From the NCBI RefSeq assembly GCF_009707385.1, contig NZ_CP046115.1, positions 5,022,001 to 5,086,000 on the forward strand: a stretch of 64,000 nucleotides of DNA, written 5' to 3'. Both the position numbers and the translations under genes were made by a program. The notes under the pieces are model-generated. The model did not search any database, was not told where the DNA came from, and was given only the letters and a program-made list of their open reading frames with translations. Below, in pieces: positions 1 through 64,000 of the stretch (position 1 is its first letter; every line of letters begins with the position of its first letter). Source of the DNA: Klebsiella oxytoca (lineage in GTDB: Bacteria > Pseudomonadota > Gammaproteobacteria > Enterobacterales > Enterobacteriaceae).

Positions 1-1199
1 GCGTTCTCACCAATAACCATACCTTCCGGGATTACGCAGGCGCGGTCAATAATGCAGCGACGCAGGCGGCACGAACGGCCAACCCAAACCTCTGGCAACA
101 AGACGGCCGAATCAATATTACAGAACGAATTCACCCGCACGCGCGGGAACAGCACCGACTGCACTACCACCGAGCCGGAGATAATACATCCGCCGGAAAC
201 CAGTGAGTTCAGGGTCATTCCGTGGCTGCCCGAGCGGTCCTGAACGAATTTGGCCGGCGGTAAAGGCTCCATATGGGTGCGGATCGGCCAGTTCTGGTCG
301 TACATGTCGAGTTCCGGGGTTACCGAAGCCAGGTCGAGGTTGGCTTTCCAGTATGCTTCCAGGGTCCCGACATCGCGCCAGTAGGGCTCTGACTGCGGAT
401 CGGACTGCACGCAGGAGAGTGGGAAAGGATGTGCATATGCCATGCCAGCTTTGGTGATTTTCGGAATAATGTCTTTACCAAAATCGTGGCTGGAGTTTTC
501 ATCGCTGTCGTCGTCTTCCAGAAGCTCATAAAGATAATCAGCATCAAAGACATAGATACCCATACTCGCCAGCGATTTGCTGGCATCTCCCGGCATCGCC
601 GGAGGGTTAGCCGGTTTTTCGACGAAATCGATAATTTTATCGGTCTCATCCACCGCCATCACCCCGAACGCCCGCGCCTCTTCAATAGGCACCGGCATAC
701 AGGCAACGGTGCAACGCGCGCCTTTTTCGACGTGATCGATAAGCATGCGCGAGTAGTCTTGCTTGTAAATATGGTCACCGGCGAGGATAACAACATACTC
801 CGCCTTGTAGCGACGAATAATATCGAGGTTCTGCGTCACCGCATCCGCCGTGCCGCGGTACCAGTTTTCCCCCTGCATTCTTTGCTGAGCGGGCAGCAGG
901 TCCACAAACTCGTTCATCTCTTCATTGAAGAACGACCAGCCGCGCTGGATATGCTGCACCAGAGTATGCGATTGATACTGGGTGATGACGCCGATACGAC
1001 GAATACCTGAGTTAATACAGTTAGATAACGCAAAATCGATAATACGGAACTTACCGCCAAAATGGACAGCAGGTTTCGCGCGTTTATTGGTCAGATCTTT
1101 CAGACGGGTACCACGTCCCCCGGCAAGGATCAGCGCAACGGATTTGATCGGCAACTGACGCGCCAGCATCAACGGATCGTTCTTTTCTACCCCAACCAT
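1..1199 (-). CDS. glgC: Glucose-1-phosphate adenylyltransferase (ADP-glucose pyrophosphorylase), 3' end outside window
   Basis: Makes ADP-glucose from glucose 1-phosphate and ATP, the committed and allosterically controlled step of bacterial glycogen synthesis. The frame runs from ATG at 1199 to the left edge without a stop, about 399 codons; the family is about 431 residues, so roughly the last 30 are missing. Read directly: the nucleotide-binding loop [17 protein letters not shown] near residues 22-38, the [16 protein letters not shown] sugar-phosphate stretch, YRGTADAV, and a left-handed beta-helix-like tail with repeated [12 protein letters not shown] strands. AAGGAG precedes the ATG at a normal distance. 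It lies 80 bp after glgX on the same strand, so it belongs to a glgBXC unit as in E. coli. Only the truncation by the window edge is unusual. Confidence 0.96.
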
Positions 1200-1279
1200 A
1201 ATTAACTCCTTTTTTACTCCCCAGCTTGCCTGCCCTTCTCGCCGCGTCGTCGCTTCGAGTCCAACCGGAAGCCCCGAGG

Positions 1280-3256
1280 TTACGACCTTTGAAATACGCA
1301 CACTCCGTGCGCGGGCCCATGCCAGACAGCCATAGTGACCGGATTATCCTCTCCGGCGAAAGGTGGAATGGCTCGCCATTCCCCCGCAGGTAAAGCCATC
1401 TCTGCCACCTCGGCGGTGGCGTTGAGCGCCAGCAGCCAGCGATCGGACAATACGATCTGCAAACGCGGCGCACCGTGCTGCCATTCATCGACAGATAGCG
1501 GCTGTGCATATTGGTTTAACCAGCGAACGCTGCCGTCTCCCTCCTGCCACCAGCGATTCTCGGTTAAAGCCGGAATACGCTGGCGCAGATGAATTAACGC
1601 GGCGGTGAACGCGGTCAACCCGCGGTTAGTATGGTTCCAGTCCAGCCAGGTCAACGCATTATCCTGACAGTAAGCATTATTGTTGCCATGCTGGCTGTGA
1701 CCATGTTCGTCACCCGCCAGCAGCATCGGCGTTCCCTGCGCCAGTAGTAGCGTCGCCAACAGGGCGTGAACGCTGGCACGGCGCCGTTCAATTACAGCAA
1801 GACTCCCTTCTAAACCTTCTATTCCATGATTGTTACTGTAGTTATTGTTAGTCCCATCGCGATTCTCCTCCCCGTTTGCCTCATTGTGTTTCTGATTGAA
1901 ACAAACGCAGTCGCGCAGGGTAAAACCATCATGCGCGGTGACCAGGTTAACCGCCGCCGCCGGCTCTCTTCCGTTACGCTGAAAAACGTCGCTGGAAGCG
2001 GCAAAACGCTGGGCAAAGTCGCCCAGAGAAACATTTTGCTGTAGCCAGAATCGACGCGCGGTATCACGAAAATGATCGTTCCACTCAGCGAATAACGGCG
2101 GAAAATTACCCACCTGATAACCGCCGGGGCCAATATCCCAGGGCTCAGCAATCAGCTTTACTTCCGCCAGGCGCGGATCGTTACGGATAGCCTCAAACAA
2201 TGGCGCATCCTGGCGAAACTCCGGCGTGCGCCCCATCACCGAGGCCAGGTCGAAACGAAAGCCGTCGATGTGGCACTCATCGACCCAAAAACGCAGGCAC
2301 TGGCGCGCATATTCCACCACGCCGGGATGACTGAGGTTGATGGTGTTGCCGCAGCCGGTCCAGTTGTGGTAATCACCGTCTTCCTTAATCCAATAATAGC
2401 TACGGTTATCAATTCCGCGCAGGGAGAAGGTTGGCCCCTCAAGGTCTATCTCCGCGCTATGGTTGAGAACCACATCAAGGAGCACTTCTATCCCCGCCGC
2501 ATGCAGCGCCTTTACCGCATCGCGAAACTCATTTAACGCTTGTTCAGGCGCGCTGGCGTAGCGGGTGTCGAGGGCGAAAATCGCCAGCGGGTTATAGCCC
2601 CAGTAGTTGCTCAATCCCAACCGCTGAAGGCGCGGTTCGCTGGCAAACTGCGCCACCGGCATTAACTCTAGTGCAGTAATGCCAAGCGTGCGGAAGTATT
2701 CGATCATCACCGGATGGCCCAGCGCTTTGTAGGTACCGCGAATCTCTTCCGGGAGCTCAGGGTGCAGATACGTCAGCCCTTTCACGTGCGCTTCATAAAT
2801 CACCGTCTGACCCCAGGGGGTACGCGGCGGCTTATCTCCGCGCCAGTCATAATGCAGGTCGATCACCCGCGACCTGGGCGCTACCGCCGCGCTATCGCGG
2901 TTATCGGGAGCATGGTCGCCGCCGTGAAGGCGCTCGTCGTCAGGCAGCCCGCCGACCACCTGATGACAGCAGGGGTCAAGTAGCAGCTTTGCTGGATTAA
3001 AGCGGTGTCCTTGCGCCGGGTCCCAGGGGCCATGGACGCGGTAACCGTAGTGCAGTCCCGGTCCGACATCAGCCAGCCAGCCGTGCCAGATATCGCCGCT
3101 GCGCGCGGTCAGATCGACACGCCGTTCGTTACCCTGTTCATCAAACACACAGAGCTCCACCCGCTCCGCATGGGCGGAAAAGAGGGCGAAATTCACCCCC
3201 TTGCCGTCGTAGCTGGCCCCCAGGGGGGCGGGATTTCCTGCTGTGAGTGCGATCAT
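1280..3256 (-). CDS. glgX: Glycogen debranching enzyme GlgX
   Basis: 658 residues, the same length as the E. coli isoamylase-type enzyme that hydrolyses alpha-1,6 branches on phosphorylase-limited glycogen. An N-terminal carbohydrate-binding module ([20 protein letters not shown], about residues 11-30) is followed by a GH13 barrel: the nucleophile segment DGFRFDLAS and the acid segment LIAEPWD are both present, as is [11 protein letters not shown] near the conserved late Asp. The start codon overlaps the glgB stop as ATGA, the classic sign of translational coupling, and glgC follows downstream. Cytoplasmic; no signal peptide. No sign of damage. Confidence 0.96.
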
Positions 3257-5439
3257 TGCGCCTCCCGCACCAGCCAGACCGTCGCCAGCGGCGGCAGCGT
3301 AATGGAGAGCGAGTGTTCACGACCGTGGCTGGCAATCGCTTCGCTTTCCACGACGCCGCCATTGCCGGTATTGCTGCCGTGGTAGTGCATTGAGTCGGTG
3401 TTGAGCTCTTCACGCCAGCGGCCAGGCTGGTTGATACCGAAGCGATAGTCATGGCGCGGTACCGGGGTGAAGTTGCTGGCGACGATAATTTCGTTGCCCG
3501 CCCTGTCGCGACGAACAAAGATAAATACCGAGCGCTCGTGATCGTCCACCACCAGCCATTCGAAACCGTAAGGATCGAAATCCAGCTCATATAACGCTTT
3601 ATGGTGACGATAGGTATGGTTGAGGTCGCGCACCAGCCGCTGGACGCCGTGGTGCCAGTTGTCGCCGCCTTCCAGCAGATGCCAGTCGAGGCTTGCATCG
3701 TGGTTCCACTCGCGCCCCTGGGCAAACTCATTGCCCATAAACAGCAGCTTTTTACCCGGGAAAGCGAACATCCAGCCGTAATAGGCGCGCAGGTTTGCGA
3801 ACTTCTGCCAGGCGTCGCCAGGCATACGGTCGAGAATCGATTTTTTGCCGTGCACCACTTCGTCATGGGAGAGCGGCAGGACGAAGTTTTCGGTGTAGTT
3901 GTAGAGCATACCGAAGGTCATCTTGTCGTGATGATGGCAGCGATACACCGGGTCCAGCTTCATGTAGTCGAGGGTGTCGTGCATCCAGCCGAGATTCCAC
4001 TTGAACCAGAAGCCCAGTCCACCGGTGGATGAAGGACGAGAAACTCCGGCAAAATCGGTAGACTCTTCCGCCATCGTCACCGCGCCTGGCGTCTGTTCGC
4101 CCAGCACGCGGTTGGTATTACGCAGAAACTCAATGGCTTCCAGATTTTCCCGGCCGCCGAATTCATTCGGCACCCACTCACCCTCTTTGCGGCTGTAATC
4201 GCGATAAATCATCGATGCCACCGCGTCGACCCGCAGCGCGTCAATGCCGAAGCGCTCAATCCAGTACAGCGCATTGCCGACCAGGAAATTGCTGACTTCA
4301 CGACGGCCATAGTTGTAAATCAGGGTGTTCCAGTCCTGATGGTAGCCTTCGCGCGGATCGCTATGTTCATACAGGGAAGTACCGTCAAACGAGGCAAGAG
4401 CAAAATCATCCGCCGGGAAATGGCCAGGTACCCAATCCAGAATGACGTTAAGGCCCGCAGCATGCGCGGCGTTGATAAAGTAGCGGAAATCCTCCCGGGT
4501 GCCGAAACGACGGGTTGGCGCATACAGGCCTGTTGGCTGATAGCCCCAGCTGCCGTCGAACGGATGTTCGTTAACCGGCAACAGCTCCAGGTGAGTGAAG
4601 CCCATCCATTTGGCATAAGGCACCAGCTGGTCGGCAAGCTCGCGGTAGCTCAGCCAGAAGTTATTGTCGGTATGGCGTCGCCAGGACCCCAGGTGCACTT
4701 CGTAAATCGATATCGGTGCATCAAACTGGTTAGCCTGCTTGCGCTCCGGCGGCTGTTCGACCTTTTCCGGCAGCCCGCAGATAAGCGAGGCGCTTTCCGG
4801 ACGCATTTGTGCTTCAAAGGCGTAAGGGTCGGACTTCACCCGTAGATGACCGTGAGCATCAATAAGCTCGAATTTATACAGCTGGCCGTTCAGCGCCCCG
4901 GGAACAAACAGCTCCCAGATGCCGGACTCTTTGCGCAGACGCATCGGGTGGCGACGGCCGTCCCAATAGTTAAACTGGCCGACCACCGACACCCGGCGGG
5001 CGTTGGGCGCCCACACCGAAAACCGCGTGCCGACCACGCCGTCCATGGTATCGGCATGCGCGCCCAGCGTTTCATAGGGACGCAGATGCGTGCCTTCCGA
5101 CAGCAGCCAAACGTCGAGATCCTGCAGCAGCGGGCCAAAACGGTACGGATCGTCAATCAGATTCTGCTGTCCGTGCCAGGTAACGGCCAGCTGGTAGCGA
5201 AAAGGGTTTTTACGACGCGGCAGAACGCCGCTAAAGAAACCACGCGCATCAAGTCTTTCTAGCTTGCCGACTTTGCGTCCGGTTTTTGGTTCAATGACCC
5301 ACACATCGGTGGCATCGGGTAATAATGCACGAACTTCCAGCCCGGCGTCGGTGTAATGCATGCCAAGCACGGAAAATGGATCCGCAAAATGGCCGGCGAT
5401 AAGCGCATTAATCACGTCCTTATCAATACGATCAGACAT
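3253..5439 (-). CDS. glgB: 1,4-alpha-glucan branching enzyme GlgB
   Basis: Transfers alpha-1,4 glucan segments to make alpha-1,6 branches in glycogen. 728 residues if translation starts at the ATG at 5439 ([22 protein letters not shown]), which matches the E. coli N terminus and length; an in-frame ATG nine codons upstream is less likely, and AGGA sits about ten bases before the chosen start. Domains: N-terminal module, CBM48 ([17 protein letters not shown]), then a GH13 barrel with the nucleophile in [11 protein letters not shown] near residue 405, the acid in MAEESTDF and [14 protein letters not shown]. First gene of the leftward glg set; the 247 bp upstream hold the asd terminator and presumably the glg promoter. 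Confidence 0.96.
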
Positions 5440-5639
5440 GTTTTCATCCTGTTGTAGGTGTCGCACTTTCCTGTTTCTGGCGACTTTTTTTGCCCTGAAC
5501 GGCGCAGCACGTTATGCCTTCCCCTGCTCCGTCCCACCTTCAGGTAAGGAGACGTCATGACCCCTTACTTAAAGCATAGCCAAGGCTGAGTTACCTCCGT
5601 TGAGAAAAATCTAACATTCGCGTTTACTCTTTGTATTAC

Positions 5640-5670
5640 GCAAAAAAAAGGGGTGTTTCAACACCCCTTG
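5640..5670 (-). terminator. Rho-independent terminator of asd
   Basis: Inverted repeat AAGGGGTGTT / AACACCCCTT at 5648-5657 and 5660-5669. On the leftward strand the stem is followed by a run of T (8 A on the + strand at 5642-5649), 17 bases past the asd stop. Separates asd from glgB. Confidence 0.9.
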
Positions 5671-5686
5671 TCTCATCTTGTGACGG

Positions 5687-6793
5687 CTACGCCAGCTGTT
5701 TTAGCATTCGGCGGAGCGGCTCGGCGGCCCCCCACAATAGCTGGTCACCGACGGTGAAGGCCGACAGATACTCCGGCCCCATGTTCAGTTTACGCAGGCG
5801 ACCCACCGGGGTGGTCAGGGTGCCGGTAACAGCAGCCGGGGTCAGCTCACGCATAGTAATTTCACGATCGTTTGGTACCACTTTCGCCCACGGGTTGTGC
5901 GCGGCCAGCAGTTCTTCAACGGTCGGAATAGAAACATCTTTTTTCAGCTTGATAGTAAACGCCTGGCTATGGCAGCGCAGCGCGCCAACGCGAACGCACA
6001 GGCCGTCTACAGGAATCGCTGAGGCAGTGGCGAGGATTTTATTGGTCTCCGCCTGCCCTTTCCACTCTTCACGGCTCTGGCCGTTATCCAGCTGCTTGTC
6101 GATCCAAGGGATCAGGCTGCCCGCCAGAGGAACACCAAAGTTGTCTACCGCCAGCTCGCCGCTGCGGGTCAACGAAGTCACTTTGCGTTCAATATCCAGA
6201 ATCGCAGAAGCCGGATCCGCCAGCTCAGCCGCAACATGGCTATGCAGCTGGCCCATCTGGGTCAGCAGCTCGCGCATATGACGCGCGCCGCCGCCGGAAG
6301 CCGCCTGATAAGTCGCCACGCTAACCCACTCAACCAGATCCTGAGCAAACAGGCCGCCGAGGGACATCAGCATCAGGCTGACGGTACAGTTGCCGCCGAC
6401 AAAGGTTTTAACGCCGTTGTTCAGGCCAGCGGTGATGACATCCTGGTTCACCGGGTCAAGAATGATAATGGCGTCATCTTTCATGCGCAGCGAAGAGGCC
6501 GCGTCAATCCAGTAACCCTGCCAGCCGCTTTCACGCAGCTTCGGGTAAATATCGTTGGTGTAATCGCCGCCCTGACACGTAACAATAATGTCCAGCGCCT
6601 TCAGAGCTTCCAGATCAAAAGCATCCTGAAGCGTGCCACCGGTACTGCCACCAAAAGATGGAGCAGGCTGCCCCAGCTGTGAGGTGGAGAAAAAAACAGG
6701 GCGAATGGCGTCAAAATCGCGCTCTTCAACCATGCGTTGCATGAGGACAGAGCCGACCATTCCGCGCCAGCCGATAAAACCAACATTTTTCAT
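5687..6793 (-). CDS. asd: Aspartate-semialdehyde dehydrogenase
   Basis: Reduces aspartyl phosphate to aspartate semialdehyde with NADPH, the branch step to diaminopimelate/lysine, threonine and methionine. 368 residues, matching the E. coli enzyme (367). Visible: N-terminal Rossmann motif [14 protein letters not shown], the catalytic cysteine C136 in [10 protein letters not shown], and the [13 protein letters not shown] segment that carries the active-site histidine. Cytoplasmic and normally essential because it supplies diaminopimelate for peptidoglycan. It is followed by a strong terminator and is probably transcribed alone. E. coli has yhgN on its upstream side; here the next gene on that side is gntU, 450 bp away. 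Confidence 0.97.
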
Positions 6794-7243
6794 AACGTAT
6801 TCCTGCGAGGTGTGTGCTGTTTGTTCCAGGCCAGTTTCCTACTGGTTAGCCCTTCACATTACAAAATGCAGCTAAAGTCGCAAGTGAAATTAATCAATGA
6901 TTGCAAGGCAATCAGTAACGCAGCTAATTTCGCAGAGCGGTAGCCGTCGCTGGCCCCCGGAATACCTTGATGATTATCAGGGTATTTATATTGCAAAGGG
7001 AATAATTTCCGCTGCTATTTTATTGATCAGGATTATGGATATCAGCAGAAATCAGGTTGTTTTAACCTTCCTGACAAAACCCGACAAACCCAGATATAGC
7101 AAGGGATTACGAGCTATGTGATGTATGTCGTACTTCTGATAACGGCAAATCTGGCGGGATTGAAAGCGAGGTTTTCTGGATAAAAGTAGAGCGGAAAAAT
7201 TAACCCGGCGTTATCTCGTTCCGCCGGGTTAATGCTGTGGCGC
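6794..7243. other. 450-bp intergenic region between gntU and asd; no gene seen
   Basis: No open frame here looks like a gene. The right part must hold the asd promoter. The region contains an imperfect hairpin at 6961-6986 (AATACCTTGAT, four-base loop, ATCAGGGTATT; one G-T pair) of unknown role, and the gntU terminator at its left-strand end (7195-7233). E. coli carries yhgN, a MarC-family membrane protein gene, at this position; no remnant of it is recognisable. Confidence 0.6.
7195..7233 (-). terminator. Rho-independent terminator of gntKU
   Basis: Stem TTAACCCGGCG (7200-7210) with CGCCGGGTTAA (7222-7232), then TTTTT on the leftward strand. It begins about 12 bases after the gntU stop. Confidence 0.9.
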
Positions 7244-8584
7244 TTAGCTCAGCAGCGTAAACGCAATCATACCGACGATTGCCCCGACGGTGCCGAGGAT
7301 AGTTTCCATCATCGTCCAGGTCTTCAGCGTTTGCGCTTCGGTCGCGCCGGTAAACTTACCGAACAACCAGAACCCTGCGTCGTTGACGTGGCTGACCACG
7401 ATAGAGCCGCCGGCGATACAGATAGACAGCGCCGCCATCTGCGCGCCGCTGTAGTGCAGCTGTTCGATAACCGGCATGACCAGGCCGACGGCCGTCAGGC
7501 AGGCAACGGTCGCGGAACCCTGAATAATACGCACCGCCGCCGCCAGCACGAAACAGGTGATGGCAATCGGCAGCCCCATGCCGGTAAGCGCTTCGCCGAG
7601 CGCCGGACCTACGCCGGAGTCGACCAGCACCTGCTTGAAGACGCCGCCTGCACCGATGACCAGCAGAATAATGCCCGCAGGCTGGAGAGCATGACCGCAA
7701 ATCTCCATTACTCGGTCTTTCGCCATTCCCTGACGCACCGCCAGGCCATAGATTGCCACCAGGCAAGCGACCAGAATCGCGGTAAACGGATGGCCGATGA
7801 ACTCAAACCATTGGTAGGCGGTAGAACCTTCCGGTACAAAGCGCGCGGCGATAGTTTTCAGACCAACCAACACCAGCGGCAGCAGAATCAGCGAGAGGCT
7901 GAAGCCAAATGACGGCATTTTGCCTTCGCCCAGGTGCGGCTCGCTGATATCGTCAGGAATATGCAGCTCAACGTAGCGGCTAATGAAATTACCCCACAGC
8001 GGCCCGGCAATAATCATCCCCGGTATCGCGGCGCACAGGCCAATCAGGATCATCCAGCCAAAATCAGCGTGCATCTGCGATGCCAGCAGCATCGGCGCAG
8101 GCCCCGGCAGCAGGAACGCAGCCGCAGCGGCTACACCGGCAAACAGCGGGATCACCAGCTTCACAAGGTTGGTGCCGGTATGACGCGCCATCGAGAAAGC
8201 CACGCTGATCAACAGCACGATCGCCACTTCGAAAAACAGCGGCAGCGCGCAGATCAGCCCGGCCAGGCCTATCGCATAGTGGGCGCGATTATGGCCAAAA
8301 GATTTCAACATTTTAACGGCGATCTGGTCGACCGCGCCGGTTTCATGCAGGATCTTTCCGAACATTGCCCCTAGCGCGACGACGATAGCCAGAAAACCCA
8401 GCGTGCCGCCCATGCCTTTTTCCATCGTCGCCGCGATTTTATCCAACGGCATTCCGGAAAAAAGTCCTGCTCCAATAGAAACCACCATCAAAGCCACGAA
8501 GGCATGCATGCGCGCCTTCATGACTAAAAACAGCAGCAGCAAAACGGAGCCGACTGCTGTTAAAACAAGCGTTAATGTACTCAC
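7244..8584 (-). CDS. gntU: Low-affinity gluconate permease GntU
   Basis: 446 residues, identical in length to E. coli GntU, a member of the GntP gluconate:proton symporter family. The protein is almost wholly hydrophobic with about a dozen membrane segments; family signatures such as FFEVAIVLLISVAFSMAR and LLPGPAPMLLASQMHADFG are present. It starts with GTG that shares its first base with the gntK stop (TAGTG), so the two genes are translationally coupled. Together with GntK it takes up and phosphorylates gluconate for the Entner-Doudoroff and pentose phosphate routes. Controlled from the GntR operators upstream of gntK. Confidence 0.95.
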   Translation of the reverse strand: MSTLTLVLTAVGSVLLLLFLVMKARMHAFVALMVVSIGAGLFSGMPLDKIAATMEKGMGGTLGFLAIVVALGAMFGKILHETGAVDQIAVKMLKSFGHNRAHYAIGLAGLICALPLFFEVAIVLLISVAFSMARHTGTNLVKLVIPLFAGVAAAAAFLLPGPAPMLLASQMHADFGWMILIGLCAAIPGMIIAGPLWGNFISRYVELHIPDDISEPHLGEGKMPSFGFSLSLILLPLVLVGLKTIAARFVPEGSTAYQWFEFIGHPFTAILVACLVAIYGLAVRQGMAKDRVMEICGHALQPAGIILLVIGAGGVFKQVLVDSGVGPALGEALTGMGLPIAITCFVLAAAVRIIQGSATVACLTAVGLVMPVIEQLHYSGAQMAALSICIAGGSIVVSHVNDAGFWLFGKFTGATEAQTLKTWTMMETILGTVGAIVGMIAFTLLS

Positions 8585-9114
8585 TAGTTACTGCCTTTGT
8601 TGATCACCTCAATGGTGCTGGCGACCACGCCTTCCAATGACTGGTCGATATCGACGATTAAAACATCGCTTTCATCCGCGCCCGGTTCCTGCAGAGTCTC
8701 GAACTGCGTGACCAGCATTTGAGTTTTAAAGAAGTGGCCTTTACGCGCCTTCAGACGTTGTTCAATAACCGCAAAATCGCCTTTCAGGTAGATAAAGGAG
8801 AGGTTCGGGTTACCTTTACGCAGAATGTCGCGGTAGCTCTTTTTCAGCGCCGAGCAGACAATCAGTGACACTTTATTGGTACGCTGCATGGCAAAGGCAG
8901 CATCGTTCAGCGCCTGCAGCCACGGCTTGCGGTCATCGTCATTTAACGGTTCACCGGAGGCCATCTTATTGATATTGCTGCGCGGATGCAGAAAGTCGCC
9001 GTCGAGAAACGCGGCGTGCAGTTGATGCGCCACTTCGCTGGCGACAGCGGATTTACCGCTGCCGGAAACGCCCATCAGGACATAGATGTGGTGATCATGG
9101 TTAGTCGTGCTCAA
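8584..9114 (-). CDS. gntK: Gluconokinase GntK (thermoresistant type)
   Basis: Phosphorylates gluconate to 6-phosphogluconate with ATP. The homologous N terminus STTNHDHHIYVLMG shows translation begins at TTG, 9112-9114, preceded by a strong GGGAGGAAG Shine-Dalgarno; an ATG 17 codons upstream would add residues not found in the family. With the TTG start the protein has 176 residues, as expected for this P-loop kinase (E. coli 175). Walker A is GVSGSGKS at residues 15-22; the DGDFLHP and CSALKKSYRD segments that contact substrate are intact. Its stop overlaps the gntU start by one base. Repressed by GntR through the two sites at 9189-9215. Confidence 0.96.
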   Translation of the reverse strand: MSTTNHDHHIYVLMGVSGSGKSAVASEVAHQLHAAFLDGDFLHPRSNINKMASGEPLNDDDRKPWLQALNDAAFAMQRTNKVSLIVCSALKKSYRDILRKGNPNLSFIYLKGDFAVIEQRLKARKGHFFKTQMLVTQFETLQEPGADESDVLIVDIDQSLEGVVASTIEVINKGSN

Positions 9115-9188
9115 AGCTTCCTCCCACTGGACACATACGCACAGCCTGGCAGCTTTTAACGGCATGAAATACTGGCGTACAGGTTAAT

Positions 9189-9215
9189 TGTTACGGGTAA
9201 CTGTTATCGGTAACA
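9189..9215. promoter_or_regulatory. Two adjacent GntR operators upstream of gntKU
   Basis: Two palindromes side by side, TGTTACGGGTAACT (9189-9202) and TGTTATCGGTAACA (9202-9215), both close to the known GntR operator core TGTTACC-GGTAACA. They lie 75-100 bp upstream of the gntK start. Known biology: gluconate releases GntR from these sites. Confidence 0.85.
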
Positions 9216-9268
9216 TTGTCATGCCGGAGTTATGGAGAAGCAATAACCATTCGTGCCAGATGTGAATA

Positions 9269-9290
9269 TGTGTGATCTACTTCAAATTTG
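9269..9290. promoter_or_regulatory. Candidate CRP-binding site upstream of gntKU
   Basis: TGTGATCT at 9271-9278 is a perfect CRP half-site; the second half (CTTCAAAT) is poor. Catabolite control of gntKU is known in E. coli, which raises the prior. It lies upstream of the GntR operators, a sensible activator position. Confidence 0.45.
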
Positions 9291-9295
9291 TCAGT

Positions 9296-10291
9296 TTAAA
9301 TAGATCCGCCCGGTGACAACGTGAAACCTAAATCTAACATCTTAGGCGTCACCTCTTCACCGCGAATACGCGCCAGCAGTCGTTCAGCACCAATTCGCCC
9401 CATCCGCTCACGCGGCGTCAGCACGCTGGCCAAACGAGGCTCCATCACCTGACCGATATCGTGACCGTGGAAACCAGCAATCGCCATATCGTCAGGGATC
9501 TTCAGCCCCAGGCGCTGGCACTCAAACGCCGCGCCGACCGCCAGGTCATCGTTGGTACAGAAAATACCGTCAAGCTGCGGATATTCACGACGCGCCTGGC
9601 GCATCAGTTCAATGCCCGATGAATAGGACGAAGACTGCTCAACCATCACGCTGTAGGGCGTCATTCCGGCGTCGAGCATCGCCTGCTCATACCCCTTCTG
9701 TTTGATGATAGTACGTTCATCAAGACGTGCGCCAAGATACGCAACGTGACGGTGACCATGATTGATAATCGCCGCGGTCATCTGCCGGGCCGCTTCGAAG
9801 TTATCAAAACCGACGGCGATATCGAGACACGGCGATTTGCTGTCCATCAGTTCGACAACCGGGATCCCCGCCACTTCAATCATCTTTAATGTGCGCGGCG
9901 TGTGGGTTCGTTCCGTGAGGATCAGGCCGTCAATGTTCCAGGAGAGCATTGACTCCAGGCGTTTTTCTTCCATTTCAGGCTTATAGCCGTAGTGCGCCAG
10001 CATGGTCTGATAACCGAATGAATCGGTCACGCTTTCAATACCGCGCAGTACTTCTGAAAAAACCTGGTTGGTTAACGAGGGCAGCAGCACGCCAACGGCG
10101 CGGCTGGTGGCATTAGAGAGGATGTCAGGGGCGCGATTAGGAATATAACCCAGTTCATCGAGAGCAACGGCAATCTTGCCACGCAGCGCTTCGGAAACCT
10201 GTTCCGGGTTACGTAAGTAGCGACTGACCGTCATTTTGGTCACGCCGACAAGATCGGCTACATCCTGAAGTACGGGTCTTTTCTTTTTCAT
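9296..10291 (-). CDS. gntR: Gluconate-utilisation repressor GntR (LacI family)
   Basis: 331 residues from ATG at 10291 (MKKKRPVLQDVADLVGVTKM), the E. coli length; a longer upstream frame exists but is not conserved, and AGGA stands before the chosen ATG. N-terminal LacI-type helix-turn-helix with hinge (VADLVGVTKMTVSRYLRNPEQV, then DILSNATSRAVGVLLPSL), followed by a periplasmic-binding-protein-like effector domain. It represses gntKU and other gluconate genes until gluconate binds. Same strand as gntK but with its own upstream region; the leftward transcript would read toward gntK across 181 bp that contain the operators. Confidence 0.96.
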   Translation of the reverse strand: MKKKRPVLQDVADLVGVTKMTVSRYLRNPEQVSEALRGKIAVALDELGYIPNRAPDILSNATSRAVGVLLPSLTNQVFSEVLRGIESVTDSFGYQTMLAHYGYKPEMEEKRLESMLSWNIDGLILTERTHTPRTLKMIEVAGIPVVELMDSKSPCLDIAVGFDNFEAARQMTAAIINHGHRHVAYLGARLDERTIIKQKGYEQAMLDAGMTPYSVMVEQSSSYSSGIELMRQARREYPQLDGIFCTNDDLAVGAAFECQRLGLKIPDDMAIAGFHGHDIGQVMEPRLASVLTPRERMGRIGAERLLARIRGEEVTPKMLDLGFTLSPGGSI

Positions 10292-10342
10292 CGTCCTGAC
10301 TGTGTTAAACGAGAGACATTTTCTCAGTTTATCACGGACAAA

Positions 10343-10378
10343 GCCCAACCTTCCCGGATGTTTGGGGAGGTTGGGCAA
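10343..10378 (-). terminator. Terminator hairpin between yhhW and gntR
   Basis: GCCCAACCT (10343-10351) pairs with AGGTTGGGC (10368-10376). On the leftward strand the stem is followed only by TTTGTCC, so termination may be moderate. It follows the yhhW stop and precedes the gntR start by about 50 bases. Confidence 0.7.
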
Positions 10379-10404
10379 TTTATTTAAGCATCTTCCGTAA
10401 GGGA

Positions 10405-11100
10405 TCAAACCGGCGGCAGGTCAAACAGCAGAATTTCGCTATCGCCGTCGGCATGTACGGAAATTGCCTGTTCATCCCAAATCGCCAGACCATCGCTGGT
10501 GGTGGCTTTGGTTCCGTTGATAGTCACTTCACCTTTCACCACCTGGATCCACACCCGACGTTCAGCGGCAATCTGGTGCACCGACTGCTCATCTTTCAGC
10601 AGCGCCCAGCGGTAAAGTTCCATATCCTGGAACACCTTCAGCGAACCTTCGCGAGCATCCGGCGACAGCACCAGCTGTTTGCCCTGAACGGCGTCAAAGC
10701 GGCGCTGTTCGTAGCGCGGAGTGATGCCATTTTTTTCCGGCATAATCCAGATCTGGTAAAGATGCAGTTTTTCCGTGGCGCTTGGGTTGTACTCAGAGTG
10801 ACGGATCCCGGTACCTGCGCTCATGATCTGAAACTCACCCGCCGGAACCTGCTCTTTGTTACCCATGCTGTCCTGGTGCTCAACGGCCCCTTCCAGCACA
10901 TAGGTCAGAATTTCCATATCTTTGTGCGGATGGGTACCGAACCCCTGGCCTGCATCAATCACATCGTCATTGATAACCCGCAGCGCCGAGAAGCCCATAA
11001 AGTTAGGGTCATAATAGTTAGCGAAAGAGAAAGTATGCCAGGAATCCAGCCAGCCGTGGTTAGCGTGACCGCGTTCGTTAGCTTTGCGTAAGTAGATCAT
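10405..11100 (-). CDS. yhhW: Pirin-like protein YhhW (quercetin 2,3-dioxygenase activity in E. coli)
   Basis: 231 residues, same length as E. coli YhhW, a bicupin of the pirin family. The N-terminal cupin keeps the metal-ligand pattern: GTHPHKDMEILTYVLEG (two His) and GTGIRHSEYN (His and Glu). The E. coli protein shows quercetinase activity in vitro, but its physiological substrate is not known, so the enzymatic label is from the family rather than from this sequence. Soluble, no signal peptide. It sits upstream of gntR on the same strand, separated by a hairpin. Confidence 0.93.
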   Translation of the reverse strand: MIYLRKANERGHANHGWLDSWHTFSFANYYDPNFMGFSALRVINDDVIDAGQGFGTHPHKDMEILTYVLEGAVEHQDSMGNKEQVPAGEFQIMSAGTGIRHSEYNPSATEKLHLYQIWIMPEKNGITPRYEQRRFDAVQGKQLVLSPDAREGSLKVFQDMELYRWALLKDEQSVHQIAAERRVWIQVVKGEVTINGTKATTSDGLAIWDEQAISVHADGDSEILLFDLPPV

Positions 11101-11221
11101 GTTGCACCCCCGTATGTTGTCGATGGAGTAAGTGTGGACCCAAACCCCAAACGATCATAGAGGGTGAAAATTGACTCCTCTTTTCAAAAAATATGAACAA
11201 GTGCAGAGGAGCCGTTATCGC

Positions 11222-12259
11222 TTATCTGGAAAGGGTTATCGTGGCTGGAGAAGGCTGTTCAAAGCCGCGTTCGAGAATCTCCATATTTGTGAGAACTTCA
11301 GATTCCTTGACGAAATTTGGCTGGCCGTTAACCAGGGTTTCATACAGCGCATCATAGACTCGGCCATAGTCGCCGGTTTCCAGCGCAATCTCTTCCCGCA
11401 CGGTTTCTCCCGCCTCATTGACGTACTCCAGCAGACCAACGGTATCGTCCGCGCCAAATCCCGGCTCGCCCGGCATAATATTGGCCTTCAGACTGGTCTC
11501 CTGTTGGTCAATTCCGTATTTAATAAACGAACCGTTACGTCCATGGACGATAAATTTTGGGTAGGCCAGCTTCACCAGATGGCTGGTTTTCACAATCGCT
11601 TTCAGATCGCCGTAGAACAGCTGAGCCTCAAAGGTATCGTCCGGATTGGCCTTATTGCGCAGGCTACGGATATCGTAAGCGACATGGTCCGGGCGACCAA
11701 ACAGGGAGATAATCTGGTCCATAGTATGGACGCCGAGGCCGTAGAACGCGCCGTCCTGCGGGAGTCCTGGTTTCCCTCCATCCACCGGGCGATAGTTGTC
11801 GAAATGGCTCTCTATCTCGACCAGTTCGCCAAGCTTACCGCTCTCAATCACCTTTTTTGTCGTCAGGAAGCAGGAATCGAAGCGACGATTCTGGTAGGGA
11901 GTAATGGTCAGCCCCTTGCTTTTCGCCAGAGCGAACAGCGTTTTTGCCTCTTCCAGAGTCGGGGTAAAGGGCTTTTCAACCAGCACATTTTTACCCGCCT
12001 CCAGCGCCCGTTTCGCATACGCAAAATGGCTGTCCGCGTGGGTGCAGACAATCACCAGTTTTACCTGCGGGTCGTTAAGCACTTCGTCGAGGTCGCTGGT
12101 GAAATGGATATGCGAATACTGCGGCGCCTGCTCCTCCGGTTTTGCGCTGCGGCGAAAGATATGCGCTACGTGCCAGCGGTCTTTTCGGTACAGTACGTAG
12201 GGAAGATGGTAGCGGGTGGTGCTTTTGCCAAATCCAATAAATGCGCAGTGCAAAGTCAT
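11222..12259 (-). CDS. yhhX: Gfo/Idh/MocA-family oxidoreductase YhhX
   Basis: 345 residues, as in E. coli. N-terminal NAD(P)-binding fold (CAFIGFGKSTTRYHLPYVL, an atypical GxGxxx loop for the family) and the EKPFTPTLEEAKTLF segment with the family's conserved E-K-P lysine; C-terminal alpha/beta dimerisation domain. Substrate unknown, presumably a sugar or polyol derivative. In E. coli ryhB lies directly between yhhX and yhhY; here a bactofilin gene is inserted between yhhX and ryhB, transcribed away from yhhX. Confidence 0.93.
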   Translation of the reverse strand: MTLHCAFIGFGKSTTRYHLPYVLYRKDRWHVAHIFRRSAKPEEQAPQYSHIHFTSDLDEVLNDPQVKLVIVCTHADSHFAYAKRALEAGKNVLVEKPFTPTLEEAKTLFALAKSKGLTITPYQNRRFDSCFLTTKKVIESGKLGELVEIESHFDNYRPVDGGKPGLPQDGAFYGLGVHTMDQIISLFGRPDHVAYDIRSLRNKANPDDTFEAQLFYGDLKAIVKTSHLVKLAYPKFIVHGRNGSFIKYGIDQQETSLKANIMPGEPGFGADDTVGLLEYVNEAGETVREEIALETGDYGRVYDALYETLVNGQPNFVKESEVLTNMEILERGFEQPSPATITLSR

Positions 12260-12519
12260 AACGCTGTCCTTAGTTAAGATCTCTGCTATTAACCATAGCG
12301 CAAGCCAGTCCCGAACTTAACCCCTGCAATTAGTATTGGTAAATTCTTAAATGTTAAATTTATCGCTTAAATTCATTGACCCTAACGGTTAAATTCCGGA
12401 TAAGAGGAATCCTCGGGAAAGAGCATTTTTTATCCAGTGCGCTAGCCGGCTTGACGTCCCATCCGTCGCACTCACCTTTTCCAAAACACGATGACTAAAG
12501 GAGTAGCCATCTCGTTCGC

Positions 12520-13179
12520 ATGGAAAGCAAATATATTGCCTTAAATAGCGCCCTTCTTTTTTGGCTGCTTGGCCTGATGGCCTGGTGCTTCGAATCCGCC
12601 TATCTGGCCTGCCTCTCGGGCTCCTTGTCTTTGTCATCTTTCGTTATTCATTTTCAATACCATCGGATTAACCATATGTTTAAAAAGAATAAAACCATTG
12701 AAGCTACGCCTTCCGCGCTGAATACTACCGTGCCAAACAGCGACCCTCAGCCAGCGGTGACCAAAAAACCTGTCGCCACGGTTATCGCCAGCGGTATCCG
12801 CCTGGAGGGCAACATCACTTCCGAGGGCAATGTTGATATTTACGGTACAGTAAGCGGCAATATCGACGCTGAAGAGAGCCAAATTAAGATTATGACCGGA
12901 GGTCTGGTAGAGGGAAATATCACCTGTCGCGAGCTGATTATCGACGGCTGCGTCATCGGCCAGTGTCACGGTGAGACGATTGAAATCGATAAGAACGGCA
13001 AAGTCACCGGCACGTTGACCTACCGTACGCTGGCGATTAAAAAGGGTGGCGTGTTTTCCGGTCAGGCAGAAGTGTTGCCGCCGGTAGCGGAAAAGAGCAA
13101 CGTCGTGGGTTTTATCGCGGATACCGCGCCTGAAAGCAAAGACAAGATCGATAGACAAAGCGCAGAAGTGGCGCAATAA
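12520..13179 (+). CDS. Bactofilin (polymer-forming cytoskeletal protein), possible membrane-anchored long form
   Basis: The C-terminal 130 residues form a bactofilin (DUF583) right-handed beta-helix: short repeating strands such as GIRLEGNITSEGNVDIYGTV, GGLVEGNITCREL and KNGKVTGTLTYRTL with glycine at the turns. Bactofilins polymerise without nucleotide and shape cells or place envelope enzymes. Two starts are possible. ATG at 12520 gives 219 residues with one hydrophobic segment (about residues 10-45) ahead of a basic linker; its nearest Shine-Dalgarno, AAAGGAG, is 16 bases away, which is long. ATG at 12676 (MFKKNKT) gives 167 soluble residues but has only a weak GGA upstream. Proteus CcmA, a family member, is known as a membrane protein that also occurs in a shorter form, so both may be real. 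It converges on ryhB. Confidence 0.85.
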   Translation: MESKYIALNSALLFWLLGLMAWCFESAYLACLSGSLSLSSFVIHFQYHRINHMFKKNKTIEATPSALNTTVPNSDPQPAVTKKPVATVIASGIRLEGNITSEGNVDIYGTVSGNIDAEESQIKIMTGGLVEGNITCRELIIDGCVIGQCHGETIEIDKNGKVTGTLTYRTLAIKKGGVFSGQAEVLPPVAEKSNVVGFIADTAPESKDKIDRQSAEVAQ

Positions 13180-13208
13180 AGCTCATCCGGGTGCTTCCTG
13201 AAAAAAGC

Positions 13209-13304
13209 AAAAAAAAAGCCAGCACCCGGCTGGCTAAAGTAATACTGGAAGCAATGTGAGCAATGTCGTGCTTTCAGGCTTTCCGCGAGGGTCTCCCTGA
13301 ACGC
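13209..13304 (-). ncRNA. ryhB: RyhB, iron-responsive small RNA
   Basis: Leftward strand, 5' end near 13304, about 93-95 nt. Matches E. coli RyhB along its length: 5' GCGTTCAGGGAGACCCTCGC, the seed region GAAAGCACGACATTGCTCAC that pairs with target mRNAs such as sodB, and a terminator hairpin AGCCAGCCGGGTGCTGGCT followed by T9. RyhB acts with Hfq to repress iron-using proteins when iron is scarce. Its neighbour yhhY is the same as in E. coli; the bactofilin gene on the other side is not. Confidence 0.95.
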
Positions 13305-13307
13305 AAT

Positions 13308-13330
13308 GCAATAATAATCATTCTCATTCG
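13308..13330 (-). promoter_or_regulatory. Fur box / promoter of ryhB
   Basis: On the leftward strand GAATGAGAATGATTATTATT lies directly upstream of the RyhB start. It overlaps a Fur consensus (GATAATGATAATCATTATC) over most positions and the probable -10. Iron-loaded Fur would keep ryhB off. Confidence 0.88.
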
Positions 13331-13426
13331 CACTTGTCCACTCCTTTTTGCAAAAAATAGTCGTTGACGCATTTTTTAAAGTCAGTGATGTTTACAGGGA
13401 CTATAAACCCACCGAGGAAATGAAGA

Positions 13427-13918
13427 ATGAGCGACATAGTGATACGCCATGCCGAAGCCAAAGATTACGACGCAATCCGTCAGATCCATGCTCAGCCGGA
13501 GGTGTATCACAACACGCTACAGGTTCCTCATCCTTCCAGCCATATGTGGCACGAGCGACTAACCGACCGACCGGGCGTCAAACAGCTGGTCGCCAGCATA
13601 GATGACCAGGTCGTGGGGCACCTCGCCATTGAGGTTATCCAGCGCCCGCGCCGGAGCCACGTCGCCGATTTCGGCATTTGCGTGGATTCACGATGGCACA
13701 ATCGCGGCGTTGCCAGTGAGCTGATTCGCACCATGATCGACATGTGCGACAACTGGCTGCGCGTCGACCGTATTGAGTTGACGGTGTTTGTGGATAACGC
13801 TCCCGCGGTGGCGGTGTATCAGAAATTAGGCTTTGAAATTGAAGGTACGGGGAGAAAGTATGCCCTGCGCAACGGCGAATATGTTGATGCGTACTTTATG
13901 GCGCGGCTGAAGGGATGA
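13427..13918 (+). CDS. aaaT: L-amino acid N-acetyltransferase AaaT (YhhY), GNAT family
   Basis: 163 residues (E. coli 162). GNAT fold with the acetyl-CoA loop in SRWHNRGVASELIRTM and C-terminal strands ELTVFVDNAPAVAVYQKLGFE. The E. coli enzyme acetylates several free amino acids such as methionine and phenylalanine; that role is taken from the homologue. The ATG at 13427 follows GAGGAAATGAAG, giving a good ribosome site. It is the standard neighbour of ryhB and converges with ggt across a palindromic repeat. Confidence 0.93.
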   Translation: MSDIVIRHAEAKDYDAIRQIHAQPEVYHNTLQVPHPSSHMWHERLTDRPGVKQLVASIDDQVVGHLAIEVIQRPRRSHVADFGICVDSRWHNRGVASELIRTMIDMCDNWLRVDRIELTVFVDNAPAVAVYQKLGFEIEGTGRKYALRNGEYVDAYFMARLKG

Positions 13919-13962
13919 CCCTCACCCTAACCCTCGCCCTGAAAGGGAGAGGGTTAGGGGAA
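13919..13962. repeat. Palindromic intergenic repeat (CCCTCACCCTAACCCTC family) between aaaT and ggt
   Basis: CCCTAACCCTC (13925-13935) pairs with GAGGGTTAGGG (13949-13959), with a further CCCT/AGGG pair inside. It starts right after the aaaT stop and ends just before the ggt stop, so it could end transcription from both sides. Related hairpins occur at 19733-19821, and a degenerate half at about 47970-47996. Confidence 0.75.
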
Positions 13963-13964
13963 AA

Positions 13965-15713
13965 CTAATATCCTGCCGTGAGATCATCCGGCGAACGCGG
14001 ATCGGATGCGCCGTACAGCGTGCCGTCCGGGCCAACCATAATGCTCTGGGTACTGCCCATCGCCTCTTTCAGCGCCACTTTCTGCCCTTTACTCTCCAGC
14101 AGCTTCAGCGTGTCCGGGCTAAAGCCCTTTTCTACCCGCAGTTCGTCCGGCAGCCATTGATGATGGAAGCGCGGGGCGTTGGTAGCTTCCGCAACGTTCA
14201 TACCGAAGTCGATAGTATTCACCACCATTTGCAGGACGGTAGTAATGATACGGCTGCCGCCTGGACTACCGGTCACCAGCCAGGTTTTACCATCTTTCAC
14301 CACAATGGTCGGCGACATCGACGACAGGGGGCGCTTCTTCGCCTCAACGGCGTTGGCGTCGCCGCCTACCAGCCCGTAGACGTTCGGCACACCGGGCTTA
14401 GCGGAGAAGTCATCCATCTGATTGTTCAACAAAATCCCGGAGTCTCCCGCCACGATGCCGGTACCAAAGGTGGTATTCAGCGTATAGGTCACCGCAACGG
14501 CGTTACCGTCCTTATCCACCACCGAAAAATGCGTGGTCTGGTTGCTTTCATACGGCGCCAGTTTGCCGGGGCGAATCTGGCTCGACGGTTTGGCTTTATT
14601 GATGTCTATCTGTTCGGCAATCGATTTGGCGTACGCTTTGCTGGTCAGCGCCTGCCACGGCACTTTGACGAAGTCCGGATCGCCAAGGTATTCCGAGCGG
14701 TCGGCATAGGCGTGCTTTTCCGCTTCCGCCATCACCTGCATGGCGTCGGCGCTGCCGAAGCCGTACTTATGCATATCGAAGTTTTCCAGGATATTGAGGA
14801 TCTGCACGATATGAACGCCCCCGGATGAAGGCGGCGGCATGGAGAACACCTGGTAGCCGCGATAATCACCGCTAACCGGCGTGCGCTCGACCGCTTTGTA
14901 ATTTGCCAGATCCGCTTTGGTGATAAGCCCGCCGTTATTCTTCATCTCTGATGCAATCTGATCGGCAATTGCGCCTTTATAGAAGGCATCCGGCCCCAGC
15001 TCGGCAATCAGCTCCAGGCTTTTGCCCAGCTGTTTTTGCACCAGCCTATCGCCCTTTTTCAGCGGCTCGCCGTTTTTCCAGAAGATGGCCCGGCTGTTGG
15101 CGTGGCCAGGGATCACTTCACTACCGTAGGTTTTCAGATCGTCGGCCAGCGCATCGTTGACCGTGAAGCCCTCTTCCGCCAGCTTAATCGCCGGGCGAAT
15201 CACTTTATTGAGCGGCATCGTGCCGTATTTCTCCAGCGCAAGAGAGAAACCGGCCACGGTGCCCGGGATGCCGGAAGCCAGATGGGAGGCCAGCGATTTC
15301 TTGCTGTCCGGATTGCCCTGGTCGTCGAGAAACATATCGCGGGTGGCCTGTTCCGGTGCCATCTCTCGAAAATCAATCGCCGTCGTATTACCGTCTTTGG
15401 TTCGCAGCATCATGAACCCGCCGCCGCCAATATTACCGGCCTGCGGATGGGTAACCGCCAGCGCATAGCCTACCGCCACGGCGGCATCCACCGCGTTGCC
15501 GCCCTGACGCAGAATATCCACGCCGACCTTAGTGGCCAGCGCATCTACCGAGGCCACCATCCCCTGCTGAGCGCGGACCGGATGAAAAACGTCTTCCTCT
15601 ACACCATAAGAAACCGGAGGCGGTGCTGGATTTGCCGCGACGGTAAAGCTCCCGCCCGCCAGCAAAGCAGCGATGACGACCTGACGCCAGCGCGTTGTTT
15701 TTATCATTGTCAT
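13965..15713 (-). CDS. ggt: Gamma-glutamyltranspeptidase, periplasmic
   Basis: 582 residues (E. coli 580). A signal peptide is evident (KTTRWRQVVIAALLAGG, cleavage near AANPAP). Ggt is an N-terminal-nucleophile hydrolase made as a precursor; the self-cleavage site is in SNQTTHFS, giving a small subunit that begins with nucleophile Thr393. The PLSSMSPTIV and GSPGGSRI oxyanion-hole segments are present. It hydrolyses glutathione and transfers gamma-glutamyl groups in the periplasm, recovering cysteine and glycine. Single gene, convergent with aaaT and divergent from yhhA. Confidence 0.96.
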   Translation of the reverse strand: MTMIKTTRWRQVVIAALLAGGSFTVAANPAPPPVSYGVEEDVFHPVRAQQGMVASVDALATKVGVDILRQGGNAVDAAVAVGYALAVTHPQAGNIGGGGFMMLRTKDGNTTAIDFREMAPEQATRDMFLDDQGNPDSKKSLASHLASGIPGTVAGFSLALEKYGTMPLNKVIRPAIKLAEEGFTVNDALADDLKTYGSEVIPGHANSRAIFWKNGEPLKKGDRLVQKQLGKSLELIAELGPDAFYKGAIADQIASEMKNNGGLITKADLANYKAVERTPVSGDYRGYQVFSMPPPSSGGVHIVQILNILENFDMHKYGFGSADAMQVMAEAEKHAYADRSEYLGDPDFVKVPWQALTSKAYAKSIAEQIDINKAKPSSQIRPGKLAPYESNQTTHFSVVDKDGNAVAVTYTLNTTFGTGIVAGDSGILLNNQMDDFSAKPGVPNVYGLVGGDANAVEAKKRPLSSMSPTIVVKDGKTWLVTGSPGGSRIITTVLQMVVNTIDFGMNVAEATNAPRFHHQWLPDELRVEKGFSPDTLKLLESKGQKVALKEAMGSTQSIMVGPDGTLYGASDPRSPDDLTAGY

Positions 15714-15827
15714 ACTCCTGATGATGTTTTTATTTACCCATAATCCTGGATGATAAGTCTTAAAAAATCATTGTTGTGCCGGAAAGAGGATAAACTTAAG
15801 GGATCCCATGAAAGGGAGGAGAGAACA

Positions 15828-16148
15828 ATGAAAGCTATGCTATTTCTGGCGGCGCTGCTGCCGCTAAGCGCTCTGGCGCAGCCGATCAATATCGACAATA
15901 ACCCTAATCAGCCGGGGTACGTGGTGCCCAGCCAGCAGCGGATGCAAAACCAGATGCAGACCCAGCAAATGCAGCAGCAAAATAACCTGAAGCAGGGTAT
16001 TCAAAGCCAGTCGCGCACCCAGCAGCAGCGTCTGCAGACGCAGTTGAATAACGATCGGCAGCGAGTACAGCAGAATAACAACCTGAACCGCCAGCAGCCC
16101 CTCCCCAACAACAACGGTGGGATGCTACAGCGACAGACGACCCCGTAA
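15828..16148 (+). CDS. yhhA: YhhA-like small exported Gln/Asn-rich protein (DUF2756)
   Basis: 106 residues from ATG at 15828, which has a clear GGGAGGAGAG ribosome site; a longer frame starting upstream is not supported. Signal peptide [17 protein letters not shown], then [20 protein letters not shown] as in E. coli YhhA. The mature part is low-complexity, dominated by Gln, Asn and Arg (repeated [19 protein letters not shown]), and likely unstructured or coiled. It is shorter than E. coli YhhA (146) at the C terminus. Function unknown. Divergent from ggt; its stop lies in the stem of a hairpin shared with convergent ugpQ. Confidence 0.85.
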
Positions 16149-16157
16149 GGGTCGTCT
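16135..16157. terminator. Hairpin between convergent yhhA and ugpQ
   Basis: AGACGACCC (16135-16143) pairs with GGGTCGTCT (16149-16157), loop CGTAA. It overlaps the yhhA stop and lies 9 bases past the ugpQ stop. No long T run on either strand, so terminator strength is uncertain. Confidence 0.55.
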
Positions 16158-16165
16158 GTAACAGA

Positions 16166-16906
16166 TTATGCCGGGAAGCCGGGGCCGATAACGTCAATCG
16201 CATCGGTGCAGATGCTGTCGACCCCCCAGCGCAGCAGTTCGGCGGCACGCTGGGGTTTATTGACGGTATAGACAAGAATATGCAGGCCTGCGGCCTTCAG
16301 GCTCGCGACGCGCGCTTCATCCAGCAGCTTATGGTTGAGATGAATCGAAACGCAGCCGAGGCGCGCGGTAAGCTCGCGCCAGTCGTCCCGCCACTCATCA
16401 AGCAACAGCCCGCGCGGTAGTTCGGGCACGGCTTCCTGCGCAGCTTCCAGAGCATCGATTTCAAACGATGACAGCAGCGGCGGGGTCATTCCTTGCCACA
16501 GCTCGCGGGCCGCCAGCGCCACAACTTTACCGGTCAGCGGACCGGTACCGGTAGTCGGTTTAATTTCGATGTTGGCCATCATGCCGTGCTGGCGGCAGCG
16601 TTCGGCCACCTCGCTCAGCAGCGGCAGCGGCTCGCCTTTAAACTCGCCGCTGTACCAGCTGCCGGCATCCACTTTGAGCAGATCGTTCCACGCCAGCTCG
16701 CCCGCCACGCCCCAGCCGTTGCTGGTGCGTTCGAGATTGTCATCGTGCAGTAAAAAAATATGCCCGTCTTTCGATAACTTAGCGTCAAACTCAATCATCG
16801 TATGACCGTAACGAGCGCCGGTATCGATGGCCGCCAGGGTGTTTTCCGGGGCCAGCTTACCGCCGCCGCGGTGGGCGACGATATGGGGATAAGGCCAGTG
16901 GCTCAT
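16166..16906 (-). CDS. ugpQ: Glycerophosphodiester phosphodiesterase UgpQ, cytoplasmic
   Basis: 246 residues (E. coli 247). GDPD barrel with the catalytic HRG in [18 protein letters not shown] (general acid/base His) and the metal-ligand [23 protein letters not shown] segment. It hydrolyses diesters brought in by the Ugp transporter to glycerol 3-phosphate plus alcohol, supplying phosphate. No signal peptide, which separates it from periplasmic GlpQ. Last gene of ugpBAECQ; its start overlaps the ugpC stop by four bases. Confidence 0.95.
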
Positions 16907-17973
16907 GCGCGTTGTCCTGTTTCACTATCAAAAAAGTGCAGACTTTCCTGCGGCAGATGCAGCCACAGGGTGCTGCCCGAGCGCGGACGCTGCTGGTGCG
17001 GCAGCCGGACCACCAGCTTCTGCTCACCCCAGCACCCGTGGGCGAGGTTATCGGCACCTAAAATTTCCAGCGTATCCATCACCAGCGGTACGCCACCTTC
17101 CGCCCCGGAGCTTAATGCAAAATGTTCCGGGCGGATACCCAGCGTCATCTTACGCCCGGCGAAGCGGCGATGCTCGCTGTTGACAGGTAAAAGCATTCCG
17201 CCCTCAAGCTCGAAGCGGCTTCCGTCGTCGCTGACCCGACCTTCCAGCAGGTTCATTGCCGGGCTGCCGATAAAGCTCGCCACAAAGCGGCTGGCCGGTT
17301 TTTCATAGACTTCGACCGGTGTACCGATCTGCTCGGCAATGCCTTTATTCATCACCATTACCCGCTGGGCGAGAGTCATCGCCTCCACCTGATCGTGGGT
17401 CACGTACAGCGAGGTGGTTTTCAGCCGCCGGTGCAGCAGCTGCAGCTCAAGACGCATCTGCACGCGCAGTTTGGCATCAAGGTTGGAGAGCGGTTCGTCA
17501 AACAGGAATACCGCCGGGTCGCGCACGATAGCGCGTCCCATCGCTACCCGCTGGCGCTGGCCGCCGGAGAGCTCACGCGGACGGCGCTTCAGCAGGCCAT
17601 CCAGCTCCAGAATACGCGCCGCTTCCTGGACGCGCTCAGCAATTAATCCTTTACCTAAACCGCGAATTTTCAGGCCCCACGCCATATTCTCTTCCACGCT
17701 CATATGCGGGTAGAGAGCGTAGTTCTGGAACACCATCGCAATGCCGCGATCTTTCGGTTCCATTTCGGTGACGCGCTTGCGGTCAATCCAGATATCGCCG
17801 CTGGTGACCCGCTCCAGACCCGCCACCATACGCAGCAGGGTTGACTTTCCACAGCCCGAAGGGCCAACCATGACGATAAATTCACCGTCCGCGACGTCCA
17901 GCGTCAGCGGTTGGATCACCTGGGTTTTACCATCCCAACTTTTGGTTACTGCCTGTAGCTTCAGTCCTGCCAT
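16903..17973 (-). CDS. ugpC: sn-Glycerol-3-phosphate ABC transporter ATPase UgpC
   Basis: 356 residues from ATG at 17973 ([18 protein letters not shown]), identical in length to E. coli; an ATG four codons upstream lies inside the ugpE end. Walker [10 protein letters not shown], signature [14 protein letters not shown], Walker B FLFDEP and the switch His in YVTHDQ are intact. The C-terminal TOBE-type extension ([20 protein letters not shown]) is typical of the MalK-like subfamily and may sense regulators. One base separates the ugpE stop from this start. Confidence 0.96.
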
Positions 17974-17974
17974 T

Positions 17975-18820
17975 TTATTTCTCACTATCCACTAAACCAC
18001 GCACAAACGCGCGCTGCATGGCTAAAACGATAACAACCGGAGGAATCAGCGTGAGCAGCATCGCCGCCATCACCTGATTCCACTGCGTGGTTCCCTGGCC
18101 GATGGCGATCATCCCTTTGATGCCCGCAACCGCCGTGCCGAGATTAACGTCGGTAATAATCAGCAACGGCCACAGATACTGGTTCCAGCCGTAAATAAAG
18201 GTGATCACGAATAGCGCCGCCAGGTTGGTTTTCGACAGCGGCAGCACGATGTCACGGAAGAAACGCATCGGCGAGGCGCCGTCAATGCGCGCGGCTTCAA
18301 TCAGTTCGTCCGGCAGGGTCATAAAGAACTGTCGGAACAGGAAGGTGGCGGTCGCCGAGGCCATCAGCGGCAGCGTGAGTCCGGCATAGCTGTCGAGCAT
18401 CTTCAGATTGGCAATCACTTCCACGGTCGGGAAAATACGCACTTCAACCGGCAGCATCAGGGTGATAAAGATCATCCAGAAGAACAGGTTGCGCAGCGGA
18501 AAGCGAAACCAGACGATGGCGAAAGCGGAGAGCATCGATACCGTAATTTTGCCCACCGTGATGCCAAAGGCCATGATGAAACTGTTGAGCATCATCAGCC
18601 AGAACGGCGCGCTGTTGGCCCCTACGCCGTTCACCCAGATGAATTTCATGTTTTCGAGCAGATGCCCGCCAGGTATCAGCGTCATTGGCGTGTCGAAGAC
18701 CGCTTTACTGTCCAGCGTTGCCGCAACAAAGGCGACATACAGCGGGAATAGAATGACCGCGATGCCTAAAATCAGCATAGTGTGGCTGAAAATCGTCAGC
18801 CCGCGACGGTTCTCAATCAT
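17975..18820 (-). CDS. ugpE: sn-Glycerol-3-phosphate ABC transporter permease UgpE
   Basis: 281 residues, as in E. coli. Six predicted membrane segments and the permease EAA loop in [24 protein letters not shown], the contact point for UgpC. Forms the inner-membrane channel with UgpA. Its start overlaps the ugpA stop by four bases, and ugpC follows after one base. Confidence 0.95.
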
Positions 18821-19704
18821 TGGTAGCGCACCTTTCTCTCAACATAGCGGAACTGCACCACCGTCAGAATAATGACGAGGAACATCAGCACCACCGACTG
18901 GGCAGCGGAAGCGGACAGGTCGAGCCCGGCAAAACCCTCACGGTAGATTTTATAAATCAGCGTCGTCGTTGCCTGTACCGGCCCGCCGCCGGTTGCGGCA
19001 TCGATAACCGGGAAAGTATCAAAAAAGGCGTATACCAGGTTGACGACCAGCAGGAAGAAACTCACCGGAGCGATCAGCGGCAGCGCCAGCCTGAAGAAGC
19101 GGAGAATCGGCCCGGCGCCGTCAATGGCGGCGGCTTCAACCAGCGAGCGCGGAATAGACTGCAGTGCGGCAAAAAAGAATAAGAAGTTGTAACTAATCTG
19201 CTTCCAGACCGAGGCGAAGACGACAAGAAACATCGCCTGGCCGCTGTTCTGCGCATGGTTCCAGTCATAGCCCATCTCGCCGAGGAGGTGGGTAATCAGC
19301 CCGCGTCCCGGATTGAATAAAAAGATCCACAGCACCGCGGCTACCGCGGGCGCAACGGCATAGGGCAGCAGCATCAGCGTCTGATAGAAGCGGCTGCCGC
19401 GCACCACGTAATCCACCAGCGCGGCGAAAAACAGCGAGATCAGCAGGCCGCTGACGGTGACCAGGGTACTGAACTTAATGGTGGTCCAGAAGGAATCCAG
19501 ATAGTACGGGTCGTGGAACAGGGCTAAAAAGTTGTCCAGACCGACAAACTGGCTGGAGAGCCCAAAAGGGTCAACGCTCTGTAGCGAATACCACAGCGCT
19601 TCGCCCGCAGGCCAGATAAAGAAAATAACGGTGATAACCAGCTGCGGCGCGACCAGCACATAGGGCAGCCAACGCGAGCGGAACACCGGACGGGATGATG
19701 ACAT
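18817..19704 (-). CDS. ugpA: sn-Glycerol-3-phosphate ABC transporter permease UgpA
   Basis: 295 residues, as in E. coli. Membrane protein with six predicted segments and the EAA loop [23 protein letters not shown]. Partner of UgpE. The upstream ribosome site is weak, and the 128 bp between ugpB and ugpA hold two strong hairpins, which would lower expression of ugpAECQ relative to ugpB. Confidence 0.95.
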
Positions 19705-19724
19705 AGTTAAACTCTGAGTTGGTT

Positions 19725-19821
19725 TTCCCCCATCCCGGCCCTCTCCCCGGCGGGGCGAGGGAGAAAAGACGGCTCCGGGCGATCCCTTCTCCCCGTCGGG
19801 GAGAAGGTCAGGATAAGGGGC
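19725..19821. repeat. Double palindromic repeat inside the ugp operon, between ugpB and ugpA
   Basis: Two hairpins in tandem: CCCTCTCCCCG (from 19739) with CGGGGCGAGGG (to about 19761), and CCTTCTCCCC (19785-19794) with GGGGAGAAGG (19798-19807). Outer arms CCCCCATCC and GGATAAGGGG make the whole element palindromic. Same family as 13919-13962. Located between a binding-protein gene and its permease genes, where such elements are known to protect the upstream mRNA (compare REP sequences in malE-malF). Confidence 0.75.
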
Positions 19822-19832
19822 TGGCTATAAGA

Positions 19833-21149
19833 TTACGACTTCGTCGACTGCTCAAAACGGCGCAGCAGCTGATTACCGCGCTCAACGGCGGCATCCAGCG
19901 CCTGCTGAGGCGTTTTCTTACCGGTCCAGACGCTTTCCAGCTCCTCATCCACGATGGTGCGGATTTGCGGCATATTGCCCAGACGCAGGCCTTTAGTGAA
20001 CGGTAGCGGCGGCTTGTTCAGCATCTGACGCGTAGCGATATCCGCGCCCGGGTTCTTATCATAGAAGCCCTGTTCGCGGGTCAGGTTGTAGGCGGCGGTG
20101 GTAATCGGCAGGTAGCCGGTTTTCTGGTGCCATTCGGCAGCGTTTTCCGGTTTGGTCAGGAAATCGAGGAATTTGGCGACGCCGGTATAGGTTTCTTTAT
20201 CTTTACCCTGCATCACCCACAGGCTGGCCCCGCCGATAATGGCGTTCTGCGGCGCGCCCTTCACGTCGGCGTCGTAAGGCATCATACCGACGCCGTAGTT
20301 GAACTTCGCGTACTGACGGATATCCGCCAGCGAGCCGGAGGAAGCGGTGGTGATGGCGCAGTCGCCGTTATAGAACTTCTCGGTGGATTCGTCTTTACGC
20401 CCGAAGTAGCTGAAGTCGCCCTTCTTGTTCAGCTCTTCGAGCAGGGCGATATGCTTGACCTGTTCCGGCTTGTTGAACTCCAGTACCGCATCGGTACCGT
20501 CGAAGCCGTTGTTTTTGCTTGCCACCGGCAGGCCGTGCCAAGCGCTGAAGTTTTCAATCTGAATCCAGCCCTGCCAGCCGCTGGCGTAGCCGCACTTCAT
20601 CCCGGCTGCTTTCAGCTTCGCGGTATACGCCGCCAGATCCTGCCAGGTTTTTGGTGGCTGCTCCGGGTCTAAACCGGCTTTTTTGAAGGCATCTTTGTTG
20701 TAGTACAGTACCGGCGTGGAGCTGTTAAACGGCTGGGAGAGCAGATGACCGGTTTTCGAGTCGGTGTAATAACCAGAGACGGTAGGCACGAACTGCGTTT
20801 CATCAAACTTAATGCCCGCATCGCTGAACACCTGATAAACCGGCTTAATCGCCTTCGAGGCCATCATCGTCGCGGTGCCGACTTCATACACCTGCAGAAT
20901 CGCCGGCGCGTTGCCGGTACGGAAGGCGGCAATACCTGCGCTCAGACTCTGCTCATAGTTACCCTTGTATACCGGAACAATTTTATAGTCCGGGTTGGCT
21001 GCGTTGAAACGTTGCGCCAGGGAATCAACTTCTTTTCCCAGCTCCCCTTCCATTGAGTGCCAGAACGGAATCGTGGTTACCGCCAGGGCCTGTCCGGCAA
21101 ATGCCAGGCTGAGCGCCAGTCCTAAAGCTGTATGTCGTAACGATCTCAT
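19833..21149 (-). CDS. ugpB: sn-Glycerol-3-phosphate periplasmic binding protein UgpB
   Basis: 438 residues, as in E. coli. Signal peptide [23 protein letters not shown], then a family 1 solute-binding fold beginning [18 protein letters not shown]. Binds glycerol 3-phosphate and glycerophosphocholine for the UgpAEC transporter. First gene of the leftward operon. Upstream, four 7-mers phased at 11 bp match PhoB half-sites, in line with phosphate-starvation control. The neighbour on the other side is a transferred-looking IclR cassette rather than livF. Confidence 0.96.
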
Positions 21150-21224
21150 CGGTTATCTCTCTTGTTGTTCCGGATGCGCGATTTCACGCGTTTTATGTTC
21201 GCGGGGGTAACATGACATGCTCGA

Positions 21225-21264
21225 ATGACAGAAAAATAACTATTGCATTACAAAAATATTACAA
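21225..21264 (-). promoter_or_regulatory. PhoB boxes upstream of ugpB (four half-sites)
   Basis: On the + strand ATGACAG (21225), ATAACTA (21236), ATTACAA (21247) and ATTACAA (21258) start exactly 11 bp apart. The first is the perfect complement of the PhoB half-site CTGTCAT; the others are partial matches. The block ends 76 bp before the ugpB start. Half-sites facing the gene and 11-bp phasing are the hallmarks of a pho box. Confidence 0.65.
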
Positions 21265-21420
21265 TAAATTGGCGAAAGCATGATGAAACGGTGAAAAAAA
21301 AGTGTCAGGGAAATGGCAAAGCGAAAAAGAGAGGCGGGACGGACTACAGATAAACCGGGATCTGTAGTTAAATAGGGTTCGTTTAAGAGCACTCTCCAGC
21401 GAGCCGTCACAAGGAAAAAT

Positions 21421-22188
21421 ATGAAGACGCTTCATAAACCTACCGAGCGCGTTTTACTGATTCTGGAAACATTAGCCAACGCGGATGGAATGACGCTCTC
21501 CGAGCTGTCGCTCAAAACCGATATTTCAAAGGGAACCATTTTCCCAATTCTCAAATCGCTTCAGTACCGGAAATATATTAGTCACGACGATCGCAAGGGT
21601 ATTTACACGCTGGGGATCTCATGCGCGGTTCTGGCAAGCTCAACGGTTGAAAAAGAGTTCTGGCTTAAAATGATCAACGGTGAAATGCACACGGTGGTCA
21701 ATGAATGCAATGAGGTTTGCCAGCTCGGCATTCTGGATGATGCCTGGGTTCTTTACGTCGATAAAGTTCAGGGCGACCAAACCGTACAACTGGTCTCTAA
21801 GGTAGGGACTCGCCTTCCGGCCATCTGTTCCGCGTTGGGCAAAGCGCTGCTGCATAAGCACCGCGACGAAGAAATTGTGGAACTTTATCCGCAGGGTTTT
21901 CCTTCCGTTACCGCTCGCAGCGTAACGAATATGGCTCAGCTCCGTCCGCAGCTGGATTTTGTTGCCGCCAACGGTTATGCCATGGACGATCGGGAAATCA
22001 ACGATGATACCATCTGTTTCGCCGTCCCCCTGCAGCAGAAAGGCATTATTCTGGCGGCGATCAGCGTCTCATTGCCCTCTTTCCGCGCCAGCGATGAAAA
22101 AACGCGGCAGGTTATTCACGCGCTAAAAGAGGCCAAGGGTCGTATCGAAAGCGTGCTGAATAAGCTTCCTGATATTAAAAATTACTGA
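21421..22188 (+). CDS. IclR-family transcriptional regulator of the adjacent sugar-acid cassette
   Basis: 255 residues. N-terminal winged helix (ERVLLILETLANADGMTLSELSL, then TDISKGTIFPILKSLQYRKY) and a C-terminal IclR effector domain with the GTRLPAICSALGKALL segment that lines the ligand pocket. IclR regulators usually sense a pathway intermediate such as a keto-deoxy acid. It is the first gene of a rightward four-gene set and divergent from ugpB. Probably binds near the paired inverted repeats at 22376-22400 ahead of the next gene. I do not recognise a specific named orthologue. Confidence 0.88.
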   Translation: MKTLHKPTERVLLILETLANADGMTLSELSLKTDISKGTIFPILKSLQYRKYISHDDRKGIYTLGISCAVLASSTVEKEFWLKMINGEMHTVVNECNEVCQLGILDDAWVLYVDKVQGDQTVQLVSKVGTRLPAICSALGKALLHKHRDEEIVELYPQGFPSVTARSVTNMAQLRPQLDFVAANGYAMDDREINDDTICFAVPLQQKGIILAAISVSLPSFRASDEKTRQVIHALKEAKGRIESVLNKLPDIKNY

Positions 22189-22375
22189 TTTATTTGCCAA
22201 CGGCGCCTTCGGAATTGTGATTACCCACACAATACCGATATTTAATGATCCTCCGTGGCGCCCGACTATTCTGCATAATTCCCCATTTATTCATTGAGTT
22301 AATCAATTATCCGCCCGCCTTTTGCGCTATTTGACTTCACGTCGATGGCGTGTTTACTTATGCTTAATCGCAAAT

Positions 22376-22400
22376 ACAAACAACGTTTGTATATACGAAC
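22376..22400. promoter_or_regulatory. Overlapping inverted repeats, candidate operator of the sugar-acid genes
   Basis: ACAAAC-AAC-GTTTGT (22376-22390) is a perfect inverted repeat, and GTTTGTATATACGAAC (22385-22400) is a second near-perfect palindrome sharing the GTTTGT arm. The pair ends 14 bases before the DapA-like start, over the expected transcription start or leader. Assignment to the IclR protein is inference. Confidence 0.5.
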
Positions 22401-22414
22401 AAAAGAGGCTAAAT

Positions 22415-23314
22415 ATGCAAAGTCGTTACATCACCCCCGCAATAACGGTTTTTGATGAACAGGGCAGGCTGGATCCTGATGGAAATTTTCGCTTGTACGA
22501 TTTCATAAAAAATAACGTATCGGGATTTGTCGTCATGGGCAGTACCGGTGAGTTTTTCTCGCTGGATATGAAAACATCCCGTCAGATAATTCAAATGGCG
22601 GCAGAATTCCCGCGCGAGGGAATAAAGGCCTATGCGGGTACCAGCCGCATGGATATTGACGAATGCGTAGAGCTGGCAAACTACGCAGATGAGTGCGGAC
22701 TGGATGGCGTCATGATTATCAGCCCGTGGTACTTCCGCCTGACGGATGAAGGCGTTTATACATTTTATAGCCAGATTGCCCGCCGCACTGCCGCCAAAAT
22801 ATTTATCTATAACTTTCCGGAGCGCACCGGCTACTCCGTCTCGCCAGCAGTTTGTTTACGGCTCGCCAGAGAGTTCCCGAATATTGTCGGTCTTAAAGAT
22901 ACCATACCGGACACCAATCATACGTCGCAGGTAATTCGCCAGGTAAAATCTGAACTACCGTATTTTGAAGTCTATGCCGGTTATGACAATAACTTTGCGC
23001 ACAACGTCTTATCTGGAGGAGATGGATGTATAGGCGGATTATCAAATATCTGCCCTGAAGTCTTCCGCGACTGGATGCAGGCATTTAACGATAACGATCT
23101 GAACCAGATTTCGCTTTTGCAGAAAAAAGTGGATGATTTAATGGATATTTACGCGGTTAACGATCCATTCATTCCAACCTTTAAAAAAGCATTACAGCTA
23201 CGCGGTATTATTCAGTCCGACCGCTGCACGCCGCCTTTTAGCACACTCGCAACCTGCCAGACCGAAAGTATTCAACGAATACTTTCCCGCGCTGGTATTG
23301 AAATTAATGCCTGA
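22415..23314 (+). CDS. DapA/DHDPS-family lyase, probable 2-keto-3-deoxy acid aldolase or dehydratase
   Basis: 299 residues from ATG at 22415 with AAAGAGG upstream; a longer upstream frame crosses the putative operator and is not used. Class I aldolase barrel of the DapA superfamily: GSTGE at 42-46, the catalytic Tyr132 in IYNFPERTGYS, and Schiff-base Lys161 in VGLKDT. True dihydrodipicolinate synthase is unlikely given the neighbours: an IclR regulator, an MFS carrier and a UxaA-type dehydratase. The family also contains KDG/keto-deoxy-galactonate aldolases (YagE, YjhH) and 5-keto-4-deoxyglucarate dehydratase, and GEFFSL resembles these. A role in cleaving the keto-deoxy acid made by the downstream dehydratase is the simplest inference. 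Confidence 0.85.
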   Translation: MQSRYITPAITVFDEQGRLDPDGNFRLYDFIKNNVSGFVVMGSTGEFFSLDMKTSRQIIQMAAEFPREGIKAYAGTSRMDIDECVELANYADECGLDGVMIISPWYFRLTDEGVYTFYSQIARRTAAKIFIYNFPERTGYSVSPAVCLRLAREFPNIVGLKDTIPDTNHTSQVIRQVKSELPYFEVYAGYDNNFAHNVLSGGDGCIGGLSNICPEVFRDWMQAFNDNDLNQISLLQKKVDDLMDIYAVNDPFIPTFKKALQLRGIIQSDRCTPPFSTLATCQTESIQRILSRAGIEINA

Positions 23315-23332
23315 CCCCCACGCGGAGGTATT

Positions 23333-24643
23333 ATGAAAACAATCACTGCTTATGATAACCCGGTCCTTAATTCCGCGATTACAAAATCGTGGAAACGCCT
23401 GGTTCCTCTAATGTTTATTCTGTACTTCATCGCCTTTATCGACAGGGTGAACGTGGGATTTGCCAAAGAAGCGATGCAGGTGGACATTGGGCTCTCCAAT
23501 TCCGCCTTTGCGCTCGGGGCGGGGATCTTTTTTGCCGCCTACGCGCTATTTGGTATTCCCGCGAACCTGATCCTCAATAAAATTGGCGCGCAGAAATGGT
23601 TAAGCATTACTACCGCACTGTGGGGCCTACTCTCCGCCCTCACCGGGTTAGTACAAACGGAGACCCAGTTTATCGTTCTGCGTTTTTTACTGGGATTAGG
23701 CGAAGCCGGTTTTTATCCCGGTATTCTGCTGCTGGCTTCAATCTACTTTCCTAATAAAGTGCGCGCCTCCGTGGTCGGTATCTTCGTCCTCGGCGTGCCG
23801 CTGGCGCTGACCTTAGGCTCGCCCATCTCCGGCGCGCTTCTGGAAATGCACGGCTTCCTCGGTAAACCCGGCTGGTTCTGGATGTTCTTTATCGAAGGCA
23901 TCCCGGCGGTCATCATGGGAATCTTTGCCTGGTTCTGGCTTGATGATACGCCAGCTAAAGCGCGCTTTCTCACCGATGAAGAGAAAAAAGCGCTGATTGC
24001 CCAGCTTCAGCAGGAGCAGCAGCAGACGGAAACCAGCAGCGTAGGTACCGCTCTGAAAAGCCTTAAGGTCTGGCACCTGGCGCTGATCTACGGCACCATC
24101 CAGATCAGCGTTTACGGGCTGATGTTCTTCCTGCCTTCGCAAGTCGCCTCGCTAATGGGTTCCACGCTCGGTTTTAAAGAGTCGCTGGTCGCCGCTATCC
24201 CCTGGGCCTGCTCCGCCGTTGGGGTCTATTACATCCCGCGTCTGGCGGACAAAATGCCAGCCCGGCGGATTCTTATCTCGGTATTCTGTATGCTGGCTGC
24301 AGCGCTGGGCCTGTTTGTTTCTGCCTGGTCCGGCCCGGTACTGGCGATTGCCGCCCTCTCGCTATCGGCCATCGGTTTCCTCTCCGTGCAACCTATTTTC
24401 TGGACCTTCCCGGCGCAAATCGTGTCAGGGTCAGCGCTGGCTGCCAGTATCGGCTTTTGCACCACCATGGGCGCGTTCTGTAGCTTTCTGGCCCCGCTCA
24501 TTCGCGTCGAGGTCGATGCCTTCTTCGGCAACGATTCGGCTGGTCTGGTCGCCCTGTCGCTCATCACCGTCTGCTGCGCGCTGCTTATTGCCGCCCTCGC
24601 CGGCAGAAAAGCGACAAACGGCGTCGCGATCACTCATCACTAA
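23333..24643 (+). CDS. MFS transporter, anion:cation symporter type (probable sugar-acid importer)
   Basis: 436 residues, twelve predicted membrane segments with a cytoplasmic loop after the sixth (KKALIAQLQQEQQQTE). Features of the ACS family (GudP, ExuT, DgoT-like): RVNVGFAKEAM after helix 1, LRFLLGLGEAGFYPGILL in helix 4, and WFWMFFIEGIPAVIMG. Members carry organic acids and sugar acids with protons. Starts 18 bp after the lyase gene with GGAGG just upstream, so they are cotranscribed. Substrate unknown, but its placement points to the compound handled by the dehydratase next to it. Confidence 0.87.
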   Translation: MKTITAYDNPVLNSAITKSWKRLVPLMFILYFIAFIDRVNVGFAKEAMQVDIGLSNSAFALGAGIFFAAYALFGIPANLILNKIGAQKWLSITTALWGLLSALTGLVQTETQFIVLRFLLGLGEAGFYPGILLLASIYFPNKVRASVVGIFVLGVPLALTLGSPISGALLEMHGFLGKPGWFWMFFIEGIPAVIMGIFAWFWLDDTPAKARFLTDEEKKALIAQLQQEQQQTETSSVGTALKSLKVWHLALIYGTIQISVYGLMFFLPSQVASLMGSTLGFKESLVAAIPWACSAVGVYYIPRLADKMPARRILISVFCMLAAALGLFVSAWSGPVLAIAALSLSAIGFLSVQPIFWTFPAQIVSGSALAASIGFCTTMGAFCSFLAPLIRVEVDAFFGNDSAGLVALSLITVCCALLIAALAGRKATNGVAITHH

Positions 24644-24676
24644 GTCCTGATGCGCCTATAACAAAGGATAAATAAC

Positions 24677-26272
24677 ATGCAGACCATCTTAAAAATTGAC
24701 CCTACCGATAACCTGATCGTTGCGCTGCAGGACTTACGCAAAGAGCAGCAGGTGAACTGGAACGATGAAGCCTACGTTCTGCGTAGCGATGTCAAAGCCA
24801 AACATAAGTTCGCGACTCAAGATATCGAGACCGGCGATATTGTATCGCTGTACGGCGTACCGGTAGGCAAAGCGACGCGGCCCATTGCCTGCGGTGAAGC
24901 CATCACGACCGAGAATATCAAACACTACGCGGCCCCGGTTTCGCTTGACGACGTCGCCCCCTACGACTGGCAGCAGCCCGATGTTTCCGCCTGGCAGCAG
25001 CGGACGTTTAAGGGAATCGTGCGTGAAGATGGCCGGGTCGCCACCGCGAACTACTGGCTGGTCATTCCGCTGGTATTCTGTGAAAACCGCAACGTTCAGC
25101 GCGTCACCGACGCATTAAACGACGCTCTTGGCTACGCCAATAACGGCCTGAAAAACTTTGCTCGCCAGGTAACGTCGGCTGGAGCCTTAAACGATACTCG
25201 CCATCTGCCCTTCCCGCATCTTGACGGCATCCGCTGTATTACCGTTAACTCCGGCTGCGGCGGCGCCACCTCAGACAGCATGACGATGTGCGACGTGCTG
25301 GCCGCCTATTCCGACCACCCTAACGTTCTTGGCGTAACGGTCTTTGCCCTCGGCTGTGAAAAAGCGCGAATTGTTGATTTCAAGGCCGCTCTGGCGAAGC
25401 GCAACCCGCACTTCAACAAGCCGGTTATCTACTTCAGGCAGCAGGACTGGAGTAGTGAAGAAAAGATGATGCAGGATGCGTTGACCGAGACCTATAACGC
25501 GATTCGTGAGGCCCCCATCGCCGAGCGGCAGGACGTCCCGCTCTCCCACCTCAAAATCGGCGTGAAGTGTGGTGCTTCAGACGGATTCTCGGGGATCAGC
25601 GCCAACCCGGCGATGGGCGAGGTTTCAGATCGCCTTGTCGCGCTCGGCGGCGCTTCGGGGCTGGCAGAATTTCCCGAACTGTGCGGCGCGGAAGGGGATA
25701 TCGTTCAACGCTGCGCGACCCGCGAGCTAAAAGAGAAGTTTCTGGCGCTGATGAAAAACTATGAGCATGTCGCTAACTTTTTCGGTACCACCATCGCCGA
25801 TAATCCCAGTCCGGGAAACATTGCCGACGGGCTGATTACGGACGCCATCAAATCCGCCGGAGCGGCAAAAAAAGGCGGCAGAGCGCCTGTTAGCGCAGTA
25901 TGCGACTACGCCGAACCGATGGGCGCAAGCGGTCTTTCACTGGTCTGTACGCCGGGCAACGATGTGGACGCGGTAACGGGCCTGGTCGCGGCGGGGTGCA
26001 ACGTGGTGATCTTCTCAACCGGGTTGGGTACGCCGACGGGTAACCCTATCGTTCCGGTGCTTAAAGTATCCACCAACTCGGCGCTGGCGAAAAAGATGCC
26101 GGATATTATCGATTATGACTGCGGGCCGATTATCGAGGGTACGCCGCTGGCGGACATCGCCGACGGCCTGTTTGAGAAAATCATCGCCACCGCCAGCGGA
26201 ACCTGGCGAACCAAAGCGGATGCGCTTGAACAGTATGATTTTATGCTGTGGAAACGCTCGCTGGAGCTGTAG
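24677..26272 (+). CDS. UxaA/GarD-family sugar-acid dehydratase
   Basis: 531 residues with a SAF domain at the N terminus (about residues 1-90) and the large UxaA/GarD catalytic domain. Conserved family patches are clear: GCEKARI, GVKCGASDGFSGISANPAMG, NPSPGN, LVCTPGNDVDAV and STGLGTPTGNP. The family dehydrates altronate (UxaA) or galactarate (GarD), using iron. It is closer in layout to UxaA, but the usual R-x-G-x-VGVRN motif reads REDGRVATANYW, so substrate may differ. Last gene of the cassette, followed by a strong terminator. Altronate itself is possible but uxaB/uxuA-type partners are not here. Confidence 0.85.
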   Translation: MQTILKIDPTDNLIVALQDLRKEQQVNWNDEAYVLRSDVKAKHKFATQDIETGDIVSLYGVPVGKATRPIACGEAITTENIKHYAAPVSLDDVAPYDWQQPDVSAWQQRTFKGIVREDGRVATANYWLVIPLVFCENRNVQRVTDALNDALGYANNGLKNFARQVTSAGALNDTRHLPFPHLDGIRCITVNSGCGGATSDSMTMCDVLAAYSDHPNVLGVTVFALGCEKARIVDFKAALAKRNPHFNKPVIYFRQQDWSSEEKMMQDALTETYNAIREAPIAERQDVPLSHLKIGVKCGASDGFSGISANPAMGEVSDRLVALGGASGLAEFPELCGAEGDIVQRCATRELKEKFLALMKNYEHVANFFGTTIADNPSPGNIADGLITDAIKSAGAAKKGGRAPVSAVCDYAEPMGASGLSLVCTPGNDVDAVTGLVAAGCNVVIFSTGLGTPTGNPIVPVLKVSTNSALAKKMPDIIDYDCGPIIEGTPLADIADGLFEKIIATASGTWRTKADALEQYDFMLWKRSLEL

Positions 26273-26280
26273 AAATTAAA

Positions 26281-26318
26281 CAAAATGCCCGGCAGTCCAC
26301 AGCTGCCGGGCATTTTTA
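26281..26318. terminator. Bidirectional terminator between the dehydratase gene and livF
   Basis: AATGCCCGGCAG (26284-26295) pairs with CTGCCGGGCATT (26303-26314), 12 bp, followed by T on the + strand and preceded by AAAC on the other. Serves both convergent units. Confidence 0.88.
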
Positions 26319-26319
26319 C

Positions 26320-27033
26320 TTACCCGCCCAGATAGGCGCTGCGTACGGCTTCATTCGCCAGCAGCGCGTCTCCGGTATCCTCCAGCACCACATGGCCGTT
26401 CTCCAGCACGTAGCCGCGATCGGCCAGCTTCAGCGCCTGGTTGGCGTTCTGCTCAACGAGGAAGATGGTCATCCCCTGCTCGCGCAGCTGTTCGATGGTG
26501 TCGAAGATTTGCTGAATGATAATCGGCGCCAGACCGAGCGAAGGCTCATCCAGCAGCAGCAGGCGCGGCTGGCTCATCAGCGCGCGCCCGATGGCCAGCA
26601 TCTGCTGCTCGCCGCCGGACATGGTGCCCGCCCGCTGAACACGGCGCTCATGCAGGCGCGGAAACAGCTCATACACCCATTTGATGCGGGTCTGGAACTG
26701 GTCGCGATCGGCAAAAAAACCGCCCATCGCCAGGTTCTCTTCCACCGTCATCCGCGAGAAGACCCGGCGCCCTTCCGGCACGATCGCCACCGCTTCGCGC
26801 ATGATTTTCGCCGTCTGCCAGTCGGTAATATCTTTACCGTCGAAAACCACGCGTCCGCTGGAGGCGCGCGGGTCGCCGCACAGCGTCCCCAGCAGCGTGG
26901 TTTTCCCCGCGCCGTTCGCGCCAATCAGGGTGACAATCTCCCCCTGATTGATATGCAGGCTGACGTTATGCAGCGCCTGGATTTTGCCGTAGTGGGCGCT
27001 GACATCGTCAAAAGATAACATCACTTTTTCCAT
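26320..27033 (-). CDS. livF: Branched-chain amino acid ABC transporter ATPase LivF
   Basis: 237 residues from ATG at 27033 (MEKVMLSFDDVSAHYG), as in E. coli. An in-frame ATG at 27051 that shares a base with the livG stop would add six residues and cannot be excluded. Walker A GANGAGKTT, signature MSGGEQQMLAIGRAL, Walker B LLLLDEP. Pairs with LivG to drive the LivHM permease. Last gene of the leftward livKHMGF operon. Confidence 0.95.
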   Translation of the reverse strand: MEKVMLSFDDVSAHYGKIQALHNVSLHINQGEIVTLIGANGAGKTTLLGTLCGDPRASSGRVVFDGKDITDWQTAKIMREAVAIVPEGRRVFSRMTVEENLAMGGFFADRDQFQTRIKWVYELFPRLHERRVQRAGTMSGGEQQMLAIGRALMSQPRLLLLDEPSLGLAPIIIQQIFDTIEQLREQGMTIFLVEQNANQALKLADRGYVLENGHVVLEDTGDALLANEAVRSAYLGG

Positions 27034-27050
27034 CTTATGCGTCACCACCA

Positions 27051-27818
27051 TTATGCTTCACCTAAATAGGCGCGGATCACGTCCGGGTTGTTGCGAATCT
27101 CTTCCGGCGTACCGTTGGCCAGCGGCGTGCCCTGGTTTACCACGTAAATACGGTCGGAAATGCCCATCACCAGCTTCATATCATGCTCAATCAGCAGGAT
27201 AGTGGTGTTGTGATGGCTGCGCAGCTCGACGATCAGCTCATCCAGCTCTTTGGTCTCTTTCGGATTCAGCCCTGCCGCCGGTTCATCCAGCATCAGGATT
27301 TCCGGCTGGGTCACCATACAGCGGACAATCTCCAGACGGCGCTGGTCGCCGTAGGCCAGGTTGCTGGCCTGGCGGTTGGCATGTTCCAGCAGACCAATAC
27401 GTTCAAGCCAGGTTGCGGCGCGATCCAGCGCTTCGCTCTGGGCGCGACGGAAGGACGGCGTTTTCAGCAGACCGGAGAAGACACCGGACTTGAGCTGCTG
27501 ATGCTGCGCCACCAGCAGGTTTTCAATCACCGTCATTTCGCGGAACAGACGCACGTGCTGGAAAGTTCGCACCACGCCCATGCGGGCAATCTGCTGGCCC
27601 GGCAGCCCTTCCAGATGCCGATCGCGCAGCATAATGGTGCCGCCAGTTGGCTTATAAAAGCCGGTCAAACAGTTAAAGACGGTGGTTTTTCCCGCGCCGT
27701 TAGGGCCAATAAGCGAAACAATTTCCCGCTCGTGCAGCTCCAGCGATACGTTGTTGACCGCCAGCAGGCCGCCAAAACGCATCATCAGGCCGTTTACGGA
27801 TAATAATGGCTGACTCAT
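27051..27818 (-). CDS. livG: Branched-chain amino acid ABC transporter ATPase LivG
   Basis: 255 residues, as in E. coli. Walker [10 protein letters not shown], a long inserted segment typical of LivG ([18 protein letters not shown]), signature region [14 protein letters not shown] and Walker B LMLDEP. Second ATPase of the Leu/Ile/Val importer. Start overlaps the livM stop by four bases and the stop abuts livF. Confidence 0.95.
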
Positions 27819-29095
27819 GCCTGCTCTCCTTCTTTGGCCTGCCCATTTTTCAGCTTCAGCTGTGGACGGGTCATCGGCAGAAGCCCCTGCGGACGCCAGA
27901 TCATCATCAGTACCATCAGCGCACCCAGCATCAGCATGCTGTATTCATTGAAATCACGCATCAGCTCGCGCGACACCACGAGCAGCACCGCCGCCAGGAT
28001 CACCGCGAACTGGGAGCCCATTCCGCCCAGGACCACAATCGCCAGCACAAAAGCGGATTCGGCGAAAGTAAAGGATTCCGGGCTGACGAAGCCCTGACGG
28101 GCGGCGAACAGGGTGCCGGCAAAACCGGCAAACGCAGCGCTGATGGTAAAGGCGGTCAGCTTGATGCGCGTCGGGCTGAGGCCCAGTGAACGACAGGCGA
28201 TCTCATCTTCGCGCAGCGCTTCCCAGGCGCGGCCCAGCGGCATACGCAGCAGGCGGTTAATCACGAACAGACTTAGCACCACCAGCAGCAGAGCAACCAG
28301 GTAGAGGAAAATAACGCGATCGGACGGGTCGTACTTCACGTCAAAGAAATTGCTGAACGTATCCCAGCCGCCTTCGCGGGCGCTGCGGCTAAATTCAAGA
28401 CCAAAGAGCGTCGGTTTCGGGATCTGGCTGATCCCGTTAGGACCACCGGTCACCGCGGTGTTGTTGAGCAGCAGGATACGCACGATTTCACCGAAACCGA
28501 GCGTCACAATCGCCAGATAGTCACCGCGCAGGCGCAGCACCGGGAAGCCCAGCAGGAAGCCCGCAGCCGCCGAAACCAGCCCCGCCAGCGGCAGGCAGGT
28601 CCAGAAGCCCAGACCATAATAGTGGTTCAGCAGCGCGAAGGTGTAGGCGCCGATGGCGTAGAAACCGCCGTAGCCCAGCACCAGCAGGCCGGAAAGCCCC
28701 ACCACCACGTTAAGACCCAGGCCGAGGATGATGTAAATCATGGTCAGCGTAGCGATATCCACCGTTCCGCGCGACACCATAAACGGCCACGCCACGGCGA
28801 TAACCAGCAGGGCTATCAGGAACAGCTTCTGTTTCACCGTCGAACCGTCGATAGCCGGCAGAATAAACTTCGGCCCGGAGACGTTCTTCATGGTTTTCTG
28901 GAATACAGGACGCAGCAGCTGGAAGAGAAAGACCACTGCGGTACCGATAAAGATCCACTGCCAGCGAATATCGGCGGCGGTATCCACTACCAGTTTGGTG
29001 CCGTCCAGCTCCAGCTGCACGCCCATAAAGACGCCAGCCAGAATAAAGAACATTACTGCGGACAGCAGCGCCATCGCGAAATGCATCGGTTTCAT
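27815..29095 (-). CDS. livM: Branched-chain amino acid ABC transporter permease LivM
   Basis: 426 residues (E. coli 425). Large permease with several N-terminal hydrophobic segments followed by the conserved core ([19 protein letters not shown]) and the EAA-like loop [20 protein letters not shown]. Forms the channel with LivH. Four-base overlaps at both ends (livH and livG) show tight translational coupling. Confidence 0.95.
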
Positions 29096-30018
29096 ACTTT
29101 TTCTACCTCCGGGCGACCCAGGATACCGGTAGGCATCACCAGAAGAACCAGGATCAGCAGCGCGAAGGAGACCACGTCTTTATATTCCGTGCTGAGATAG
29201 GCAGATGAAAGCGCTTCGGCAATACCGAGAATCAGGCCGCCGATCATCGCGCCGGGAATGCTGCCGATGCCGCCAAGAACCGCAGCGGTAAAAGCCTTCA
29301 TCCCGGCCATAAAGCCGATGTAGGGGTTGATCACGCCGTAGAACTGGCCGAGCAGCACACCGGCTACCGCCGCCATGGCCGCGCCGATAACAAACGTCAG
29401 CGCAATGACGCGGTCGGTGTTAATCCCGAGCAGGCTGGCCATTTTCAGGTCTTCCGCACAGGCGCGGCAGGCGCGACCCATACGGGAATAGCGGATAAAC
29501 AGCGTCAGCGCCAGCATAGCGATAAACGTCACCACCCAGATAACCAGCTGCATGGTAGTGATAGTAGCGGAGAAGTTGTCGCTGCTGCCTATCGTCCACT
29601 GACCATTAAACAGGCTTGGCAGGGCGACATCGCGTGAACCTTCCGTCAGGCTGACGTAGTTTTGCAGGAAGATGGACATCCCGATGGCAGAGATGAGCGC
29701 AATCAGGCGTTTGGAGCTGCGCACGGGCCGGTAGGCCACGCGTTCAATACTCCAGCCGTAGGCGCTGGCAATAACGATAGCGCCGACAAAACCGGCGGCG
29801 ACCAGCAGCCAGCTGGTATCGATGCCCATCATCATCAGAGCGGCAATAATCATGAAGGAGACGTAGCTGCCAATCATATACACTTCGCCGTGGGCGAAGT
29901 TGATCATGCCGATAATGCCGTACACCATGGTATAGCCAATGGCAATCAGCGCGTAGGTGCTTCCCAGCGTAACGCCGTTAAACATCTGCTGCAGAAAATA
30001 GAGAAACTGCTCGGACAT
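29092..30018 (-). CDS. livH: Branched-chain amino acid ABC transporter permease LivH
   Basis: 308 residues from ATG at 30018 ([20 protein letters not shown]), the E. coli length and start; AAGG stands eight bases upstream. A longer upstream frame enters the livK-livH hairpin and is rejected. About eight membrane segments; the EAA-like loop is [19 protein letters not shown]. Separated from livK by a strong hairpin that may lower permease relative to binding-protein synthesis. Confidence 0.95.
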
Positions 30019-30035
30019 AAGGTAACCTTTTTCTA

Positions 30036-30058
30036 CCCGCCCGCTTTGCACGGGCGGT
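30036..30058 (-). terminator. Intercistronic hairpin between livK and livH
   Basis: CCGCCCG (30037-30043) pairs with CGGGCGG (30051-30057), loop CTTTGCA. No T run, so it is more likely a partial attenuator or an mRNA stabiliser for livK than a full terminator. Confidence 0.6.
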
Positions 30059-30078
30059 GGGATAACTTGTCTTATGGC

Positions 30079-31188
30079 TTATTTCGCGAGGGTGGATGAC
30101 CCGTCCGCATGCCACTGGAAGACGCCAAACTCAAATCCCTTCAAATCGCCTTTTTCGTCCCAGGTCAGCGGCCCAATCACGGTTTTCGCACCATGAGCTT
30201 TCAGATCTTTGATTAAATCCAGCGGCTCCTGGCTTCCGGCCCGGTCCATCGCCTGCGCCAGCGACTGCACGGCGGCGTAGGTGATCCAGACATACGGTCC
30301 GCTTGGGTCTTTCTTCTCCGCTTTAAGCGCGTCAACGATAGCGCTGTTTGCCGGATCCTGGTCATAACGCTTCGGCATCGTGACCAGCATGCCTTCCGCC
30401 GCCTCGCCCGCGATATTGGATAGCGACGCGTTACCCACGCCTTCTGGCCCCATAAACACGGTTTTCAGACCCACGGAGCGCGCCTGACGCAGCATCTGGC
30501 CCATTTCCGGGTAGTAGCCGCCGTAGTAAACGAAGTCGATATTTTCTTTCTTCAGGCGCGCCAGCAGCGCGGAGAAGTCTTTCTCACCGGCGGTAATACC
30601 GTCGAAGAAGACAATATTCGCGTTGCTTTTTTTCAGGCTCTCCTGGACAGAGCGCGCCAGACCTTCGCCGTACTGCTGCTTATCATGAATGATAGCAATG
30701 CGCTGCGGTTTGACGGTTTCCATGATGTATTTAGCGGCGGTCGGCCCCTGTGAAGAGTCCAGACCTGCGGTACGCATGATGTACTGATAGCCGCGCTGGG
30801 TCAGCTCCGGGTTGGTCGCTCCCGGGGAGATCATCAGAATGCCTTCATCTTCATAGATATCAGAAGCTGGCTGAGTGGAGGAAGAGCAGAGGTGGCCGAT
30901 CACATACTGGATGCCGTCATTGACGATTTTGTTCGCCACCGCAACGGCCTGTTTTGGATCGCAGGCGTCATCATATTCCACGCCGACCAGCTTATCGCCC
31001 TTAATACCACCCTGGGCATTAATATCTTTGATCGCCTGACGCGCGCCGTTGAATTCCATATCGCCCCACTGGGCTACCGGGCCAGACATCGCGCCAACAA
31101 CCGCGACTTTAATATCCCTGGCCATTACCGAGTGGGACATCGCCAGTGCGACTAACCCCGCGATAATTGTTTTCGCGTTCCTTTTCAT
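30079..31188 (-). CDS. livK: Leucine-specific periplasmic binding protein LivK
   Basis: 369 residues, as in E. coli. Signal peptide [20 protein letters not shown] ending near VMA. Mature part begins [20 protein letters not shown]; the ligand-site [18 protein letters not shown] and the [13 protein letters not shown] segments are intact. Binds leucine for LivHMGF. It is 72% or so similar by eye to livJ in this window, with which it shares long identical stretches; W in VAQWGD versus Y in livJ is one of the positions that separate the two. First gene of livKHMGF. Confidence 0.95.
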
Positions 31189-31610
31189 GCTTGCAGAACC
31201 CCGTTCATGATGTGGTGTAAATATTTTGTATTTTTATGGTTAAAAAGCATGCTGTGCTTTTATTAAACAACGCTACTTTTACCATTATCTTTAATGGTTT
31301 AGCGATGTTTTCTGCCTCAAATCAGAGTAAAATCTCTATTTTTCAGGCGATTAAGCAAAGATAATATTCTGTATTTGCGGGAAGATAAACAAAAAAAGTC
31401 CAGTAAACAGCATAAAATAACGATACATAAGGCGGAATAAAACGCTACTTTTCAGGTTAAAATTCTGCTTATTTTTCGATCCATGATGAATTGCTCTACC
31501 CTGCACCGTTCAGGAAAACGAATCCCCTGATGCATCCGTCAAAAACGACGCTCCGCCAGACAGCGAATTTAGATACACTAATGCATCTGTTTTAACTGGA
31601 CCTACCGCGC
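31189..31610. promoter_or_regulatory. 422-bp divergent region between livK and panM
   Basis: AT-rich, no credible gene. It must hold the livK and panM promoters. A small hairpin AAAAGCA / TGCTTTT (31243-31249, 31255-31261) lies about 55 bases ahead of livK and on the leftward strand ends in TTTTT, so it could attenuate livK. Several A/T tracts would suit Lrp or H-NS, but I cannot place a site with confidence. Confidence 0.5.
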
Positions 31611-31997
31611 ATGAAACTGACTATTATTCGTTTACAGCACTTCAGCGATCAGGACTGCATCGATTTAGGGAAAATCTGGCCGTCGCAGGATCTCGCGGCG
31701 CTGACGTTAGATGAGAACCATCGTATTTATGCCGCCCGCTTTAACGAGCGCCTGCTGGGCGCGGTTCGCGTAACGCTGAATGGCGTTGAGGGCGAGCTCG
31801 GCGCGCTGTGCGTGCGCGAAGTCACCCGCCGTCGCGGCGTCGGGCAGTATTTAGTGGAAGAGACGTTGAGCGATAACCCGAACATCAACAGCTGGCGCGT
31901 AGCCGATAGCGGAGTAGAAGACCGCGGCGTGATGGCGGCGTTTATGCAGGCGCTGGGCTTCAGCGCGCAAACCGGCGGCTGGGTAAAAAATCAATAA
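31611..31997 (+). CDS. panM: PanM, PanD maturation factor (PanZ), GNAT-like
   Basis: 128 residues (E. coli 127). GNAT fold with the acetyl-CoA loop VREVTRRRGVGQYLVEE. PanM binds pro-PanD and triggers its self-cleavage to the active pyruvoyl aspartate decarboxylase, and senses CoA to limit pantothenate synthesis. Located between livK and livJ exactly as in E. coli (former yhhK). Transcribed opposite to the liv genes. Confidence 0.94.
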   Translation: MKLTIIRLQHFSDQDCIDLGKIWPSQDLAALTLDENHRIYAARFNERLLGAVRVTLNGVEGELGALCVREVTRRRGVGQYLVEETLSDNPNINSWRVADSGVEDRGVMAAFMQALGFSAQTGGWVKNQ

Positions 31998-32019
31998 ATC
32001 GGCGAAAGAAGGCCGAGTA

Positions 32020-32106
32020 TTCCCGGATTGCGGCCGAACGCCTTACCCGGGCTATAAAAAACCAGACCGTACCAGCCTGTAGCCCGGGCCAGGCGCCGCC
32101 CCCGGG
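32020..32106. repeat. Inverted pair of REP palindromes (BIME) downstream of panM
   Basis: Two TAGCCCGG-type palindromes facing each other: TTACCCGGGCTA ending near 32053 and TAGCCCGGGCCAGGCGCCGC from 32080. The 29-bp centre (TATAAAAAACCAGACCGTAC...) recurs in reverse in the pair at 47441-47589. Related to the units of the array at 61072-61730. Confidence 0.8.
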
Positions 32107-32131
32107 AAAATGCGGCATAGCGCCGCCTGAT

Positions 32132-32155
32132 GCTCTCTCCCACAGAAGAGAGAGC
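32132..32155 (+). terminator. Hairpin downstream of panM
   Basis: GCTCTCTC (32132-32139) pairs with GAGAGAGC (32148-32155). No T run directly follows; the stronger terminator is 8 bases further on. Confidence 0.45.
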
Positions 32156-32162
32156 AAACGCT

Positions 32163-32190
32163 AAAAAAGGCAACTTACGTTGCCTTTTTG
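32163..32190. terminator. Bidirectional terminator between panM and livJ
   Basis: AAAAAGGCAAC (32164-32174) and GTTGCCTTTTT (32179-32189) with loop TTAC; T run on both strands. Serves panM and the 3' end of livJ, with an ERIC element between it and livJ. Confidence 0.9.
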
Positions 32191-32247
32191 CTTTTACGTT
32201 TATCCTCGCCTATGCGCAGAGGAAAGGATCAACGGATTTAACCAAGA

Positions 32248-32357
32248 ATTTCGCGCTGCAGAAAGGCGTCAAGACCCGAAATCCCCGGGAGCTTACATCA
32301 GTAAGCGACCGGGGTTGAGGGGCGCAGACAACGCATCTGCGGCGTGAAAGGCGCAGG
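32248..32357. repeat. ERIC element in the livJ 3' region
   Basis: Matches the ERIC core (AATCCCCAGGAGCTTACATA ... AAGTAAGTGACTGGGGTGAG) with substitutions: AATCCCCGGGAGCTTACATC, then AGTAAGCGACCGGGGTTGAG. The ends GCGCTGCAGAAAGGCG and CGCATCTGCGGCGTGAAAG form the terminal inverted repeats. It ends within six bases of the livJ stop, so it would be transcribed as the livJ 3' UTR. Confidence 0.88.
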
Positions 32358-32362
32358 TTAAA

Positions 32363-33466
32363 TTATTTGGCGTCAGTCGCGGTACCATTGGCATGCCAGG
32401 TAAACACGCCGAATTCGAAGCCCTTCAGGTCACCCTTCTCGTTCCAGGAGAGCGGCCCCATCACGGTTTCAACCGTTGTTCCCTTCAGATATTTAGCGAT
32501 TTCCGCCGGGTCGTCAGACTGATTCAGGCCCGCTTCCAGCGACTGCAGCGCGGCATAGGTGGTCCACACGAACGCGCCGCTCGGATCCTGTTTCTTCGCC
32601 TTGATAGCATCCACGATCGGTTTGTTCGCCGGCACCTGGTCGTAGTTCTTCGGCTTAGTCACCAGCATCCCTTCCGCAGAAGCGCCCGCGATGTTAGACA
32701 GGGAAACGTTCGCTACCCCTTCCGGCCCCATAAACTGCGTTTTCAGGCCAGCGGCGCGAGACTGGCGCAGGATCTGCCCCATCTCCGGGTGATAGCCGCC
32801 GTAGTAAACGAAGTCGATATTTTCTTTCTTCAGACGCGCCACCAGGGTTGAGAAATCTTTCTCACCGGCGGTGATACCGTCAAAGAACACCACGTTAGCG
32901 CCGCCCTTCTTGAGGTTGTCCTGTACCGCACGGGCCAGACCCTCGCCGTACTGCTGCTTATCGTGAACAATCGCGATGCGCTGTGGTTTAACGCTTTCCA
33001 GAATATATTTAGCGGCGGTTGGCCCCTGGTCGGAGTCGAGTCCGGTGGTGCGCAGAATCAGGTGATAGCCGCGAGCGGTCAGCTCCGGCGCGGTGGCCGC
33101 CGGGGTGATCATCAGCACACCTTCATCTTCATAGATATCTGACGCTGGCTGAGTAGAAGAAGAGCACAGGTGGCCGATAACGTATTTGATACCGTCGTTA
33201 ATCACCTTGTTAGCGACCGCAACCGCTTGTTTCGGGTCACAGGCGTCGTCGTATTTTACCATCTGCAGCTTATTGCCTTTGATACCGCCTTTGGCGTTGA
33301 TATCAGCAATGGCCTGCTCTGCACCAGTAAACTCCTGGTCGCCATACTGCGCTACCGGGCCGGACATCGCGCCAACGACGGCCACTTTAATATCCTCGGC
33401 CATTGCCGCACCGCTCATGATTAAGGCAATACATCCTGCCAGTAACGCTTTACCCTTCATATTCAT
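32363..33466 (-). CDS. livJ: Leu/Ile/Val periplasmic binding protein LivJ
   Basis: 367 residues from ATG at 33466 ([20 protein letters not shown]); the ATG two codons later, with AGG six bases upstream, is also possible. Signal peptide cleaved near [12 protein letters not shown]. Binding-site segments [18 protein letters not shown] and [12 protein letters not shown] are present. Serves the same LivHMGF permease with broader specificity than LivK. Single gene, ended by an ERIC element and a strong terminator. Confidence 0.95.
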
Positions 33467-33669
33467 CCTGAGGCTCCCCATTATTATGGTTTTTGCATTT
33501 GTTATGATGTTGTTTATTAGCGCATTATTCTAATTAGACACATAAGAAAAGCATATGATAGTTAGATTAGGGTCTGCCGCCTGCGCTTTTGCAGCACACT
33601 ATGCTAAACATACCGTCATTCAGAAGAATTGGAAACGATAAAATTGCGGAGTATGTAACAGATAAGTGA

Positions 33670-33705
33670 CAAAAAAACCGCGCAGGAATACACCAGGCGC
33701 GGTGG
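33670..33705 (-). terminator. Terminator of the permease gene
   Basis: ACCGCGC (33677-33683) pairs with GCGCGGT (33697-33703), followed by seven T on the leftward strand. It lies 15-50 bases past the permease stop. Confidence 0.88.
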
Positions 33706-33719
33706 AGTAAACAAAAGCG

Positions 33720-34964
33720 TTACCAACCCGCAGGCAGGTAGCCAAAGGCGGAAGCAATGGCGTAGGCGGCGCTGCAAAGATAGAGTAATACGATGAAGAT
33801 CTGGATTAAGGGGTGCGTTATCAGCGCCGGACAGGTCCAGCCGGGGGTAATATCGCCTTGCCGACGCGCGCCCTTAAGTATCAGAATCGGCATGATGGAT
33901 AAAATTACTCCGCTGAATACCCCGGCAAAGTAGAGCGCGTTCACGAAGGACACCATTCCGCTATAGGCCAGAATAAAAGGCGGCACGGCTACCACGACTA
34001 GCACCTTAAAGCGTTTGAACGGCTGCTCATCGCTGCCGAGGCGAAATTGATCGAAGATATTGGTCAGGAAGCTGCCGCCCAGCCCCCAATAGGAAGTCAG
34101 CATCGCGCAGAGCGCAAAAAGGTTTGCCGAGAAGAAGGCCCACTCGCCGAGCGCCCTTCCCCAGGAGATGGTTGCCACATCAGAAATGTTATCCAGCCCG
34201 CTTAACACAATCACCGAGAGCGGAACCAGCGCCAGCAGACAAAAGGTTAACAACATCCCTACCATGATGGCCTTCGGCAGTTTTTCCGGTTTGTCTGCAA
34301 AACCGCGGGCCATTTCCGGCACGATATACTGCGCGGAGAAGCAGAAGGCGACAACGTTAAATACCGGCACCATATACAGCCAGTTACCGTCCAGCAGATA
34401 GCTCACGCTCGCCGTCTCTTTTAGCAACGTGGCGGCAACGAGAATGGCGATCATAACGACCATCCCGATACTAATAAATTTTTCACCCCGGCCAATCGCC
34501 TTCAGGCCAAGATAAAGCACCCCTGCCGCCGGAATAAAAAACAGCGCGCTGCCGAGAGCCGGCGAGATGCCGAATAACGAATGCAGTAATTTACCGCTGC
34601 CGGTCATATACGCCGTCAGCGCGCCGACGCTGTTGACGCACACGGAAAGAAACATCATCAGCGCGCCAAAGCGCCCAACGTAGCGCTGCGACAGGCCGCT
34701 AAGCTGCAGATGCCTGCGCGTGCGCAGCGTCGACTCCGCAACATACAGCATAGTAACGGTCGTCAGGCTACCGACAACGACCAGCCAAAACAGCAATGGC
34801 AGAAAACCCGCTTTGCTGGAAGCATAAGCGATGGATAGCACGCCCGCGCCGATATTAGTGCCGACGATCATCGACACGCCTTCAACGAAACTCAGGGATT
34901 TTGCAGGTACAGCGGTACGCTCCCGGCTCGTCAGAACCGAAGAAAAGGTGGAGTTGTCAGACAT
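33720..34964 (-). CDS. Amino acid permease, HAAAP/aromatic amino acid type
   Basis: 414 residues, eleven or so membrane segments. The N-terminal FVEGVSMIVGTNIGAGVLSIAYA and the FCFSAQYIVPEMARG segments are typical of the hydroxy/aromatic amino acid permease family (TyrP, Mtr, SdaC relatives), which import amino acids with protons. It follows the aminotransferase gene on the same strand with a 149-bp gap containing a hairpin, and the pair faces a MocR/GabR-type regulator. Import of GABA, a related omega-amino acid or an aromatic amino acid is plausible; sequence alone does not decide. Not a recognised orthologue of E. coli GabP, which belongs to a different family. Confidence 0.82.
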   Translation of the reverse strand: MSDNSTFSSVLTSRERTAVPAKSLSFVEGVSMIVGTNIGAGVLSIAYASSKAGFLPLLFWLVVVGSLTTVTMLYVAESTLRTRRHLQLSGLSQRYVGRFGALMMFLSVCVNSVGALTAYMTGSGKLLHSLFGISPALGSALFFIPAAGVLYLGLKAIGRGEKFISIGMVVMIAILVAATLLKETASVSYLLDGNWLYMVPVFNVVAFCFSAQYIVPEMARGFADKPEKLPKAIMVGMLLTFCLLALVPLSVIVLSGLDNISDVATISWGRALGEWAFFSANLFALCAMLTSYWGLGGSFLTNIFDQFRLGSDEQPFKRFKVLVVVAVPPFILAYSGMVSFVNALYFAGVFSGVILSIMPILILKGARRQGDITPGWTCPALITHPLIQIFIVLLYLCSAAYAIASAFGYLPAGW

Positions 34965-34980
34965 AATATTTTCCGTTTTA

Positions 34981-35004
34981 TTCCGGCAACGTCCGCTGCC
35001 GGAA
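34981..35004 (-). promoter_or_regulatory. Hairpin between the aminotransferase and permease genes
   Basis: TTCCGGCA pairs with TGCCGGAA across an eight-base loop. On the leftward strand it ends about 17 bases before the permease start, followed by TAAAACGG. May reduce read-through or shape translation of the permease. Confidence 0.5.
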
Positions 35005-35113
35005 AAAAGGTGATATCAGGGTGATAAACCACTCACGCTGAGCATGAATAACCAGGCCGCAGCCTCCTGTTTCTGTTCGGCTTCCCTGCCGCCGCAGCCT
35101 GACCGGAGAAAAG

Positions 35114-36379
35114 TTAGCGCTTCAGCACGCGGGCCAGGATATCCAGCGCTTTGGTAAACTGCGCATCCGGAATCGTTAACGGATAGAGGAAACGAATGAC
35201 GTTGCCATACACGCCGCAGCTCAGCAGCAGCAGGCCGTTCTGCTGGGCTTGTTGCTGAATTTGACGAGTGATCTCCGCCGACGGCTCGCCGGTCTGCGGA
35301 TCGTTAAACTCCACCGCCACCATCGACCCCTGACCGCGAACATCAGCAATAGCCGGGCAGCTTTGACGCGCCTGATTCAACACCTCTTTCAGATGGCTAC
35401 CTAAGCGCTCAGCGCGCTGACACAGCTGCTCTTCTTCAATCACATCCAGCACCGCGTGCGCAGCTGCGACCGCCAGCGGGTTACCGGCATAGGTACCGCC
35501 CAGGCCGCCCGGCGCAGGCGCATCCATCACCTCGGCGCGACCCACCACGCCGGAGAGCGGGAAACCACCGGCCAGACTTTTGGCCATCGTCATCAGGTCG
35601 GGCTTCACATCATAGTGCTGCATCGCAAATAGCTTGCCGGTGCGCGCGAAGCCGGTTTGTACTTCATCGGCAATCAGCAGAATACCGTGGGTATCGCACA
35701 GGGCGCGCAGCGCCTGCATAAACTCAGGCGGGGCCACGTTAAAGCCGCCTTCGCCCTGAATTGGCTCCAGCACAATCGCCGCGACCTGGTCGGCCGCGAT
35801 ATCGGCTTTGAAAATACGTTCAAGGCTTTTCATCGCGTCGGCGGTGGTAATGCCATGAGCGGCGTTAGGGTAGACGGCGTGGTAAACCGAGCCCGGGAAC
35901 GGGCCAAAACCAATCTTGTAAGGCGCCACTTTGCCGGTCAGCGCCATGGTCATAAACGTACGACCGTGGAAGCCGCCGCCAAAGGTAATCAACCCCGGTC
36001 GACGGGTATAAGCGCGCGCGATTTTCACCGCGTTTTCAACCGCTTCAGCCCCCGTGGTAAAAAAGGCGGTTTTCGCCGGACCGTCAATCGGCGCCAGTTC
36101 GTTAATTCGCTCAGCCAGCGTGACATAGCTTTCGTACGGCACAATTTGATAGGCAGTGTGGGTAAAGGCCTGCAGCTGCTGCTCAACGGCGGCAACGATT
36201 TTGGGATGGCGATGGCCGGTATTCAGCACCGCGATACCGGCGGCGAAATCAATCACCTCATTCCCTTCAATATCCCACAGCGTGGCGTTCTCTGCTTTCT
36301 CAACAAAGTAGCTGCACATCACCCCTACGCCGCGCGGAGTCGCCTGCTGGCGACGCTGATTCAGTTCTGAACTTTTCAC
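35114..36379 (-). CDS. Class III aminotransferase, GABA aminotransferase type (PuuE/GabT-like)
   Basis: 421 residues. PLP lysine K267 in MTMAKSLAGGFPLSG and the cofactor Asp238 in IADEVQTGFARTG; TGAEAVENAVKIAR binds the phosphate. By eye it is closer to E. coli PuuE (shared stretches RRQQATPRGVGVMC-like N terminus, FTHTAYQIVPYESYVTLAE, VIRFLYPLTIPDAQF) than to GabT. Such enzymes move the amino group of GABA to 2-oxoglutarate, giving succinate semialdehyde. No succinate-semialdehyde dehydrogenase gene lies beside it. Divergent from the MocR-type regulator, which probably controls it. Confidence 0.9.
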   Translation of the reverse strand: MKSSELNQRRQQATPRGVGVMCSYFVEKAENATLWDIEGNEVIDFAAGIAVLNTGHRHPKIVAAVEQQLQAFTHTAYQIVPYESYVTLAERINELAPIDGPAKTAFFTTGAEAVENAVKIARAYTRRPGLITFGGGFHGRTFMTMALTGKVAPYKIGFGPFPGSVYHAVYPNAAHGITTADAMKSLERIFKADIAADQVAAIVLEPIQGEGGFNVAPPEFMQALRALCDTHGILLIADEVQTGFARTGKLFAMQHYDVKPDLMTMAKSLAGGFPLSGVVGRAEVMDAPAPGGLGGTYAGNPLAVAAAHAVLDVIEEEQLCQRAERLGSHLKEVLNQARQSCPAIADVRGQGSMVAVEFNDPQTGEPSAEITRQIQQQAQQNGLLLLSCGVYGNVIRFLYPLTIPDAQFTKALDILARVLKR

Positions 36380-36496
36380 CGGGAATCTCCTGTCATGTAT
36401 GTCACGTTATCGCAACAAATTCGAAACCATGTCGTTTATTTACACAGGATTTGGCCCTATAATCGAGTACCAATTCAGATTATCTGAGGGATCCAA

Positions 36497-38011
36497 TTGC
36501 GTTCGCTTATCGCCGACCTGGTGCTGGTCAGATTGCAGCAAGAAGCCGATCCGCTCCTGCACAAACGCCTGTATAAGGCGATTCGCCACGCCATTCTGGA
36601 TGGTTCTCTGCCGCCCCATAGTCGGCTTCCCCCTTCACGGGATCTGGCTGGCGAGCTGAGAATGTCACGCAACACAATTTTAACAGTTTACGAACAATTG
36701 CTTGCTGAAGGGTACGTTGTATCCCGCCGCGGTAGCGGAACATTCGTCGCGAAAACGCTGCCCGATATGTTTCTTCCCGCCAGCAGCACCAGAGAAAGCA
36801 GCCCCGCGTCAGCAGCCAGCGCATCTATCTCCCGGCGCGGCCAGCATCTTTTGGGGCATATCAGCGCCAGCCCGCGTCAATGGGGGGCTTTTATCCCCGG
36901 CGTGCCGGACGTCAACGCGTTTCCCCACCCGCTGTTCAGTAAAATCCAGGCGCGCATCAGCCGCCGTCCCAAACCCGAGCAACTCAGCTATAGCTGCAAC
37001 GGCGGAACGGCCGAGCTACAGCACGCGTTGGTGGACTATCTGAGAGTAGCGCGCGGCGTTCAGTGCCAGGCAGATCAAATTCTTATCACTGAAGGGATTC
37101 ACCAGGCCATCGATCTGGTCACGCGTATGCTGTGCGATAGCGGCGATCTCGCCTGGGTTGAGGAGCCTTCCTACTGGGGCATTCGCCATGTGCTGGCGAT
37201 GAATGAAGTGCGGGCCGAGCCCATTGTGGTGGATGCCAGCGGCCTGTGTCCGCCCGAAAACATAGCCGAAGCGCCGCGGCTGATCTTCGTGACGCCATCC
37301 CATCAGTATCCTCTCGGCGCGGTAATGAGCCTTGAGCGCCGACAGCGCCTGCTGGCGCTGGCTCATCAGCACGGCAGCTGGATTGTGGAGGATGATTACG
37401 ACAGCGAATTTCGCTTTTCCGGCCAGCCGATCCCGGCGCTACAGGGGTTAGTCGCCGAAGCGCCGGTGGTCTACGTCGGCACGTTCAGTAAGACGCTGTA
37501 TCCGGGACTGCGGTTGGGCTACGTGGTCCTGCCTCGTCCGCTGGCGGCTGAGCTCAAAAACGCTCATGCCGAGCTTTATCGCGGCGGCCATTCGCTTATC
37601 CAGCTGGCGCTGGCGGAGTTTATTAACGCCGGCCATTACTCGGCGCACATTCGCCGCATGCGCCTGCTCTACAGCCGCCGCCGCGTCTTTTTGACCGAGC
37701 TGATCCTGCGGCACTGCGGGCCGCACGCGCTGTTGGACTTCAGCGATAATGCCGGGCTGCATCTGATCCTGAATTTGCCGGATGAGGCGGATGACGTGGC
37801 GATTGCCCGCGATGCCAACGCGCGCAATATACTCGTGCGTCCGCTGTCGCGCTATTACCTGACGGCGCAGCGTAAGAAAGGGCTGTTGATGGGGTTTGCT
37901 TCCCAGCCTGAGACGCAGATGGAGTCAGCGTTCAACGTCCTGGTGGCGTGTCTGGAAATACATTGCCCGCGGGCGCTGGCGAGGGCGGAAAAACAAAACG
38001 CCCCAACGTAA
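36497..38011 (+). CDS. MocR/GabR-type regulator (GntR HTH fused to aminotransferase-like domain)
   Basis: 504 residues. Winged-helix domain at residues about 10-85 (LHKRLYKAIRHAILDGSLPP, LPPSRDLAGELRMSRNTILT, RRGSGTFVA), a linker rich in Ser and Ala, then a fold-type I aminotransferase-like domain with the PLP lysine K332 in GTFSKTLYPGLRLGYVVLP. GabR in Bacillus uses PLP and GABA to switch on gabT; the divergent GABA-type aminotransferase supports a similar loop here. Start is TTG at 36497: GAGGG lies six bases upstream and no ATG fits. PdxR-like control of B6 genes is an alternative. Confidence 0.9.
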   Translation: MRSLIADLVLVRLQQEADPLLHKRLYKAIRHAILDGSLPPHSRLPPSRDLAGELRMSRNTILTVYEQLLAEGYVVSRRGSGTFVAKTLPDMFLPASSTRESSPASAASASISRRGQHLLGHISASPRQWGAFIPGVPDVNAFPHPLFSKIQARISRRPKPEQLSYSCNGGTAELQHALVDYLRVARGVQCQADQILITEGIHQAIDLVTRMLCDSGDLAWVEEPSYWGIRHVLAMNEVRAEPIVVDASGLCPPENIAEAPRLIFVTPSHQYPLGAVMSLERRQRLLALAHQHGSWIVEDDYDSEFRFSGQPIPALQGLVAEAPVVYVGTFSKTLYPGLRLGYVVLPRPLAAELKNAHAELYRGGHSLIQLALAEFINAGHYSAHIRRMRLLYSRRRVFLTELILRHCGPHALLDFSDNAGLHLILNLPDEADDVAIARDANARNILVRPLSRYYLTAQRKKGLLMGFASQPETQMESAFNVLVACLEIHCPRALARAEKQNAPT

Positions 38012-38022
38012 TGTGGGGCGTT
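37997..38022 (-). terminator. Terminator of rpoH, overlapping the 3' end of the MocR gene
   Basis: AACGCCCCA (37997-38005) pairs with TGGGGCGTT (38014-38022). On the leftward strand TTTTGTTTTT follows. The MocR stop codon (38009-38011) lies in the loop, so both convergent genes use it. Confidence 0.88.
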
Positions 38023-38042
38023 ATCGGGGACTGGCGCTCAGA

Positions 38043-38897
38043 TTAGGCTTCGATAGCGGCGCGCAGTTTTTTCATGGCGTTCTTTTCAAGCTGACGCACA
38101 CGCTCGGCCGACACGCCGTAGCGATCCGCCAGCTCCTGCAGCGTGGACTTGTTGTCTTCGTCCAGCCAGCGGGCGCGAATAATATCCTGGCTACGCTCGT
38201 CAAGCCCCTGCATCGCATCGGTCAGCTTATTCGCCGCCTGCTCTTCCCAGTTATCGTCTTCGATGCCGTCGGCAAAGTTAGACGTTTTATCCTGCAGATA
38301 GAGCACCGGCGCCATCGGCTGGCTATCGGACTCATCATCCGAAGACATGTCGAAGGTCATGTCCTGCGCCGCCATACGTGACTCCATCTCACGCACGTCT
38401 TTGCTCGACACGCCCAGCTCGCGGGCCACCATTTCGACTTCGTCCTGGTTGAACCAGCCCAGACGCTGCTTAGTTTTACGCAGGTTAAAGAACAGCTTAC
38501 GCTGCGCTTTAGTGGTCGCGACCTTCACGATACGCCAGTTACGCAGCACGTATTCATGAATCTCCGCTTTGATCCAGTGCACGGCGAAGGAAACCAGGCG
38601 CACGCCCACTTCCGGGTTAAACCGGCGCACGGCTTTCATCAGGCCGATATTACCTTCCTGAATCAAATCCGCCTGCGGCAGGCCATAGCCCGAGTAGTTA
38701 CGAGCAATATGAACAACAAAGCGCAGGTGAGACAGGATCAGCTTTTTCGCTGCTTCCAGATCGCCCTGGTAATGCAGCTTTTCAGCAAGCTCCCGCTCTT
38801 CGTCAGCCGATAACATCGGCCAAGTGTTAGCAGCCCGGATGTACGATTCCAGGTTACCAACGGGGGCTAAGGCTAAAGTTTGCATATCTTTGGTCAT
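38043..38897 (-). CDS. rpoH: RNA polymerase sigma-32 (heat-shock sigma factor)
   Basis: 284 residues, as in E. coli. Region 2 core ([20 protein letters not shown], then [17 protein letters not shown]), the RpoH box [10 protein letters not shown] between regions 2 and 3, and a region 4 helix-turn-helix ([20 protein letters not shown]). Directs transcription of chaperone and protease genes. Upstream sits a sigma-E promoter with an embedded DnaA box. The start region is known to act as an RNA thermometer in E. coli; I cannot test the fold here. Lies downstream of ftsYEX on the same strand. Confidence 0.97.
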
Positions 38898-39000
38898 TCA
38901 AATCCTCTCAATCGATATCTTCCGGCATCGTTCTGTCCTCACAACGGAGCAACAAACATGCCAGCATTGATGAGCAACGAGAATATCACTCACATTAGTA

Positions 39001-39028
39001 TCAGACAGTGATTTTATCCACAAGTTCC
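39001..39028 (-). promoter_or_regulatory. Sigma-E promoter of rpoH with overlapping DnaA box
   Basis: On the leftward strand GGAACTT (-35, 39022-39028) and TCTGA (-10, 39001-39005) are 16 bp apart, the sigma-E pattern of the E. coli rpoH P3 promoter. TTATCCACA at 39014-39022 is a perfect DnaA box in the spacer; DnaA repression of rpoH is known in E. coli. Confidence 0.85.
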
Positions 39029-39100
39029 ATGCAATGATGTGAATAGATTACGCACAAAATGTGACATCGTAATGAAGTTTAGGGAAGCGTCAACAGGGAC

Positions 39101-39137
39101 TCTTTCCCTGCAGAGAGATATTCAGTGCAGGGAAAGA
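39101..39137. terminator. Hairpin downstream of ftsX
   Basis: TCTTTCCCTGCA (39101-39112) pairs with TGCAGGGAAAGA (39126-39137), 12 bp, 13-base loop. No T run follows on the leftward strand, so it may only partly separate ftsYEX from rpoH. Confidence 0.6.
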
Positions 39138-39153
39138 TTATACCAGATTTTTA

Positions 39154-40212
39154 CTACTCCGGGGTAAAATGACGTAAATGCTGAACGGTTGCCAGCCAGG
39201 CAGCGACCCAGCCAATCATTGAACAAACAATCAGCATCAGCAGACACTCGTCAAAGCCCAGGCCGCTGAGTTCAAACTGCGTACCGAACACTTTCGCCAC
39301 CTCGGTGACCGCCGATGACAGGCGCATGACCATAATTTCCGACAGGATCAGCGACAGAAACGCGCCGGAGAATCCCAGCATCGCCCCGCCGTACAGGAAC
39401 GGACGTAGGATAAAACCGTCTGTGGCGCCGATCAGTTTCTGCACGTTAATGGTATCGCGACGGGCGAAGATGCTCAGACGCACGCTGTTGCCGATCACCA
39501 GGAACACCGCCGCCACCATCAGTACGCCAATCATCGCCGACACGCGACCGACCAGGCCGGTTAACGACGACAGGCGCGCAAACCAACTGTCATCCATCCG
39601 CACTTCATCAACGCCCTGGACGCGGCTCACGCGGTCACGCAGCGTGTTCAGCGCCTCGACGCTCTGAAAATCAATCTTCGGCACTACGATCGCCACGGCG
39701 GGCAGCGGGTTCTCTTCCAGCATATCCAGCGCGCCGCCAAAGCCTGACCAGTTGCGGAATTCGCCAAGGGCTTCATCGCGCGACAGATAGTTGACCTTCT
39801 CGACGCCCTGCTCCGCCTGCAGCTGACCGACTACCCGCGCAGCGGCATCGTCATCCAGCGTTTTCTCCAGATAGACGGTGATTTGCGGCGTGGGATAATA
39901 CTGCGACGCCGCGGTACTGACGTTTTTGTAGACCATGTAGCACACGCTTGGCAGGGTCAGCGAAATAGCGATAACCATCACCGTCAGGAAGGTCGCCAGC
40001 GGCGTGCTTTTCAGATCCTGTAGCGCGCCGTGCCAGGCGTATCGCACCTGCTCATTGAATACGTTGCTCTTGCGGGAAGCCGGACCAGGCGCCGCTTTTG
40101 GCCGTTTCGACGTATTGCGTCCGCCGCTACCGCCCGCGCCACCCGCGTTGCGAAAACGGTCGAATCGATTGCCGAACCGGCGAATGTGGTTCATTGCCTC
40201 GCGCTTATTCAC
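39154..40212 (-). CDS. ftsX: Cell-division protein FtsX
   Basis: 352 residues if started at GTG 40212, exactly the E. coli length ([14 protein letters not shown]); GGAGG is eight bases upstream and the start overlaps the ftsE stop by eight bases. An ATG five codons earlier and longer frames are less likely. A basic, Gly-rich cytoplasmic tail (to about residue 70) precedes four membrane segments and a large periplasmic loop between the first two, which activates the hydrolase regulator EnvC. Acts with FtsE at the divisome. Confidence 0.95.
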
Positions 40213-40873
40213 CGATGTGGCCTCCATGCATATGCCCCTCGCTGAGGGACAGGACGCGGTACGGACGACTGGAGATAAGCCCCAGGTCATGCGTCGCCAT
40301 CAGCACCGTCACCCCAACGCGGTTAAACTCTTCAAACAGACGTAAGATCCCTTCCGACAGCGCTTCATCGAGGTTACCGGTCGGTTCATCCGCCAGCAGG
40401 ACCGCTGGTTTGTTGACCACCGCGCGGGCGATGCCCACGCGCTGCTGTTCACCGCCGGAAAGCTGAATCGGCAGGTTCTTCGCTTTGTCCAGCAGCCCGA
40501 CTTTATCCAGCGCCGCCGACACGCGACGACGAATGTCGTCGCCGCTGGCGCCGGCGATAATCAGCGGAATCGCCACGTTATCGTATACCGTGCGGTCCAT
40601 CAGCAGATGATGGTCCTGGAAAATCATGCCGATCTGACGGCGCAAAAACGGCACCTCGCGGCTCTTCAGGCGGCTAATATCATGGCCGCCGAAGAGGATT
40701 TTGCCAGCGCTGGGCCGTTCGATACCGCAGATAAGCTTCAGCAGAGTACTTTTCCCTGCGCCGGAATGGCCGATCAGAAACGCCATCTCACCCGCCTGCA
40801 GGTGGAAAGTCACCCCCTGCAGCGCTTGTCTCCCACCGAGATAGGCTTTGCTGACTTGTTCAAAGCGAATCAT
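40205..40873 (-). CDS. ftsE: Cell-division ATP-binding protein FtsE
   Basis: 222 residues, as in E. coli. Walker [10 protein letters not shown], signature [15 protein letters not shown], Walker [13 protein letters not shown] and the switch His in MATHDLGL. Cytoplasmic ATPase of the FtsEX complex, which couples peptidoglycan hydrolysis to septation. Two bases after ftsY and overlapping ftsX; one ftsYEX operon. Confidence 0.97.
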
Positions 40874-40875
40874 TT

Positions 40876-42393
40876 TTAATCCTCTCGGGCAAAAAGTGCC
40901 TCAATAAAGTCGCCCGCATTAAACGGACGCAGATCTTCAATACGTTCGCCAACACCGATGTAGCGAATCGGAATACCGAACTGGTCGGCAACCGAGAAGA
41001 TAACCCCGCCCTTGGCGGTACCATCCAGCTTAGTCAAAGTGATACCGGTCAGTCCAACCGCTTCGTGGAACAGTTTGGCCTGGCTAATCGCATTCTGCCC
41101 GGTGCTGGCGTCAATAGTCAGCATGACTTCATGCGGCGCATCAACGTCCAGCTTTTTCATGACGCGGACAATCTTCTTCAGTTCTTCCATCAGATGCGAT
41201 TTATTCTGCAGACGACCCGCGGTGTCGGCAATCAGGACGTCAATATTGCGCGCCTTCGCCGCCTGGATAGCATCAAAAATAACCGATGCCGAATCCGCGC
41301 CGGTATGCTGGGCAATCACCGGAATATTGTTACGCTGGCCCCATACCTGCAGCTGCTCCACCGCCGCCGCGCGGAAAGTATCCCCCGCCGCCAGCATCAC
41401 CGACTTGCCCTGCTGCTCGAACTGACGCGCCAGCTTGCCGATGGTGGTGGTTTTACCGACGCCGTTGACGCCGACCATCAGAATAACAAACGGCGTTTTG
41501 CCTTCCACATTCAGCGGCTCGTCCACTTTCGCCAGAATATCGCCCATCTCTTCTTTCAGCAGGCCGTACAGCGCCTCGGCGTCGCGCAGCTGCTTGCGGC
41601 TGGCGTCGTTGGTAAGATTAGTGATGATCTTACGGGTGGTTTCCACGCCGACATCAGCAATCAGCAGCTGCTCTTCCAGCTCTTCAAACAGATCATCGTC
41701 GATTTTCTTGCCGCGGAACAGACTGATAAATCCGGAACCGAGGTTCTGCTTGGTTTTTATCAGGCTGCGTTTAAGGCGAGCGAAGAACCCTTCTTTGGTC
41801 GGTTTTTCCTGCTCTAACGGCGTCACGACGGTTGCGTCCGGCACCACTTCTACGGCGTTTTCCGCCGCATCGGCTGCCGCCAGAGCCTGCGCTTCCAGCT
41901 CTTCGTCGGTGAGTTCAGCTTCCGCGTCCTCTACCGGTTCCTCTGGTTCCGCTTCTTCAACAACGGCCTCTTCAATAACTGCAGCTTCCGGCTCAGGCAT
42001 AACCTCTTCCGGCTGCTGTTCAACCAGCGCTTCAGCGACCACCGGCTCGGCAATAACCTCCTCAACCACTGGCTCAGGGATAATCTCCTCAACCACTGGC
42101 TGTTCAGCAATTTCCTCAATAACCGGCGATTCGGCAACCGCCTGCAGCTGTTCGCTCTCCACGACCTGTTCGGTGACCTCGACCACGTCGGCGGCAAAAG
42201 CTTCGGCATCCGGCTTCTCCGTCGCAGGCGCGTCGACAGCTTCGGAAACAACCGCAGGCGCTTCGCTTTCCGGAGACTGTTCTTCAACCTCTTGCTGGGC
42301 TTCTACTTTTTGTTCTGTTTCGGTGTCCTGCGCCTGTTCTTTTTGTCCAAAGCCCAGCCAGGAAAAGAAGCCACGTTTTTTGTCTTTCGCCAT
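40876..42393 (-). CDS. ftsY: Signal recognition particle receptor FtsY
   Basis: 505 residues (E. coli 497). Basic start MAKDKKRGFFSWLGFG, then an acidic A domain to about residue 195 built from repeated VVEE/PVVEE units, then the NG GTPase: GVNGVGKTTTIGKLA (P-loop), DTAGRLQNKSHLMEEL and TKLDGTAKGGV. It docks ribosome-SRP complexes at the membrane. First gene of ftsYEX; divergent from rsmD. The A-domain repeats vary in number among species and account for the small length difference. Confidence 0.96.
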   Translation of the reverse strand: MAKDKKRGFFSWLGFGQKEQAQDTETEQKVEAQQEVEEQSPESEAPAVVSEAVDAPATEKPDAEAFAADVVEVTEQVVESEQLQAVAESPVIEEIAEQPVVEEIIPEPVVEEVIAEPVVAEALVEQQPEEVMPEPEAAVIEEAVVEEAEPEEPVEDAEAELTDEELEAQALAAADAAENAVEVVPDATVVTPLEQEKPTKEGFFARLKRSLIKTKQNLGSGFISLFRGKKIDDDLFEELEEQLLIADVGVETTRKIITNLTNDASRKQLRDAEALYGLLKEEMGDILAKVDEPLNVEGKTPFVILMVGVNGVGKTTTIGKLARQFEQQGKSVMLAAGDTFRAAAVEQLQVWGQRNNIPVIAQHTGADSASVIFDAIQAAKARNIDVLIADTAGRLQNKSHLMEELKKIVRVMKKLDVDAPHEVMLTIDASTGQNAISQAKLFHEAVGLTGITLTKLDGTAKGGVIFSVADQFGIPIRYIGVGERIEDLRPFNAGDFIEALFARED

Positions 42394-42585
42394 TTGCGAC
42401 TACACTCCTCGCTGTTAATTCATGGCACAGCTTCGGCATGTTGATAGCGGAAGCTGAAAAATGATGAAATTAGTCGGATAGTCTACCACTTAACTTAACT
42501 CGCATCACCGCCCCCGGATTAAGGTTTCGTCAACCGCTGACGATCGTTAGAATAGCAGCCCGGAAGTTGAGACTTGAGCAAAGAG

Positions 42586-43182
42586 ATGAAGAAACCAAAC
42601 CACGCAGGCAGCGGCCAGATCCGTATTATCGGCGGACAATGGCGAGGCCGTAAATTACCGGTGCCGGAGAGCCCGGGTCTGCGCCCGACCACCGACCGGG
42701 TCCGCGAAACGCTATTTAACTGGCTGGCGCCGTCAATCGTTGACGCAAACTGCCTCGACTGCTTCGCCGGCAGCGGCGCGCTGGGCCTTGAAGCGCTCTC
42801 CCGCTATGCGGCCAGCGCCACGCTGCTGGAAATGGAGCGCGGCGTCGCCCAGCAGCTGCAAAAAAATCTCGCCACCCTGAAGGCCAGTAACGGTAAGGTC
42901 GTGAATTCCAATACGTTAGCGTTTCTCGCTCAGACGGGTACGCCGCACCATATCGTGTTTGTCGATCCCCCGTTTCGCAAAGGGCTGCTTGAAGAGACGC
43001 TGACGCTGCTGGAAAACAACGGCTGGCTTAGCGAGGAAGCGCTCATCTACATTGAGAGCGAAGTCGAAAACGGTCTACCGCCGGTGCCCACAAACTGGCA
43101 TCCGTACCGTGAGAAAGTGGCCGGACAGGTCGCCTACCGTCTGTACCAACGTGAGGCTCAAGGAGAAAACCATGCTGATTAA
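42586..43182 (+). CDS. rsmD: 16S rRNA (guanine-966-N2)-methyltransferase RsmD
   Basis: 198 residues from ATG 42586 (MKKPNHAGSGQIRIIGGQ), the E. coli length. An in-frame TTG at 42574 with GGAAG seven bases upstream is an alternative that adds four residues. Class I methyltransferase: DCFAGSGALGLEALSR binds S-adenosylmethionine and FVDPPFR is the catalytic DPPF motif. Methylates G966 of assembled 30S subunits. Overlaps the start of yhhL. Confidence 0.95.
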   Translation: MKKPNHAGSGQIRIIGGQWRGRKLPVPESPGLRPTTDRVRETLFNWLAPSIVDANCLDCFAGSGALGLEALSRYAASATLLEMERGVAQQLQKNLATLKASNGKVVNSNTLAFLAQTGTPHHIVFVDPPFRKGLLEETLTLLENNGWLSEEALIYIESEVENGLPPVPTNWHPYREKVAGQVAYRLYQREAQGENHAD

Positions 43183-43450
43183 CTTTGGCCGCTTGCTGAT
43201 GCTGTGCGTGTGGGCGTTTTTGTTGCTGAACCTGTTTCAACCGTTCCCGAAGCCGCTGAATATCTTCGTTAACGTGGCGCTGATCTTTATGATTCTGATG
43301 CACGGCCTGCAGCTGACGCTGCTGAAAGCGACGCAGACAAAAGAGATGCCGCCGCTGGGGCGCTTCGAGCAGATTCGTATTTTCATCTTCGGCGTATTCG
43401 AACTGGTCGCCTGGCAGAAAAAGCTCAAGGCGACCCTGAAGAAGAAATAA
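43172..43450 (+). CDS. yhhL: Small membrane protein YhhL (DUF1145)
   Basis: 92 residues from ATG 43172 (E. coli 89), preceded by AAGGAG; longer in-frame readings run inside rsmD and are not real. Two membrane segments (LLMLCVWAFLLLNLFQPF and LNIFVNVALIFMILMHGLQL) and a basic C terminus KKLKATLKKK. Function unknown. Its start overlaps the rsmD end by 11 bases, so it is cotranscribed. Confidence 0.9.
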   Translation: MLINFGRLLMLCVWAFLLLNLFQPFPKPLNIFVNVALIFMILMHGLQLTLLKATQTKEMPPLGRFEQIRIFIFGVFELVAWQKKLKATLKKK

Positions 43451-43465
43451 CACAGGCTAAAAGGT

Positions 43466-43825
43466 TCAGGGGTCTGGCGTAAAGTCTACAAACCGCGACC
43501 CCTTATAGCTCAGTACACCTTTATCTCCGACGCTTAGCGCGTGATACTGCGGTGCCTGCAGGCGAAAAACCACTTCCAGCCCGCCGTTTGCCGGCCTGAA
43601 GCTGGCTTCATAACGCATCTCGCTACCGGCAGGCGTCACCGTCTGCTGGCGTGAACGACGATCGTTAATCACCTTTTCCCTTTTATTGCTCACCACCACC
43701 CGCTTTTGCAGCAGCGGCGCGGCGTCGTTCTCCATCTTTTCCCGACGCTGCTGCACATAGCGATACGACGCGGCAACCGCAATGATGGCAACGGCAACCA
43801 TAAAAAACAGCGGAACTTTACTCAT
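43466..43825 (-). CDS. yhhM: YhhM-like protein (DUF2500), membrane-anchored
   Basis: 119 residues, as in E. coli. One N-terminal membrane segment (VPLFFMVAVAIIAVAASY), a short basic linker, then a compact domain with VVSNKREKVINDRR and EVVFRLQAPQY. Probably anchored in the inner membrane with the domain outside. Function unknown. Convergent with yhhL and divergent from yhhN. Confidence 0.9.
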   Translation of the reverse strand: MSKVPLFFMVAVAIIAVAASYRYVQQRREKMENDAAPLLQKRVVVSNKREKVINDRRSRQQTVTPAGSEMRYEASFRPANGGLEVVFRLQAPQYHALSVGDKGVLSYKGSRFVDFTPDP

Positions 43826-43967
43826 TGACCTTGTCCCCAGGAATTATCAGGAATAAGAGTACAGCGGCTTGATTATCATTGTCATCTTCCTCTGCAAACC
43901 ACTACACTGAGACTCAGTGCCGTAAGTACAAACACTTACTTAATGATAACAGATACAGGGACTTACT

Positions 43968-44594
43968 ATGCTTTGGTCGTTTATTGCTGTCTGTTTCTCC
44001 GCAATTCTCTATATCGATGCATCCTGGCGTGGGCCCGCCTGGCGTTGCTGGGTGTTTAAACCCGTCACGCTGCTCCTGCTTCTGCTGCTGGCCTGGCAAG
44101 CGCCAATGTTTAACGCCATCAGCTATCTGGTGCTGGCGGGGCTTTGCGCCTCGCTGGTTGGCGACGCGCTGACCCTGTTGCCTCGTCAACGGGTGATGTA
44201 CGCCGTGGGAGCATTTTTTCTCTCTCATCTGCTCTACACCATCTGGTTTGCCAGCCAGCTAACGCTCTCGTTCTTCTGGCCGCTGCCGCTGGTGCTGTTG
44301 ATCCTCGGCGCCCTGCTGCTGGCGATTATCTGGACGCGTCTGGAAGAGATGCGAATGCCGGTGTTTACCTTTATCGCCATGACGCTGGTAATGGCCTGGT
44401 TAGCCGGGGAGCTGTGGTTCGCCCGTCCGACGGATACGGCACTGTCCGGCTTCGCTGGCGCAGCCTCCCTGCTGCTCGGTAACGCAGTCTGGCTCGTCAG
44501 TCATTACCGCCGCCGCTTCCGCGCCGATACCGCAATCTCTACGGCATTTTACTTCGCCGGTCACTTCCTGATCGTCCGCGCGCTTTATTTGTAA
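43968..44594 (+). CDS. yhhN: YhhN family membrane protein, predicted lysoplasmalogenase
   Basis: 208 residues, about eight membrane segments, matching the YhhN/TMEM86 family ([29 protein letters not shown] includes the conserved GD and SH). Human TMEM86B hydrolyses the vinyl-ether bond of lysoplasmalogen; bacterial members have been given the same label, but enterobacteria are not known to make plasmalogens, so the substrate is open. Directly upstream of the zntA promoter. Confidence 0.9.
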
Positions 44595-44602
44595 TTAAGC
44601 GC

Positions 44603-44634
44603 TTGACTCTGGAGTCGACTCCAGAGTGTATCCT
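44603..44634 (+). promoter_or_regulatory. ZntR-controlled promoter of zntA
   Basis: -35 TTGACT (44603-44608) and -10 TATCCT (44629-44634) with a 20-bp spacer, the long spacing that MerR-type activators twist into register. The spacer holds the perfect palindrome ACTCTGGAGTCGACTCCAGA-GT (44606-44627), the known ZntR operator. Confidence 0.95.
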
Positions 44635-44672
44635 TCGGGTAATGAGAAAATTATCATTACCCGGAGGGTCCT

Positions 44673-46877
44673 ATGTCGGCTCCAGAATCGCAGGATAAAA
44701 AAGTCCCACAATTCTCATCATTAAAATTCACGCCAGCCGCGCAGCCTTCCGAAAGCTGCTGTGCGGATCGCGCCTGCAGCAGCGAAACCGCCGCTGACAA
44801 TGAAGCGTTGCGTCACGCCCGCTATAGCTGGCTGGTAGAAGGTATGGATTGCGCGGCCTGCGCGCGCAAGGTCGAAACCGCCGTCCGCCAGGTGCCGGGA
44901 GTCAGCCAGGTTCAGGTGCTGTTTGCCACCGAAAAGCTGCTGGTTAACGCCGATGGCGATGTTCGCCCGCAAATTGAAAGCGCGGTGCGCGCTGCGGGTT
45001 ACCAGCTACGCGATGAAAACGCCCCCCGACAAGAGGAGTCAGCCTCGTGGCTGCGCGAAAATCTGTCGCTCATTACCCTGGTCGTCATGATGGCCTTGAG
45101 CTGGGGGCTGACGCAGCTCAATCCGCCTCTTGGCGAAATCGCCTTCATCGCGACGACTCTTGTCGGCCTGTGGCCGGTCGCCCGCCAGGCAGTACGTCTG
45201 ATCAAAAGCGGCAGCTGGTTCGCCATTGAAACGCTGATGAGCGTAGCGGCTATCGGCGCGTTGTTCATCGGCGCTACCGCTGAAGCGGCGATGGTGCTGC
45301 TGCTGTTCTTAATCGGCGAACGTCTTGAGGGCTGGGCCGCCAGCCGCGCACGGCAAGGCGTCAGCGCCTTGATGGCGCTGAAACCCGACACGGCAATCCG
45401 CGTGCGCGACGGCGTGCGTGAAACCGTAGCCCAGCGCGACCTGCGCCCCGGCGACGTGATTGAAGTCGCCGCCGGAGGCCGCCTGCCCGCCGATGGCCAG
45501 CTGCTCTCCCCCTTCGCCAGCTTTGATGAAAGTGCGTTAACCGGTGAATCCGTACCGGTAGAGCGTAAGGCCGGGGAACGCGTGGCGGCCGGCGCCACCA
45601 GCGTCGATCGTCTGGTACAGCTAACGGTTATCTCCGAACCCGGCGACAGCGCTATCGATCGCATCCTTAAGCTGATTGAAGAAGCGGAAGAGCGCCGCGC
45701 GCCGATTGAGCGTTTTATCGATCGCTTTAGCCGCATCTATACCCCGGCAATTATGGTCGTTGCGCTGCTGGTGGCTGTTGTTCCGCCGCTGCTGTTTGCG
45801 GGCGCCTGGCTACCGTGGATCTATAAAGGCTTAACGCTGCTGCTGATTGGCTGTCCGTGCGCGCTGGTGATCTCTACCCCGGCGGCGATTACCTCCGGGC
45901 TGGCGGTGGCGGCGCGTCGCGGCGCGCTGATTAAAGGCGGAGCGGCGCTGGAGCAGTTAGGCCGCGTGCGCCAGGTGGCGTTTGATAAAACCGGTACTCT
46001 CACTATCGGCCAGCCGCGCGTCACCACCGTTATTTCGACCGCAGACATCAATGAAAACGAGCTGCTGGCGCTGGCGGCTGCCGTGGAACAAGGCTCCAGC
46101 CATCCGTTAGCCCAGGCCGTCGTACGGGAAGCAGAGCAGCGAGAGCTGGTTATTCCGTTGGCTCAAGACCAGCGCGCGCTGGCCGGCTCCGGTATTGAAG
46201 CGCAGGTCGAAGGGCGCCGGGTGCTGATTTGCGCCGCCGGTAAAAATAGCGCTCCGCAGTACGATGAACGTATTCAGCAGCTGGAAAGCGCCGGACAGAC
46301 GGTTGTACTGGTCATGCGCGATGAGACCCTGCTGGGGATTCTGGCGTTGCGCGATACGCTGCGCGATGATGCTCGCCAGGCGGTGGATGAGCTCCATCAG
46401 TTAGGCGTTCAGGGGGTCATACTTACCGGCGACAACCCGCGCGCGGCGGCGGCCATCGCCAGCGAACTGGGGCTGGAGTTCCGCGCCGGGCTGCTACCTG
46501 CGGATAAAGTACAGGCGGTCATGGCGCTTAACGCACAGGCGCCGCTGGCGATGGTCGGCGACGGTATCAACGATGCGCCGGCAATGAAAGCGGCGACCAT
46601 CGGCATCGCCATGGGCAGCGGCACCGACGTTGCCCTGGAGACCGCCGACGCGGCTCTGACCCATAATCGCCTGACCGGACTGGCGCAGATGATTTCGCTG
46701 GCGCGCGCCACCCACGCCAATATCCGCCAGAATATCGCCATCGCTTTGGGTCTGAAGGGAGTTTTCCTGGTCACCACCCTGCTCGGTCTGACCGGCCTGT
46801 GGCTGGCGGTACTGGCGGATACCGGGGCAACGGTGCTGGTCACCGCCAACGCGTTGCGGTTGTTGCGTAAAAAATAA
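44673..46877 (+). CDS. zntA: Zn(II)/Cd(II)/Pb(II)-exporting P1B-type ATPase ZntA
   Basis: 734 residues (E. coli 732). N-terminal heavy-metal domain with GMDCAACARK (Cys60, Cys63) and a Cys-rich leader ESCCADRACSSE; eight membrane segments including the transport motif CPCALVIST; phosphorylation site DKTGTLT, TGES actuator loop and GDGINDAPAMK hinge. Pumps zinc, cadmium and lead out of the cytoplasm. Expression depends on ZntR at the promoter 40-70 bases upstream. In E. coli its downstream neighbour is tusA; here an extra gene lies between. Confidence 0.97.
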   Translation: MSAPESQDKKVPQFSSLKFTPAAQPSESCCADRACSSETAADNEALRHARYSWLVEGMDCAACARKVETAVRQVPGVSQVQVLFATEKLLVNADGDVRPQIESAVRAAGYQLRDENAPRQEESASWLRENLSLITLVVMMALSWGLTQLNPPLGEIAFIATTLVGLWPVARQAVRLIKSGSWFAIETLMSVAAIGALFIGATAEAAMVLLLFLIGERLEGWAASRARQGVSALMALKPDTAIRVRDGVRETVAQRDLRPGDVIEVAAGGRLPADGQLLSPFASFDESALTGESVPVERKAGERVAAGATSVDRLVQLTVISEPGDSAIDRILKLIEEAEERRAPIERFIDRFSRIYTPAIMVVALLVAVVPPLLFAGAWLPWIYKGLTLLLIGCPCALVISTPAAITSGLAVAARRGALIKGGAALEQLGRVRQVAFDKTGTLTIGQPRVTTVISTADINENELLALAAAVEQGSSHPLAQAVVREAEQRELVIPLAQDQRALAGSGIEAQVEGRRVLICAAGKNSAPQYDERIQQLESAGQTVVLVMRDETLLGILALRDTLRDDARQAVDELHQLGVQGVILTGDNPRAAAAIASELGLEFRAGLLPADKVQAVMALNAQAPLAMVGDGINDAPAMKAATIGIAMGSGTDVALETADAALTHNRLTGLAQMISLARATHANIRQNIAIALGLKGVFLVTTLLGLTGLWLAVLADTGATVLVTANALRLLRKK

Positions 46878-46945
46878 TGATCTCCCCAGCGGCGTGAAAA
46901 ATCCATTAAACTAATGCCTCTTTGAACATAAGGAACATGTAGAAA

Positions 46946-47440
46946 ATGGCCATTACGTTAAACACGGCACGCTGGGGAACGCTCAACATCGATGAAGATG
47001 ATGGATTCGCGGAAATCGTTATGCTGACGGTAAACGGCAAACAGCGGAATGTCTGGCTGAATATATTTGAGGATGTACTGCCCGCAACGCCAGCAGCGAA
47101 AATCATCGCGTTGCTTGATAGCGTCCCTACCTGCGAAGAGCAGATCCAAAACATGCTCGTCCGGGAGGCGGGAGAAAACGCCTTTATTGATGATTTTCTT
47201 GAATATGTACAGGAATATGACGAAGAAACATTGCAGACGTTAAATATTACAACGCCGACCCGGCTCATCTGCGCCAAAAGCCTCATCCTGCGCGGTGTAG
47301 GGATTTGGCTGGCCGCTCCCGCGCCGGGTACTCTGAGCATGACGCTGGATTATGGGCTGCCAGAAGAGTTTTCCGACCAGTTGCTGGTATTTGATTTTGA
47401 TGAAAACAGCACCCTGCGTGACATTTCCTGGGAAAGCTAA
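46946..47440 (+). CDS. Uncharacterised acidic protein between zntA and tusA
   Basis: 164 residues, not recognised with certainty; faint likeness to the DUF2004 type. No signal peptide or membrane segment. Acidic throughout (FLEYVQEYDEETLQ, FDFDENSTLRD), with an N-terminal beta-rich part (MAITLNTARWGTLNIDEDDGF) and a C-terminal segment ending DISWES. AAGGAAC lies 10-16 bases before the ATG. Sits 68 bp after zntA on the same strand and could be read from it, although a link to zinc is only positional. E. coli lacks it at this site. Followed by a REP pair. Confidence 0.7.
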   Translation: MAITLNTARWGTLNIDEDDGFAEIVMLTVNGKQRNVWLNIFEDVLPATPAAKIIALLDSVPTCEEQIQNMLVREAGENAFIDDFLEYVQEYDEETLQTLNITTPTRLICAKSLILRGVGIWLAAPAPGTLSMTLDYGLPEEFSDQLLVFDFDENSTLRDISWES

Positions 47441-47589
47441 GCCCGGATAAAGAACGCATCGTGCCGCAATCAGGTATGTCTCTGACTGAAATATTCTGCG
47501 CTCTTTGCCCGGGTTACAGGTTAGTGCGGTCTGGTTTTTTATAGCCCGGACAGGTACGCAGCACCGCCTCCGGGGCAACCTGAAGCAGA
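47441..47589. repeat. REP palindromes (BIME) between the orphan gene and tusA
   Basis: GCCCGGATAAAG (from 47442), CTTTGCCCGGGTTACAGG (about 47503-47520) and TATAGCCCGGACAGGTACGC (47538 on) are REP-type palindromes. The central TACAGGTTAGTGCGGTCTGG then TTTTTTATA is the reverse complement, with few changes, of the centre of the pair at 32020-32106. Confidence 0.78.
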
Positions 47590-47835
47590 TCAGTGGCTTT
47601 TACGAATCAGATAACGGTACGGCAGCGCCTCGGTTTCCTGCGCCAGCAGCTCATGCTCCATAAAGCGGCAGAAACCGGGAATATCGCGGGTGGTCGCCGG
47701 ATCGTCGGCAACGATTAGCAGCGTTTCGCCCACCGGCATCGTACGCACGGTCTTGCGCACCATCATTACCGGTTCCGGGCAACGAAGCCCCTGCGCATCA
47801 AGCGTATGGTCAGGGCTGGAGAAAAGTTCGCTCAT
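47590..47835 (-). CDS. tusA: Sulfur-carrier protein TusA
   Basis: 81 residues from ATG 47835 ([22 protein letters not shown]), the E. coli length; GAG lies eight bases upstream. An ATG two codons earlier is possible. Active-site Cys19 in the CPEP motif accepts sulfur from IscS and hands it to TusBCD for 2-thiolation of tRNA wobble uridine. Also affects molybdopterin sulfur supply in E. coli. Transcribed opposite to zntA. Confidence 0.96.
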
Positions 47836-47994
47836 TTTCATCTCACATTAACAAAACGGCCCTAGTTTACCCCCAGTTTGCCAGTACGCAAGCCAGGTTA
47901 ACGTTTGCGCGAAAAACAACCATTGCATTACTCCCCCAACGCAGTATCATGCAGCCGTTTTTATTGGGTTCCCTCACCCCAACTCTCTGGCCCT

Positions 47995-48113
47995 AAATGG
48001 TTCGAGTTGCAGAAAGGCGACGACGCAATGAATTCCCAGGAGCTTACCTAAGTAAGTGACTGGGATCAGCGAGGAAAGTTAACGCATCTGCAGCTTGAAG
48101 TATGACGGGCATA
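47995..48113. repeat. ERIC element in the yhhQ leader
   Basis: Nearly full element: TTCGAGTTGCAGAAAGGCGA at the left end, core AATTCCCAGGAGCTTACCTA and AGTAAGTGACTGGGATCAGC, right end CTGCAGCTTGAAGTATGACG with terminal inverted repeats. It finishes 14 bases before the yhhQ ATG, so any yhhQ transcript starting upstream carries it as a long structured 5' leader. Confidence 0.92.
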
Positions 48114-48126
48114 AAAAGGTCACAAT

Positions 48127-48792
48127 ATGAATCCGTTTACTTCTCTTCAGCGTAAAAAAGCGCTGTTCTGGCTATCGCTTTTCCATCTGCTGGTCATTAC
48201 CTCCAGTAACTATCTGGTACAGCTACCGATCTCCATTTTTGGTTTTCATACCACCTGGGGCGCGTTCAGCTTTCCGTTTATTTTCCTCGCCACCGATTTA
48301 ACGGTGCGGATTTTCGGCGCTCCGCTGGCGCGACGCATTATCTTTGCGGTCATGGTCCCGGCGCTGCTTATCTCCTACGCGGTTTCCGCGCTGTTCTATA
48401 TGGGCGAGTGGCAGGGTTTTGCCGCATTAGCCAGCTTTAACCTGTTTGTCGCCCGTATCGCCACCGCCAGCTTTATGGCTTACGCGCTGGGGCAAATCCT
48501 CGACGTCCACGTCTTTAATCGCCTGCGTCAGAACCGCCGCTGGTGGCTGGCGCCCACCGCGTCCACTCTTTTCGGCAACGTCAGCGATACCCTGGCCTTC
48601 TTCTTTATCGCCTTCTGGCGCAGCCCGGATCCGTTTATGGCGGCGCACTGGGGCGAAATCGCCATCGTTGATTACTGCTTCAAAGTGCTGATTAGCATTG
48701 TATTTTTCCTGCCAATGTATGGCATGTTGTTGAATATGCTGCTGAAAAAGCTGGCAGATAAATCTGATTTATCCGCATTCCAGCCAGGTTAA
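48127..48792 (+). CDS. yhhQ: Queuosine precursor transporter YhhQ (VUT/PF02592 family)
   Basis: 221 residues, as in E. coli, with about six membrane segments; family signatures FHTTWGAFSFPFIFLATDLTV and the NVSDTLAFFFIAFW segment. The E. coli protein imports preQ0 and preQ1 for queuosine-modified tRNA. ATG preceded by AAAAAGG. An ERIC element lies directly upstream. Confidence 0.93.
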   Translation: MNPFTSLQRKKALFWLSLFHLLVITSSNYLVQLPISIFGFHTTWGAFSFPFIFLATDLTVRIFGAPLARRIIFAVMVPALLISYAVSALFYMGEWQGFAALASFNLFVARIATASFMAYALGQILDVHVFNRLRQNRRWWLAPTASTLFGNVSDTLAFFFIAFWRSPDPFMAAHWGEIAIVDYCFKVLISIVFFLPMYGMLLNMLLKKLADKSDLSAFQPG

Positions 48793-48865
48793 GAGTACTG
48801 GCGAAACGATGTGATAAGATAAGCGAATGAGCCGTTAATGGCCGTTTATCGAAAGGAAGATGTCA

Positions 48866-49423
48866 ATGCGCAATTTGGTTAAATATGTCGGTATTGGCCT
48901 GCTGGTTATGGGGCTTGCGGCCTGTGATAACAGCGACACAAAAACGCCGACTGCCGGGGCTGCTGCAGAAAGCAACGCCAGCGGGCAACCTGTTAATCTG
49001 CTGGACGGCAAACTGAGCTTCTCCTTGCCTGCCGGTATGACCGATCAGAGCGGCAAGCTGGGCACCCAGGCCAACAATATGCACGTCTATTCTGATGCCA
49101 CCGGGCAGAAAGCGGTAATCGTGATTGTCGGCGACAGCACTAATGAAGATCTGGCCGTCATGACTCAGCGTCTGGAAGAGCAGCAGCGCAGCCGCGACCC
49201 GCAGCTGCAGGTTGTGAGCAACAAATCCATTGAGGTTAAAGGTCATACTCTGCAGCAGCTGGACACCATCATCTCCGCCAAAGGCCAGACCGCCTGGTCT
49301 TCGGTGATTCTCGGTAAGGTTGATGACAAACTGCTGACGCTGCAAATCACGCTGCCAGCAGACAACCAGCAGAAGGCGCAGACCGAAGCGGAAAATATTA
49401 TTAACACCCTCGTCATCCAGTAA
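48866..49423 (+). CDS. dcrB: Periplasmic lipoprotein DcrB
   Basis: 185 residues from ATG 48866, E. coli length; GGAAG is spaced six bases from this ATG while an ATG two codons earlier directly abuts it. Lipobox LAAC at 17-20 gives lipidated Cys20. Mature domain is the DcrB/PsbP-like fold ([29 protein letters not shown]). In E. coli it is needed for phage C1 entry and, with YciB, for envelope balance. Its stop codon abuts the stop of convergent yhhS with no gap. Confidence 0.94.
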
Positions 49424-50644
49424 CTACTGGCCTGACGCAGCGGCCTTCGGTTCACTGACCGGGGGCCGTTTTTTTAACCGCCACCCCAGCAGCAGCGCTA
49501 TCGCAACCAGCCCCGCCGTCGCCAGATAGATCGAAGAAATGCCCGTCCACGCCATCAGCAGCCCGGCAAGCGGACCGGTTACTCCCAGGGAGAGGTCCAT
49601 AAAGACCGTATAGGTTGCCAGCGCAGACCCCTGATTTTGCTGCGGCACGGCCTTCACCGCCACCACGCCAAGCGCCGGGAAAACTAACGAAAAACCAGCT
49701 CCGGCAAAGAAAGTACCGATTTTCGCCATCAGCGGCGTGTGCGCGAATCCGACTAACAGCAGCCCGATAATCTCGACGACAAAACAGATCATCGCTACGT
49801 TCAACCCGCCGAGACGGTTGATTCCGTTGGGAAACAGCAGGCGAGTGCCGACGAAGGCGCAGCTAAACAACGTCAGGGCGAAGGCCGCACCGTCCCAGCC
49901 TTTGGCTTCATAAAACAGGGTGATAAAGGTGGCGATCACGCCAAAACCAGCAGATGCCAGCGCCAGAGCCATTCCGTAGAGCCAGACGCGCCCCAGCACC
50001 GCGCGAAACGACATCGCTTTTCCCTTGCCCGCTTTCACCGCCGCTCTCGGCAATGCACACAGCACGGCCACCAGCGCCACTGCCATAATCGTCAACGCCA
50101 GCCCGTGCAGGCCAATCAGCGAATAACAGAGCACGCCAAGCGGTGCGCCCATTGCCATCGCCCCGTAGGTCACAATCCCGTTCCAGGAAATAACCCGCCC
50201 GATATGCAGCGACCCGACCACCCCGACGCCCCATAGCGTGGAGCCGGTTCCCGCAAAGCTCTGCCCGATGCCGAGAATAACGCGCCCAAGACACAACAGC
50301 GCGAGGCTAACAACGGGCCAGCCGTCGCTGAACGCCGCCAGCAGATAGCACAGCCCGCTCAGAAAACAGCCGCACAGACCGAATACGACAATTTTTTTCG
50401 GCCCCAGCAGGTCTGCGTAGCGCCCGGCGTGAGGCCGGCTCAGCAATGTCGCGAAATACTGAAGGCTAATCACCAGCCCGGCCCAGAAAGCGCTAAACCC
50501 CATCACATCATGAACATAGCCGGGCAGCACCGCCAGCGGCAGGCCAATGGTCAGGTAGCTGGCAAAGTTAAAAATAACGACAGAGACAATCCGCAGATTG
50601 AGGCGCAATCCATTGAGCGCCGGTTCGGCGACGTTTTCAGGCAT
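49424..50644 (-). CDS. yhhS: MFS transporter YhhS
   Basis: 406 residues (E. coli 405), twelve membrane segments. FASYLTIGLPLAVLPGYVHDVMG in helix 1-2 and RPHAGRYADLLGPKK, the MFS loop 2-3 motif, are present. Substrate not established; E. coli YhhS has been linked to glyphosate and arabinose-like efflux. Its 3' end abuts dcrB and its start faces yhhT across 132 bp. Confidence 0.92.
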   Translation of the reverse strand: MPENVAEPALNGLRLNLRIVSVVIFNFASYLTIGLPLAVLPGYVHDVMGFSAFWAGLVISLQYFATLLSRPHAGRYADLLGPKKIVVFGLCGCFLSGLCYLLAAFSDGWPVVSLALLCLGRVILGIGQSFAGTGSTLWGVGVVGSLHIGRVISWNGIVTYGAMAMGAPLGVLCYSLIGLHGLALTIMAVALVAVLCALPRAAVKAGKGKAMSFRAVLGRVWLYGMALALASAGFGVIATFITLFYEAKGWDGAAFALTLFSCAFVGTRLLFPNGINRLGGLNVAMICFVVEIIGLLLVGFAHTPLMAKIGTFFAGAGFSLVFPALGVVAVKAVPQQNQGSALATYTVFMDLSLGVTGPLAGLLMAWTGISSIYLATAGLVAIALLLGWRLKKRPPVSEPKAAASGQ

Positions 50645-50776
50645 CGGGTTCCACCAGATTTTTACAACAGTGTTTCGTTTCTATCATGCCACGCGTTATA
50701 AATCAGCAGCCAGATTAGGATTCTCGGAAACAAGCCAGCCGCTACACTTAATCAAAATCATAGAAAGGAAGAGTGA

Positions 50777-51826
50777 ATGACAACCCCTCAGCCCGATAAA
50801 ACGGGCATGCATATTCTGCTCAAACTGGCATCGCTGGTGGTTATCCTCGCCGGTATTCATGCCGCAGCAGATATCATCGTGCAGCTACTCCTGGCGCTTT
50901 TCTTCGCTATAGTCCTCAACCCTCTGGTCACCTGGTTTATTCGTCGCGGCGTCCGTCGCCCGGTAGCCATTACTATCGTGGTGGTGGTGATGCTGATCGT
51001 GCTCACCGCGTTAATTGGCGTACTGGCCGCGTCGGTTAACGAATTCGTTGCCATGCTGCCGAAGTATAATAAAGAGCTGACGGCGAAAGTCCTGCGGCTG
51101 CAGGAGATGCTACCGTTTTTGCATATCCACATGTCCCCGGAGCGTATGCTGCAACGCATGGACTCTGACAAGCTGATGACCTTCACAACCGTCCTTATGA
51201 CCGGGCTGTCTGGCGCTATGGCCAGCGTCATTTTGCTGGTCATGACCGTGGTCTTTATGCTTTTTGAAGTCCGCCATGTGCCTTATAAACTCCGCTTTGC
51301 CCTCAATAACCCGCAAATCCATATCGCCGGTCTGCACCGGGCCCTGAAAGGCGTTTCGCATTATCTGGCGCTGAAAACGCTGCTCAGCCTGTGGACCGGG
51401 GTGATTATCTGGTTAGGGCTGATGCTGATGGACGTTCAGTTTGCGCTGATGTGGGGCGTGCTGGCTTTTCTGCTGAACTATGTGCCGAACATTGGCTCGG
51501 TGATTTCCGCCGTCCCGCCAATGATCCAGGCGCTACTCTTCAACGGTTATTATGAATGCCTGCTGGTGGGCGCGCTCTTTTTAGTCGTGCATATGATTAT
51601 CGGTAATATTCTCGAACCGCGCATGATGGGCCACCGACTGGGGATGTCGACGCTGGTAGTCTTTCTTTCATTGCTGGTCTGGGGATGGCTGCTCGGCCCG
51701 GTGGGGATGCTGCTGTCGGTGCCGTTAACCAGCGTCTGTAAAATATGGATGGAAACCACCAAAGGCGGCAGCAAGTTAGCCATCCTGCTCGGGCCCGGAC
51801 GGCCGAAAAGCAGGCTACCGGGCTAG
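50777..51826 (+). CDS. yhhT: AI-2E family transporter YhhT
   Basis: 349 residues, as in E. coli, with about eight membrane segments in the AI-2E (PerM/TqsA) pattern: a paired N-terminal hydrophobic block, a soluble loop (NKELTAKVLRLQEMLPFLHIH), and the conserved NYVPNIGSVISAVPP and VVFLSLLVWGWLLGPVGMLLSVP segments. Substrate unknown. In E. coli it is followed by acpT and nikA; here it converges with arnF, sharing the tetranucleotide CTAG for both stops. Confidence 0.92.
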   Translation: MTTPQPDKTGMHILLKLASLVVILAGIHAAADIIVQLLLALFFAIVLNPLVTWFIRRGVRRPVAITIVVVVMLIVLTALIGVLAASVNEFVAMLPKYNKELTAKVLRLQEMLPFLHIHMSPERMLQRMDSDKLMTFTTVLMTGLSGAMASVILLVMTVVFMLFEVRHVPYKLRFALNNPQIHIAGLHRALKGVSHYLALKTLLSLWTGVIIWLGLMLMDVQFALMWGVLAFLLNYVPNIGSVISAVPPMIQALLFNGYYECLLVGALFLVVHMIIGNILEPRMMGHRLGMSTLVVFLSLLVWGWLLGPVGMLLSVPLTSVCKIWMETTKGGSKLAILLGPGRPKSRLPG

Positions 51827-52206
51827 CCCCGCCGCTTTACCGGCCAGAAGATAGTCAGCACCCCGGCGACAATCAGCAGCACACCGAGCAGCGATTGCCA
51901 GTGGAAAGGCTCATGCCAGCCGGGGAGCCAGATGGCGGCGGCCCAGACCAGAATGTAGCTCAGACTCAGCAACGCATAGGCCTTCGCCAGCGGCAGTTGA
52001 TGCAGGGCGAAGTACCAGCAGACCATCGACAGGAGATAACCCAACAGGCCGAACGCCAGGCCGAGAGTGCCCGCCCGCAGATGCAGCAGATGGTTGAGAA
52101 AGGTGAGTAAATCCGTCAGCGGCGGCAGTTCGACCATCGCGCTGCGCAGCAGCAGCTGCGCGCCACTCACCAGACCGACGCTAAGTAACGCCCAGACTAA
52201 ACCCAT
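51823..52206 (-). CDS. arnF: Undecaprenyl phosphate-aminoarabinose flippase subunit ArnF
   Basis: 127 residues from ATG 52206, sharing a base with the arnE stop; the frame runs on upstream inside arnE but the family starts at [15 protein letters not shown]. Four membrane segments, small multidrug resistance-like fold. Forms the ArnE-ArnF flippase that moves Und-P-L-Ara4N to the periplasmic face. Last gene of arnBCADTEF. Confidence 0.93.
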   Translation of the reverse strand: MGLVWALLSVGLVSGAQLLLRSAMVELPPLTDLLTFLNHLLHLRAGTLGLAFGLLGYLLSMVCWYFALHQLPLAKAYALLSLSYILVWAAAIWLPGWHEPFHWQSLLGVLLIVAGVLTIFWPVKRRG

Positions 52207-52544
52207 CAGACGCGGCTCCCCAGAATAACGATCCCGACGACAATCAGCCCCACGCCAAGCCAGTGGCGGCGCGCCACCGGTTCGCGCCAGATCCCCCATG
52301 CCGCAAGCGTCACCCAAACGAAGTTCAGGCTCAGCATGGGATAGGCAATGCTGACCGGGATCGACTGCAGCACGCTAAGCCACAGCAGCATGCTACAGCC
52401 CAGAGAGAGCAGCGCTAAGCCCAGCCAACCGAGGATATGATGCCCGCGCCGTCCGGATTTGGACGGGCGGGTAGCCTGTTTCTGGCACAGCTGTCCGGCG
52501 CAGCTCAGTAAGCTGGCGAAAACCAGACAGATCCAGACGCTCAT
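52206..52544 (-). CDS. arnE: Undecaprenyl phosphate-aminoarabinose flippase subunit ArnE
   Basis: 112 residues (E. coli 111), four membrane segments; family stretch [20 protein letters not shown]. Partner of ArnF. Starts inside the arnT end (four-base overlap). The two flippase halves are related to each other and to EmrE-type transporters. Confidence 0.94.
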
Positions 52545-54199
52545 TGCGGCAAATACTGGATAAACACGACCCGCCCCAGCTCATAGGAGCTATCTGGTGT
52601 CGGTAACGATAAATCGGCCATCGTCTCTCCTTTATCCATCAGCAGAACCAGCGATACAGGGCCCTGCTGGCGGTGCTCCGCCAGCCAGTCAGCAAAATGC
52701 TGTTTATCAACAAACTGGTCCTGCGCATCCGGCCAGGACAGGCCATATTTCAGCTCACCCTGTTTGTCGTACAGAATGATATCGCTGCGCTTGAGCTCCC
52801 ATGACAGCCCGCCGGCAATGCCAACGTTGTTGGTCAACACGTAGCGGCTCGGCGTCAGAGATTCGCTGACGATATCTACCAGGAACTGCGGCTGCTTGCT
52901 GTCGATAACCCGATCCGGGATAGCAAACCCCACCAGCAGCGCCAGCCCCAGCGGGCAGCAGGCGGCGAGAGTCCAGCGGCGACCGTTATCCTTCATCGCC
53001 AACCAGCCCATTAACGCCCAGCAGCCGAATATTATCGCCGCCAGCAGGCACTTATACAGCTCGATATGGCTCCATACCGGCTTGTGCATAAAGCCCCACG
53101 GTGAAACTACCAGCACGGCGACCAGGCCAATAAGACCGAAGGCCAGGTTAATCGCACCGTTGATTTTCAGCGCTTTCGCTCCCGCTTTTGCCGCATCCAG
53201 CGCGTAGCGCGCCATCAGAATCGACAGCGGTGCGAAACAGGGCAGAATATAGGTCGGAAGTTTTCCTTTAGCGATACTGAAGAACAGGAACGGCATCGCC
53301 ACCCATCCGAGTAAATAGAGCGCACCGCGCGACTCATCGCGTTCGGCCCAGCCGCGCTTAATCGCTCCCGGCAGCAGCGCCAGCCACGGCAGGCTGCCGG
53401 CAATCAGGAACGGAATGTAGTACCAGAACGGCGCTTTATGCTGAGCATCTTTTTCTGCAAAACGTTGAATATGCTCAACCCAGAAGAAGTAGCGCCAGAA
53501 GTCCGGCTCGCGTTTAGCGATAGCCAGTCCCCACGGTAGCACCACCAGCACGCAAACGCCCACCGCCAGCCAGCCGTAAGTCAGCACTTCGCGCCAGCGC
53601 TTACGCGCAATTATCCACGGCAGCACCCCGACCACCGGCACCGCCAGGGCGAGGAAGCCTTTGGTCATAACGCCCATGCCGCAGGCCGCGCCAAGTAACG
53701 CGTAGCCGAGGATTTTACCGCTATGGCTCTGGGCCTGCGCTGCGCCCCAGAAGCTGCACATCGCCAGCGCCAGCCACATGGTGATCATCGGATCGAGCAC
53801 CGCATAGGTGCCGATACCGTAAACCAGCAGCGCGCTCAGAAAAATAACCGGCGACAGGATAGCAAGACGTTTGTCGCGGAAGATACGCCACGCCAGCCAG
53901 GCTACCAGCAGCGCGGTGACGGTGATAGCGAAGACCGAACCGAAACGCACGCCAAAATTATTATGGCCGAACAGCCACTGGCCAATGCTGTTGATCCAGT
54001 ATCCGGCAATCGGCTTTTCAAAATAGCGCAGTCCGAGGAAGTGCGGCACTATCCAGTCGCCGGTCGCCAGCATCTCGCGGCTGATCTCCGCGTAGCGGGT
54101 TTCGTCGGGCTGCCAGAGCAAACGGAAGTTGAGCGGCAGTAAATAGTAGAGGACAAAAAGGGCGACCAGAGAGGCGCCATAGCGAATGCTTTTCATCAA
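52541..54199 (-). CDS. arnT: Lipid A 4-amino-4-deoxy-L-arabinosyltransferase ArnT
   Basis: 552 residues (E. coli 550). GT-C membrane glycosyltransferase: about twelve membrane segments, [13 protein letters not shown] in the first periplasmic loop with the catalytic-type acidic residue, and a C-terminal periplasmic domain ([20 protein letters not shown]). Transfers L-Ara4N from undecaprenyl phosphate to lipid A, lowering its negative charge and so binding of polymyxin and cationic peptides. Overlaps arnD and arnE by four bases each. Confidence 0.96.
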
Positions 54200-55098
54200 A
54201 CACCCGAATTCAGTAATTGTTCACGCCCAAGCCAGCCTTCCCGGCCGGCCAGTTCACCACGTACCACCTTGCCTCGCGGCAGCACGCTGAAATCGGCGGG
54301 CAGCAGCTGGCTTAGCGGGCAAAACTGGATCTCTTCCTGAGCGGCCAAAGTCAGCAGTTCATCAAACTGTTCCGCGAAGGCAATCCCTTCGACTTCGGCA
54401 TGGATGGTATAGACCGGGGTCCCTGCGTCGCGGTGGATACAATCAAGCAGATAGCGATTGAAGCCCGCACTATCTACCGCGCTGCCTACCACTTCATCCC
54501 AGGTAGGTAACGTCACCGGAATCTGCACGGTCCCGAAAACGCAGTTACCAAGCTGCGGCAGAAAAGGGGCGGTTCCCCGGCAGTCGCTGTTGTAGAGGAA
54601 ATCAAAAGCTTCTTTGGCTTTAATGACCCGCTGATCGGCGCGCCATCCGGCAACGGCGGAGCAGGTCACCGGGCGACCGATGATCCGCTCCAGTTCCAGC
54701 AGCCCGCGTTCAATCTCCAGGGTCAGCTTTTCCTGCGGCCAGACGCCGCTCCACGCCTGCCAGCTATAGTGATCCCAGGCGTGCAGGCCAACTTCATGAG
54801 CCTGCGCGGCGGCGCGGATCGTCCCTTCATTTCCCGCGCCAATCCTGCGCCCCGGCCAGGCAGTACCTGCCAGCAGGATATCCCAGCCGTACAGCGAAGC
54901 GGCCTTTGAACGCAACATCTTCCACAGGAATTTCGGTTTTACCAGGCGCCATAAATGACGCCCCATGTTGTCCGGCCCGACGCTAAAAAAGAAGCTTGCC
55001 TGAATCCCGTGCTTGCTCAGCAGAGTCAGCAGCCGCGGAACCCCGTCCCGCGTACCGCGAAAGGTATCGACATCTATGCGTAAGCCGACCTGTTTCAT
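54196..55098 (-). CDS. arnD: 4-deoxy-4-formamido-L-arabinose-phosphoundecaprenol deformylase ArnD
   Basis: 300 residues (E. coli 296). NodB-like polysaccharide deacetylase fold: [13 protein letters not shown] with metal-site Asp, and [14 protein letters not shown] with the metal-site His residues. Removes the formyl group from Und-P-Ara4FN, which makes the pathway irreversible. Overlaps arnA and arnT by four bases each. Confidence 0.95.
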
Positions 55099-57080
55099 GA
55101 TTTACTGTCGTCCGTCAGCTCAACCGTACGCAGGAAGAAGTCCAGGGTGTGTTCTACCGTCTCTTCCATTTCCACCGTCGGCACCCAGTTCAGGCAGCGC
55201 TTCGCGTTGCGAATGCTCGGCTTACGGTGCTCAACGTCCTGGTAACCTTTACCGTAGTAATCGCTGCTTTCAACTTCGCGGAAACCGGCAAACGGCGGGA
55301 AACGGTCGCGTAGCGGGTGGCGTTCAAAGCAGGCCAGCAGCATTTCCGCCAGCTCTTTGATGCTCGCTTCGTTATCCGGGTTGCCGATGTTGATTATCTG
55401 CCCGTTGCAGCGGTCATCTTTATTCTCAATGATGCGGAACAGCGCTTCGATACCGTCGCTAATATCGGTAAAGCAGCGCTTCTGCTTGCCGCCCTCAATC
55501 AGCTTGATCGGCGAACCTTCGACCAGGTTGAGGATCAGCTGAGTGATAGCGCGGGAGCTACCGATGCGCGCAGCGTTGAGATTATCGAGGCGCGGCCCCA
55601 TCCAGTTGAACGGACGGAACAGGGTAAACCTCAGGCCGTGTTTATCGCCATAGGCCCAGATAACGCGGTCCAGCAGCTGCTTAGAGACCGAGTAAATCCA
55701 ACGCTGTTTGTTGATCGGACCGACCACCAGGTTGGAGGTATCTTCATCGAAGTTGTTATCGGTACACATACCGTACACTTCAGAAGTCGACGGGAAGATG
55801 ATGCGTTTATCGTATTTCACGCAGTCGCGGATAATCTTCAGGTTCTCTTCAAAATCGAGCTCAAAGACGCGCAGCGGATTGCGGGTATATTCAATAGGCG
55901 TGGCAATCGCCACCAGCGGCAGCACCACATCGCATTTCTTAATGTGGTACTCGATCCACTCGGAGTGGATGCTGATATCGCCCTCAACGAAGTGGAAGCG
56001 CGGGTTATCGAGGAAGCGGCTGATGGCGTCTGATCCAATATCCAGTCCGTAAATCTCGTAGTTGTCGTCCTGCAGCAGACGCTCGGTGAGGTGGTTGCCG
56101 ATAAAGCCGTTCACCCCGAGGATTAGCACGCGGGTACGGCGCTTAATCGCCACTACCGGTTTGCTGCTCAGCACCGCGCCCGCAACCAACCCCAGCGCCT
56201 GCGCCAGCTGCGTACCCTGCATATATACGCCGTGCTCGGTCTGCCCGGTGACGATTTCTAACGCCCCTTCCTGACAGGCGACGACCAGCGGCGTGACGGA
56301 AAGTACTGTCCCCGCTTTGGCGGCAGGTAGATCGTCACGTACGCGGGACTTCCAGACGATAAATTTGTTCGCCCCGGCATAGCCGAACGCGCCTGGCCAC
56401 GGATCGGAAACCGCACGCACGAGGTTATGCAGCGTTTGAGCCGATTTTTCCCAGTCGAGACGACCATCTTCCGGCGTACGGCGGCCCACACAGGTCGCCT
56501 GGCTTTCATCCTGCGCTCGCTCTTCGATTTTGCCGTCGCGAATTGCCGGCAGGGCCTGAGCCAGAAGATCGGACGCTGCAGCGCAGAGTTTGCGGTGCAG
56601 GGCCAGCGCCGCGTCATCCGCGCCGATAGCCACGCTTTTCTGCGCCACGATATTGCCGGCATCGGCACGATTAACCATACGATGCAGCGTGACGCCGGTT
56701 TCGCTTTCGCCGTTCACCAGCACCCAGTTCAGCGGCGCGCGACCGCGATATTTCGGCAGCAGTGAACCATGCAGGTTAAATGCCCCCTGCGGGGCAATAT
56801 TCAGGATGTCATCGCACAGCAGGTTGCGGTAGTAGAACGAGAACAGCACGTCAGGGTTTATCTCACGGATACGTTCGATCCACAGCGGATGGTTCACATC
56901 CTCCGGCGCCCATACCGGAATGCCCTGCTCGGCGGCAATACGCGCTACGGAGCCAAAGAAATGGTTTTCGCCAGGGTTATCCGGATGGGTAAAAATGGCG
57001 GCGATGTCATAACCGGCATCCAACAGAGACTGAATACCTGCACAACCCATATCGTGATAAGCGAAGACTACGGCTTTCAT
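55095..57080 (-). CDS. arnA: Bifunctional UDP-glucuronate decarboxylase / UDP-Ara4N formyltransferase ArnA
   Basis: 661 residues (E. coli 660). N-terminal formyltransferase, about residues 1-300, with catalytic Asn and His in [14 protein letters not shown]-terminal short-chain-dehydrogenase-type decarboxylase from about 315, with [23 protein letters not shown] and the YxxxK pair in [10 protein letters not shown]. Oxidatively decarboxylates UDP-glucuronate to UDP-Ara4O and later formylates UDP-Ara4N. Both active sites look intact. Confidence 0.96.
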
Positions 57081-58060
57081 GAACGATCTTCCTCTTGAGA
57101 TGCCGTTTCCGGCTGGCGAACAACACGTTGAATAAAGTAGCGAGGACGGGCGCGAACATCGTTATAGATGCGGCCGATGTACTCCCCAAGGAGGCCCATA
57201 CCGATAAACTGGGCGCCGATAAACATGAACAGCACCGCGAAGAGCATGAACACCCCTTCCGCCGCCCACTGCGGACCGAACACCAGGCGCAGCACCACCA
57301 GCAGCAGGCCAAAGGCGAAGCCCAGCAGAGCGATGGCGCTACCGAACAGGCTCAGCAGACGCAGCGGCGTGGTGGTCAGACAGGTCACCAGGTCGTACAT
57401 CAGGTTAATCAGGCGCATAAAGCTGTATTTGGAATCGCCGAATTCGCGCTCGGCGTGCATCACCGGGATCTCAACCGCCCGGCGGGCAAAGGTGTTCGCC
57501 AGAATCGGGATAAAGGTGCTGCGCTCATGGCAGTTGAGCATCGCGTCGATGATATGGCGACGATAGGCGCGCAGCATGCAGCCGTAGTCGCCCATCGCTT
57601 TACCGGTAGTGCGCTGAATCAGACGGTTGATCATCTTCGACGCGCTTTTTCGAAACCAGGTATCCTGACGATTCTGACGTACGGTACCGACCACGTCATA
57701 GCCCTCGTCGGCCTTCTCCACCAGACGCGGGATCTCTTCCGGCGGGTTTTGCAGGTCTGCATCGAGGGTAATAATCAGGTCGCCGGTGACATGGCTGAAG
57801 CCCGCCATAATCGCCGAATGCTGGCCGTAGTTGCGGTTCAACAGCACCGCGACCACATGGCTGCCTTCGGCCTCGGCGGCTTCGGTCAGCATCCGCGCCG
57901 ACTCATCGCTGCTGCCGTCGTCGACCAGCAGAATTTCATACTGGCGTCCGAGCGTTGCGCAGGCGGTGTCGGTGCGGCGAATAAGCTCCGGCAGGCTCTC
58001 CTGTTCGTTATAAACAGGGATAACAACAGAGACCTTTTTCACGGGAGGATAGCTAAACAT
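57077..58060 (-). CDS. arnC: Undecaprenyl-phosphate 4-deoxy-4-formamido-L-arabinose transferase ArnC
   Basis: 327 residues (E. coli 322). GT2 domain at the N terminus ([19 protein letters not shown], then [13 protein letters not shown] with the DxD-type site) and two C-terminal membrane segments ([44 protein letters not shown]). Attaches Ara4FN to undecaprenyl phosphate on the cytoplasmic side. Overlaps arnA by four bases and follows arnB after one base. Confidence 0.95.
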
Positions 58061-58061
58061 A

Positions 58062-59201
58062 TCAACGTCCTGACAGCTGGTGCAGAGCGGAAATCACCCG
58101 AGTGACATCGTCATCGGTCATGTCCGGGAACAGAGGGATGGAACATATGCGCGCGCTGTTCCATTCCGTATGCGGCAATGAAACTTCGGGGAAACGCTCG
58201 CGGTAATACTTTTGCGTATGCGCCGCGCGGAAGTGCAGGCCGGTGCCGATCCCCATGGCTTTTAGTTTTTCCATCAGGGCATCGCGGCTGATGCCGCAAA
58301 CGGCTTCGTCAACGCGGATAATAAACAGATGCCAGGCATGCTGATGCTGCCACGACGGCGAGACCAGCGGACGGAACGGTGTGTCTGCCAGCTCGCTCAG
58401 ATAACGTTGAGCAATTTTGGCGCGACGCTGATTGGCGTGAGCAAGCTTATCCAGCTGTACCAGTGCCAGCGCGGCGTTGATATCCGCAAGGTTGTATTTA
58501 AACCCCGGTGAAATAACTTCCGCCTGCGGGGCGCGGCCCAGAGTCTGACGGTCGTAGGCGTCAACCCCAAGACCATGGAACTTCAGGCTGCGAATGCGCG
58601 CGGCCAGTTCGTCGTCGTCGGTCACGACCAGACCGCCTTCGGCGCAGGTCATGTTTTTGATCGCATGAAACGAGAAAATGGCGGTGCCGCGCCAGCCTAC
58701 GTGGCGGCCTTTGTAGTACGTTCCCGCCGCGTGGGCGGCATCCTCAATCACCGGAATGCCGTGACGCTCGCCGATAGCGCGAATGGCGTCGATATCCGCC
58801 GGCGCGCCCGCATAGTGTACCGGGATGATAGCTTTGGTTCGTGAGGTGATCGCGGCTTCAACCGCTTCGGGAGTAACCATCAGGTTATCGGGATCAACAT
58901 CGATCATCACCGGGGTCGCGCCGAGAAGACAGATCATGTTCAGCGTGGAGACCCAGGTCTGGGAAGGGGTGATAACTTCATCGCCCGCGCCGATACCCAG
59001 CGCCATCAGCGTGACGTGCATACCGCCCGTCGCCGAACTGACGGCAATGGCGTGGCGGTTGCCGGTTAACGTGCAGAACGCCTCTTCCAGCGCCTGATTT
59101 TTTGGTCCGGTGGTGATCCATCCTGATTGTAAAACTTCACGCAGCGCAGCCAGCTCTGCGTCGCCCATCGACGGGCGCGAAAACGGCAAAAAATCGCTCA
59201 T
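58062..59201 (-). CDS. arnB: UDP-4-amino-4-deoxy-L-arabinose aminotransferase ArnB
   Basis: 379 residues from the second of two adjacent ATG codons (AGGA five bases upstream). DegT/DnrJ/EryC1/StrS aminotransferase: PLP lysine K182 in [15 protein letters not shown] and IEDAAHAAG for cofactor contact. Converts UDP-Ara4O to UDP-L-Ara4N with glutamate. First gene of the leftward arn operon. Its leader holds a strong hairpin, and a candidate PmrA box lies about 155 bases upstream. Confidence 0.95.
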
Positions 59202-59221
59202 CATGTTCCTGCTCTGTAAAT

Positions 59222-59240
59222 GACCCGTCGAAGACGGGTC
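59222..59240 (-). promoter_or_regulatory. Hairpin in the arnB leader
   Basis: GACCCGTC (59222-59229) pairs with GACGGGTC (59233-59240), three-base loop, 8 bp with 6 G-C pairs. On the transcript it ends 20 nt before the ATG and just ahead of the ribosome site. Confidence 0.6.
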
Positions 59241-59355
59241 GATATGAAATATCCTGCACCTGCTGACTTAAACAAAATGAAAATGAAAGCGAGATCGGCC
59301 CGATAGCGCGTTTCATTACTTTGAATTCAGATGTTATTAAATTTAGTCAGGTTTG

Positions 59356-59372
59356 CTTAGGATAATATTAAG
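59356..59372 (-). promoter_or_regulatory. Candidate PmrA box upstream of arnB
   Basis: On the leftward strand CTTAAT-ATTAT-CCTAAG: two direct half-sites separated by five bases, the PmrA (BasR) pattern of CTTAA-type repeats, with mismatches in the second. Position about 155 bp upstream of arnB fits a promoter with a long leader. PmrA/PhoP control of arn is known in relatives. Confidence 0.5.
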
Positions 59373-59529
59373 AAATTAATATTAATTAGATATTCACCAC
59401 AATCTTTTTTAAAATCATGAAGATAAAAGAAAATATGGCGTACTAAAAAGAGGTGTGGCGTTCCCAACTGCGAAGAAATAGCGGAAACGCCCTGACGGAA
59501 AGTAAACGGAAGTTAAACCAGATTCCAAT

Positions 59530-59551
59530 AAACCATCTTTAAACATGGTTT
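59530..59551 (-). terminator. Weak hairpin downstream of the phenolic acid decarboxylase gene
   Basis: AAACCAT (59530-59536) pairs with ATGGTTT (59545-59551), eight-base loop, AT-rich. It lies 48 bases past the stop. The remaining sequence between here and arnB is AT-rich and holds only the PmrA-box candidate and the leader hairpin. Confidence 0.4.
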
Positions 59552-59598
59552 ACGCGATATAAAAAATCCAGTCTCAGCACCACACTTTATCGAATTAA

Positions 59599-60102
59599 TT
59601 ACAGATTGGCAGGAAAGTTGTCAGGTAATTCATTAGCCGGACAATTAATAACTTCATTATTATCCGCACCGCAATCGCGAACAAAAGTGATAGTAGCAAA
59701 CTCATCGATCACTTCAGTCGGGTAGGCAGGACCGGCTTCACGGTAAGAAATCATCAGCGGAATATGTTCGTTCTGGAAGCAGACGGTTTTTTTTGGGTTA
59801 TTCATCACCCAACGCGGGAAAAAGATGGTGCCGTGGAACAGTTTGTCGCCAAGGTTAACAATCAGGCTCACGTCGGTGCCGGTCGGTTCGGTCCAGGAAA
59901 TTTTATAGATGCTCTCGCCAACGCGCACGATGTAAGCCAGCTGGTCCTTCACCCAACGATTTGCGACGATACCGCTGTGAATACGGTAATCAAGGGTGGT
60001 GGCGTTTTTAACGTAAATTTCGTAGTTCCAGCCGTTATCGTAGGTATAAACCAGATGTTTGCCGATAAAACCGCTCAGGTCATGTTTGTCGAAAGTGCTC
60101 AT
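59599..60102 (-). CDS. padC: Phenolic acid decarboxylase
   Basis: 167 residues, typical for the PadC/PadA family. DLSGFIGKHLVYTYDNGWNYEIY, YRIHSGIVANRWVKDQ and FPRWVMNNPKKTVCFQN are family hallmarks, with the paired tyrosines of the active site in the first and the Glu in WTEPTGTD. Non-oxidatively decarboxylates ferulic, p-coumaric and caffeic acid to vinyl phenols, detoxifying plant hydroxycinnamates. No cofactor. Monocistronic and divergent from a LysR gene that likely senses the substrate. Present in some Klebsiella lineages and absent from E. coli at this locus. Confidence 0.93.
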   Translation of the reverse strand: MSTFDKHDLSGFIGKHLVYTYDNGWNYEIYVKNATTLDYRIHSGIVANRWVKDQLAYIVRVGESIYKISWTEPTGTDVSLIVNLGDKLFHGTIFFPRWVMNNPKKTVCFQNEHIPLMISYREAGPAYPTEVIDEFATITFVRDCGADNNEVINCPANELPDNFPANL

Positions 60103-60202
60103 AATCTGTTCTCCTCTGTTTGTTGAGAAGAAGCATACTGCTTTAAAAAATGGATGAATAACGCTATGTTTGGATTAAATCAATTCACTTTTTAGATTAA
60201 TT

Positions 60203-61063
60203 ATGCACAAAACGACTCTGGAGCAATGGGCGCTGCTGGAAAAGGTTGTCGAGCTGGGTAGCTTCGTGAAGGCGGCGGAAGAGACCCACCGCAGTCAGTC
60301 ATCGGTTAGCTATAATCTCGCGCTGCTGCAGGAGCGCCTCGGCGTCACGCTGCTCACGCCATCTGGCCGTCGCGCGGTGCTGACCCCGGCGGGCGAGCTG
60401 CTCCTCGGCCAGGTGAAGCCGCTGCTGCAAGCTTTCGCCTATGTCGAAACCCACGCCGCTACCCTGCGCGACGGTGTCCGAACCCGGCTGGACCTGGTGG
60501 TCGACAGCATTTTTCCGCGCGAACGATTATTCGCCATCCTGCGCCGGTTCCAACAGCGCTATACGCAGACGCAGGTCAGGCTGACCGAAGTGCTGGAAAA
60601 CGTTGAAGAAGAACACCCGGCGCGCAGCGAAGCGGACGTGATGGTCCTGACCCGCCGCCAGGATATTACCGGTCGCGGCGAATGGCTGATGAATATTGAT
60701 TTTGTCGCCGTCGCCCATCGCGATCACCCCCTCTCGGACCTCGAGGGACCGCTGGACGATAGCGCGCTGGCCCCCTGGCCGCTGGTGCGCATCGCCGACC
60801 GTAACAACGATCCGCAGTCCGCGCGCGATGCGTGGACGTTTTCCACTATTGATGCCGCTATTGACGCGGTGCTGTATCAGGTTGGTTTCGGTTGGCTGCC
60901 GGAAGAACGCATCCGCCCGCAGCTCCAACAGGGGCTGCTAAAGGCGCTGCCGCTGGGCCACGGCGCACGGCGCGCCACACCGCTGCATTTGATCGTTAAG
61001 CGTGATTTAACGCCCATCGATGAGCAGGTCGCCATGCTGCTGGATCTGTTCAGAACGCCCTGA
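60203..61063 (+). CDS. LysR-type regulator divergent from the phenolic acid decarboxylase
   Basis: 286 residues. N-terminal winged helix (LEKVVELGSFVKAAEETHRSQSSVSYNLALLQERL) and a shortish effector domain. The 100-bp intergenic region is AT-rich with ATTAAATCAATTCAC and AGATTAAT, compatible with T-N11-A LysR sites but not decisive. By position it probably activates padC on hydroxycinnamates, unlike the PadR repressor used in Gram-positives. Followed within ten bases by the REP array. Confidence 0.87.
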   Translation: MHKTTLEQWALLEKVVELGSFVKAAEETHRSQSSVSYNLALLQERLGVTLLTPSGRRAVLTPAGELLLGQVKPLLQAFAYVETHAATLRDGVRTRLDLVVDSIFPRERLFAILRRFQQRYTQTQVRLTEVLENVEEEHPARSEADVMVLTRRQDITGRGEWLMNIDFVAVAHRDHPLSDLEGPLDDSALAPWPLVRIADRNNDPQSARDAWTFSTIDAAIDAVLYQVGFGWLPEERIRPQLQQGLLKALPLGHGARRATPLHLIVKRDLTPIDEQVAMLLDLFRTP

Positions 61064-61071
61064 AGGTCTGA

Positions 61072-61730
61072 TAGCCCGGACAGATGCGCAGCATCGCCTC
61101 CGGGAAATTCCGCCACTCTGCGCTCTGCTCCCGGGGGCGGCGCAAAGCGCCTTGCCCGGGCTACAGGATCACCGCCGTCTGCGGGCCGGTAGCCCGGACA
61201 GATGCGCAGCATCGCCTCCGGGAAGTTCCGCCACGCTGCGCTCTGCTCCCGGGGGCGGCGCAAAGCGCCTTGCCGGGCTACAGATTCACCGCCGTCTGCG
61301 GCCCGGTAGCCCGGACAGATGCGCAGCATCGCCTCCGGGAAGTTCCGCCACTCTGCGCTCTGCCCCCGGGGGCGGCGCAAAGCGCCTTGCCCGGGCTACA
61401 GGATCACCGCCGTCTGCAGGCCGGTAGCCGGGACAGATGCGCAACATCACCTCCGAAACTCTGCCTCTCTGCGCCATGCCCCCGGGGGCGGCGCAAAGCG
61501 CCTTGCCCGGGCTACAGATTCACCACCGTCTGCGGGCCGGTAGCCCGGACAGATGCGCAGCATCGCCTCCGGGAAACTCTGCCACGCTGCGCTCTGCTCC
61601 CGGGGGCGGCGCAAAGCGCCTTGCCCGGGCCACAGGGTCACCACCGTCTGCAGGCCGGTAGCCCGGACAGATGCGCAGCATCGCCTCCGGGAAACTCTGC
61701 CACGCTGCGCTCTGCTCCCGGGAGATATGC
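61072..61730. repeat. Array of six tandem REP pairs (BIMEs), about 118 bp each
   Basis: Units begin at 61072, 61190, 61307, 61425, 61541 and 61659 (spacings 118, 117, 118, 116, 118). Each opens with TAGCCCGGACAGATGCGCAG, continues to CCTCCGGGA, and then has an inverted REP CCCGGGGGCGGCGCAAAGCG to CCCGGGCTACAG, followed by about 28 bp ending GGGCCGG. The last unit lacks its second half. Unit 4 is the most diverged. Long open frames cross the array (for example 61084-61878) but are translations of the repeat. Lies between the LysR gene and nikA. Confidence 0.93.
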
Positions 61731-61861
61731 CGAAGCAGGTGCTTCCCGGCTTGCGCTACGCTTAGCCAGGCCGCAGGCGGGTTCGCAATCTTATACAGCC
61801 AAAAGAGATATACCGTTTTCTTATACTTTCAGGCCCTATATTGATCCAGCTTACGCCGAAA

Positions 61862-61889
61862 GTATGATGAATCATTAAAATCGTCATAC
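61862..61889. promoter_or_regulatory. NikR operator upstream of nikA
   Basis: GTATGA (61862-61867), 16 bases, TCATAC (61884-61889): the exact NikR operator pattern. It lies 24 bases before the nikA start, where nickel-loaded NikR would block transcription. The sequence between the REP array and this site (61731-61861) must carry the promoter; I see no convincing FNR site. Confidence 0.93.
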
Positions 61890-61912
61890 TTTCCTGTCGC
61901 TGAGAAAAAGCC

Positions 61913-63481
61913 TTGTCTATCATCCGCACCACTCTGCTGGCGCTACTTGCCTGCGCCCCTTTACTGGCTAACGCCGTCGCCAATGAGCTCACCACCGCGT
62001 GGCCGGTCAACGTGGGACCGCTCAACCCTCATCTCTACACCCCCAACCAGATGTTCGCCCAGAGCATGGTTTATGAGCCGCTGGTAAAATATCAGGCGGA
62101 CGGTTCGGTAAAACCCTGGCTGGCCAGAAGCTGGACCCACTCGAATGACGGTAAAGTCTGGACCTTTACCCTGCGCGATGATGTGACATTCTCCAACGGT
62201 GAAGCGTTTGATGCCGCTGCGGCGGCGGAGAACTTCCGCGTGGTGCTCGATAACCGCCAGCGCCACGCCTGGCTGGAGCTGGTTAATCAAATCGTCGACG
62301 TTAAAGCGCTCGCCAAAAACCAGCTGCAAATCACCCTGAAAAGCGCTTATTACCCGTTCCTGCAAGAGCTGGCCCTGCCGCGCCCTTTCCGCTTTATCGC
62401 CCCGTCGCAGTTCAAAGATAATGAAACCCTGCACGGCATTAAAGCGCCGATTGGCACCGGTCCGTGGGTACTGAAGGAGTCAAAGCTGAACCAATACGAC
62501 GTGCTGGTGCGTAACGACCGCTACTGGGGTGAAAAGCCGCAAATTCAAAAGATCACCGTCAAAGTAATCCCCGACCCGACCACCCGCGCGGTGGCCTTTG
62601 AAACCGGCGATATCGACCTGCTCTACGGCAACGAAGGGCTGCTGCCGCTTGACACCTTCGCTCGCTTCAGCCACAACCCGGCTTACCGTACCCAGCTTTC
62701 CCGGCCAATAGAGACGGTAATGCTGGCGCTGAACTCCGCCAAAGCCCCAACCAACGAGCTATCGGTACGCGAAGCGCTGAACCACGCGATAAATAAACAA
62801 TCGCTGATCGATAACGCCCTGTACGGCACCCAGCAGGTTGCCGATACGCTATTTGCCCCCACCGTGCCTTATGCGGACGTTGGCCTCAAGCCGCGCCGCT
62901 ACGATCCACAGCAGGCGAAGGCGTTGCTGGAAAAAGCGGGCTGGACGCTACCTGAAGGAAAAGATATCCGTCAGAAAAATGGCCAACCGCTGCGTATTGA
63001 ACTGTCTTTTATCGGCACCGATGCCCTGAGTAAATCGATGGCGGAAATCATCCAGGCCGATTTGCGCCAGGTTGGCGTGGACGTGGCGCTGGTCGGCGAG
63101 GAAGAGAGCAGTATTTACGCCCGCCAGCGCGATGGCCGCTTCGGCATGATTTTCAACCGCACCTGGGGCGCGCCGTACGATCCGCATGCCTTTATGAGTT
63201 CGATGCGCGTTCCGTCGCACGCCGACTTTCAGGCGCAGCAGGGTTTAGCCGACAAACCGGTTATCGATAAAGAGATTAGCGAGGTGCTGGAAACCACCGA
63301 TGAAACGCAACGCCAGGCGCTGTATCGCGATATTCTGACCCGCCTGCACAACGATGCGGTCTACCTGCCCATCAGCTACGTCTCGATGATGGTGGTGGCC
63401 AGACCGGAGCTGGGCGCGATCCCCTACGCGCCGATTGCGTCTGAAATTCCTTTCGAACAGATTAAGCCGGTGAAACCCTGA
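61913..63481 (+). CDS. nikA: Nickel ABC transporter substrate-binding protein NikA
   Basis: 522 residues (E. coli 524). Begins with TTG at 61913; no ATG or GTG fits and GAGAA lies upstream, so initiation may be weak. Signal peptide [21 protein letters not shown], mature part [21 protein letters not shown], family 5 solute-binding fold. Residues that hold the nickel complex in E. coli NikA (His416 region) correspond to [14 protein letters not shown], where the last His is kept and the E. coli HRTWGAP His is Asn here. Delivers nickel for hydrogenases and urease. Confidence 0.95.
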
Positions 63482-64000
63482 TGTTGCATTATGTATTGCG
63501 GCGTATTCTGCTGCTGATTCCGATGATTTTCGCCGCCTCGGTGATTATCTTTCTCCTGCTGCGTCTGGGAACCGGTGACCCGGCGCTTGACTATCTACGT
63601 CTGTCAAACCTGCCGCCAACGCCGGAGATGGTCGCCTCCACTCGCGTCATGCTGGGACTGGACCAGCCGCTTATCGTGCAGTACGGCAGCTGGCTGTGGA
63701 AGGCGCTGCATCTGGATTTCGGCGTCTCGTTCGCCACCCAGCGCCCGGTACTGGATGATATGCTCAGCTTCCTGCCCGCCACGCTACAGCTGGCGGGGGC
63801 CGCGCTGGTGCTGATCCTGCTTACCTCCGTCCCGCTCGGTATCTGGGCGGCGCGCCACCGCGACCGCCTGCCGGATTTCATTGTGCGGGTTATCGCCTTC
63901 CTCGGCGTGTCGATGCCCAACTTTTGGCTGGCTTTCCTGCTGGTGATGTTCTTTTCGGTTTACCTGCAATGGCTGCCGGCAATGGGCTACGGCGGCTGGC
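63481..64000 (+). CDS. nikB: Nickel ABC transporter permease NikB, 3' end outside window
   Basis: About 173 codons of an expected 314. ATG at 63481 shares its A with the nikA stop, so the two are coupled. [20 protein letters not shown] and [17 protein letters not shown] match the start of E. coli NikB; the membrane-spanning permease core ([22 protein letters not shown]) is entered before the right edge. Part of nikABCDE. Confidence 0.95.

Follow-up and report, generated by a model that had tools for sequence, protein, structure and literature searches.

The window analyzed here is a stretch of 64,000 nucleotides from the Klebsiella oxytoca contig NZ_CP046115.1. Between ugpB and livF it holds a cassette of four genes, encoding an IclR-family regulator, a DapA-superfamily lyase, an MFS carrier and a UxaA/GarD-family dehydratase (Table 1). 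Open reading frames place all four on the + strand where a first-pass annotation of this DNA had put them, and in the single E. coli record viewed ugpB does adjoin livF, as that annotation had said.

Table 1. Genes and sequence features of the cassette, in window coordinates
Feature	Position	Strand	Basis
IclR-family regulator, 255 aa	21421..22188	+	Pfam IclR_C + HTH_IclR
YagE-like DapA-superfamily class I lyase, 299 aa; Ser43, Tyr132, Lys161	22415..23314	+	Pfam DHDPS
MFS carrier, 436 aa, D-galactonate-type (ACS) kin	23333..24643	+	Pfam MFS_1
Long-form UxaA/GarD-family dehydratase, 531 aa; Cys135, Cys194, Cys227, Cys298	24677..26272	+	Pfam domains
Candidate lyase-operon promoter (TTGACT, 18 nt, TACTTA)	22331..22360	+	read by eye
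Perfect inverted repeat ATACAAAC-AAC-GTTTGTAT	22374..22392	.	overlaps predicted operator
Predicted operator of IclR-type regulator, GTTTGTATATACGAACAA	22385..22402	.	conservation
Terminator-like hairpin between dehydratase gene and convergent livF	26282..26316 (about)	.	folding energy, terminator scan

Layout, promoter region and distribution of the cassette

The cassette had been described as one rightward run closed by a strong terminator. The shared strand stands, but a single transcription unit is less likely: the regulator gene is separated from the lyase gene by 226 bp bearing a conserved palindrome, versus 18 bp between lyase and carrier and 33 bp between carrier and dehydratase, and the cassette is therefore probably two transcription units, with the regulator apart from the three later genes. 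The mechanical open frame of the lyase opens at TTG 22322; its likely start is ATG 22415. The candidate promoter is absent from the list of a consensus promoter scan; its TTTGACT is kept in 9/9 sequences of the genus as well as in E. coli and Providencia. The terminator is borne out by a hairpin, with a folding energy of -26.3 kcal/mol for the region 26273-26330; as the terminator scan puts this hairpin on the - strand, it may serve livF too.

The palindrome upstream of the lyase gene is the predicted operator of the regulator. It matches GTTTGTATATAYGAACAA exactly in five of the nine sequences from the genus and also in E. coli and in Providencia, the other genus sequences having one change (3/9) or two (1/9). 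The operator pattern is matched once within the window, versus 0.05 matches expected, and once exactly genome-wide, the next best match having three mismatches. Genome-wide, such three-mismatch matches occur at about the level of a control pattern (8 vs 6), and a regulon beyond the cassette was rejected as no second operator stands out. The nearest NCBIfam models to the regulator are BhcR (136 bits, cut-off 350) and KdgR (126 bits, cut-off 275), both under cut-off.

Of 20 genus genomes, nine have the cassette between ugpB and livF; the remaining 11 lack it at this site and have ugpB at most 1.5 kb from livF. The cassette is not a chance neighborhood, because the identical four-gene order recurs in eight further genus genomes, with protein identities of 91-98%. 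Among complete E. coli genomes, 507 of 5,426 carry a related set. Wider surveys give a patchy spread beyond the genus: 5/295 genomes at the order level (E<=1e-100; own genome and four Orbaceae), 1/369 at the class level (lyase query, E<=1e-70; own genome) and 6/398 at the phylum level (dehydratase query, E<=1e-140), in samples that miss known carriers of the cassette such as Providencia and Yersinia.

Family assignment of the lyase, carrier and dehydratase

Tyr132 and Lys161, which had been named for the lyase, are correct and, together with Gly42, Ser43 and Gly45, invariant in 38/38 aligned lyases. YagE is the nearest solved relative both by sequence (166 bits; runner-up 127) and by fold, with an identity of 30-32%. 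According to one study, aldolases share a GxxG, Tyr and Lys set, in which Gln replaces Tyr in the pentonate dehydratase (PMC9795676); the GxxG, Tyr and Schiff-base Lys of YagE-type 2-keto-3-deoxy acid aldolases are all found in the window lyase. Because YagE is nearest on both counts and this set is kept, the lyase would be expected to cleave the product of the dehydratase, with cleavage favored over dehydration. The model TIGR00674 for 4-hydroxy-tetrahydrodipicolinate synthase DapA gives 168.2 bits (cut-off 206.15) and KdgD-type models give 83-93 bits against cut-offs of 278-374. For the carrier, TIGR00893 gives 252 bits, under its cut-off of 395.

In the dehydratase, SAF, GD_AH_second and GD_AH_C are all above Pfam cut-offs, placing it in the UxaA/GarD superfamily (COG2721), and its modeled fold matches GarD 6u7l (TM 0.73/0.83); the structure model is of moderate quality (mean pLDDT 79.9), its poor stretches including 303-307 and 376-386. 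The four cysteines listed in Table 1 are kept in 123/123 aligned rows (121 of them different), which include the UxaA and GarD encoded by separate genes of the host genome. The GarD equivalog TIGR03248 gives 217.7 bits with a cut-off of 730.85, and neither UxaB nor UxaC of the hexuronate pathway is encoded in the cassette. The Herbaspirillum huttiense D-arabinonate dehydratase C785_RS13685 is described as a member of this superfamily with four conserved cysteines (PMC6336799). The first two lie 39 residues apart in that enzyme (134, 173) and 59 apart in the window enzyme (135, 194); based on this difference the window dehydratase likely belongs to another subfamily, and membership of the H. 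huttiense subfamily was set aside on cysteine spacing.

Relatives of the dehydratase are found in two kinds of gene context, labeled by open-frame clusters within at most 8 kb, with some loci on short contigs: UxaB and/or UxaC at 26 of 80 named-genome loci, and at least two of four L-fucose-type clusters at 22 of the 80. At one L-fucose-type locus (L047) both FucP and L-fucose dehydrogenase are above cut-off, and at another relative's locus (L009) the dehydratase is 67% identical and the carrier is KdgT-like but under cut-off. In a tree built by a quick method, with SH-aLRT support only and 39/118 inner branches open, three labeled members in altronate context (Massilia, Telluria, PBB3) belong to a clade that is sister to all other rows of the 43-row clade holding the window enzyme.

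The REDGRVATANYW motif of the dehydratase was confirmed; the first-pass annotation had taken it to argue against altronate or galactarate as the substrate. The corresponding stretch reads TANYW in 17/25 relatives beside UxaB and/or UxaC, which means that the motif does not exclude altronate, and in 13/22 relatives in L-fucose-type context. Since TANYW is common to both contexts, REDGRVATANYW is, on these alignments, a mark of the long-form subfamily and not of the substrate, and was rejected as a guide to the latter. No alignment column separates the altronate and fucose contexts cleanly, and the best columns follow phylogeny.

Proposed pathway and alternative substrates

Four Orbaceae genomes encode a carrier and a dehydratase that are 67-68% and 60-61% identical to those of the window. 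At all four loci read, the next genes code for a DapA-family lyase of another kind and for a FucO-like protein; two of these four FucO-like proteins, run against the curated model, reached 705 and 690 bits, above its cut-off of 537. L-fucose isomerase and L-rhamnose isomerase occur in 0/4 of these genomes, and FucO is thus left there with no lactaldehyde source of the usual type. Its linkage points to lactaldehyde or glycolaldehyde as the product, and therefore to L-fuconate or D-arabinonate as the substrate. The Orbaceae set differs from that of the window in that its lyase is not orthologous (30-32%), its regulator is merely 27-29% identical and the palindrome is absent. Next to the cassettes of Klebsiella, E. 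coli and Providencia, the stretches read contain no gene for FucO, an aldehyde dehydrogenase or a sugar dehydrogenase; the host genome has a FucO-family gene above cut-off.

With a probability of roughly 55%, the cassette would bring a sugar acid, probably L-fuconate and/or D-arabinonate, into the cell for dehydration and kinase-free cleavage to pyruvate and a short aldehyde. This reading is also favored by the L-fucose-type loci of dehydratase relatives, by the gene kinds of the Campylobacter jejuni fucose locus and by the C2-C4 configuration that D-arabinonate, D-altronate, L-fuconate and L-galactonate have in common. Against it stand the differences of the Orbaceae lyase and regulator, the lack of FucO or dehydrogenase neighbors at the enteric cassettes, the loci with UxaB and/or UxaC, the KdgT-like carrier at L009 and the absence of an alignment column that divides the two contexts. 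The MFS carrier would take up the acid, the dehydratase would turn it into a 2-keto-3-deoxy acid, and the class I lyase would split this with no ATP-spending kinase; L-fuconate would pass through L-2-keto-3-deoxyfuconate to pyruvate and L-lactaldehyde, and D-arabinonate through D-2-keto-3-deoxypentonate to pyruvate and glycolaldehyde. The aldehyde would then be reduced or oxidized by enzymes encoded outside the cassette, for which the host FucO-family gene may be relevant. The regulator would bind GTTTGTATATACGAAC immediately upstream of the lyase gene and let go of it in the presence of the 2-keto-3-deoxy acid, like its functional counterpart XynR. The order of steps is well supported. The sequences directly show which genes are there, their families, the conserved residues and palindrome, the presence or absence of the cassette at one site in the genus, and the FucO linkage in Orbaceae; from them we infer all activities, the substrate and the regulation. 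Import, dehydration and a Schiff-base lyase with no kinase, as first suggested, stand on protein families and catalytic residues; of the two product fates allowed in that scheme, cleavage is favored over dehydration.

Another acid entering the same order of steps, e.g. L-galactonate, L-xylonate or D-idonate, is a rather unlikely substrate. L-xylonate is reportedly also used by a UxaA/GarD-family member, and its glycolaldehyde product would fit too. The family is promiscuous: in the H. huttiense report, one member accepts D-arabinonate, D-altronate, L-fuconate and L-galactonate, which have a common C2-C4 configuration, and a close relative is a D-idonate dehydratase (PMC6336799). However, the FucO of Orbaceae suits lactaldehyde or glycolaldehyde better than glyceraldehyde. 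The same protein counts against D-altronate, a quite improbable substrate, for which external altronate would be taken up, dehydrated to 2-keto-3-deoxygluconate and cleaved to pyruvate and D-glyceraldehyde by a KDG aldolase. A KDG aldolase role has been described for YagE too, and the 26 loci with UxaB and/or UxaC, those of the Massilia-type clade included, are consistent with altronate; however, another UxaA is already present in the genome, the cassette is without UxaB or UxaC, and the Orbaceae set is followed by FucO and not by a glyceraldehyde enzyme. It is very improbable that the lyase is a second dehydratase, converting 2-keto-3-deoxypentonate to alpha-ketoglutarate semialdehyde with no cleavage: such dehydratases do belong to the same superfamily, and a Runella dehydratase relative adjoins an NADP-linked aldehyde dehydrogenase and FAH/AraD1-type proteins, but Tyr132 is kept, YagE is the nearest relative, KdgD-type scores are far under cut-off and the cassette has no aldehyde dehydrogenase.

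If L-fuconate and/or D-arabinonate is indeed the substrate, the cassette would be an optional pathway in about one in eleven complete E. coli genomes and in nine of the 20 sampled genomes of the genus, and the "altronate dehydratase" label on several relatives would be misleading. To our knowledge, E. coli and Klebsiella have rarely been tested on such a carbon source. The analysis narrows the substrates to a short panel, predicts an operator and a class of effector, and extends the UxaA/GarD substrate map by a long-form subfamily in hexuronate and L-fucose contexts.

Comparison with known systems

A cassette between rlmB and yjfI in E. coli (e.g. NCTC86) has the same four genes and operator as the window, with identities of 56% (regulator), 66% (lyase), 80% (carrier) and 71% (dehydratase); it differs in a divergent regulator and in its chromosomal site. 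The first-pass annotation had proposed identity above 70% to a cassette of assigned substrate as evidence against novelty; this E. coli set, at 56-80%, has no assigned substrate in the records and papers examined. Among the papers listed on the cassette in enterics, covered by title and abstract and with subscription papers mostly outside the search, likewise none assigns a substrate.

The view of the cassette as undescribed biochemistry is nevertheless too strong, because the gene kinds recur in a Campylobacter jejuni locus and the logic in E. coli yagEFG/xynR. The latter, the D-xylonate operon of E. coli K-12, combines an IclR-family repressor (XynR), a YagE-type aldolase, a sugar-acid dehydratase (YagF, described as D-xylonate dehydratase) and a carrier, is kinase-free and has for its operator a palindrome of the TGTTC...GAACA type, like the one predicted for the window (PMC13279387, PMC11778176). 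The two systems differ in that the lyases are merely 30-32% identical and the dehydratases are of different families. YagF belongs to the IlvD/EDD family, not UxaA/GarD.

The L-fucose/D-arabinose locus of C. jejuni, cj0480c-cj0490, encodes FucR, the DapA-family Cj0481, the UxaA-type Cj0482/0483, the MFS protein Cj0484, FucX, FucP and others, and L-fuconate has been detected in this system (PMC6946681, PMC12566272, PMC11365321). No C. jejuni fucose-locus protein is among the best 120 matches listed per search, and the L-fucose dehydrogenase model NF052481 has no match at E<=1e-70 in the host's own genome. At the level of gene kinds, the published locus and the window share IclR-type, DapA-family, UxaA-type and MFS genes with no kinase; however, the C. 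jejuni route begins with the sugar itself, and its locus adds a dehydrogenase, hydrolase, mutarotase, FucP and aldehyde dehydrogenase, whereas the window set is without these, with no L-fucose dehydrogenase, lactonase or fucose carrier in the cassette. Tentatively, the cassette may represent a stand-alone operon for scavenging L-fuconate/D-arabinonate, in which a fucose-acid route is pared down to an importer, an iron-type dehydratase, an aldolase and a repressor and opens with the acid instead of the sugar, and which is kept as an optional element at fixed sites in Klebsiella and E. coli, by which gut enterics would use acids leaked by the oxidative fucose/arabinose metabolism of others.

Gene content and the two enzymes

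The four-gene set lies between ugpB and livF, an observation of the first-pass annotation that open frames and domain matches bear out. Intergenic gaps across the set are 226, 18, 33 and 47 bp, the last separating the dehydratase gene from the convergent livF and holding a hairpin. The host genome is a single contig of 5.39 Mb, and the closest named proteins come from Klebsiella oxytoca, K. michiganensis and Klebsiella sp. A step order of import, dehydration and aldol cleavage, with no kinase, is highly probable; that the substrate is L-fuconate and/or D-arabinonate, cleaved to pyruvate and a short aldehyde, is given a probability of about 0.55. As a whole, the set represents a pared-down form of an already known type of kinase-free sugar-acid pathway, and the key argument once made for an unknown substrate, that the dehydratase departs from the VGVRN-type motif of UxaA, was wrong.

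Positions of the four genes in the window and of the related E. coli set
Feature	Position	Strand	Basis or remark
IclR-family regulator	21421-22188	+	open frame, domains
DapA-superfamily lyase	ATG 22415 to 23314	+	open frame, domains
MFS carrier	23333-24643	+	open frame, domains
UxaA/GarD-family dehydratase	24677-26272	+	open frame, domains
E. coli cassette	L106:6015-10997 (E. coli NCTC86); L005:4614-9596		related set, rlmB-yjfI site

The closest solved relative of the lyase is YagE (9e-48; runner-up 5e-36), with a TM score of 0.94 at 30-32% identity and a confident structure model (pLDDT 94.3), and Gly42, Ser43, Gly45, Tyr132 and Lys161 do not vary across 38 sequences. As the residues listed for aldolases in PMC9795676 are present, the lyase is by sequence a predicted aldolase and not a keto-deoxypentonate dehydratase.

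The dehydratase carries all three UxaA/GarD family domains and has the fold of GarD (6u7l; TM 0.73 by query, 0.83 by target). Family cysteines 135, 194, 227 and 298 are conserved in every one of 123 aligned rows (121 different; the window protein was entered twice), the genome's own UxaA and GarD among them. Identity to its own UxaA is 37% over the matched C-terminal part and 33% over nearly the full length, and to its own GarD 31% and 28%; judged on these comparisons, it is distinct from both. A quick tree gathers the long-form subfamily into a single 117-row clade; the window protein belongs to a 43-row Pseudomonadota clade and, inside that, to a 23-row clade that has members from Klebsiella, Serratia, Sodalis, Providencia, Morganella, Yersinia and E. 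coli.

Evidence on the substrate

Among the best 80 loci of the named-genome scan, dehydratase relatives lie with UxaB and/or UxaC clusters (hexuronate context) at 26 and with at least two of four L-fucose-type route clusters at 22. At one locus, L047, FucP and L-fucose dehydrogenase exceed curated cut-offs, and lactonase and hydrolase models match below cut-off. D-arabinonate, D-altronate, L-fuconate and L-galactonate have a common D-arabino C2-C4 configuration (PMC6336799), and the hexuronate and L-fucose contexts therefore tie the relatives to acids of this configuration.

On a Runella plasmid (L006:5474-13181), a 50% dehydratase relative occurs with a FAH-family protein, an NADP-linked aldehyde dehydrogenase and an AraD1-family protein, suggesting a different, alpha-ketoglutarate-forming route. 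In Elizabethkingia (L079:3859-6553), genes of the lactate-oxidation type, namely one for a LutB-like protein (442.3 bits against a cut-off of 444.8) and those around it, adjoin an L-fucose-type operon, which fits L-lactate as end product there.

Four Orbaceae genomes carry a carrier (67-68%) and a dehydratase (60-61%) related to those of the window, followed by another DapA-family lyase (30-32%) and a 383-aa protein. Both 383-aa proteins scored against NCBIfam are lactaldehyde reductase FucO over cut-off, and the other two cluster with them. L-fucose isomerase and L-rhamnose isomerase had no match in any of the four genomes, with the host genome and E. coli as positive controls. Glycolaldehyde is also a substrate of FucO. 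Most simply, the Orbaceae FucO would clear the aldehyde made by the cassette, which would be L-lactaldehyde if the acid is L-fuconate and glycolaldehyde if it is D-arabinonate. The host genome encodes FucO over cut-off, FucI and RhaA, and no L-fucose dehydrogenase of family NF052481 was found in it at E<=1e-70. Only two of 21 searched genomes (L177 in G080, L178 in G295) have L-fucose dehydrogenase over cut-off, both of this genus and both without the cassette.

Several results count against L-fuconate and D-arabinonate. The Orbaceae lyase is not orthologous to that of the window. Labelled members of the Massilia-type clade, which is sister to all other rows of the 43-row clade, lie in a UxaB/UxaC context. 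Enterobacteriaceae bacterium B14 (L009:6111-9596) has a 67% dehydratase and a 35% DapA-family lyase, but its MFS carrier is replaced by a KdgT-like one (219 bits against a cut-off of 453.8). No alignment column cleanly separating hexuronate from L-fucose contexts was found, nor was FucO beside the enteric cassettes in the stretches covered.

Site, spread and regulation

The set occurs in 9 of 20 genus genomes, always at the ugpB-livF site, in identical order and at 91-98% protein identity; in the remaining 11, ugpB lies within 1.5 kb of livF and the dehydratase is absent at the site. Two cassette-free genomes (L117 in G307, L121 in G312) have a livF-ugpB spacing of about 1 kb, against roughly 0.3 kb in the others. 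In the one E. coli record viewed, ugpB adjoins livF. The related, unassigned E. coli cassette, with identities of 56% for the regulator, 66% for the lyase, 80% for the carrier and 71% for the dehydratase, lies in the rlmB-yjfI interval with its regulator divergent, and is present at 80% of length or more in 507 of 5,426 complete genomes (514 with any match). In record H22 an IS2 element cuts the dehydratase annotation in two, and IS2 is also present in the cassette stretch of H29. Surveys were positive in 5 of 295 genomes at order level, 1 of 369 at class level (lyase, E<=1e-70) and 6 of 398 at phylum level (dehydratase, E<=1e-140). The frequency of related sets in E. coli and in this genus makes the set worth testing.

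Upstream of the lyase gene, the predicted operator GTTTGTATATAYGAACAA is exact in five of nine genus sequences, the window included, and in E. coli and Providencia; three others differ from it only in the first base, and one carries two changes. TTTGACT upstream of it is common to all eleven sequences. Genome-wide there is a single exact copy of the 18-mer, with eight other places at three mismatches against six for the reversed control pattern, and the two upstream regions examined from Orbaceae showed no palindrome of this kind. The operator sequence is similar to the XynR box given in PMC11778176; XynR represses the D-xylonate operon and, according to PMC13279387, has the 2-keto-3-deoxy acid and not xylonate as effector. 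C. jejuni FucR, as described in PMC12566272, is not released from DNA in vitro by L-fucose itself, which fits a downstream effector. By analogy with XynR and FucR, the window regulator is predicted to respond to such an effector.

Comparison with the Campylobacter jejuni fucose locus

The C. jejuni lyase has reportedly been assayed as an L-2-keto-3-deoxyfuconate aldolase in one paper. The paper on that lyase is cited for FucH in PMC11199699. As set out in PMC6946681, PMC12566272 and PMC11365321, the C. jejuni fucose locus has the same four kinds of gene as the window set and enables use of L-fucose and D-arabinose, with L-fuconate detected there. Independently of the Orbaceae loci, this likeness points to L-fuconate or D-arabinonate as the probable substrate of the window set.
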